From the NCBI GenBank assembly GCA_005776395.1, contig SXPJ01000085.1, positions 1-33,383 of the forward strand: 33,383 nt of DNA, in the 5' to 3' direction. Under the pieces are notes generated by a model. That model saw only the letters and a list, made by a program, of their open reading frames with translations. It did no database searches and had not been told where the DNA came from. Position numbers and translations under genes: made by a program. This DNA is from Bdellovibrionales bacterium (GTDB taxonomy: Bacteria > Bdellovibrionota > FAC87 > UBA2466). Shown here one piece after another: positions 1 to 33,383 of this stretch (within the stretch, counting starts at the first letter, position 1; every line of letters starts with the position of its first letter).

Positions 1-50
1 AAAAATAAAAATAAAAATTTAAGCTCTACCTAATAAAAACCGTAGTAAGA

Positions 51-100
51 TATAATACTTGAGTTCGTTAAATAATAATAAGTTTTTTTCCATAGAGGTG
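51..100 (+). promoter_or_regulatory. Putative -10 box and ribosome binding site for the DUF4331 operon
   Basis: A perfect TATAAT stands at 51-56. The -35 region, about 17 bases upstream, is weak. A purine-rich AGAGGTG at 94-100 lies four bases before the ATG at 105 and decides that start. The promoter call rests on the -10 box alone. Confidence 0.4.
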
Positions 101-104
101 AATA

Positions 105-860
105 ATGAAAGTATTTTTAGGGAGTGTTTTAATTTGCTGTGCAGTGCTACTGGGGATACCTAGTTTAACAAATGCCTCCGATCATGATGACGGTGAAATT
201 GATGCAAAAGGCAGAAGTCTTAATTTGACCGATCTTTATGTATTCCGTGAAAGCGATCAAAATAATGCAGCGAGCGCTACCGATCTCATCTTTATCATGA
301 ATACAAATCCTCGCTCACTTCCAAAGCAACAGTATTTCTTTAGTACTCAGGCTAGGTATGAATTCCATGTCAGCCGAGTAGGAGCAAATAAAGCAAGCAC
401 AGTAACGGGAGCAGATGATATAAAACTGCGATTTACCTTTGGCGCTCCAGATAGCAATAACCAGCAAGCTATGACTGTTACTGCCATTCGCAGTGGTTTC
501 GCTGATGCCACTGCTACTACAGTAACTGCAGGAACTCCCATACTAACGACGGCACTTGGAAGTAGTGCTGTAAACAACTCATTTACTCTAGGCGACTCGA
601 CACTTAAGGTCTTTGCAGGATTGAGACAAGATCCCTTCTTCTTTGACGTTCGAGCTTATTTTAAAGTCCGAAATGCTCTAGCAACTAGCGGAGGAACTAG
701 CGTAGGGGCTGGTTTTGCAGACGATGCTGCTGCTGCTGAAGACTTTACCAAGGGCTATAACGTAAATGCTATTGTGGTTCAGGTACCCAGGGCCTTCTTA
801 CAAAGCACAGCTACTGACACAGTATTTGATGTTTGGGAAACCATTTCCGTACCACAATAA
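105..860 (+). CDS. DUF4331 family exported protein, N-terminal-half type
   Basis: The 251-residue product begins with a signal peptide (about residues 1-24, ending near NASDHDD) and matches the start of DUF4331 proteins. It shows an acidic SDHDDGE segment where the family has its S-H-R-E-A-P-like start, then LTDLYVFRESD, and later FFDVRAYFKVRN and IVVQVPRAFL followed by VFDVWETISV. Full DUF4331 proteins continue from here into a second half containing a GRPAIN motif. In this window that half is a separate gene starting 22 bases downstream, so the two are probably co-translated and may work as a pair outside the cytoplasm. The biochemical role of DUF4331 is not known to me. The start is supported by an AGAGGTG ribosome binding site. 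Confidence 0.85.
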   Translation: MKVFLGSVLICCAVLLGIPSLTNASDHDDGEIDAKGRSLNLTDLYVFRESDQNNAASATDLIFIMNTNPRSLPKQQYFFSTQARYEFHVSRVGANKASTVTGADDIKLRFTFGAPDSNNQQAMTVTAIRSGFADATATTVTAGTPILTTALGSSAVNNSFTLGDSTLKVFAGLRQDPFFFDVRAYFKVRNALATSGGTSVGAGFADDAAAAEDFTKGYNVNAIVVQVPRAFLQSTATDTVFDVWETISVPQ

Positions 861-882
861 ATTATTCTTTTAGGGAGAACTT

Positions 883-1491
883 ATGAAAAAGCTAATAACA
901 CAAAAATTATCAATGGCCGTAGTTGTGGGACTTGCCGCAATCAGCACTCTACGTTGCGGAAGTTCAAATTCAGATCTGGCCTTTACGCAAATTGAAAGGC
1001 TTGGCCGTCCTGCAATTAATGAAGGCTTGGTATTAACTAATGAGAAGCTGAATGCCTACAATACTATAGATCCAACAGCTGATCTTAGTGACGCAGCTGC
1101 AGCTGTAAGAACTGAAATTGTTACCACTTTAGGGGTCATACAAACTTTGGGGGCCGCTTTGGGTGGAAGTCCTCCATCTACCGCTCAAGTAGTCGCCGGA
1201 TTTATTCCCGATGTAATGCGAATAGATACTAGCGCTGCTAGTGGATACAATGCTCAAACCTCTACGGTTACAGCTTCTGATAACACTTCGGCTGCGATGC
1301 TGACGGGCGGTCGCAAAATAGAGGATGACGTCATAGATATCACTGTCTGCTATCTATTTATGGGGCAACCCGATCCAGCGGCTTTATCAAGTCCAGTGTG
1401 TCCTGAGGCCTTAAAAGACAAGGTTACGTTTAGTACCCATGGCAAAACTGCACTGGGATCTACGTTTCCTTATTTAGTTGCAGGATATTAA
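883..1491 (+). CDS. DUF4331 family exported protein, C-terminal-half type (possible lipoprotein)
   Basis: The 202-residue product has its own export signal (residues 1-25, MKKLITQK then a hydrophobic stretch). That stretch ends at a cysteine followed by GSSNSD, which looks like a lipoprotein site, but the residues before the Cys (TLR) are not a standard lipobox. The mature part carries QIERLGRPAINEGLV, GRKIEDDVIDITVCYL and a closing TFPYLV. These resemble the C-terminal portion of full-length DUF4331 proteins, so this is the complement of the gene just upstream. An AGGGAG site lies a few bases before the ATG. A strong hairpin follows the stop codon. Molecular function is unknown. Confidence 0.75.
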   Translation: MKKLITQKLSMAVVVGLAAISTLRCGSSNSDLAFTQIERLGRPAINEGLVLTNEKLNAYNTIDPTADLSDAAAAVRTEIVTTLGVIQTLGAALGGSPPSTAQVVAGFIPDVMRIDTSAASGYNAQTSTVTASDNTSAAMLTGGRKIEDDVIDITVCYLFMGQPDPAALSSPVCPEALKDKVTFSTHGKTALGSTFPYLVAGY

Positions 1492-1519
1492 TTAATTTAG
1501 AAAATCATTCAAACTATTG

Positions 1520-1559
1520 CTGGGGATTTAAATTTATTTAAATCCCCAGTACAATTTTT
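1520..1559 (+). terminator. Hairpin ending the DUF4331 pair, just upstream of the HupE-like gene
   Basis: A perfect 14-bp inverted repeat (1520-1533 against 1536-1549, CTGGGGATTTAAAT arm, 2-base loop) is followed by TACAATTTTTAG. The T-run is short, so termination may be partial. The ATG of the next gene is only 12 bases past the stem. Confidence 0.6.
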
Positions 1560-1561
1560 AG

Positions 1562-2629
1562 ATGCAGCACCTTTTTCTAATTCTATTCTTAATCTGTAGT
1601 CCCTTGTGGAGCCATCCTTTAGATTTGGGGTTACTTCAAATCGAGTTAGGCAATAGTCCCACTTTACAATTGGATCTCAATCGAAATTTAGCTGCCCAAC
1701 TCCTTAGTCTAAACGAATTGACTGAGGATGAATTAAAAAGCGGTGGCAATGACCTCTATCAAATTACCCTGGCAAAATCCAAAATTGAATTAGAAAACCA
1801 GAGTTGTGAAATCAATCCTTTAAAAGTCGAAGCCGTGGGTCAAAGTGTTCGAATACTCACACTGCTTATTTGTCCGGGACCTATAGAGGGTCAACTAAAA
1901 CTTTTCTTTCCTTTTCTTAATATTAAAGAGCTTCCTAATACTTTTGAAATTTTAGCGGTAATTCACAGTGCTAATTCTGAACAGATTAAAACTTTAAAAG
2001 GCGGACAGGATACGCTAACGATAAACATCGCAGAATCCAGAGGATTTTTTGAGTTCATTATCATGGGATTGGATCATATCGGAGTGACTCCCAGCGAATG
2101 GAAGAGCCGTGAAGGGTTTCATTTACCCGAAGGTATCGATCATATTCTATTTGTCTTTGCTCTCATACTAGTTGGCGGGGGCTTAATTGAACTCGTCAAA
2201 ACAGCCACCGGATTCACGGTAGGCCATTCAATAACTCTTGCACTTGCCTCTTTTAATTTAGTTCGAGTCAATTCGAAATGGGTAGAATCCATCATCGCAC
2301 TCTCGATTGCTTATGTAGCCCTTGAAAGTATTTTTCGTTCAAAACCCAAACACCGTTGGGCCGTGGCTGGAATTTTTGGATTAATTCACGGTTTTGGATT
2401 TGCTACCGTATTAGGAGATCTTAATCTTCAGGGTTCTGCTCTCATTTATAGCCTGGTGGGATTTAATATCGGTATTGAATTGGGCCAAGTCATTATCATA
2501 CTCCTTAGTCTTCCTTTACTGCTTTATATCGACAAAACACCAAAACTAAAATTCATATTTATTAAGTCTGTCTCGATAATAATTGCTTCTATCTCGCTTT
2601 ACTGGTTTTATCAAAGGGCTTTCGAGTAG
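1562..2629 (+). CDS. HupE/UreJ-like integral membrane protein with periplasmic N-terminal domain
   Basis: The 355-residue product has a signal peptide (residues 1-17), a soluble region of about 150 residues, then a multi-pass membrane part starting near residue 185. The membrane part contains the family pattern GIDHILFVFALIL, GFTVGHSITLALAS, HGFGFATVLGDL and GFNIGIELGQ. These His/Asp/Glu-containing motifs mark the HupE/UreJ_2 group, members of which are proposed nickel or cobalt permeases. Substrate cannot be read from the sequence. No clear ribosome binding site precedes the ATG, and a hairpin sits immediately upstream. Its position after the DUF4331 pair suggests a linked role, but this is inference. 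It converges with the lipoprotein gene at 2637 with only 7 bases between the stops. Confidence 0.8.
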   Translation: MQHLFLILFLICSPLWSHPLDLGLLQIELGNSPTLQLDLNRNLAAQLLSLNELTEDELKSGGNDLYQITLAKSKIELENQSCEINPLKVEAVGQSVRILTLLICPGPIEGQLKLFFPFLNIKELPNTFEILAVIHSANSEQIKTLKGGQDTLTINIAESRGFFEFIIMGLDHIGVTPSEWKSREGFHLPEGIDHILFVFALILVGGGLIELVKTATGFTVGHSITLALASFNLVRVNSKWVESIIALSIAYVALESIFRSKPKHRWAVAGIFGLIHGFGFATVLGDLNLQGSALIYSLVGFNIGIELGQVIIILLSLPLLLYIDKTPKLKFIFIKSVSIIIASISLYWFYQRAFE

Positions 2630-2636
2630 TGATTTT

Positions 2637-3200
2637 TTAGCACTCCAAACCCAACTGCTGAGCTTCTGAACAGACAGCGGGGCGAACAACTTGAAGTTGA
2701 GGTTGGCTAACAATATCTCGTTTAACCAATCCCCATCCCGCTTGATATAATTTCTGCTGGACATCAGGAGTAATTATAAGTCCACGACTCTGAAGCCTTT
2801 CCACTACTTGAGTTACGATGTCCCCAAGTTGAGCTATAAACCAAGGCCGAGTCTCTGGCTCATTAGCGTAACGACCATTTTTCATGGAGGTGTACATCAT
2901 AATAAAATTAATTAAAGAATCGGTGCAATTTCCAGAGATGGGGGGCATGGGACCTGAGTAACCAGATTGCCCCTGAAGAAAAGGAATGAGGGCCATTAAA
3001 CTATTACTTCCCGATTCTGCACATTTGTCTTTAGTCTCTTTAGATTTATCAAACATATCTTTAAGCTGACCCTCATCAGTTATGTTGTTCATTTGTAATA
3101 TAATGGGTCTAGGGGGTTGCTTTTTAGCATGCTCTCCAGAAACACAACCGACCATTAAGGTAATTACTAAGGGACTTAAAAAAATAAAAATCTTTTTCAT
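2637..3200 (-). CDS. Unknown lipoprotein
   Basis: The 187-residue product starts with a short positive region, a hydrophobic stretch and a good lipobox, LMVGC, at about residue 19. It is therefore probably lipidated and anchored in the envelope. The mature part contains several cysteines (for example KDKCAESG, SGNCTDS, PAVCSEA, GLEC), which would suit disulfide bonds in the periplasm. I do not recognise a family. A GGAG site lies eight bases before the ATG, and a plausible sigma-70-type promoter lies upstream at 3237-3266. The gene appears to be transcribed alone. Confidence 0.75.
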   Translation of the reverse strand: MKKIFIFLSPLVITLMVGCVSGEHAKKQPPRPIILQMNNITDEGQLKDMFDKSKETKDKCAESGSNSLMALIPFLQGQSGYSGPMPPISGNCTDSLINFIMMYTSMKNGRYANEPETRPWFIAQLGDIVTQVVERLQSRGLIITPDVQQKLYQAGWGLVKRDIVSQPQLQVVRPAVCSEAQQLGLEC

Positions 3201-3507
3201 AGTCTAATCTCCAAGCAATGGGTTTCAGCCTACAAACTTATAGTTCTTTAAAATCTTATTTTGCAACGCTAGGGCCACAATGAATTTGCTTAAGAAATTA
3301 CCTGCAAAGATTTGAAGTTATAGCTCTTTCGAATAATTAATTTCTATCTGTAAAAAAGTTAAATAGATGAAAAAATTTACACCCCTTAGGCATGAGCCTT
3401 ATTTTTATTAAGAAGTTTTAAGTAGTTAGCTTGGATAGTTCTTAGTCTCTCTATTTGATAATATCTAAGACAACTTTAGAACTCTCTCTTTTGTGTATCT
3501 GCGAGGA
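3201..3507. other. 307-bp intergenic region between two minus-strand lipoprotein genes
   Basis: Apart from the promoter candidate at 3237-3266, the stretch holds only AT-rich sequence. A minor 4-bp hairpin (AGGC/GCCT, near 3389-3400) is followed on the plus strand by TATTTTTATT. No reading frame, tRNA or long repeat is visible. Confidence 0.5.
3237..3266 (-). promoter_or_regulatory. Putative sigma-70-type promoter for the lipoprotein gene
   Basis: Read on the minus strand, TTGCAA (3266-3261) and TATAAG (3242-3237) are separated by 18 bases. The distance to the ATG at 3200 would give a leader of about 30 bases. Identified by eye only. Confidence 0.4.
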
Positions 3508-4293
3508 TTATTTACCTAGATAATTTGGATCTGAGTAATTCACAGTCCAATTGTAGGGGGTAAACTTCACTTTATAATCAAGTGGAATTTTCTTTTGAGA
3601 ATATTGATTAACATACTCAATAAGAGTTGGTTTTTTAGCTAAAAAGTCATCTGTAAAAAAATCTAAAATCTGAGATAGATAAACCGTTTTTTCCTGAGGA
3701 ACAATTTTCACATTTCTCTCTTCGTTAAAAAAAAGTTTGGCCTCTCTCTCTAATTGGCTATTGAGCGTATTTCCCATAAATGGCTCTCGGGGAAGGCGGG
3801 GGCATCCCACCGACATACAATTAAGGGCCACATGAACTCTAGGATCTCCCTCCTTACGAATGATATCATTCTCAAGAGCATAGAGAGACATCTCCTCCTG
3901 CATAATTTTCATCTTAGTAAATGCAAAAAATTTAGCTCGCTTCAAAAAGCTATCAATATCAGCTGGATAATCTTTGGTAATTACGAGTGACATAGATAAA
4001 GCGTTATAGGCATTAAGTAGAAAAGCCAGTTTATCTGAATTGTTTTTAAAATTTGATCTATCAGTTTCGCTTACGAATTTCAGAAATCTATTAAGATCGT
4101 TAAGTTTTTTTCCAAGGCTTCTAAAGTTAACTCGTCCCTCAGCATCAACATAAATCTTTAGGACTCTCTTCCAGGCTTGCTGTGCCTCTTTCTCAGAAAC
4201 CAGTTCAACCTGAGGAACTGGAATCAAGCTAGAACAGCCAGTTATTAATAGAAGAATAATTGTAATAAAAACAGTGCTTATGTTTCTCAACAT
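3508..4293 (-). CDS. DUF547 domain lipoprotein
   Basis: The 261-residue product has a lipoprotein signal (lipobox LLITGC near residue 20) and a DUF547 domain over most of the rest. Family marks are LLNAYNALSMSLV, LYALENDIIR and HVALNCMSVGCPRLP with its conserved His and Cys residues, then LSQILDFFTDDFL. DUF547 proteins are widespread and exported, and some have a papain-like Cys/His arrangement, but no activity can be assigned here. A GGAGG eight bases before the ATG fixes the start. The arsM-like gene ends 66 bases upstream on the same strand, so the two could share a transcript. Confidence 0.85.
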   Translation of the reverse strand: MLRNISTVFITIILLLITGCSSLIPVPQVELVSEKEAQQAWKRVLKIYVDAEGRVNFRSLGKKLNDLNRFLKFVSETDRSNFKNNSDKLAFLLNAYNALSMSLVITKDYPADIDSFLKRAKFFAFTKMKIMQEEMSLYALENDIIRKEGDPRVHVALNCMSVGCPRLPREPFMGNTLNSQLEREAKLFFNEERNVKIVPQEKTVYLSQILDFFTDDFLAKKPTLIEYVNQYSQKKIPLDYKVKFTPYNWTVNYSDPNYLGK

Positions 4294-4359
4294 GTTGTAA
4301 GCCTCCGAAAAATATTTTACTCTAACAACTTAGTTTTTAGTCACTCTAGTTTAATGCTA

Positions 4360-5427
4360 TCAACAACAGGCCCCTTGAACATTTTCAGAGGTATCAAAAT
4401 TTTTACTTTCGCTAGGGCTACAATCAAAAAGACCAAAGTGTTTATCTAGATTTCCTTCAACCCTAAAGTGATCTTTATATCGGGTTTCAGTCAGCATGGC
4501 TGCTGTATTGCTGCAAACCAGTAAGGGTTTATCTTTTTCAAAATAATGATGGTCATCTAAAGTAAATGCATTTGGAAATTCAGGAATAGATCCCCTATAA
4601 AAAGCAACCTGGCCATAGTCCTCACATCGGTCTTCCAGGGAATCAATTTTAAAGGCTCTTACAGTTAATGAGGAGAATTTAGCAAATCCTACTTTACTCA
4701 TAACTTCAGTATCAGTTAATGCAATGGGACTGGATTTTACGATTCGATAATCCAGAACACCAATCTTCATAAGAGTTCTCCTGAAATCCTGAACATACAT
4801 AGCTCCACCTAAGCACTCACCTAACAAAATATTATCTTCGGCACACCAAGCAGGAAGTCTACGATCGCAAAATACATCTGAAAAATGAAGTTCTCCACCA
4901 GGTTTTAGAACTCTGAATATTTCAGCAAAGACCCTTTCTTTATCGGGAGATAGGTTAATAACGCAATTACTAACAATTACATCAATAGAGTTAGAGGCAA
5001 TACCCGAAGATTCCAGATCTTCAATAAAGCCTTTTACAAATTTAACATTACTTTTATTAAATCCAAATTTCTCACGATGATACTCCTCGTGTTGTCTCGC
5101 CACCGAAAGCTGCTCATCGGTCATATCAATTCCGTAAACCGTTCCGCTCTCACCTACGAGCTGAGAAAGCAAATAGACATCTCGGCCTGAACCACACCCC
5201 AAATCTAAAACCGTCTTCCCCTTAAGTTCTGCAGGAAAAGTAGAACCGCACCCATAAAAGCGATCTTTAACCTCTGGGTGAATATGGCTAATAAGTTCCC
5301 GCAAATGGGTCGGAATGCTCTCTGCCACACAACAGGCCGTGGTTTTCAAATCCTTAGAGGACTTTAAAACTCTACCGTAATACTCTTTAACTTTTTCCAA
5401 TGTGTTGTTTTGGGAATTCATTTTCAT
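4360..5427 (-). CDS. arsM: Arsenite S-adenosylmethionine methyltransferase (ArsM-like)
   Basis: A class I methyltransferase that would transfer methyl groups from S-adenosylmethionine to trivalent arsenic. The SAM-binding motif is VLDLGCGSGRD and the post-I acidic residue lies in YGIDMT. Cysteines expected in ArsM are all present: TTACC (about residues 32-33), YGCG (60), SNCV (155) and GECLGG (205). Their spacing closely follows the arsenic-binding cysteines of characterised ArsM proteins. The C-terminus ends in a further Cys pair (GACC), as in several family members. The frame is open further upstream to 5493, but GGAG lies ten bases before the ATG at 5427, giving 355 residues. No arsR, arsB or arsC lies nearby, so it is not in a classical ars operon. 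Confidence 0.85.
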   Translation of the reverse strand: MKMNSQNNTLEKVKEYYGRVLKSSKDLKTTACCVAESIPTHLRELISHIHPEVKDRFYGCGSTFPAELKGKTVLDLGCGSGRDVYLLSQLVGESGTVYGIDMTDEQLSVARQHEEYHREKFGFNKSNVKFVKGFIEDLESSGIASNSIDVIVSNCVINLSPDKERVFAEIFRVLKPGGELHFSDVFCDRRLPAWCAEDNILLGECLGGAMYVQDFRRTLMKIGVLDYRIVKSSPIALTDTEVMSKVGFAKFSSLTVRAFKIDSLEDRCEDYGQVAFYRGSIPEFPNAFTLDDHHYFEKDKPLLVCSNTAAMLTETRYKDHFRVEGNLDKHFGLFDCSPSESKNFDTSENVQGACC

Positions 5428-5527
5428 TTTGAGGGGGCTCCAAAAGAATAAAGCATTAAAATTACTATGTAATTTTATCTTATCATGTTTCAATGTTTTT
5501 ACTATTGAAAGCTGAGAGTCAACACTC

Positions 5528-6694
5528 TTAGCTACTTGTCACCTCTGTTATTTTTTGAGGATATTCCTTTTTAGAAGAAACAAACTCCCGATTCTTAAGT
5601 TTTAAAAAGGGGGTCTCTATCCACTTATGAATCAATAGAGAGACTAAGTAGGTACCCGCCAAGGACAAGCCAAACTGCAACAAGGCATATTCAAATTTGT
5701 AATAATATGAATAGATCTCAGGATAGAGATTAAATATTTTACTCGTTAATTCAGGAACAGGATAATGGCATAGATAAGCTGCATAACTTAATTTTCCCCA
5801 CTGAGGAAGAAAGCCCTGAGCTAAAAACTTCAAATGGCTAGAGCCAGACTTAGCTAAACAATAAGCCATCAAGGCGGTAGCAAAAAGATAAATTAAGCTC
5901 GGGAGAAATACCTCTCCCAAAAACCTTTGACGAGTTACAATTCCAAACTTGTATCCTACAAGCAATGCTACCGACGCCAATCCTAAACAGCAGATTGAAA
6001 ATAAATTGAGGGTGTTTTTTGTGCCTCGTGATTCTTCGTAAGCAATCGCTAGTAGGGCTCCGTACGCAAAACCATCAAATCCGATAAACAGAGCTAATGG
6101 GGCTGATAAGGCGGGAAACTTAAATGCCAGCCCTCTCAAAACTGGACTCAGAATACAAATTAAAAAAGCCCCTTTTCTAATTTGAGATAGTGATAATCTT
6201 CTAATTAACTGAGGCCAAACTAAATAAAACTGTTCTTCGATGGAAAGGGACCACAACCCTGGATAGCATGGAATAATGCCAAATAAATTTGGAATATGGG
6301 CCAAAAAAGCAAGATTAAGAAAAACAAAAGGGCCAGAGTTCTCATAATGAAAGTAAATAAAAGTAAGCGTAAGTAAATAGAGAGGAAGAATTCTTAAGGC
6401 ACGCCTAAAATAGAACTTACGAAAGTAATGAGGCTGATCTTTTTGATTTATTAAAATTCGACTTATGAGAAAACCAGATAGGACAAAGAATAGATTAACT
6501 CCAATCCACCCTAACTGAGCCACTTTCCAAAGGCCGAAAGCAATACCGGTCCATCCCCCACCAGGGGAAGGGAACCAAAACAGATGGTAAATAAGAACAC
6601 TTAAAATTGCGATTCCACGGATTCCATCTAACTCTGGAATATGGCGATTAGCGTAGGAACATTTAATGTTTTTGATGTTTTGCATTATTTTCAC
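5528..6694 (-). CDS. Acyltransferase 3 family membrane protein (OafA/YrhL type)
   Basis: The 388-residue product has the typical Acyl_transf_3 start, IPELDGIRGIAILSVLIYH, including the conserved His. About ten hydrophobic segments follow, with WIGVNLFFVLSGFLISRIL, FYFRRALRILPLYL, and SLSIEEQFYLVWPQL in the first half. Such enzymes move acetyl or other acyl groups across the inner membrane onto surface sugars such as O-antigen or peptidoglycan. The acceptor cannot be told. The first possible start is GTG at 6694 and an ATG follows at 6685. Neither has a clear ribosome binding site. The gene is divergent from the PhnA-like gene, and arsM follows 100 bases downstream. Confidence 0.88.
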   Translation of the reverse strand: MKIMQNIKNIKCSYANRHIPELDGIRGIAILSVLIYHLFWFPSPGGGWTGIAFGLWKVAQLGWIGVNLFFVLSGFLISRILINQKDQPHYFRKFYFRRALRILPLYLLTLTFIYFHYENSGPFVFLNLAFLAHIPNLFGIIPCYPGLWSLSIEEQFYLVWPQLIRRLSLSQIRKGAFLICILSPVLRGLAFKFPALSAPLALFIGFDGFAYGALLAIAYEESRGTKNTLNLFSICCLGLASVALLVGYKFGIVTRQRFLGEVFLPSLIYLFATALMAYCLAKSGSSHLKFLAQGFLPQWGKLSYAAYLCHYPVPELTSKIFNLYPEIYSYYYKFEYALLQFGLSLAGTYLVSLLIHKWIETPFLKLKNREFVSSKKEYPQKITEVTSS

Positions 6695-6818
6695 AGAATA
6701 AGAGCTTTAATTCTACCATATAGCACTAACCATTGACGGCGCGGTTCATATCGAAATCAGACTATTTTTTAGTTCTTTAAACCTTGCCTTGTTTTAGATT
6801 CCCCAGTTAGATACCTCC

Positions 6819-7175
6819 ATGTCTGAACCTATCTGCCCTAAATGTAATTGTGAACACACTTACCAAGATGGAAATTTTTGGGTTTGCCCCGAATGTTCTC
6901 ACGAATGGAATCCAAAGGATAAACTCCATGCAGAATCTAGTGAAACTAAGGATGCCTCGGTAAAGGATGCCCATGGCAATGGACTTAAAACTGGAGATGC
7001 TATCGTGGTCATTAAAGATCTCAAAGTGAAGGGATCTTCCTCGGTAGTCAAAGGCGGAACCAAGATAAAAAACATCCGTATTATTGACTCCACTGATGGC
7101 CACAATATTGCGTGTAGAATTGAGGGTGTTGGAGCAATGAATCTGAAATCTGAGTTCGTTAAAAAATCTAACTGA
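6819..7175 (+). CDS. PhnA/YjdM family zinc-ribbon protein
   Basis: The 118-residue product is full length for the YjdM (formerly PhnA) family. It has an N-terminal zinc ribbon with C6-P-K-C9 and C23-P-E-C26, then a small beta domain with DAHGNGLKTGDAIVVIKDLKVKG and KNIRIIDSTDGHNIACRIEG. In spite of the old name, the family is not the phosphonoacetate hydrolase, and its role is uncertain. No phn genes are nearby. No ribosome binding site is visible before the ATG. Confidence 0.9.
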   Translation: MSEPICPKCNCEHTYQDGNFWVCPECSHEWNPKDKLHAESSETKDASVKDAHGNGLKTGDAIVVIKDLKVKGSSSVVKGGTKIKNIRIIDSTDGHNIACRIEGVGAMNLKSEFVKKSN

Positions 7176-7222
7176 GATTAAGAGAGCTAGTTTTCACTTA
7201 AGAATACCGAAAATTCAATATT

Positions 7223-7891
7223 ATGACTCCACATTTTACTGCCACTCAAGTTTGTCAATGCTCTAAGACCCAACATCAGCTTCGTAAAGTTGTTATTACT
7301 GGTGGGCCAGGAGCTGGAAAATCCGCTATCTTAGAAATGGCTAGAATGCAATTTTGCCCTCATGTAGCTCTTTTACCGGAATCAGCGACTATTTTGTTCA
7401 GTGGTGGATTTTGGAGAGAGAATTCACTCCACGGTCGCGAGGTGGCTCAGCGAGCAATTTTTCACATTCAAAAAGAGATGGAAAGATTTGTATTAATAAA
7501 AAAAATATATTCTCTGGCTATTTGCGACCGGGGAACTCTCGACGGCCTCGCCTACTGGCCCAAAACTCCGAAATCTTTTTTTGCGGCATTAGGAATATCA
7601 AGAAAAGAGGAGCTCTTAAATTATTCTGTAGTCATTCATCTAAGAACTCCATCTCAAGAAAATGGATATAACCTTCGAAATCCGGTTCGAGTTGAAACAG
7701 CCAAAGAGGCCCAAGAAATGGATGCGAAACTTGAAAAGGCCTGGAAGGGGCATCCCCAGCGTTACTTTATCGACAGCACTCCAAACTTTATGGAAAAAGC
7801 AGAAAAAACCTTTCAGATTCTTAGACAATTAATACCTAGTTGTTGTGCGACTCCTGGTAATAAACACCTTAAATTTTCTGCTTCGAGATAA
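7223..7891 (+). CDS. AAA family ATPase (AAA_28-like, nucleotide-kinase-like fold)
   Basis: The 222-residue product carries a Walker A motif, GGPGAGKS, at residues 27-34. A following PESATILFSGGFW segment and CDRGTLDGLAYWP (Walker B-like) match small P-loop proteins of the AAA_28 group. An HLRTP segment and a C-terminal YFIDSTPNF strand complete the P-loop NTPase fold. Many members are unassigned NTPases or kinases. The first 20 residues, with two Cys, precede the fold, so a later start cannot be excluded. No good ribosome binding site is seen. It lies 47 bases after the PhnA-like gene on the same strand. Confidence 0.75.
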   Translation: MTPHFTATQVCQCSKTQHQLRKVVITGGPGAGKSAILEMARMQFCPHVALLPESATILFSGGFWRENSLHGREVAQRAIFHIQKEMERFVLIKKIYSLAICDRGTLDGLAYWPKTPKSFFAALGISRKEELLNYSVVIHLRTPSQENGYNLRNPVRVETAKEAQEMDAKLEKAWKGHPQRYFIDSTPNFMEKAEKTFQILRQLIPSCCATPGNKHLKFSASR

Positions 7892-7942
7892 CATTCACAA
7901 AATGAGTAGACTTCTAGCCCCTTATTGCTAATGATGCCTTAG

Positions 7943-8458
7943 ATGAAACTTTATTTTTTGGGGCTATCAATTTTTTGGAGCTCATTAGCTTTCGCAAGTT
8001 CCACAGCTCCCCAATTTCAATCTCAAGAAGCATCGGTTCCTCAGGTTAATAGAGTTCTCTTGGGTTTGGATTTAGAGTTTTTAGTTCCAGATAATTTAGC
8101 AGGGCTTTCTCTTCCTCAGACTCTAACTGGAGCTCATCTAGGGTTTTTATTTGGGGAGGACACTTTAAATGTAAGTGTTTTTTATAGTTCCAACCCAGAA
8201 ACCTCAACTCTGATTTTAGGTGAAGTTGATTACAGATTTAATCTCTCAACCCCCTTTATTACAGGTTATGCACTGGCAGGGCTTCATTATTTACACTTTC
8301 GATTGGCATTTAAAGATAAAGATTTTGTGGGCCCTGTCATTGGAATTGGATTCGACCTCCCCATGGCCCAAAACTTTAAAATGGGATTACAAATGAAACT
8401 CTACTATCCACGAAAAGTAATGCTAGGATTTGGCGGTGGATTTTCTTTTCTATTTTAA
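7943..8458 (+). CDS. Unknown small outer-membrane-like protein
   Basis: The 171-residue product has a clear signal peptide (MKLYFLGLSIFWSSLAFASS). The mature part is rich in short alternating hydrophobic stretches (LGFLFGEDTLNVSVFY, YALAGLHYLHFRLAF) and ends in a phenylalanine-rich GFGGGFSFLF. A C-terminal aromatic residue is typical of beta-barrel outer membrane proteins, so a small barrel is likely. I do not recognise a specific family. Its end overlaps the convergent methyltransferase gene by nine bases. Confidence 0.65.
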   Translation: MKLYFLGLSIFWSSLAFASSTAPQFQSQEASVPQVNRVLLGLDLEFLVPDNLAGLSLPQTLTGAHLGFLFGEDTLNVSVFYSSNPETSTLILGEVDYRFNLSTPFITGYALAGLHYLHFRLAFKDKDFVGPVIGIGFDLPMAQNFKMGLQMKLYYPRKVMLGFGGGFSFLF

Positions 8459-9070
8459 AAAAATAGTTTTGACAAAAAAACCAAGAGTCATGGCGCCCAT
8501 TGAATAAAAAGTACTTTTTTCACTTTTTAATGCTCGCCACAAATTAAATTCATGGTCACTCGAGGAACAACTAGGTTTAAAAGAGGGAATCCAACGGGGA
8601 ACCTGCTGTGTATAATTCACATAGTTTTGTCCGAAAGTTTTCGATAGAACCTGTTCCTCGAAAGAGACAATAAAGTAATATTCCACACTCGAGTAGATAA
8701 AGATAAAAATGCTCAAAAGACCAAATCCAAAAATCACGCCACATAATGTATACATTGCAATATTAGCAATATAGAGCGGGTTTCTTACAAACCGATAAGG
8801 CCCGGCGTGAACAAGCTGCTGAACCGACTCACCCCGGGTTCGAGTCGTGCTTCCAGCATACCCTACAGCCCAAACCCTCAAACCCTCAGCCAAAAGAACC
8901 CCAAAAATCCAAAGCCCATACTGAAGACTCGAACAGGTAAAGTCGGCAGGAAGAAGAAATAACATCACAAATAAAGGAACCGGAGAAAAACTTCTCCAAC
9001 GGAACCAGGTTCTTCCAATTCGAGCAGAAATAGGCCAAGCCTTCTGAATTGTAGCTGAATCAACTGCCAT
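8450..9070 (-). CDS. ICMT/PEMT-like integral membrane methyltransferase
   Basis: The 206-residue product has several membrane segments and the isoprenylcysteine carboxyl methyltransferase / phospholipid methyltransferase pattern. This includes VHAGPYRFVRNPLYIANI, then a hydrophobic hairpin and a C-terminal FEEQVLSKTFGQNYVNY-type Glu-containing segment that helps bind S-adenosylmethionine. Bacterial members methylate lipids or other small membrane substrates; the substrate here is unknown. An AAGGG site lies just before the ATG. It is divergent from tdk. Confidence 0.82.
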   Translation of the reverse strand: MAVDSATIQKAWPISARIGRTWFRWRSFSPVPLFVMLFLLPADFTCSSLQYGLWIFGVLLAEGLRVWAVGYAGSTTRTRGESVQQLVHAGPYRFVRNPLYIANIAMYTLCGVIFGFGLLSIFIFIYSSVEYYFIVSFEEQVLSKTFGQNYVNYTQQVPRWIPSFKPSCSSSDHEFNLWRALKSEKSTFYSMGAMTLGFFVKTIFLK

Positions 9071-9201
9071 AGGCCCTTACTCAAACACAATTTCAGGAAA
9101 AACGGCAAGTTGAATTCCCAGAAAACACCCCCCTAGAAACCCTCTTGAGTTAGCATCTCATCTTAGCCCAACCCGATGCCTTGCATCATATTAAGCCTTT
9201 T

Positions 9202-9234
9202 GAACTTTTTTAAGTTTTTCATCCAAAAAAGTTC
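9202..9234. repeat. 10-bp perfect inverted repeat in the divergent ICMT-tdk region
   Basis: GAACTTTTTT at 9202-9211 is matched by AAAAAAGTTC at 9225-9234, with a 13-base loop, just upstream of the tdk promoter candidate. It could be an operator or a hairpin. AT-richness makes chance occurrence quite possible. Confidence 0.3.
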
Positions 9235-9245
9235 CTTCTTCTAGC

Positions 9246-9274
9246 TTGTCGGTCGAAATCTCCAGAATTATATT
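9246..9274 (+). promoter_or_regulatory. Putative promoter for tdk
   Basis: TTGTCG (9246-9251) and TATATT (9269-9274) are separated by exactly 17 bases. The predicted start near 9281 gives a leader of about 20 bases containing a GGGGG ribosome-binding tract before the GTG at 9301. Confidence 0.5.
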
Positions 9275-9300
9275 GGAAGCTCAATGGGGGCAATTTAACA

Positions 9301-9888
9301 GTGAATATACAGTTACCTACAGTTTGGAATTCGGGATGGGTTGAGGTGGTGTGCGGTTCGATGTTTAGCGGAAAAACCGAAGAGCTGATTAGAAGAGTAA
9401 AACGTGCTCAAATTGCAAAACAGAAGGTTCAAATTTTCAAGCCTATTATCGATGATAGATACTCCAAAGAGCACGTCACAAGTCACTCATCTTTAAGAAT
9501 TGATGCTCAAAACATTCAAAATATTGAAGAGATTATGACCTATTTGGAAGATAACACCCGAATTGTAGGAATCGACGAGGCTCAATTTTTCTCTCCTGCT
9601 ATCGTTGAAATCAGTCAACGGCTGGCCAATCGAGGGCTCAGAGTCATTATTGCGGGGCTAGATTTGGATTACAGAGGAGTACCATTCGGGCCTATGCCTC
9701 TATTGATGGCCACTGCGGAGTTTGTAACTAAAATGTCGGCGATCTGCACAGTTTGTGGTAATACCGCAAGCCGTACTCAAAGGCTTAAATTGGAAAACCA
9801 AGAGACCAATAATAGCCAGGTGCTAGTAGGAGCTGATGAATTTTATGAAGCCAGATGCCGAAGATGTTACGAACCCCCCAGCGTTTAG
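9301..9888 (+). CDS. tdk: Thymidine kinase
   Basis: The 195-residue cytoplasmic enzyme phosphorylates thymidine to dTMP with ATP in nucleotide salvage, which suits an organism able to take up nucleosides from outside or from prey. The type II (zinc-containing) thymidine kinase pattern is complete: P-loop GSMFSGKT at residues 19-26, DEAQFF starting at residue 92, the substrate-loop region GLDLDYRGVPFGP, and zinc ligands in CTVCG and CRRC. The start is GTG at 9301, supported by a GGGGG tract ten bases upstream and a promoter candidate. The last 53 bases overlap the start of the TrmB-like gene, indicating translational coupling. Confidence 0.95.
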   Translation: MNIQLPTVWNSGWVEVVCGSMFSGKTEELIRRVKRAQIAKQKVQIFKPIIDDRYSKEHVTSHSSLRIDAQNIQNIEEIMTYLEDNTRIVGIDEAQFFSPAIVEISQRLANRGLRVIIAGLDLDYRGVPFGPMPLLMATAEFVTKMSAICTVCGNTASRTQRLKLENQETNNSQVLVGADEFYEARCRRCYEPPSV

Positions 9889-10582
9889 GCCCTGGTCCAA
9901 AATCAGTTCCCCCTCGGCTAATCTTTCCCAAACAAGTTGGGATCTTAAACAGTCGGAACAAATACAGGCCCTGAAAGAAAAATACTGGCTAGACAAAGGC
10001 CACACTCCAATTCCCAGAGAACTTTTTAAAAATCACCCCAAAATTTGGCTCGAAATAGGGGCCGGAACAGGTGGTTTTTTTCTAGAACTTGCGAAAAGAA
10101 ATCCAGACTCTCACTTAGTCGCAATTGAAAGATGTAAAATTCGTTCTAGTCGCATGATCCAAAAATTTGTCAAATCTCAGCTCCCTAACATTCAGGGATT
10201 CAGAGGGAATGCAATTCCAGCGCTAATTACAGGAATTCCCTCAGAGAGCATCGAAAGAATTTATATTTTGTACCCTTGTCCTTGGCCTAAAAATGCCCAC
10301 AGAAAAAACCGTTGGTATCTCCACACGGTCATGGCCCACTTAGTAAGGATTCTAAAACCAGGCGGGTTGTTAATATGGGCGTCAGATCAGGAGTTTTATA
10401 TTCGAGAAGCCACATTCGTTAGCGAATCAAAATACCAGCTCAAGACCTTACTAAGCAGTACTTTAGCTCCTAATGCTTTTAATAATCTGGCCGATTTTAT
10501 TCACGGACGAACCTCTTTTGAAAGTAAATTTCTCTCTATGAATCAGCCCTGCTATGAATTGATCAGTCAAAAATCAATTTGA
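9836..10582 (+). CDS. TrmB-like SAM-dependent methyltransferase with altered motif
   Basis: The 248-residue product resembles tRNA (guanine-N7)-methyltransferase TrmB. It has WLEIGAGTGGFFLELAKRNPD as SAM-binding motif I, then LVAIE, and RIYILYPCPWPKNAHRKNRW, followed by LVRILKPGGLLIWASDQEFY. In TrmB the third motif is normally F-P-D-P-W-x-K, with an Asp thought important for catalysis. Here that residue is Cys148 (codon TGT at 10277). The N-terminal 40 residues are not family-typical. An AGGAG three bases before the ATG at 9836 and a second ATG at 9845 both lie inside tdk. It may be a divergent TrmB or a paralogue acting on another RNA or small molecule. Confidence 0.7.
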   Translation: MNFMKPDAEDVTNPPAFRPWSKISSPSANLSQTSWDLKQSEQIQALKEKYWLDKGHTPIPRELFKNHPKIWLEIGAGTGGFFLELAKRNPDSHLVAIERCKIRSSRMIQKFVKSQLPNIQGFRGNAIPALITGIPSESIERIYILYPCPWPKNAHRKNRWYLHTVMAHLVRILKPGGLLIWASDQEFYIREATFVSESKYQLKTLLSSTLAPNAFNNLADFIHGRTSFESKFLSMNQPCYELISQKSI

Positions 10583-10638
10583 TTTAATAGCCCCCATTTT
10601 CCATCTTCAAAAAACGATGGAGATTTCGGCAAAAATTA

Positions 10639-10729
10639 CAGCAGTTCTCGGTGACCTCACTTTCATATCCAAACTTGAATGACTCCGCTTTTTACCATGC
10701 GCTGTAGCTCACCTAAAACTGCTGTTGAT
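10639..10729 (-). repeat. Short copy of the miniature inverted-repeat element (internally deleted relative)
   Basis: The two ends, 10639-10654 and 10709-10724, form a 16-bp inverted repeat with two mismatches (CAGCAGTTCTCGGTGA against CAGCAGTTTTAGGTGA). Read on the minus strand, 10729-10655 aligns closely with 28305-28376 of the longer element, sharing for example ACAGCGCATG and GTCATTCAAG. The 10639 terminus matches the right terminus of the longer element at 15 of 16 bases. No flanking target duplication is visible. It lies between the TrmB-like and carboxypeptidase genes. Confidence 0.75.
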
Positions 10730-10790
10730 TTGAACCCTTACTAGACTTCTTCCTTATGACAGATAGAATATTCTTATCCAGGGGGAATCA

Positions 10791-11720
10791 ATGAGGTTTC
10801 TATTTACTTTCTTGTCTCTTTTTATTTCTATTCAATTATTAGCCTCTCCTGAAAGTGACTCTGGAATTTTCGGCCCCACTTACAAAAACATTCTTAATGA
10901 AACTGAAAAATGGGCCAACGAATATCCAGAACTGGTTCAAATTATCGATTACGGTAAAAGTGTTAAGGGCCGGCCATTAAGAATGGTCTTGGTCATGAAA
11001 CAAATGCATGTAAAATCCAGGCCTGCATTTCTTATGAGCGGCAGCACTCATGGAAATGAATTTCTAGCTATTGAAACTAGCCTGCCACTTAAACTTTTAG
11101 AGAAGCAAAGAATTCCAGGAGCAGTTAAAAATTTTTTAGACCATGGCGGTGTTTTTGTTTTTATCCCCATTCTAAATCCCGACGGCTATGAAAGTAGAGA
11201 GAGAGAGAATGCAAATGGAATCGATCTCAATCGAGATTGGGATCTTGCTGAAACTGGATTTAAAGGGTTTACCCAACCCGAAACACAACAGCTCGCAGAA
11301 TATTTAGAGAAGCTCACCCAACCCCCTTTTAATTTAAATTTTAAGGTGACGGTGGATTATCATTGTTGCGTGGGAGCGATTCTATACCCTTGGTCTTATA
11401 CGAAAAAAAAACTCCCCGAGCCCGATCTTTCTCATCATATAGAACTCGCAGAAATTGCAAAAAAATTTCTATCCATTGACTACGGAACGACGGGCGAAAT
11501 TTTAGGCTATTATCCCCAAGGAACCACCAAAGATTACTACTACTCCAAATACAATTCGCTAACCTACACCTATGAAGGTAGGTATCAAGAAGAGAATAAA
11601 TATCTCGAGTCTCATGTGAAATGGTGGGAAGCCATAGTAAGCGACACTCTTAAACGAATTACATTAGCTAGTGAACGACTCACGCTTCTTAACTTCCCTT
11701 TTTTGGTGAGTTTTTTTTAG
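10791..11720 (+). CDS. Exported M14 family zinc carboxypeptidase
   Basis: The 309-residue product has a signal peptide (residues 1-19) and a complete M14 catalytic set. Zinc ligands are His87 and Glu90 in THGNE and His191 in VDYHCC. A substrate-binding Asn-Arg pair lies in GIDLNRDWD, and the likely catalytic Glu262 is in TYTYEGRY. It should remove C-terminal residues from peptides, or cleave peptidoglycan stem peptides, in the periplasm or outside the cell. The Cys-Cys after His191 is unusual and could form a disulfide. A GGGGG site lies five bases before the ATG. The C-terminal tail ends in a hydrophobic run encoded over a possible terminator. It converges with smc. Confidence 0.9.
   Translation: MRFLFTFLSLFISIQLLASPESDSGIFGPTYKNILNETEKWANEYPELVQIIDYGKSVKGRPLRMVLVMKQMHVKSRPAFLMSGSTHGNEFLAIETSLPLKLLEKQRIPGAVKNFLDHGGVFVFIPILNPDGYESRERENANGIDLNRDWDLAETGFKGFTQPETQQLAEYLEKLTQPPFNLNFKVTVDYHCCVGAILYPWSYTKKKLPEPDLSHHIELAEIAKKFLSIDYGTTGEILGYYPQGTTKDYYYSKYNSLTYTYEGRYQEENKYLESHVKWWEAIVSDTLKRITLASERLTLLNFPFLVSFF
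11678..11718 (+). terminator. Possible terminator overlapping the end of the carboxypeptidase gene
   Basis: ACTCAC (11678-11683) can pair with GTGAGT (11706-11711), which is followed by seven more T. The stem is only 6 bp and the loop 22 bases, so the structure is weak. The T-run is the stronger part of the evidence. Confidence 0.3.
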
Positions 11721-11758
11721 TCCCTAAATAAGGTTTCAACTTTTCATTTCAAAGAAAA

Positions 11759-14700
11759 TTAATTCAATCGCACGCTGGTCATCTTTGAAATTCCAGCTCG
11801 CTCCATAGTAACCCCATAAAGAGCTTCAGCTATCTCCATCGTCTTCTTATTATGAGTAATCATAATGAACTGAGTTTTCTCAGCCATTTTCTTAATCACA
11901 GTATTGAAACGAGAGACGTTTGCGTCGTCAAGAGGAGCATCCACCTCATCAAGAAGACAGAACGGACTTGGTTTTCTAGCAAAAATAGCCAGAATTAAGC
12001 TCACCGCAGTCAAAGCCTTTTCTCCCCCTGAAAGCAAAGTAATGCTTTTTAGACTCTTACCAGGAGGTTGGACCATAATATCCACTCCAGCATCATGACC
12101 CGGAATCTCCGTTTGAATGAGTGAAAGCTCAGCTTTTCCGCCATTAAATAAAATGGGGAAGATCTCTTTAAACTTGATGTTAACCGCTTCAAAGGTTTCA
12201 GCAAATCGAACATGAGTCGTTTCATCGATTTTCCTGATGGCCTCCTCAAGAATTGCAATCGAACTTTCTAAGTCAGTTTTCTGAGTCATCAAGAAGTCAT
12301 AACGTTTTTGAACATCATCAAATTCTTGAATTGCGGTCAAATTAACCTCTCCATAACGGGAGACCTTTTCACGAACATTTTTGAGGTACTCTTCTAAAAG
12401 TGACTTCTTCTCATTTTCTAGTAAAAGAGCCCAATTCAAGTTCAACTGTTCTTGGAACAGAGGAAGCTTTTCAATCTCAATTTGAATCGATTCATTAAAA
12501 GGGACCGGTTCTCGTTGATACCGTTCCACTGAGATTCCACATAGATGCTCAAAATGGGATTGTTCATTGTTAATCTTAAGCTCAAGCTCTTGGATCTGCT
12601 GAAGTACCAATTCTCTAAGTTTTTGAAGCTCTGTTTTCTTATCTCGAAGCTCTTGTAGCTTGGTGCAAGTTTCATTGAAGGCCTGTTTGGTATCGGATAA
12701 AAGAACCAAGACTTCATTTTTATTGTTTTCGGCACTCGCTAACTGTTCTTTCACCTCAAGAACATTCTGATCCATATTGGCTAATTCAATTTCGGAAGAT
12801 TGATAGGTCCTCTCCAATTGAGTGAGTCGACGAGATTTATTTTCAATATCAGATTGAGTCGTTTCCAATTGAAACTGTAGGCTATTAACCCTCTCCGCCA
12901 ATCTAGAGTATTCAACTTTTTTGTCGTTAATTTCCTGAACTGCAGTTTCCAAAGCTGTATTTGCATTATTCAATTGAGACTCAACACCTTCAAGCTCAGT
13001 AAGGGTCTCTTGAATTTCCTGATTAAGTCTTTCGATCTCAGTTTTAGCTTCAACTTTTAATCTTAAGACATCTTCAATCTGAGATTCGCAGCGATTGATC
13101 TCTTGGCCCAAGAAATTTTGCTCTCTCTCAAGGCGGCCAAGTTCTACCTGGATCTTCTCTTTTTCTTTGCGATGCTCCACGCTTTCGATATGAATTGAAG
13201 ACAATTTGTCTTTCAATTCAGAATGCATTTTCTCTTGGGACTGTAAATGCTGTAAAAGGCTCGCGCGCTCCTGTTCGAGCTGAGCGACCTCTTGTTCTAA
13301 ACCCGCAGCTACAGTAACCAGATCATCAATCTCTCTGCGCCGAGCAAAAACTCCAGTACGAGTTGGCATGTGACCACTCGAAATAGAACAATCATCATGG
13401 CTGATTGTTTTATTTTGCTGGTTCAGCAGCGTAACATTTTTATGATTTGATCTTAATGAGAAAAGCTGTTCTGTTTCAGGGACTATGTAACAATCCCCTA
13501 AAGTCCATTGAGCCACTGATTCATATCCGGGCGTTACATGGATGTGAGTCAAAATAGGAGTTCCTTCTGAAGGAGCGTTCCCATGAGCTAAAGTCGGTTC
13601 TAAATCATTTAAAGCCAAGATCTTAACTCGCTCTAAATCCTTTTCTGTAATCAGATTAGCTAAGTGTTTAGCCTCATCAGCAGAGGAAACGAGCAACGTA
13701 TTCATCTCTGCGCCTAACAAAGTCTCTAAATGATCTTCAATCTCTTTAGATGGTTTCAAGACTTCAGCTAAGGGAATGGCTTGAATACCAGTACCTTCTA
13801 ACTGAGTTAGAATCTCACGAGCGGTAGGGGAATATCCTTCAAGGTTCTCTTGGAGTTCTTTAAGAGAATCCAATCGAGATTTTTGGGAATGATAGTTCTC
13901 CCTAGCATCGTATAATAATTCTTCTAGCTGCGAAAGGCGGCTGGAGGAGTTCTCTAGATCAGCCGACAGAGTCGAAACCTCTCCCTCAGCCTGAGAAGCT
14001 CTTTGGGAACAATCGGTAATTTTGGTCTCAACTTGCTCGAGAGTCACTCTTTGAGAAGTGATTCCAAGAACAGCCTCGGTAACTTTTTGCTCAAATTGAG
14101 CTTTACGCTCAACAAAGTCTTGCTCTTTAGCTTCAAAGTTTTGGATTTGACTCTCAAGAGTCACTAAACGATGAGAGGTTTGAGTTTTTCGGTGCTGTAA
14201 AACATCGCGTTTATGGTGAGCGCGCTGTTTTTCCTCTTGAGCCCGTCGAATCTCTTGCTCACGAGTCTGAATCCCCTCTCCAATCTGGAGCATCTGTTCA
14301 GCAACAGAATCTTTTTCCCGAATTTCGTCCTGCTCTTGAGTTGCAAGGTTAGCCACCTCCTCGCGGAGTTGCTCCTGCTCTTGGCGATTTTCTTCAATCG
14401 TTTGAGCTAAAAAGTTTTTTCTCTCTTCCAAAAGATGAATTTGGCTTTCTAACTTTTGAATTGATAGAGAGAGATTATGGTCTTTATCACTTAATTCTTG
14501 ATAAGCTTTTTCTTGATCAATACGAAGAATTTCTGAAGTGGTTAATTCAGTATCTACTTCAGCAAAAAGAGCATCAGACTCTGAGCGCTGATTCACTAGA
14601 TTGTTTTTCTCTTCGGTCAAGGTGTCGATAGCTTGCTTGTGAGTAAATAAATTCCTTCCCAAAAGATAGAGATCCACAATTTCTAGCTCTGACTTAAATT

Positions 14701-14905
14701 CTTTATATTTTTTAGCTCGAGTCGCTTGAACTTTTAAACTTCTAATCTGTTTTTCAAGCTCAATGATAATGTCCTGAAGACGAACCATATTGGCTCGAGT
14801 AGCCTCTAATTTTCTCTCGGCCTCTTTGCGCTTAGCCTTATATTTAGTAATTCCAGAAACCTCTTCAAAGAGATAACGTCTTTCTTCTGGTTTCACGTTG
14901 ATCAT
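11759..14905 (-). CDS. smc: SMC chromosome-condensation ATPase, part after the internal stop
   Basis: This frame encodes residues 155-1202 of an SMC protein. After the MINVKPEERRYLFEEVSGITKYK segment come a long coiled coil, a hinge domain (about residues 510-665 in full-length numbering) and the returning coil. The C-terminal ATPase half has the LLSGGEKALTA signature (about 1111) and Walker B CLLDEVDAPLDD (about 1137-1148). It lacks Walker A, which lies in the separate upstream part (14945-15367), so it could not bind ATP properly alone. The same frame stays open back to 14944, just after a TAA. The ATG at 14905 is internal and has no convincing ribosome binding site. The two parts together are the length of an intact SMC. 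Confidence 0.85.
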   Translation of the reverse strand: MINVKPEERRYLFEEVSGITKYKAKRKEAERKLEATRANMVRLQDIIIELEKQIRSLKVQATRAKKYKEFKSELEIVDLYLLGRNLFTHKQAIDTLTEEKNNLVNQRSESDALFAEVDTELTTSEILRIDQEKAYQELSDKDHNLSLSIQKLESQIHLLEERKNFLAQTIEENRQEQEQLREEVANLATQEQDEIREKDSVAEQMLQIGEGIQTREQEIRRAQEEKQRAHHKRDVLQHRKTQTSHRLVTLESQIQNFEAKEQDFVERKAQFEQKVTEAVLGITSQRVTLEQVETKITDCSQRASQAEGEVSTLSADLENSSSRLSQLEELLYDARENYHSQKSRLDSLKELQENLEGYSPTAREILTQLEGTGIQAIPLAEVLKPSKEIEDHLETLLGAEMNTLLVSSADEAKHLANLITEKDLERVKILALNDLEPTLAHGNAPSEGTPILTHIHVTPGYESVAQWTLGDCYIVPETEQLFSLRSNHKNVTLLNQQNKTISHDDCSISSGHMPTRTGVFARRREIDDLVTVAAGLEQEVAQLEQERASLLQHLQSQEKMHSELKDKLSSIHIESVEHRKEKEKIQVELGRLEREQNFLGQEINRCESQIEDVLRLKVEAKTEIERLNQEIQETLTELEGVESQLNNANTALETAVQEINDKKVEYSRLAERVNSLQFQLETTQSDIENKSRRLTQLERTYQSSEIELANMDQNVLEVKEQLASAENNKNEVLVLLSDTKQAFNETCTKLQELRDKKTELQKLRELVLQQIQELELKINNEQSHFEHLCGISVERYQREPVPFNESIQIEIEKLPLFQEQLNLNWALLLENEKKSLLEEYLKNVREKVSRYGEVNLTAIQEFDDVQKRYDFLMTQKTDLESSIAILEEAIRKIDETTHVRFAETFEAVNIKFKEIFPILFNGGKAELSLIQTEIPGHDAGVDIMVQPPGKSLKSITLLSGGEKALTAVSLILAIFARKPSPFCLLDEVDAPLDDANVSRFNTVIKKMAEKTQFIMITHNKKTMEIAEALYGVTMERAGISKMTSVRLN

Positions 14906-14944
14906 TCGATCAATTTGACCCTGTTCAATAATAGAGTAGGCTCG

Positions 14945-14947
14945 TTA
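14945..14947 (-). other. smc: In-frame TAA within smc
   Basis: The sequence reads GTG GGA TAA CGA GCC on the coding strand. Everything before and after is in one frame of 1,202 codons with no other defect. A single change AAA to TAA would explain it. Confidence 0.9.
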
Positions 14948-15367
14948 TCCCACTCCAGTATCCATAAAAAGTTCATGAATATCTTTTAAGCGACAAATGC
15001 ATTTGTTGATCAAATACTCGCCAGTTCCATCTCGATAAACTCTTCGAGTCACTGAAATTTCATCGGCCTTATCAAAAGCAGCAAAACTCGGGGATAAAGT
15101 GACCCCCTGTCGATCCAATACCAAACTAACTTCAGCCATCGAAGTAGGCGCTTTTGTATCAGATCCATTAAAAATAACATCGGTCATGGAGTCGCCACGT
15201 AAGTGCTTAGCACTTTGCTCCCCCATCACCCACTGAATCGCGTCTACGATATTACTTTTACCGCACCCGTTGGGACCTACAACACCGGTAATTCCGGGGT
15301 CGAAGGTTAAAACAGTTCTATCCAAAAACGATTTAAAGCCTTGAAGCTCGAGTCTTTTTAATCTCAT
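14945..15367 (-). CDS. smc: SMC chromosome-condensation ATPase, N-terminal part before the internal stop
   Basis: This part encodes residues 1-140, beginning MRLKRLELQGFKSF, with Walker A GPNGCGKS at residues 31-38 and the following NIVDAIQWVMGEQ. It ends at DIHELFMDTGVG, where a family member would continue into a basic residue and then AYSIIEQGQID. A TAA occupies that basic position (14947-14945) and the next 13 codons continue in frame as RAYSIIEQGQIDR. SMC organises and segregates chromosomes together with ScpA and ScpB. The ATG has GAGAG just upstream and lies 10 bases after the ppdK stop, so it belongs to the glyS-ppdK-smc unit. Confidence 0.85.
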   Translation of the reverse strand: MRLKRLELQGFKSFLDRTVLTFDPGITGVVGPNGCGKSNIVDAIQWVMGEQSAKHLRGDSMTDVIFNGSDTKAPTSMAEVSLVLDRQGVTLSPSFAAFDKADEISVTRRVYRDGTGEYLINKCICRLKDIHELFMDTGVG

Positions 15368-15377
15368 TTCTCTCTAT

Positions 15378-18032
15378 TCACTTTTTATTTTTTAATGTGG
15401 CCTGTGCTGCTGCTAACCGAGCTACTGGAACCCGGAAGGGCGAACAGCTAACGTAATTAAACTTTAACCTGTGGCAAAATTCAATCGTAGAAGTGTCTCC
15501 CCCATGCTCTCCACAAATCCCAATTTTGAGATTTGGATTACCGTTTCTACCTCGCTCACAGCCAATTTTTAATAACTCCCCTACCCCTTCTTGATCTAAC
15601 GATACGAAAGGATCCACCGAGAAGATTCCTCTTTCAATGTATCGGGGAAGAAAAGAGCCCGAATCATCACGAGATAACCCTAAAGTCATCTGAGTTAAAT
15701 CGTTAGTTCCAAAAGAGAAGAAATCGGCCTCAGTCGCTATTTTATTGGCCACTAACGCGGCTCTTGGAATTTCAATCATAGTCCCAATGCGATAAGTCAA
15801 CTTAATCGGCTGTTTTTTAAGAACCGCTTCACAGACCTCTTTAATCTCATTTTTCAGAATTTTAAATTCCTCCACAGTTCCTATAAAAGGAACCATGATC
15901 TCTGGCTCGATCTTAAAATCTTCACGGTTCACCAATTCAGCTGCCGCTTCCATGATAGCTCTTACCTGCATAGCATAAATTTCGGAATAACTAATGCCTA
16001 CCCGACAGCCTCGGTGGCCTAACATCGGATTAAATTCATGAAGTGAACGAACTTTCGCCGTTAATGCCTCTTTGGAGGTATTTAAGAGTCTAGCCACATG
16101 GGAGATTTCTTCTTCGGTCTTGGGCAAAAATTCATGAAGTGGAGGATCCAAAAGCCGTACAGTCACAGGATAGCCCTTCATTTCCCTAAAGATGGCAATG
16201 AAGTCCTCTTTTTGCATAGGATAAATTTTGGCTAAGGCTGCCTCCCTCTGCGAGCGAGTGTCGGCTAAAATCATCTCGCGAACAGAGATCAATCGATTCT
16301 CCTCAAAAAACATATGTTCTGTTCGACAGAGCCCTACCCCTTCAGCTCCAAAACCTCTAGCCACCTTAACGTCATTAGGTGTCTCTGCATTGGCTCTAAT
16401 TCCTAGAACCCGAGTCTCATCAACCCATTTCATGAGTTCAGAAAAATACTGATCTAGCTGACTATTCACAGTGGGCACGTGGCCTAAAATAACCTCCCCT
16501 GAGGCTCCATCAATCGTGATTACATCACCGCGTTTAACAGTATATTGGGCGACTTTAAAAACTTGGCTTTTATAATCGATACTGACTGAACCACACCCGG
16601 CCACACAGGGTTTTCCCATACCACGAGCCACTACCGCTGCATGAGAGGTCATTCCTCCTAAAGCCGTTAAGATACCTTCGCTAGCATCCATACCTACAAT
16701 ATCTTCCGGCGACGTTTCATGACGAACTAGAATAGATTTTTTACCTATTTTTTTTAAAGCCTCTGATTCTTCCGAAGAAAATACCACCTCTCCTGAAGCT
16801 GCCCCAGGAGAGGCCGGAAGGCCTTTAGCCATCACAGTCTTAGGGGCCTTGGGATCAAGTCTAGGATGAAGCAATTGCTCGAGCTGTTCAGGAGCTACAC
16901 GAGTGATAGCCACATCTGAATTGATCAATCCCTCTTTCACCATATCAACAGCTATACGAACAGCTGCAGAAGCAGTTCTTTTTCCAGTGCGTGTTTGGAG
17001 AAGATAGAGTTTTCCTTTTTGGATAGTAAACTCGATATCTTGCATATCGGTAAAATGCTTTTCTAATTTTTTGTAAACCTCAACAAGCTCTAAATAGGTT
17101 TTGGGAAATTGTGCTTCTAAAGTGGGCAATGAGGATCCATTCGCGGACTCCTTATTAATGGGACATGGAGTTCTAATCCCTGCCACCACATCTTCCCCCT
17201 GAGCATTCTGTAAATATTCTCCAAAAAACTTTTTTTCTCCAGTCGAAGGATCACGAGTAAAAGCGACTCCAGTAGCGCAATCCTCTCCCATGTTTCCAAA
17301 TACCATGGCTTGAATACTAACAGCAGTTCCCCAGTCCTCAGGAATTTTATGAATTCGACGATAACTAACAGCGCGAGAACTCATCCAAGATTTAAAAACA
17401 GCTCCAATAGCTCCCCAAAGTTGCTCTTTAACATCTTCTGGAAAGGGTTGGCCTGTCTCTTTTTTGACAATCTGTTTGAATGAGCTCACCAAATTCTTCA
17501 AGTCTGGAGCAGACAACTGATTATCGCTAGTGACACCCGCTTTACGTTTAACTTCATCTAAGAGGGTTTCAAAATAGTGGGGAGAAACTCCAAGCACTAC
17601 ATCTGAATACATCTGAATGAACCTGCGATAAGCATCATAGGAGAATTTTTCATCCCCCGATTGAATAATGAGTCCCTGCAGAGTGCTCTCATTAAGTCCC
17701 AAATTAAGAATGGTATCCATCATTCCGGGCATACTCGCTCGAGCTCCCGATCTTACCGATACCAAAAGAGGATTTTTAGAACTCTCAAACTGACAATCCA
17801 CGATCTTTTCCATTTTGGACAAAGCATCGTAGACCTCTTTTTCAAGCCCTTTAGGAAACTCTGCCTTATTTTTATAAAAGTGAGTGCAAACCTCGGTTGT
17901 GATGGTAAATCCCGGCGGAACCGGAAGGCCTAGAAGAGTCATTTCTGCAAGGTTCGCACCTTTACCGCCCAACAGGGCTTTTTGCTCTTTTGAACCCTCT
18001 GCTTTTCCATTTCCAAAAAAGTAAATTTGCAT
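15378..18032 (-). CDS. ppdK: Pyruvate, phosphate dikinase
   Basis: The 884-residue cytoplasmic enzyme interconverts pyruvate, ATP and phosphate with phosphoenolpyruvate, AMP and diphosphate. The N-terminal ATP-grasp part shows LLGGKGANLAEM and SVRSGARASMPGMMDT. The central swivelling domain has GGMTSHAAVVARGMGKPC with the phosphorylated His near residue 463. The C-terminal PEP-binding barrel has VGLCRTEHMFFE, LGHRGCR and ICGEHGGD. The open frame extends upstream to 18167, but the product MQIYFFGNGKAEGS starts at 18032, where the ATG overlaps the glyS stop as TGATG with a GGGGG tract before it. The extension would lie inside glyS and is not family-like. smc follows 10 bases after the stop. Confidence 0.95.
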   Translation of the reverse strand: MQIYFFGNGKAEGSKEQKALLGGKGANLAEMTLLGLPVPPGFTITTEVCTHFYKNKAEFPKGLEKEVYDALSKMEKIVDCQFESSKNPLLVSVRSGARASMPGMMDTILNLGLNESTLQGLIIQSGDEKFSYDAYRRFIQMYSDVVLGVSPHYFETLLDEVKRKAGVTSDNQLSAPDLKNLVSSFKQIVKKETGQPFPEDVKEQLWGAIGAVFKSWMSSRAVSYRRIHKIPEDWGTAVSIQAMVFGNMGEDCATGVAFTRDPSTGEKKFFGEYLQNAQGEDVVAGIRTPCPINKESANGSSLPTLEAQFPKTYLELVEVYKKLEKHFTDMQDIEFTIQKGKLYLLQTRTGKRTASAAVRIAVDMVKEGLINSDVAITRVAPEQLEQLLHPRLDPKAPKTVMAKGLPASPGAASGEVVFSSEESEALKKIGKKSILVRHETSPEDIVGMDASEGILTALGGMTSHAAVVARGMGKPCVAGCGSVSIDYKSQVFKVAQYTVKRGDVITIDGASGEVILGHVPTVNSQLDQYFSELMKWVDETRVLGIRANAETPNDVKVARGFGAEGVGLCRTEHMFFEENRLISVREMILADTRSQREAALAKIYPMQKEDFIAIFREMKGYPVTVRLLDPPLHEFLPKTEEEISHVARLLNTSKEALTAKVRSLHEFNPMLGHRGCRVGISYSEIYAMQVRAIMEAAAELVNREDFKIEPEIMVPFIGTVEEFKILKNEIKEVCEAVLKKQPIKLTYRIGTMIEIPRAALVANKIATEADFFSFGTNDLTQMTLGLSRDDSGSFLPRYIERGIFSVDPFVSLDQEGVGELLKIGCERGRNGNPNLKIGICGEHGGDTSTIEFCHRLKFNYVSCSPFRVPVARLAAAQATLKNKK

Positions 18033-19348
18033 CAAACCCCCGAAGTTAAGGTCTTGGAGAGGTGGTTGACTAACTCCCCTACAGAGATTCGAACTTGAGC
18101 CATAGAATCCCGTTCTCTGACAGTAACAGAGTTGGATTTTACACTCTCGCCGTCCACGGTGATGCAATATGGGGTTCCAATCTCATCTTGTCGTCGATAT
18201 CTTCGGCCCACAGCACCTTTGTCATCGAAATAACAGTTCCAATATTTTTTCAAATCCAAAAAGATCTTTTCTGCCATTTCAGGCATTCCTTCTTTATTCA
18301 CCAAGGGAAATACCGCCACCTTTACAGGGGCTACTTCTGGATGAAATCGAAGTACGGTTCGCTCAGCCTCTTCCACATAGGCATCCACTAAGAAAGCTAA
18401 GGTGGCCCTGTCAGCTCCTGCAGAGGGCTCAATAACGTAAGGATAATATCGAGCATTAGCTGCTTGATCGAAGTAACTTAAATCTTTTTTGCTGAACTCA
18501 GCGTGGCGTTTTAAATCGTAATCGGTACGGTTCGCAATGCCTTCAAGCTCAGCTCTGCCGAATGGAAAATCATATTCGATATCGGCACAGCCAGCCGCAT
18601 AGTGTGCCAACTCATTTTGATCATGAGTCCTTAAATGAAGCCTCTCTTTTCTAATTCCGTATTTTAAGTACCAGTTGTATCGCTCGGTTTTCCAGTACTC
18701 AAACCACTTGTTAGCCTCCTCTTTATCCGGTCTACAGAAAAATTCCATTTCCATCTGTTCAAATTCTCTAGATCGAAAGGTGAAGTTTCGTGGATTGATC
18801 TCATTTCTGAAGGCTTTACCAATTTGAGCCATTCCAAATGGAATTTTTACCCGGCAGGTGTTCACAACATTATCAAAATTGGCGAAAATCCCCTGACAAG
18901 TTTCCGGACGAAGAAAAACCTGAGAGCTATTATCCTCCATAGCGCCTACGAAGGTCTTAAACATTAAGTTAAAATGCCGAACTTCCGTGAACTTATCTTT
19001 AGTTCCGCAAGTGGGGCACTGATTATTAACAATGTGATCCGCTCGAAATCGACCTCTACATTGTAAACAATCCACCATGGGGTCGGTAAAAGATTGAACG
19101 TGACCTGAGGCCTCCCAAACTTTAGCATTCATCAAAATGGAGCAGTCAACTCCTTCAATATCCGTTCGACGAGTGACCAGGTCTCTCCACCAGAGAGCCT
19201 TAATATTCCTCTTAAGTTCTACTCCCATGGGACCGTAATCCCAACAGCCGTTAAGCCCCCCATAGATTTCACTGGATTGAAAAATAAAGGCTCTTCTTCG
19301 ACAAAGAGAGACGATCTGCTGCATCGTTTGATCTGTACTTTTTGACAT
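18032..19348 (-). CDS. glyS: Glycyl-tRNA synthetase, dimeric type
   Basis: The 438-residue class II synthetase charges tRNA-Gly. It shows the alpha2-type arrangement of Gram-positives, archaea and some proteobacteria rather than the separate GlyQ/GlyS subunits. Visible marks are FIFQSSEIYGGLNGCWDYGPMG at the start, a Cys4 zinc-like insertion (CLQCRGRF and CPTCGTKD), motif 2-type FRNEINPRNFTFRSREFEQME, EGIANRTDYDL and the motif 3 region EPSAGADRATLAFL. The C-terminal anticodon-binding domain runs from about residue 340. AGGGGAC lies upstream of the ATG. The stop overlaps the ppdK start by one base (TGATG), so the two are translationally coupled. Confidence 0.95.
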   Translation of the reverse strand: MSKSTDQTMQQIVSLCRRRAFIFQSSEIYGGLNGCWDYGPMGVELKRNIKALWWRDLVTRRTDIEGVDCSILMNAKVWEASGHVQSFTDPMVDCLQCRGRFRADHIVNNQCPTCGTKDKFTEVRHFNLMFKTFVGAMEDNSSQVFLRPETCQGIFANFDNVVNTCRVKIPFGMAQIGKAFRNEINPRNFTFRSREFEQMEMEFFCRPDKEEANKWFEYWKTERYNWYLKYGIRKERLHLRTHDQNELAHYAAGCADIEYDFPFGRAELEGIANRTDYDLKRHAEFSKKDLSYFDQAANARYYPYVIEPSAGADRATLAFLVDAYVEEAERTVLRFHPEVAPVKVAVFPLVNKEGMPEMAEKIFLDLKKYWNCYFDDKGAVGRRYRRQDEIGTPYCITVDGESVKSNSVTVRERDSMAQVRISVGELVNHLSKTLTSGV

Positions 19349-19453
19349 ATAAAACAGTCCCCTACAAAAACGGATATAAAAAGAAAGTGATTAATCTAAC
19401 CTCAAAGAAATGGCTTCGTCTAGCTTTGTCGTAGGGTTAAGAGGCGATTTTTG

Positions 19454-19975
19454 CTATTTAAATTGCGTTAAAATCTCAAGAAGGAGAGGGGCAAAAATCC
19501 ATAAAAAAGTAGGCGGTAGGAAAAAAAGGATCAAGATCACATTCGCTTTAACCGGAAGAGAACGGCAATGAGCCTCCAATTCTCTATCCTGATCTCTACG
19601 CAGCGTCGTCGCCACAGCTTCTATACACTGAGTCAAACCAGCTCCAGATTCATAGAGCTCCTCCAAAACTCCAAACCACATCTTATGCGACGCAACACTG
19701 CCCTCCTTTTTAAGACGAGACAAAACATCACTCACCCCCTCTTGATGACCAGACTCTTTAAGTCTAAAAGACAAATCCTTTTGTAGTTGCTCAGGTATGG
19801 CCCCCCTTAAAGCCGTGAGAGTCTCAGGCCAGCTATGGGGAAGAGAAAAACCGGCCTTCAAATAAAGTGAAAGAGCCTCGAAAAAATAGATGAGTCCCTG
19901 ACGATAACGCCTTTGCTGCCGTCGTTTTTCGAGAGCTCTTTTAATAGGGTTTATGAAAATCGAGTAATTTGCCAC
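19454..19975 (-). CDS. TadC-like type II secretion F-domain protein
   Basis: The product has one T2SSF domain: LYLKAGFSLPHSWPETL, a helical region with LEELYESGAGLTQCIEAVATTLR, and a C-terminal membrane hairpin (LPVKANVILILFFLPPTFLWIFAPLLL). TadC pairs with TadB as the inner-membrane platform of Tad/Flp pilus or related secretion systems. The frame is open to 20035, but a GTG at 19975 with GGAG three bases upstream gives 173 residues and a short 25-base overlap with the upstream tadB-like gene. I prefer it with moderate certainty. No TadA ATPase, secretin or pilin gene is adjacent. Confidence 0.75.
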   Translation of the reverse strand: MANYSIFINPIKRALEKRRQQRRYRQGLIYFFEALSLYLKAGFSLPHSWPETLTALRGAIPEQLQKDLSFRLKESGHQEGVSDVLSRLKKEGSVASHKMWFGVLEELYESGAGLTQCIEAVATTLRRDQDRELEAHCRSLPVKANVILILFFLPPTFLWIFAPLLLEILTQFK

Positions 19976-20790
19976 AGACTCCAAACGCCTCCCATCTCGA
20001 TTACAAGTGCAATTAATCCAATGATATAAGTCCAATTCTTTTTAGATAAGGCCTCAAAAAGCTCAGGATTAAAAAAACACAAAACTCCGGCTAAAAACCA
20101 CGGGATACAAAATGCCAATGCAGCCTGTGCCGCCATTTGACGGCGAAGATCCTCAATCTTACTTCGATAATGTTGCTCCATTTCAAGAGCAGGGATCATT
20201 TTTTCCAGCAAAGGGGCGATTTCAAGCCCTTGGCGATAAGCCATTTCTAAAGTTGAAAGATAAGTTCCCACCACCGGAAGTCCGGTTTTCTTTCTGAATT
20301 GAACTAAAATTCGACTTAATCCCCTTCCCTCTTGGTAGTTTTTTAGATGTTTTTTAAGTTTTTCAGAAAAGGGGGTTGATTGCGATTGGGCTAAATCAAA
20401 AAGAGAGGATGAAAGTCCTCGTCCCGACTGAATGAGCCCTAAAAGGGCATTAAAAAAGATAAGAGCAGATTCCTCAAGTGATCTTTTAAAACGATATTCC
20501 TGGTATCCCACTAAAGTACGAAATACTTGAGGAAGAAAAATTAGAGATAAGACTCCAAAACTGAGATTTTGTGTCCAGATCCAGGAGATAGAAAATCCTA
20601 ATCCTAATGTAATAAGCACTGCCAGATTGAACCCTAACCGGAGATTAACCGCCTTGCCAAGCCCACCCTGCCTTTTCTTAAATTCGCGCCATGCAATAAA
20701 CTTTGAAACTCTACCAGGAAAACTCAATCCCAAATAGGACGCGATAAGTGCCGCAAAAAAGACAAAAAAAAGGTAAAATAATAACTTCAC
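19951..20790 (-). CDS. TadB-like type II secretion F-domain protein
   Basis: The 279-residue membrane protein has an N-terminal hydrophobic segment, further membrane segments near residues 50-90, and a T2SSF domain. The domain includes ALIFFNALLGLIQSGRGLSSSLFDLAQ, LSTLEMAYRQGLEIAPLLEKM and a C-terminal membrane hairpin. It would form the platform of a Tad-type pilus or secretion machine together with the overlapping TadC-like gene. The start is GTG with only a weak ribosome binding site, 46 bases from the divergent acyl-CoA ligase gene. The partners expected in a tad locus are not in this window. Confidence 0.78.
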   Translation of the reverse strand: MKLLFYLFFVFFAALIASYLGLSFPGRVSKFIAWREFKKRQGGLGKAVNLRLGFNLAVLITLGLGFSISWIWTQNLSFGVLSLIFLPQVFRTLVGYQEYRFKRSLEESALIFFNALLGLIQSGRGLSSSLFDLAQSQSTPFSEKLKKHLKNYQEGRGLSRILVQFRKKTGLPVVGTYLSTLEMAYRQGLEIAPLLEKMIPALEMEQHYRSKIEDLRRQMAAQAALAFCIPWFLAGVLCFFNPELFEALSKKNWTYIIGLIALVIEMGGVWSLWQITRFS

Positions 20791-20836
20791 TTAAGGAAAA
20801 CTCTGCAATAGAGATACCTAGTTTTAAGGAGCCTTT

Positions 20837-22636
20837 ATGACCTCATCTTTAGTAGACGGAAAAACTATTTCTGAAATCTATTTAAAACGAATTCAATTAA
20901 GTCCCGAGGGGACTGCCTATCTCGCAAAGAAGAATGGAGTTTACCAGCCCATATTATGGAAAGAGGTTAACGCCAGAGTCTTAGGAATTTATCACTCTTA
21001 CAAAAAAATAGGAATTCAAGCTGAAGATCGAGTCGCTATTTTAAGTAACACTAGACCCGAATGGCTTATCGCTGATTTAGCCAATCTGTGTTCCGGAGTT
21101 GTTACAGTTCCTATTTACCAATCTAGTACCCCCGAAGATGTCGCTTATCTGATCGAACACAGCGAAGCTAAACTCATTTTCGCTGAAGACGAAGTTATGA
21201 TTAAGAAACTGGAAGCAGCTTTTGCCCTAAAAAAAATAAATGTTCCAGTAGTCAGTTTTTCAAGTCCAGTCAGTGCTATCAATGGCGTACCCCCCATGTC
21301 TTTTGAAGAATTCGCAGCTCCTATAACAAACAAAACCATTGAGGACGAATTCAAGAAAAGTGCAGAAAGTATCTTACCGGATAATATAGCTTCGATTGTT
21401 TACACTTCTGGAACCACGGGACAACCTAAAGGAGTTGTACTATCTCATTTTAATTTTTTAGCCGAGCTAAGAGCGATAATTCACAACTTCACTTTCACTC
21501 CTGAAGATACGACACTGGCTTTTCTTCCCTTTGCTCATATCTTAGGAAGAGTCGAAGGGCTTTTATCCCTAATGGCAGGAGCTTCTTTAGCCTTTGCAGA
21601 AAATATTAATACCCTATCTCAAAATCTTATGGAGGCAAAACCTACAATTTTAGTTAGCGTTCCCAGAATTTATGAAAAGATCTATGCGAAAATTCAATCA
21701 GAGGTAGCAGCTCAACCTAAATACTCACAATCAATTTTTAATTGGGCTGTCGAAATCGGAAGAAAAGTGGCCAAATTAAATTCGGAACAAAAGCCCATTC
21801 CGCTTTCACTTGAACTCAAATATAAAATTGCCGATCCATTAGTCTTTACAAAAATACGGAAAAAATTCGGTGGAAGAATCAGACTCACAGTTTCAGGCGG
21901 AGCCCCTCTTTCCCCCGAGCTATGTGAGTTTTACCATGCAGTGGGAATCAAGATTATCGAAGGGTACGGACTTACCGAAACCACAGCAGCTATTACCGTA
22001 AACCGCCCAAATGACTTTAACTTTGGAACCGTCGGAAAACCATTTGGTAATATTGAGTTTCGATTCGCAGCTGATGGTGAAATTCAAACTCGCGGAGACA
22101 TGGTTTTTAGGGAGTATTACAAAAACCCCTCTGCAACCGCCGAAGTATTTACTGAGGATGGGTGGTTTTGCACCGGTGATATTGGAGAAATTACCCATCG
22201 TGGTTTTCTTAAGATTACTGACAGAAAAAAAGAGCTTATTAAAACTTCAGGAGGTAAATATATCGCTCCCCAAAAGCTTGAAAATCTTTTAAAGGGCGTC
22301 CGTTTTATAAGCCAAGCTATGGTTTATGGCGATCGTGAAAAGTATGTAGTGGCCTTAATCACTCTAAATGAACCGGAGATTAACAAATGGGCAGCTCAAC
22401 AAGGCATTTCAGTCTCCAGCTTTGAAGACTTAACTAAAAACTCTAAAGTTATTCAACTGATCGATAAAGAGATTGAAAGTGTAAATGGTCATCTAGCTAA
22501 TTTTGAGACCATTAAAAAATTTCGATTACTTCCAAGGGACTTTAGCATTGAATCGGGAGAGCTCACCCCTTCTCTTAAACTCAAACGCAAAGTCTGTACT
22601 GAAAGGTATAAAGATTATATTCAATCTCTTTACTAG
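20837..22636 (+). CDS. Long-chain fatty acid-CoA ligase (AMP-forming)
   Basis: The 599-residue enzyme activates fatty acids to acyl-CoA through an acyl-adenylate. The ANL superfamily motifs are all present: P-loop YTSGTTGQPKG near residue 188, GYGLTET near 376, DGWFCTGDIGEI, and the C-terminal LKITDRKKELIKTSGGKYIAP with its hinge and catalytic Lys. Overall pattern and length match the FACS/FadD15-like group of about 600 residues that is peripheral to the membrane. AAGGAG lies five bases before the ATG. The gene stands alone between the divergent tad pair and a strong terminator shared with murD. Confidence 0.93.
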   Translation: MTSSLVDGKTISEIYLKRIQLSPEGTAYLAKKNGVYQPILWKEVNARVLGIYHSYKKIGIQAEDRVAILSNTRPEWLIADLANLCSGVVTVPIYQSSTPEDVAYLIEHSEAKLIFAEDEVMIKKLEAAFALKKINVPVVSFSSPVSAINGVPPMSFEEFAAPITNKTIEDEFKKSAESILPDNIASIVYTSGTTGQPKGVVLSHFNFLAELRAIIHNFTFTPEDTTLAFLPFAHILGRVEGLLSLMAGASLAFAENINTLSQNLMEAKPTILVSVPRIYEKIYAKIQSEVAAQPKYSQSIFNWAVEIGRKVAKLNSEQKPIPLSLELKYKIADPLVFTKIRKKFGGRIRLTVSGGAPLSPELCEFYHAVGIKIIEGYGLTETTAAITVNRPNDFNFGTVGKPFGNIEFRFAADGEIQTRGDMVFREYYKNPSATAEVFTEDGWFCTGDIGEITHRGFLKITDRKKELIKTSGGKYIAPQKLENLLKGVRFISQAMVYGDREKYVVALITLNEPEINKWAAQQGISVSSFEDLTKNSKVIQLIDKEIESVNGHLANFETIKKFRLLPRDFSIESGELTPSLKLKRKVCTERYKDYIQSLY

Positions 22637-22675
22637 GGACTAGCCACTAAAAGAATAGTTACGGTTTTAATAAAA

Positions 22676-22719
22676 CAAAAACAGGGCACCACTTAAAAGT
22701 GGATGCCCTGTTTTTTTAT
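22676..22719. terminator. Strong bidirectional rho-independent terminator between the ligase gene and murD
   Basis: AACAGGGCA and the matching TGCCCTGTT flank CCACTT-aaaa-type inner arms (CCACTT/AAGTGG), giving a long stem. A T7 tract follows on the plus strand and an A-run precedes it, so it works on either strand. It separates the converging ligase and murD transcripts. Confidence 0.88.
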
Positions 22720-22735
22720 TGAAGACTCGAAAACT

Positions 22736-24115
22736 TTAGAAGCGAGCAACTATTTTCTTGAATTGCTCCCCACGTTCTTCGTAGTTTTTAAACATATCTT
22801 GGCTTGCACAACCAGGAGACAAGAGAACTACATCGCCCGAACGGGACTTTTGATAAGCCACATAAACAGCCTCTTCAAAAGTTCCAACTAAGAAAGTTTC
22901 ACTGTGATCGCCAATAGCACGATTAAGTTTTTCTTTAGCCTCTCCGACGAGAATTAGGTTTTTAACATGCTTTTTGATATAGGGAGCCAAAGTTTCATAT
23001 TCCTCCCCTTTATCTCGGCCTCCAGCAATTAAAATTACAGGCTCTCTGAAGCTTTCCAAAGATCTCATTAAAGAGTGTACGTTGGTCCCTTTAGAATCAT
23101 TGTAGAAAGAAACCTGATTTTTTCTTGCTACAAACTCCATTCGGTGGGGAAGTGGCTTAAAGCTCAAGAGAACTTTCTGAATTGCTTCATTGGAAATCCC
23201 TGCTACTTTTGCAGCCAGCGTAGCAGCCATCATATTTTCCCGATTATGAAGTCCTCGCAAAAGAGCTCCTTGAAGCGGGAAGAGATGCTCTTTCCAACGC
23301 TCGGTTCTTAGAGCAATTTGTCCAGGTTCTAGACTAGTCCCCTGAAACTTCTCAACATATTGTGGAGAAATTTTAGCAAAAGAGTCGGTTGTGAAATACA
23401 GAGGCTTTGCTGCCGTTCCAGATAGTTGCGTCATCAACTTAGAATCTCGCAAGTTGGTCACAATATAATCTTCTTCGGTCATATTGTTTTTAAGACGAAG
23501 CTTTGTTTTTACGTACTCTTCAAAGCCGGAATAACGATCCAAATGATCAGGAGCCACATTCAAGAAAACAGCCACATGAGGTTTAAAATCGAAGCAAGTT
23601 TCCAATTGAAAACTGCTAACCTCCACTACAACAAAATCACATTTTTCTCTTCTCCCGGCGTAATCACAAAGAGGAACCCCCACATTTCCACCTAAAAATG
23701 AAGTTTTTCCCCCTGCTTGGATCATCTCATGAATCAAATGAGAGGTCGTTGTTTTACCGTTAGTACCGGTAACTGCAATGATACGCTCAGTAATAAACTG
23801 AGCAGCCAATTCAATTTCACTAATGACAGGAATGTTACTTTTTTTTGCCTGTTCTAAAGGCTTAATATCAAGCCTTACCCCAGGACTCACCACGATAAGA
23901 TCTTGGTCGGTAAAAGTTTTTAAAACATGCTTTCCCAGCTCAGAATCAAATTCATAGCCTTCAAGAGCGTCTAAAGACTCCTTGAGATCGCTTTTATTAA
24001 GTTCGTCAGTTACAGTAACTTTCAGCCCTTTTTTACAAAGCAACTTGGTCGCTGAAACTCCGCTTTTTCCAAGCCCTACCACTAGGGCACGCATTCCTTT
24101 TTTTACTTTTTCCAT
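22736..24115 (-). CDS. murD: UDP-N-acetylmuramoyl-L-alanine:D-glutamate ligase
   Basis: The 459-residue cytoplasmic Mur ligase adds D-Glu to UDP-MurNAc-L-Ala. It has an N-terminal Rossmann-like UDP-binding domain (LVVGLGKSGVSATKLL), the ATP P-loop VTGTNGKTTT near residue 115, the FLNVAPDHLDRY segment, and NDSKGTNVHS and ILIAGGRDKGEEY in the later domains. GAGGT lies five bases before the ATG, only 11 bases after the mraY stop. It is the last gene of this cluster here and is closed by the terminator at 22676-22719. ftsW, murG and murC, which usually follow, are absent. Confidence 0.96.
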   Translation of the reverse strand: MEKVKKGMRALVVGLGKSGVSATKLLCKKGLKVTVTDELNKSDLKESLDALEGYEFDSELGKHVLKTFTDQDLIVVSPGVRLDIKPLEQAKKSNIPVISEIELAAQFITERIIAVTGTNGKTTTSHLIHEMIQAGGKTSFLGGNVGVPLCDYAGRREKCDFVVVEVSSFQLETCFDFKPHVAVFLNVAPDHLDRYSGFEEYVKTKLRLKNNMTEEDYIVTNLRDSKLMTQLSGTAAKPLYFTTDSFAKISPQYVEKFQGTSLEPGQIALRTERWKEHLFPLQGALLRGLHNRENMMAATLAAKVAGISNEAIQKVLLSFKPLPHRMEFVARKNQVSFYNDSKGTNVHSLMRSLESFREPVILIAGGRDKGEEYETLAPYIKKHVKNLILVGEAKEKLNRAIGDHSETFLVGTFEEAVYVAYQKSRSGDVVLLSPGCASQDMFKNYEERGEQFKKIVARF

Positions 24116-24126
24116 GATTTACCTCT

Positions 24127-25203
24127 CTATCTTAACTTTAATGTTGCTAGTCCCAGCATAGCCAGTACTAGCGAAATAATCCAAAATCTCACAGTAATTT
24201 GGGGCTCAGCCCATCCCGACAATTCAAAATGGTGATGAATAGGGGCCATCCTAAAAACTCTCTTACGAGTCGTTTTGAAGGAAATTCGCTGGGTGATCAC
24301 CGAAACGGCTTCAAGCACAAAGATTCCGCCTACAATAGCCAAGACAAATTCATTTTTAGTAATAACTGCAATAGTTCCTAAAGCAGCCCCAAGTGCTAAG
24401 GCCCCCACATCGCCCATGAAAACTTGAGCAGGATAGGTGTTAAACCAAAGAAATCCCATACCACTACAAACAATAGCAGCACAAAGGATTGAAAGTTCAC
24501 CCGCCTCTTTAACAAAGGGAATATAAAGATACTCAGCTAATTTCATGTGGCCAGCAAGATAGGATAAGATGCCAAAAGTTAAAGCCGTTGTAATGATAGG
24601 GCCTATGGCAAGACCATCTAAGCCATCCGTAAGATTAACGGCATTTGAAGAGCCGACAATTACAAACCAAGCCAAAATAAAATAGATCCAAGAAATTTGT
24701 GGAGTTACGGTTCGAAAGAAAGGAACATTTAAATTGGTATCAACTTTAAGAATTCCAAAAATCACATAGATAGTAATTAGAGTCACCAGAGTCTGTAGCG
24801 TCATTTTCGCCCGTTCAGATAGCCCTTTTGAATTCTTTTCAGTAATCTTCTTAAAGTCATCCAATCCACCGATGAAACCAAAAGCTAACATCACCCCTAA
24901 AACTAGCCAGACATATTTATTGGTAAGATCGGCCCACAAAAGGGTTGAAATAGTCACACTCAACAAAATGAGAATGCCTCCCATAGTAGGAGTCCCCGAT
25001 TTCTTTAAATGGCTCTGGGGCCCATCGGTTCGAATCGTCTGACCATATTGTTTATGACTTAAAATTTTTATGAAATGCGGCCCTAAAAATAAACTCAAAA
25101 TAAAAGCCGTTAAACCTGCACCTAGAGCCCGGAATGTGATGTATTTAAAAACATAAAATGCATGGAACGACCCATGCCATGGATATAGCAATTGATATAA
25201 CAA
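24127..25203 (-). CDS. mraY: Phospho-N-acetylmuramoyl-pentapeptide transferase
   Basis: The polytopic membrane enzyme moves phospho-MurNAc-pentapeptide to undecaprenyl phosphate, making lipid I. Motifs seen are SHLKKSGTPTMGGILIL, FIGGLDDFKKI, NAVNLTDGLDGLAIGP, FMGDVGALALGA and APIHHHFELSGW. The frame is open to an ATG at 25242, but family members begin close to M-L-Y-x-L-L-Y-P. Here a TTG at 25203 begins exactly LYQLLYPWHGSF-type sequence, with GGGAG six bases upstream. I therefore choose TTG, giving 358 residues. The extension before it (PLIFINHTREK) is not family-like. Confidence 0.9.
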   Translation of the reverse strand: MLYQLLYPWHGSFHAFYVFKYITFRALGAGLTAFILSLFLGPHFIKILSHKQYGQTIRTDGPQSHLKKSGTPTMGGILILLSVTISTLLWADLTNKYVWLVLGVMLAFGFIGGLDDFKKITEKNSKGLSERAKMTLQTLVTLITIYVIFGILKVDTNLNVPFFRTVTPQISWIYFILAWFVIVGSSNAVNLTDGLDGLAIGPIITTALTFGILSYLAGHMKLAEYLYIPFVKEAGELSILCAAIVCSGMGFLWFNTYPAQVFMGDVGALALGAALGTIAVITKNEFVLAIVGGIFVLEAVSVITQRISFKTTRKRVFRMAPIHHHFELSGWAEPQITVRFWIISLVLAMLGLATLKLR

Positions 25204-25363
25204 ACTCTTCTCCCGCGTGTGGTTTATAAAAATAAGGGGCAACGAGCAAGAAAAAACTTATAAACCAATGAATATATTGCATTATTTTATTTAAAATACC
25301 AGGCCATTTTGGTGATTAACCGCGTAAAAACAGAGCTATATAGGGAATGGGCTTGAATAAAAC

Positions 25364-26779
25364 CTATTTTAAGTCCTGGAGAAGCAAGTCAAGTTTGACC
25401 CCTCGAGAGCCTTTTAGAAAGAGAAGATCCCCAGAACGAGTGAGTCCTGGAACCTGTTCTATAGCCTCTTCGACCGAAGAGAGGTGAATCGCTGTAACTT
25501 GAGGGCATTGAGTTTTTACTTTGTCAGAAATTTTGCTAGAGTTTCCCTGAACAGTAACTAGGCAAATGGAAGGGTTCTCTTTCTTAATCCAGTCCACCAA
25601 AAAATCCCCCACCTGCTCATGAAGTGAATCTGAATAGGCCCCTAATTCTCTCATCTCTCCTAGGACTAATATTTTTCTTCGATGAGAAGTCATCTTTTTT
25701 AGCGATTGTAAGGATGAAATCAGAGCTTTGGGATTGGAGTTATAAGTTTCATCTATCAAAATTTTATCTTGTGATAAGTTAATGATCTCTCCTCGATGAG
25801 AGGCAGGTCGAATTTTAGAAAGTCTTTTTTTAATTTCAGGCAGAGGAACTCCTACCAAATGAACCATTGCTATCGCCGCAATAATATTTTGAGCGTGATG
25901 TTCACCAAATATGGGAAGCAAAGCTTCTAGGGTTTCACTATTCAACTTTATTTTTAAGTTCAGAAATCCTGTCTTAGGATCCATGAACCCACTTTCCAAA
26001 AATACGTCGGCTGTTTTTTCTTTTTGAGAATAGGTTTTCAAAAAAAAATCTTGTTTAGTCTCATGATGGAAAGAACTCTTGTAAGCTTCCATGACCCAAA
26101 GATCATCAGCATTTAAAGCTAAACCTCGGCTGTGGATATCTTTAGCCAAAAATTCAAACATCTCTTTTTTAGCATGGTAGATCCCTTTTTGATCTCCTAA
26201 TTTACCGATATGGGCATCACCTATATTGGTAATCATTCCATATTGAGGTCGAAACCGATGACATAGCTCTGCAATCTCACCTAAATTATTCATGCCCATT
26301 TCAAGAACTAGATTTTGCGTACTATCCTCAACTAAACAAAGAGTTCGTGAAACCCCCATTAAATTATTAAAACTAGCTGGGGAACTCACAGTATGCTCAC
26401 CTAAAAGAACAGCCACCATATCTTTGGTTGATGACTTTCCTGCGCTTCCGGTGATGCCAATGACAGGCCCTTTGAATATATTTCTTAAACTCTCACCTAT
26501 AGTTATTAAAGCCTTGAGTGAGTCTTTGACCTGAATTTTTGGAACACTGATCCCCTCAGTGGACTCACAAATAACTCCTCTAGCGCCAGCTTTAACCGCC
26601 TCCTCAAGAAAAATATTTCCATCAAAAGACTCCCCTTTTAGAGCCAGATAGACATCTCCTGGCTTTAAGGTTCGTGTGTCTGTTGAAATTTGAACTACAG
26701 GGAACTTGGCATCCCCTACTGAGTTCAGCTCACCCTGGATCCAATCAGCTAATTTTTCGAATGTTATCGAGGAGTACAT
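25364..26779 (-). CDS. murF: UDP-MurNAc-tripeptide:D-alanyl-D-alanine ligase
   Basis: The 471-residue Mur ligase adds D-Ala-D-Ala to the UDP-MurNAc-tripeptide. The P-loop GITGSAGKSSTKD, near residue 110, has SST where many family members have TTT or TTK. Later marks are LVLEMGMNNLGEIAEL, TNIGDAHIGKLGD, LIDETYNSNPKALISSL and VLGEMRELGAYS. All three domains are full length. The ATG has no clear ribosome binding site and lies 13 bases after the murE stop. A 160-base gap with no recognisable structure separates it from mraY. Confidence 0.95.
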   Translation of the reverse strand: MYSSITFEKLADWIQGELNSVGDAKFPVVQISTDTRTLKPGDVYLALKGESFDGNIFLEEAVKAGARGVICESTEGISVPKIQVKDSLKALITIGESLRNIFKGPVIGITGSAGKSSTKDMVAVLLGEHTVSSPASFNNLMGVSRTLCLVEDSTQNLVLEMGMNNLGEIAELCHRFRPQYGMITNIGDAHIGKLGDQKGIYHAKKEMFEFLAKDIHSRGLALNADDLWVMEAYKSSFHHETKQDFFLKTYSQKEKTADVFLESGFMDPKTGFLNLKIKLNSETLEALLPIFGEHHAQNIIAAIAMVHLVGVPLPEIKKRLSKIRPASHRGEIINLSQDKILIDETYNSNPKALISSLQSLKKMTSHRRKILVLGEMRELGAYSDSLHEQVGDFLVDWIKKENPSICLVTVQGNSSKISDKVKTQCPQVTAIHLSSVEEAIEQVPGLTRSGDLLFLKGSRGVKLDLLLQDLK

Positions 26780-26792
26780 AATTTAAGTTAAT

Positions 26793-28265
26793 TTATAGAC
26801 TATAGTAATCTCGTACGACCTGAAGATCATCGAAATACTGCTTTTGTGTGCCTATGATTTGATAATTTTCGTGGCCTTTACCTGCAATTAGAACAATATC
26901 CTCAGGTCTCGCCAGTTTAAGAGCTAAATAGATAGCCTCTCTTCGATTAACTTCGCGATGGTAGACAGTCTTCTGTCGATCAATACCAGATTCCATATCG
27001 TTAAGTATCGCTTCAGGATCTTCGGTTCTAGGATTATCTGAAGTAGAAATCGTTATTTCGCTGTAACTAGACGCTACTTTAGCCATTTTGGGGCGTTTCG
27101 TTTTATCTCTATCTCCGCCACACCCAAAAACGGTAATAATTTTGCCACCTGAATCCCCTCGCAACTTACAAAGCGCTGACAATACATTTTCTAAGGCATC
27201 GTCTGAATGAGCATAATCTACAAAAATGTTGGGATAATAGTCTCCTGAAACGGCTCGTGATAACCTTCCCGGAGCTCCATTAGCCTTTTGTAAAGCTGTA
27301 ACTGCTAATGATAGATCCTGGTTTAACCCCTCCACGACACCCAAAGCGCCAAGAATATTCATTAGATTATGAGCTCCAATAAGAGGAGAGGCTAAGTCCA
27401 TAACTCCATGAGGCGTTTTAATTTTTGCAGTAGTTCCACTCTTCTTGAAATTCGATTCAAGGACGTAAAAATCGGCCTTGTCTTGCGATAAAGAAAAAGT
27501 GATCTTATTTGAAGCTTGTGAGGTTTTAAGAACTTTTTGAGCTTGAGAATCATCTATATTAACCACTACGCAAGCAATAGAATAATCACGAAACAACTTA
27601 AGCTTAGCTTCAAAATAATGATCCATCGTTTGATGGTAATCTAAATGATCCTGAGTAAAATTCGTAAATACGGCAACTTTAAAATCAGCCCCTTGAGTTC
27701 GGGCTTGATCTAATGCAATAGACGAAACCTCCATGGCGCAAACTTCAACTCTTCGCTGCAACATGCGATGAAATAAAGCCTGAAGCTCGATGGGACCTGG
27801 GGTCGTTAAATTAGAATCCAAAGTTTCCTGAGCAATCTTATTTTTAACGGTGCCAATGAGTCCAGTTACCAAACCCATTTCAGTCCAGATCTGATCCAAT
27901 AAAAAGGCCGTGGTGGTTTTTCCATTAGTTCCAGTAACTCCAACTAAATTGAATTTTTCAGTTGGACCTCCCCAGAATCTAGATGCGATCTTACCTACAA
28001 GATCCCGGGTCGATACCACTTTAATTAATTGACCCTCAATACATTCATTATAATTCTTTTCAACTACTGCAAGGGCTCCTCGGCCTAAAACAGATGAAAC
28101 AAACTGATGGCCATCCGATTGGGTACCTTTCACCGCAATAAACAGACTTCCCGATTTAGCTAATCTAGAATCTTGCACAACTTCAGAAATGTTAGATTCT
28201 AAATTAACTCGAGTTTCTACGATTTCAGATGGATATAAAAGTTCTTTAAGAGTTTTCACGATCAA
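26793..28265 (-). CDS. murE: UDP-MurNAc-L-Ala-D-Glu:meso-diaminopimelate ligase
   Basis: The 490-residue Mur ligase adds the third stem residue. ISTSDNPRTEDPEAIL, near residue 408, holds the DNPR motif that marks specificity for meso-diaminopimelate, so the wall is probably of the ordinary Gram-negative type. The P-loop is GVTGTNGKTTTAFLL near residue 112, and the carbamylated-lysine region and NFTQDHLDYH are present. The first start is TTG at 28265 and a GTG follows at 28259. Neither has a good ribosome binding site. The upstream gap to ftsI is filled by a transposed element, which probably displaced it from its original upstream context. Confidence 0.94.
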   Translation of the reverse strand: MIVKTLKELLYPSEIVETRVNLESNISEVVQDSRLAKSGSLFIAVKGTQSDGHQFVSSVLGRGALAVVEKNYNECIEGQLIKVVSTRDLVGKIASRFWGGPTEKFNLVGVTGTNGKTTTAFLLDQIWTEMGLVTGLIGTVKNKIAQETLDSNLTTPGPIELQALFHRMLQRRVEVCAMEVSSIALDQARTQGADFKVAVFTNFTQDHLDYHQTMDHYFEAKLKLFRDYSIACVVVNIDDSQAQKVLKTSQASNKITFSLSQDKADFYVLESNFKKSGTTAKIKTPHGVMDLASPLIGAHNLMNILGALGVVEGLNQDLSLAVTALQKANGAPGRLSRAVSGDYYPNIFVDYAHSDDALENVLSALCKLRGDSGGKIITVFGCGGDRDKTKRPKMAKVASSYSEITISTSDNPRTEDPEAILNDMESGIDRQKTVYHREVNRREAIYLALKLARPEDIVLIAGKGHENYQIIGTQKQYFDDLQVVRDYYSL

Positions 28266-28297
28266 ATTAGAGATACAAGGAGTTTTCGAATCTGTCT

Positions 28298-28306
28298 ACT
28301 TAGGAT
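28298..28306. repeat. Target site duplication, left copy
   Basis: ACTTAGGAT directly abuts the left terminus of the element at 28307 and is repeated exactly at 28537-28545. Confidence 0.85.
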
Positions 28307-28536
28307 CAACAGTTCTCAGTGAGTCACAGCGCATGATAAAAAGTGAAGTCATTCAAGAATTTGGATATGAAAGTGGAGCGTACAGCGACTGTCCTTGGAG
28401 CCGGTAGCCCCACTTTCATATCCAAATTCTTGAATGAGCCATCATAAAATTACCCCAATGGCACACCGAGACTTTGCGAAAAGGTTTTTCTAGTGCTCTT
28501 CAATTAACCTCAGAATTTATTCGCCGAGAACTGCTG
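28307..28536. mobile_element. 230-bp miniature inverted-repeat transposable element between ftsI and murE
   Basis: The ends, CAACAGTTCTCAGTGA (28307-28322) and the reverse complement of 28521-28536 (CAGCAGTTCTCGGCGA), agree at 13 of 16 bases. Exact 9-bp direct repeats ACTTAGGAT flank it (28298-28306 and 28537-28545), the expected mark of transposition. It encodes no transposase; the longest frames are short and unlike any known protein. It carries a perfect 28-bp palindrome. The left 70 bases are closely related to the short copy at 10639-10729. It lies inside the cell-wall operon and starts one codon from the ftsI stop, so it is transcribed with these genes. Removing it and one duplication leaves an ftsI-murE gap of about 40 bases. 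Confidence 0.88.
28349..28437. repeat. Perfect 28-bp palindrome with 33-base loop inside the element
   Basis: Bases 28349-28376 are the exact reverse complement of 28410-28437, including GGATATGAAAGTGG and its partner. In the ftsI-to-murE transcript this makes a very stable hairpin. On that strand a T5 tract (CACTTTTTATC) follows within about a dozen bases, so partial termination or RNA processing is possible. Confidence 0.9.
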
Positions 28537-28545
28537 ACTTAGGAT
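28537..28545. repeat. Target site duplication, right copy
   Basis: ACTTAGGAT abuts the right terminus at 28536 and matches 28298-28306. Its last base is also the last base of the ftsI stop codon TAA. Confidence 0.85.
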
Positions 28546-30491
28546 TAGCTATTAGGAGAAAAATAGAGACTCACTTCGCTTCGCGGAGATATGATGGTTC
28601 CTGATTCTGGATACTGTTTATCCACAAAACCCTCGCCTGCCATTTTAACCGAGTTAACGTGTTCACCCATCACTCTTAGAGCCTCTCTCATGCTGAGCCC
28701 TTTTAAGTTAGGCATGTACCACACTCCATCAGCAGCCACCCTAATTTCAGGCATTGGAATCAGTTCTGGCATTACTTTATTTTGGGGTAACTGAACTAGA
28801 TTTTTAACAACTGCTGTTCTGGGAACTCGATCCATAATTTGAATCGATCTCTCAGCAATTCTTTTAAAAACAGGAGCTGCAGTCATCCCTCCATAATACG
28901 GAGTCCTAGGTTCATCAATCATAACCCCAATAAGTAACTCTGGTTTATCGGCTGGAAGAAATCCAATAAACGATGAAAGATACTTTTTACTATCATAACC
29001 TTTTCCTGGTTCATATTTCTGTGCAGTACCCGTTTTTCCCGCAACTTTAATCCCCTCGATTCTAGCCTTAGTTCCAGTTGCTTTATCCCCTTCTGTCACA
29101 GAAACCAATACATCTCTCATGGCTTTTACTGTGCCGGAACTTAAGATTTTTCTTGCAGTAGTATTTTGCAATCCAGGAATCTCAACTTCGCTCAACATAA
29201 TTTTAGGACGAACCCAGTAACCGTCATTTGCAAACGGCGCATAGGCCATCACCATTTGAAGAGGAGTAAATGATATACCTTGACCAAAACCCACTGTAGC
29301 TTGATAGAAAGTTTTCCAAACTTCATCACTTTTAAGAACTGAAAAGATCTCACCCGGAAGAGAGATCTCTGTTTTTTTTGTTAAGTTAAACTTCTCCAAA
29401 GTTCGCTTTATTCGTTGAACACCTAAAGTTAGAGCTACCTTTGCGGCACCTGCATTACTTGAGTGTTGAATAACTTCAGCTAAAGAGATCTTCCCAAACT
29501 TATGATTATCCTCAGCCTCATGAATAACCATGTTTCCAATTTTCAAATGCCCCATTTCACAATCGACCTTAGACTGAGCATTGAGCAATCCCGATTCTAT
29601 CGCCTCTGCAGCAAAAATCGGCTTTAGAGTAGAGCCAGGCTCATACAAATAAGAGGTCCAAAGATTGGTTGCATGGGCCGCGGCAGACTGATTGGGATGA
29701 TTTGAATCCAAAAGAGGCCTCTGCCCCATGGCAATAATTTCACCCGTTGCAGGATCAAGCACGATAGCCATAATATTTTTTCCGCCGTGTAATGCCTCGG
29801 CCTTCTCAAGCTCTTCATCAACCACATGTTGGATTCTTCGATCTAATGTCAACCGAACTCCATCTTTAGAATTCAAACTTTCTCCGTAATTTTTTTCCAG
29901 ATAACTTAAATTTCCCTTACCATCTCGAGGAATTGCCATCTTGCTTGGAGCATCGATTAACTGACTATTGAGAAAAAGTTCAATTCCAGCGATTCCATTA
30001 CCATCGATATCTGTAAATCCAAGCGTTTGAGCAGCTAATGTTGAATTTGGATAGAAACGATGATTTTCGGGCTCCACAAAAACCCCATGAAGCTTTAGTG
30101 CTATTAGTTTAGTTGCTAACTCTTCCGTTAGTTGACGATGAATCCAAACGAAGTTTTTCTTTTTATCAAGCTTTTGCAACCATTTCTGAGGAGTTCCCCC
30201 CAAAACTCGAGCCAATGAAATGGCTGTTTTTCGACGAGCTTTAATCATTTTAGGGTGAGCAAAAACAGAGACTGAGGGCATGCTAACTGCCAGCTCTTCC
30301 CCATTTCTATCCAGAAGCGGCTGTCGGTACTGAATCTTTTTATTTACTTTGTGATACTGACGCTGAGCTAAACCTTCAAGTCCGGAATCCTTCCAGAGCT
30401 GCAATTGAAAGAGACGAAGTCCAATTAAAATAAAAAAAGCCACAAAAGAAATATAAACAAAACCGAGACGAATCTTGATCCACTGGCCCAT
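28545..30491 (-). CDS. ftsI: Septal peptidoglycan transpeptidase FtsI (class B PBP) with PASTA domain
   Basis: The 648-residue protein cross-links peptidoglycan at the division site. It has one N-terminal membrane segment (about residues 9-27), a PBP dimerisation domain, and a transpeptidase domain with S-T-L-K near residue 284 (EPGSTLKPIFAA), S-S-N near 343 and K-T-G-T near 483 (VAGKTGTAQKYE). A PASTA domain at about 577-645 (MPNLKGLSMREALRVM onward) is absent from enterobacterial FtsI but known in FtsI/SpoVD-like proteins of other groups. The ATG at 30491 overlaps the ftsL stop as TGATG; a TTG one codon earlier is less likely. A transposed element begins just after the stop. Confidence 0.94.
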   Translation of the reverse strand: MGQWIKIRLGFVYISFVAFFILIGLRLFQLQLWKDSGLEGLAQRQYHKVNKKIQYRQPLLDRNGEELAVSMPSVSVFAHPKMIKARRKTAISLARVLGGTPQKWLQKLDKKKNFVWIHRQLTEELATKLIALKLHGVFVEPENHRFYPNSTLAAQTLGFTDIDGNGIAGIELFLNSQLIDAPSKMAIPRDGKGNLSYLEKNYGESLNSKDGVRLTLDRRIQHVVDEELEKAEALHGGKNIMAIVLDPATGEIIAMGQRPLLDSNHPNQSAAAHATNLWTSYLYEPGSTLKPIFAAEAIESGLLNAQSKVDCEMGHLKIGNMVIHEAEDNHKFGKISLAEVIQHSSNAGAAKVALTLGVQRIKRTLEKFNLTKKTEISLPGEIFSVLKSDEVWKTFYQATVGFGQGISFTPLQMVMAYAPFANDGYWVRPKIMLSEVEIPGLQNTTARKILSSGTVKAMRDVLVSVTEGDKATGTKARIEGIKVAGKTGTAQKYEPGKGYDSKKYLSSFIGFLPADKPELLIGVMIDEPRTPYYGGMTAAPVFKRIAERSIQIMDRVPRTAVVKNLVQLPQNKVMPELIPMPEIRVAADGVWYMPNLKGLSMREALRVMGEHVNSVKMAGEGFVDKQYPESGTIISPRSEVSLYFSPNS

Positions 30492-30790
30492 CAAAATTTC
30501 TTCCCTTCTAAATTCTGCGCTTGCAACCTTAAATTTTGCCCTAATTTGGGTGGCTCTAAACCCATCTGAGAAGCTAAGGATTCAAGCTTTTTCGGAGAGG
30601 TCAGTTTCAACCAACGAACCCTCAAAGCTTGAGTTTCCTGCTCTAATTGACGATATTGCCGTTCTTGTCCGACAAACTGATAGGTGGATTTGACCGTTAA
30701 GGCTCGAATCCAGACTAGAGTTATTGCCAAAACAAAAACTGACACCAAAAGAATGGTCAACTCCCGCTTGGGAGAATTAGTTTGATTCAT
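30491..30790 (-). CDS. ftsL: FtsL-like cell division protein
   Basis: The 99-residue bitopic protein has a short cytoplasmic tail, one membrane segment (about residues 12-32), and a periplasmic coiled coil rich in Gln, Glu and Leu (RQYRQLEQETQALRVRWLKL). It closes with LTSPKKLESLASQMGLEPP, the usual FtsL-type pattern before the C-terminus. FtsL sequences are poorly conserved, so the call depends on topology, length and position between rsmH and ftsI. Its stop overlaps the ftsI start by one base. The rsmH stop lies 54 bases upstream. Confidence 0.85.
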   Translation of the reverse strand: MNQTNSPKRELTILLVSVFVLAITLVWIRALTVKSTYQFVGQERQYRQLEQETQALRVRWLKLTSPKKLESLASQMGLEPPKLGQNLRLQAQNLEGKKF

Positions 30791-30844
30791 GGATTTTTAA
30801 TTTCAGGAGAGTTATTTAAAGATAACTTTATTTTACGTGTTTCT

Positions 30845-31747
30845 TTAAATTTTTTCAACGCACCTAAGTTTAGCACTACGCGCCCTAGGATTTTCCGATA
30901 GCTCTTCTTCAGACGGTTGAATGGGTTTTTTTGTGATGAGTTTTACCTTTTCTTTTTGTCGACACCGACAAATAGGCTCATCACAGGTACATCTTCCCGC
31001 AGCCTTCAAAAATATTTTTTTTATGACTCGGTCTTCCGTCGAATGAAACGTAATAACTACCAGTCTTCCACCAGGCTTTAAACGATCAATCAAGGCAGGA
31101 ATAGTTTGTTCCATTTCATCTTTTTCCTGATTTACCATCATGCGTAGAGCTGTAAATAAAGCCGTGGCAGGGTGAGACCTCCCAGGAATCTTAGGACCAG
31201 CAAGCTCCGCAAGCGCCACAGTATCGGTTAATCTTCCTTCATTAAATGCCTGAATAATTTTTCGTGCAAGTCGTCTTGATTCCCTGATTTCAGCATTGCG
31301 ATAAAGCTCATTTGCCAGCTCTTCGGCTGTAAGTTGGGCAAACCAGCTTGATAAGGGCTCCCCCACTCCTGGATTCATTCGCATATCTAGAGGGCCCGGT
31401 TTCATAAGGGAAAATCCCCGCTCAGCCTCTAAAAGCTGGCGAGTACTCACCCCCAAATCAACCAATATTCCATCAAAAAGAAGCTCTTCAGTCTGAGAAA
31501 TAAATTGGGAGAACGGCCCCTCCACCAATCTCAGTCTGGAATCATTACGGTATTTTCCATGCTCTAGGTACCTATCTAGTGTGCTTTTGTCCCTGTCATT
31601 TCCCACTAGAAGCGAAATGTCATACTCCAACAAAACATCTGAATGACCTGCCTCACCAAAGGTTAAATCGGCATAAATCCCACCCTTTATAACGGCAATA
31701 TTTTCAATTACTTCCATTAATAATACGGGTCGATGTAGCTTTTTCAT
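30845..31747 (-). CDS. rsmH: 16S rRNA (cytosine-1402-N4)-methyltransferase
   Basis: The 300-residue enzyme (also MraW) methylates C1402 in the decoding centre of 16S rRNA. It starts HRPVLLMEVIENIAV, then GGIYADLTFGEAGHSDVLLE as the SAM site, GILVDLGVSTRQLLEAERGFS, GPLDMRMNPG, ALFTALRMMVNQE, and GGRLVVITFHSTEDRVIKK, and it ends NPRARSAKLRCVEKI. The frame is open to 31834, but AGAGGG directly before the ATG at 31747 and the family start place initiation there. It is the first gene of the cluster; mraZ, which often precedes it, is replaced here by a divergent flagellin gene. Confidence 0.95.
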   Translation of the reverse strand: MKKLHRPVLLMEVIENIAVIKGGIYADLTFGEAGHSDVLLEYDISLLVGNDRDKSTLDRYLEHGKYRNDSRLRLVEGPFSQFISQTEELLFDGILVDLGVSTRQLLEAERGFSLMKPGPLDMRMNPGVGEPLSSWFAQLTAEELANELYRNAEIRESRRLARKIIQAFNEGRLTDTVALAELAGPKIPGRSHPATALFTALRMMVNQEKDEMEQTIPALIDRLKPGGRLVVITFHSTEDRVIKKIFLKAAGRCTCDEPICRCRQKEKVKLITKKPIQPSEEELSENPRARSAKLRCVEKI

Positions 31748-31779
31748 ATCCCTCTTTTTACGCGATGCGTATTTTTTCC

Positions 31780-31806
31780 TAAAGCCCCATAACGCAATAC
31801 CGATAA
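31780..31806 (+). promoter_or_regulatory. Sigma-28 (FliA) type promoter of the flagellin gene
   Basis: TAAAGCCC (31780-31787), an 11-base spacer and ACCGATAA (31799-31806) match the flagellar sigma-28 consensus TAAAGTTT-N11-GCCGATAA at 5 of 8 and 7 of 8 positions. Transcription would begin about 75 bases before the flagellin ATG. It overlaps the region upstream of rsmH, which is read in the opposite direction. Confidence 0.75.
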
Positions 31807-31890
31807 AGACACTGTGCAGCGTAACGCATTGCACTATTTAACCCATTTATCAAGTTCTTCCATAAAGGGGAAGGGCTAAAGGAGCTTACC

Positions 31891-32724
31891 ATGGCATTAA
31901 CTATTTTAACCAATTTGGCGTCGCTCAATACGAAACGCCATCTTGAGGAGTCATCAGAGAAATACGCTCAGGCAGCCGAGCGTATCGCGACAGGTAAACG
32001 TATTAACAAATCGGGCGATGACGCCGCCGGACTTTCGATATCTACAACTATTGAAGGGCAGGTTAGAAGCATTCAGCAAGCCCGTCGAAATGCTCAAGAT
32101 GCTCTCTCTCTCATGCAGGTCGCTGAGGGGGGAATGAACGACGTAAATAACTTAATCATTCGTTTAAGAGAGCTCGCTATTCAGGCGGCTAGTGATAGCG
32201 TGGGGGATAATGAAAGAAAATCTATTCAATTCGAAGTAGATCAGGTCAAACAAGAGATCGATCGACTCTCTGAGGTAACTCGATTTTTGGATACCACTCT
32301 TTTGAATGGAAAAGGCAAAGACTTTGTATTTCAAATCGGACCCGATAACAACGAAATGAATCGATTTGAATATGACGCCTCTAAATTAGACCTAAGTATT
32401 TCATCCCTGGGTTTATCCGGGGTGGATCTTTCAGATATCGAATCGGCTCAAGATGCTCTCAGTTCAATCGATGAATCAATAAAGCAACTAATTGAACCTC
32501 GAGCCGAGTTAGGAGCACTTCAATCAAGACTTACATCTGTCTCAAGTAGTTTGTCAGTTTACGAAGAAAACATGACCGCTGCGAGAGCAAGGATTATTGA
32601 TGCAGACATTGCCAAAGAAACAGCAGATGCAGTCAAAACTCAAGTGCTTCAGAAGGCCGGAATATCGATATTGTCACAGACAAATCTAAATCCAGCTATG
32701 GCACTAAAACTATTAGGAGATTAG
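31891..32724 (+). CDS. fliC: Flagellin
   Basis: The 277-residue filament protein is a short flagellin. The N-terminal D0/D1 part has TNLASLNTKRHLEESSEKYA, RIATGKRINKSGDDAAGLSIS and ALSLMQVAEGGMNDV. The C-terminal D1/D0 part has ELGALQSRLTSVSSSL, ENMTAARARIIDADIAKETA and LSQTNLNPAMALKLL. Only a small central segment lies between, so the surface-exposed D2/D3 domains are missing. GGAG precedes the ATG by a few bases, and a good sigma-28 promoter lies upstream. Bdellovibrio-type bacteria carry several such flagellin genes; whether this is one of several cannot be told. A strong hairpin follows the stop. Confidence 0.95.
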   Translation: MALTILTNLASLNTKRHLEESSEKYAQAAERIATGKRINKSGDDAAGLSISTTIEGQVRSIQQARRNAQDALSLMQVAEGGMNDVNNLIIRLRELAIQAASDSVGDNERKSIQFEVDQVKQEIDRLSEVTRFLDTTLLNGKGKDFVFQIGPDNNEMNRFEYDASKLDLSISSLGLSGVDLSDIESAQDALSSIDESIKQLIEPRAELGALQSRLTSVSSSLSVYEENMTAARARIIDADIAKETADAVKTQVLQKAGISILSQTNLNPAMALKLLGD

Positions 32725-32759
32725 ATCGCGTTCAAATGTAAGCTGAAAAATGGGTGAAA

Positions 32760-32791
32760 ATCGGCTTACCCTTTAATCGGGGTAAGCCGAT
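32760..32791 (+). other. 12-bp perfect hairpin between flagellin and the next gene
   Basis: ATCGGCTTACCC (32760-32771) pairs exactly with GGGTAAGCCGAT (32780-32791) across an 8-base loop. No T-run follows, so it is probably not a simple terminator. It may protect the 3' end of the flagellin mRNA or reduce readthrough into the next gene. Confidence 0.65.
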
Positions 32792-32812
32792 AACTCTGAT
32801 GAGGAGTCTCTT

Positions 32813-33169
32813 ATGGCCGTGAACCCATTAAATCCTGCGATGCCTTATTCGATTAACGCTTCGAATGAAACATTGGACAATGCTCGACAACACCAAGAGA
32901 AGAACAGCAATAAAAAGGAAACAAAGCTCAAATCGAAATTAGAAATCTCTAAGAATAATCAAAATTCAATAGAAACACCTCAAAACACTATCACTGAACC
33001 CGAAGCCACCGAGCTAATAAGTCAAATCATTGACAGCAGTAAAGTCATTGAACTTCTTTCGCATCGTCCTAAGTTCAAGAAATCTGTGAGAAACTGCTTT
33101 TTAAATAAACCAAACGCTTCAGAAAACAGCCAAATTCCTGACGTAAAAAAGTTTAATAAAGCTTTCTAA
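32813..33169 (+). CDS. Unknown small polar protein downstream of flagellin
   Basis: The 118-residue product has no signal peptide or membrane segment. It is rich in Asn, Lys, Glu and Gln (NSNKKETKLKSKLEISKNNQ), with a possible short helical domain around residues 63-90 (EATELISQIIDSSKVIELLS). I do not recognise a family. It is probably cytoplasmic or a flagellar export substrate. The ATG follows GAGGAG by about six bases, and the gene sits between flagellin and another possible flagellar gene on the same strand. That makes a flagellar chaperone or regulator possible but unproven. The name FlaG is not supported by its sequence. Confidence 0.6.
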   Translation: MAVNPLNPAMPYSINASNETLDNARQHQEKNSNKKETKLKSKLEISKNNQNSIETPQNTITEPEATELISQIIDSSKVIELLSHRPKFKKSVRNCFLNKPNASENSQIPDVKKFNKAF

Positions 33170-33308
33170 TTAAACATTATTTTACCCTTTCAGGATTGCT
33201 TTCAATATTTCTTAATCTTATACTTAAAGAGTAGATTCAATTGTTCCTTTTTTCCCTCGATCTTTTTCCCAAAACTATTGGCCGTTTTATTAACCTAAGG
33301 AGCTTGGT

Positions 33309-33383
33309 GTGCCTGGCATATCAATGGATTCAGTCTCAAATTTGAGCCCAGAATTCCAAAAAGTTTTTGGGGCCGCAGTCCAA
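33309..33383 (+). CDS. Start of a further gene, cut by the window edge
   Basis: AAGGAG at 33297-33302 precedes a GTG at 33309, from which 25 codons are open to the window end, reading VPGISMDSVSNLSPEFQ and then KVFGAAVQ. A second GTG at 33307 is in another frame. The position after flagellin and the early GIS-type start recall hook-associated protein FliD, but the piece is too short to name. This is a guess from context. Confidence 0.45.
   Translation, partial: MPGISMDSVSNLSPEFQKVFGAAVQ

Follow-up and report, generated by a model that had tools for sequence, protein, structure and literature searches.

Between ftsI and murE in a Bdellovibrionales genome lies a transposed, non-autonomous MITE of 230 bp with a 9-bp target duplication, and we show that target choice in its family is non-random, the transposase-distal end facing, in this host, a predicted σ70-like promoter. 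Such elements probably derive from an ISNCY-type insertion sequence (IS) with a DDE transposase, are mobilised in trans and insert at a fixed offset and orientation relative to predicted promoters. Three features go beyond the original prediction, which was made from the window sequence: an internal hairpin with 31-bp arms, an 86-bp relative at 10639–10724 and the promoter rule, whose spacing and orientation were not visible there because only one copy was at hand.

The window, meaning the whole 33,383-nucleotide stretch analysed, is all of contig 81 in a host genome of 2.76 Mb and 106 contigs. The 230-bp insert (28307–28536) has no ORF (none of at least 100 aa in the ORF list of the window) and stands between exact copies of ACTTAGGAT at 28298–28306 and 28537–28545, the 9-bp target-site duplication. 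Its inverted ends, CAACAGTTCTCAGTGA (28307–28322) and CAGCAGTTCTCGGCGA (28521–28536, reverse strand), match at 13 of 16 positions, and position 28545 is used twice, ending both the right duplication and the ftsI stop codon. Size, ends, repeats, lack of an ORF, the ftsI–murE position and the shared stop-codon base had all been described beforehand, and each was found in place. The element has no match in Rfam, and a promoter/terminator scan gave one weak terminator-like site and no σ70-like promoter in or around it. The parts of the locus, and a second family member in the same window, are:

10639–10724, minus strand: 86-bp internally deleted family member, sharing the family ends
26793–28259, minus strand: murE (Mur ligase), from Pfam domains; probable start GTG at 28259–28257, aligned with relatives
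28270–28275, minus strand: TATCTC, predicted as the probable −10 of murE with a 17-nt spacer; conserved in relatives
28293–28298, minus strand: TAGACA, predicted as the probable −35 of murE; conserved upstream of murE in relatives
28298–28306, no strand: left 9-bp target-site duplication ACTTAGGAT, murE side; an exact repeat, other copies carrying their own duplications
28307–28322, plus strand: terminal inverted repeat at the promoter-facing end, the counterpart of the parent IS's right, transposase-distal end; orientation from comparison with IS loci
28323–28348, plus strand: subterminal stretch at the promoter-facing end, which reads GAGCCACAG... in other copies; from copy comparison
28349–28379, plus strand: internal hairpin arm 1, 31 bp, from complementarity and paired changes with arm 2
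28380–28406, no strand: hairpin loop, 27 nt, in the less common (A) orientation, the reverse of that in 22 of 26 copies
28407–28437, plus strand: internal hairpin arm 2, 31 bp, from complementarity and paired changes with arm 1
28438–28520, plus strand: transposase-side subterminal region; its outermost stretch (in most copies AATAAATTTTGAGGCTAATTGA, read on the opposite strand) agrees with the left end of the host's own IS fragments
28521–28536, minus strand: terminal inverted repeat at the transposase-side end, from the inverted-repeat match
28537–28545, no strand: right 9-bp target-site duplication ACTTAGGAT, an exact repeat
28545–30494, minus strand: ftsI (penicillin-binding transpeptidase with PASTA domain), from Pfam domains

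The predicted murE −35, TAGACA, overlaps the duplication by one base, its first being the duplication's last. Four of five same-genus relatives conserve a promoter-like TRGACA...TGTAT(c/t)TC ahead of murE. In the window this sequence stands between the element and the murE start codon, and murE would therefore not require the element or read-through from ftsI; its transcription probably begins at a promoter of its own immediately past the insert. The original prediction had argued that insertion into this operon without loss of murE implies an element that is transcriptionally permissive or supplies a promoter or RNA function; a supplied promoter or RNA function is not supported, as murE has its own promoter-like TRGACA-17-TATCTC and the scan found no σ70-like promoter in or around the element.

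At least 26 more near full-length relatives of the element are present in the host genome, at 81–91% identity. In most of the 26 copies measured, 8 or 9 of the 9 duplication bases match, and the duplicated sequence differs from copy to copy. These further relatives, mostly with duplications of their own, mean that the window element is not a chance arrangement, and they bear out the proposal that it is a transposed, non-autonomous one; it is short, lacks a transposase ORF, has terminal inverted repeats and a target duplication, and belongs to a set of multiple dispersed copies. A genome search for the ends, suggested earlier as a check, found CAGCRRTTCTCGGTGA (at most one mismatch) 95 times, against one occurrence of a reversed-pattern control. 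Shorter derivatives of 72–190 bp carry the same ends. The 86-bp member of the window has no flanking 9-bp duplication; its promoter-facing end (10724) faces a zinc carboxypeptidase gene at 10791.

Two other arrangements were seen among these copies. A second element type has the same ends and a different long hairpin (AAGGGACTTGTTTTACTTAAAAATAG...; L038:1057-1189, L049:1211-1400, L055:142-, L058:1474- and L060:1705-), with one copy inside a transposase gene fragment and TTGAC at position 18 (counted outward from the element) in some. At L043:1291, L057, L062, L065 and L069:1233 the MITE is interrupted, each time at the 9-bp site ATAAAATTA, by another element with ends ATACCTGGCCCTCTATA, which suggests that the composite of MITE and ATACCTGGCCCTCTATA-ended insert has itself transposed.

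A search of 19 other genomes, including five from the same genus, did not recover the 230-bp sequence; its single match, of 22 bp, was at chance level. Four same-genus genomes gave one terminal-repeat match each in two and none in the other two; the one exact match in a same-genus relative (L230), with no element visible around it, was put down to chance. At the ftsI–murE junction three same-genus relatives (G001, G002 and G004) have gaps of 57, 65 and 100 bp with no element. The empty site that the original prediction had asked for is thus present, and what it had named as refuting evidence, the same 230 bp conserved with the same flanks in distant relatives as an ancestral part of the operon, is not what these genomes contain. 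A second empty site lies upstream of pyk: there, TTGCCG and TATGAT, equally spaced, are common to four same-genus relatives, none of which has the element at this place. In G004 this site reads CTATCTTCAATAATAGGTACTTATTGCCG, unduplicated, and in the host CTATCTTCAATAATA, then the element, then TCAATAGTAGGTACTTATTGCCG. Because the relatives keep the promoter uninterrupted, the comparison shows the predicted pyk promoter to be older than the insertion.

Several host contigs end inside IS copies whose sequence opens with CAGCAGTTCTCGGTGAATAAATTTTGAGGCTAATTGA and leads into a DDE transposase gene; these fragments share with the MITE the 16-bp terminal repeat and about 20 further bp. Two more contig ends carry internal transposase fragments, of which one contains a stop codon and the other is interrupted by another family member, and no intact IS or transposase gene was found in the host assembly, its fragments being cut by contig ends, interrupted by stops or broken by insertion. 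They are 52–63% identical to a member from Saccharobesus. Full-length relatives with terminal repeats CAGCAATTCYCGGT and exact 9-bp duplications were recovered from Saccharobesus (ends CAGCAATTATTGGT, duplication TAAATAAAG) and from Anabaena and Calothrix (ends CAGCAATTCTCATT); the full-length IS that the original prediction had suggested looking for exists in other bacteria, the host genome yielding fragments only. A scan of genome contigs collected 80 IS loci from many phyla, with an exact 9-bp duplication in about 25, mostly at CAGCAATTCYCGGT-type ends. The Gloeothece copy (WP_013335080.1) is annotated 'ISNCY family transposase'. Comparison of ends and duplications identifies the putative mobiliser of the window element as this unclassified (ISNCY) IS group, which has terminal repeats CAGCAATTCTC..., a DDE transposase and, in relatives, 9-bp duplications; its members are mostly annotated as hypothetical protein or generic transposase.

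The transposase, of about 420 aa, matches PF01609 (DDE_Tnp_1) in 24 of 25 members of the group, and no curated IS family model was reached at its cut-off. Its predicted structure (mean pLDDT 91.6) has Tn5 transposase as best PDB match (E 9.5e-10, 13% identity), and a PDB sequence search found nothing. Tn5 makes 9-bp duplications, which the Tn5-like predicted fold fits. The IS4 family, which includes Tn5/IS50, was rejected in spite of this closest structural likeness, its curated model scoring 20.8 bits against a cut-off of 152 for the first member; ISAs1 was set aside likewise (22.5 and 15.7 bits against 70). Among 25 transposase relatives, no IS1 or IS5 model was matched at E ≤ 0.01, which removes IS1 and IS903 (IS5). 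Of the families guessed at first, the Tn5-like one thus survives at the level of predicted fold, and IS1 and IS903 do not. REP/RAYT elements make no target duplication and use a Y1 (HUH) transposase, and were rejected given the exact 9-bp duplications and DDE transposase seen here.

The insertion rule is counted outward from the element: 9-bp duplication, 8 bp, −35 hexamer at position 18, about 17 bp, and −10 at position 41. At the GAGCCACAG end, the neighbouring gene starts away from the element in 21 of 22 scorable copies, about 30–200 bp off; the opposite end has no gene-orientation bias. Aligned by the element boundary, the 49 promoter-facing flanks have T at position 18 in 42 cases, TTG at 18–20 and a TATAAT-like sequence at 41–46. 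Fixed consensus scoring of these flanks gave z = 10.2 for TTGACA at 18 and z = 6.8 for TATAAT at 41, against −1.5 and 0.2 at the opposite end. Position 18 holds at least 7 of 12 consensus bases in 36 of the 49 flanks (mean at other positions, 3.9), none of 20,000 random-offset draws reached the observed mean score, and leave-one-out scoring placed the best site at exactly 18 in 24 of 49. The 86-bp member obeys the rule, with a predicted TAGACT-16-TAGAAT at position 18. The window's 230-bp copy is an exception: the predicted murE −35 starts at position 9, not 18, and so 9 bp closer. After the main peak, position 9 is the commonest offset, with 7 or more of the 12 consensus bases in 9 of 49 flanks, which we do not call significant in view of how many positions were tried.

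The offset recurs outside the host. Among the ten nearest full-length ISs in other bacteria, right ends give a −35 z of 5.1 at position 18 (mean score 7.20 against 4.54) and left ends 1.7, with a weak −10 (z = 1.6). More distant members show a promoter signal sometimes, a Parabeggiatoa copy carrying TTGACA-17-TATAAT exactly at 18/41. Psychromonas has one IS copy only and hence no within-genome replicate.

Bacterial MITEs such as Correia, Chunjie and MITEAba12 resemble the window family in being short, mostly intergenic and without an ORF, with terminal inverted repeats, duplications and a parent IS with the same ends. Chunjie-1 is 235 bp long (PMC10969869); MITEAba12 makes 9-bp duplications with no sequence trend in them, and its presumed parent ISs have different ends from those here, GGCTTTGTTGCACAAA (PMC6382973). 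In the available text of these sources the target preference of MITEs is given as intergenic (as a 2024 review has it for prokaryotic MITEs, PMC10969869) or AT-rich (PMC10969869, PMC6382973), not as a fixed address, and no fixed spacing or orientation to host promoters is described, unlike in the window family. The literature searched held no description of a promoter rule for the ISNCY group, searches on ISNCY returning no paper.

We propose the following course of events. The MITE would be an internally deleted ISNCY-type derivative, moved in trans by a DDE transposase that makes 9-bp duplications, within an insertion complex directed to promoters. The IS family may originally have favoured targets with a −35-like TTG placed 9 bp beyond the duplication, a feature seen across its members. 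In the host lineage this preference would have sharpened into promoter specificity, most plausibly through contact with promoter-bound RNA polymerase or its sigma factor, or because promoter DNA is read over a longer stretch: a taste for −35-like sequence does not by itself account for the −10 signal, the one-sidedness or the gene orientation, which suggest that the host-lineage complex probably senses promoters as such. If transcription starts about 7 nt past the −10, the insertion point would fall between about −52 and −44, counted from the predicted start. The core promoter would stay whole and no gene would be broken, which could explain how the host tolerates so many copies, among them one between the essential ftsI and murE.

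A rival account, which we regard as possible though rather unlikely, is that recognition lies with the transposase, which would directly read a −35-like hexamer 9 bp past the duplication, the promoter bias arising from where that motif occurs and from loss of genic insertions. An alphaproteobacterial IS relative (L203–L228, 26 near-identical copies) speaks for it: most of its copies sit inside long open frames; TTGACA-like sequence peaks at position 18 to either side, with no clear −10, and other distant ISs likewise have a peak at 18 on both sides. The alphaproteobacterial pattern indicates that not all of the family is promoter-specific and that at least some members can do without RNA polymerase. 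For the host copies, however, recognition of the hexamer alone leaves the −10 at 41, the one-sidedness and the 21 of 22 gene orientations unexplained, and −35-like hexamers without a promoter are expected to be common in intergenic DNA.

Selection after insertion could be invoked instead, with randomly placed copies retained where they increase or insulate the downstream gene's expression, and MITEs with promoters or protein-binding sites that alter neighbouring genes are indeed described in the available text of one source (PMC10969869). We judge this improbable, since base-pair precision at 49 sites beside unrelated genes, together with the same offset in the ISs of other bacteria, is hard to produce in this way, and no promoter was found in the window copy.

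Insertion directed to promoters would have an analogue in eukaryotes. Yeast Ty1 and Ty3, and other elements that target RNA polymerase III genes, insert beside, not inside, transcription units. Their targeting is a subject of PMC5911963; the action is analogous, but these are eukaryotic retrotransposons with no parts in common with the window family. We give about even chances to a bacterial counterpart of the Ty1/Ty3 strategy, in which promoter-bound RNA polymerase or sigma, or a transposase surface reading −35 and −10 together, would steer a bacterial IS group to one exact spot and orientation upstream of σ70 promoters. Within the open literature, subscription papers and ISfinder being outside the scope, there was no precedent for promoter-targeted or fixed-distance IS insertion. 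If true, landing at a fixed distance in one orientation would explain dozens of tolerated copies in a 2.8-Mb genome and would suggest a safe-harbour insertion system; copies could mark promoters in uncultured bacteria, and guidance of a bacterial transposase by RNA polymerase becomes a testable question.

The internal hairpin (arms 28349–28379 and 28407–28437) is 97% complementary. Across copies, 23 cells have both arms changed to another Watson–Crick pair and 27 of 804 scored cells are single mismatches, of which 11 are A–C and 8 G–T, with no sign of G–U tolerance. The loop orientation is opposite in four of 26 copies, the window's included; on trees these are four separate changes, a single clade being rejected (p-AU 0.0022). 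The loop flips are shown by this comparison, and we infer that the arms exchange sequence by strand switching or recombination, which would explain both complementarity and flips without RNA selection, flips being what strand switching in a quasi-palindrome is expected to give. That the insert is a conserved, immobile regulatory RNA of the ftsI–murE operon (an attenuator or processing hairpin) would suit its very stable fold (z = −7.8) and the paired arm changes, yet is extremely improbable, as the element occupies dozens of unrelated loci with target duplications, matches nothing in Rfam and has single-arm mismatches with no preference for G–U over A–C, and as the loop flips and its absence from the junction in relatives rule out a conserved-RNA reading of the hairpin. 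The flipping loop also serves as a warning that paired stem changes can arise from DNA-level exchange, not from selection on RNA structure.

Elsewhere in the window, smc is split by an in-frame TAA (14945–14947, minus strand) into parts of 140 aa and 1048 aa in the same frame, reflecting either a sequencing error or a real nonsense codon.
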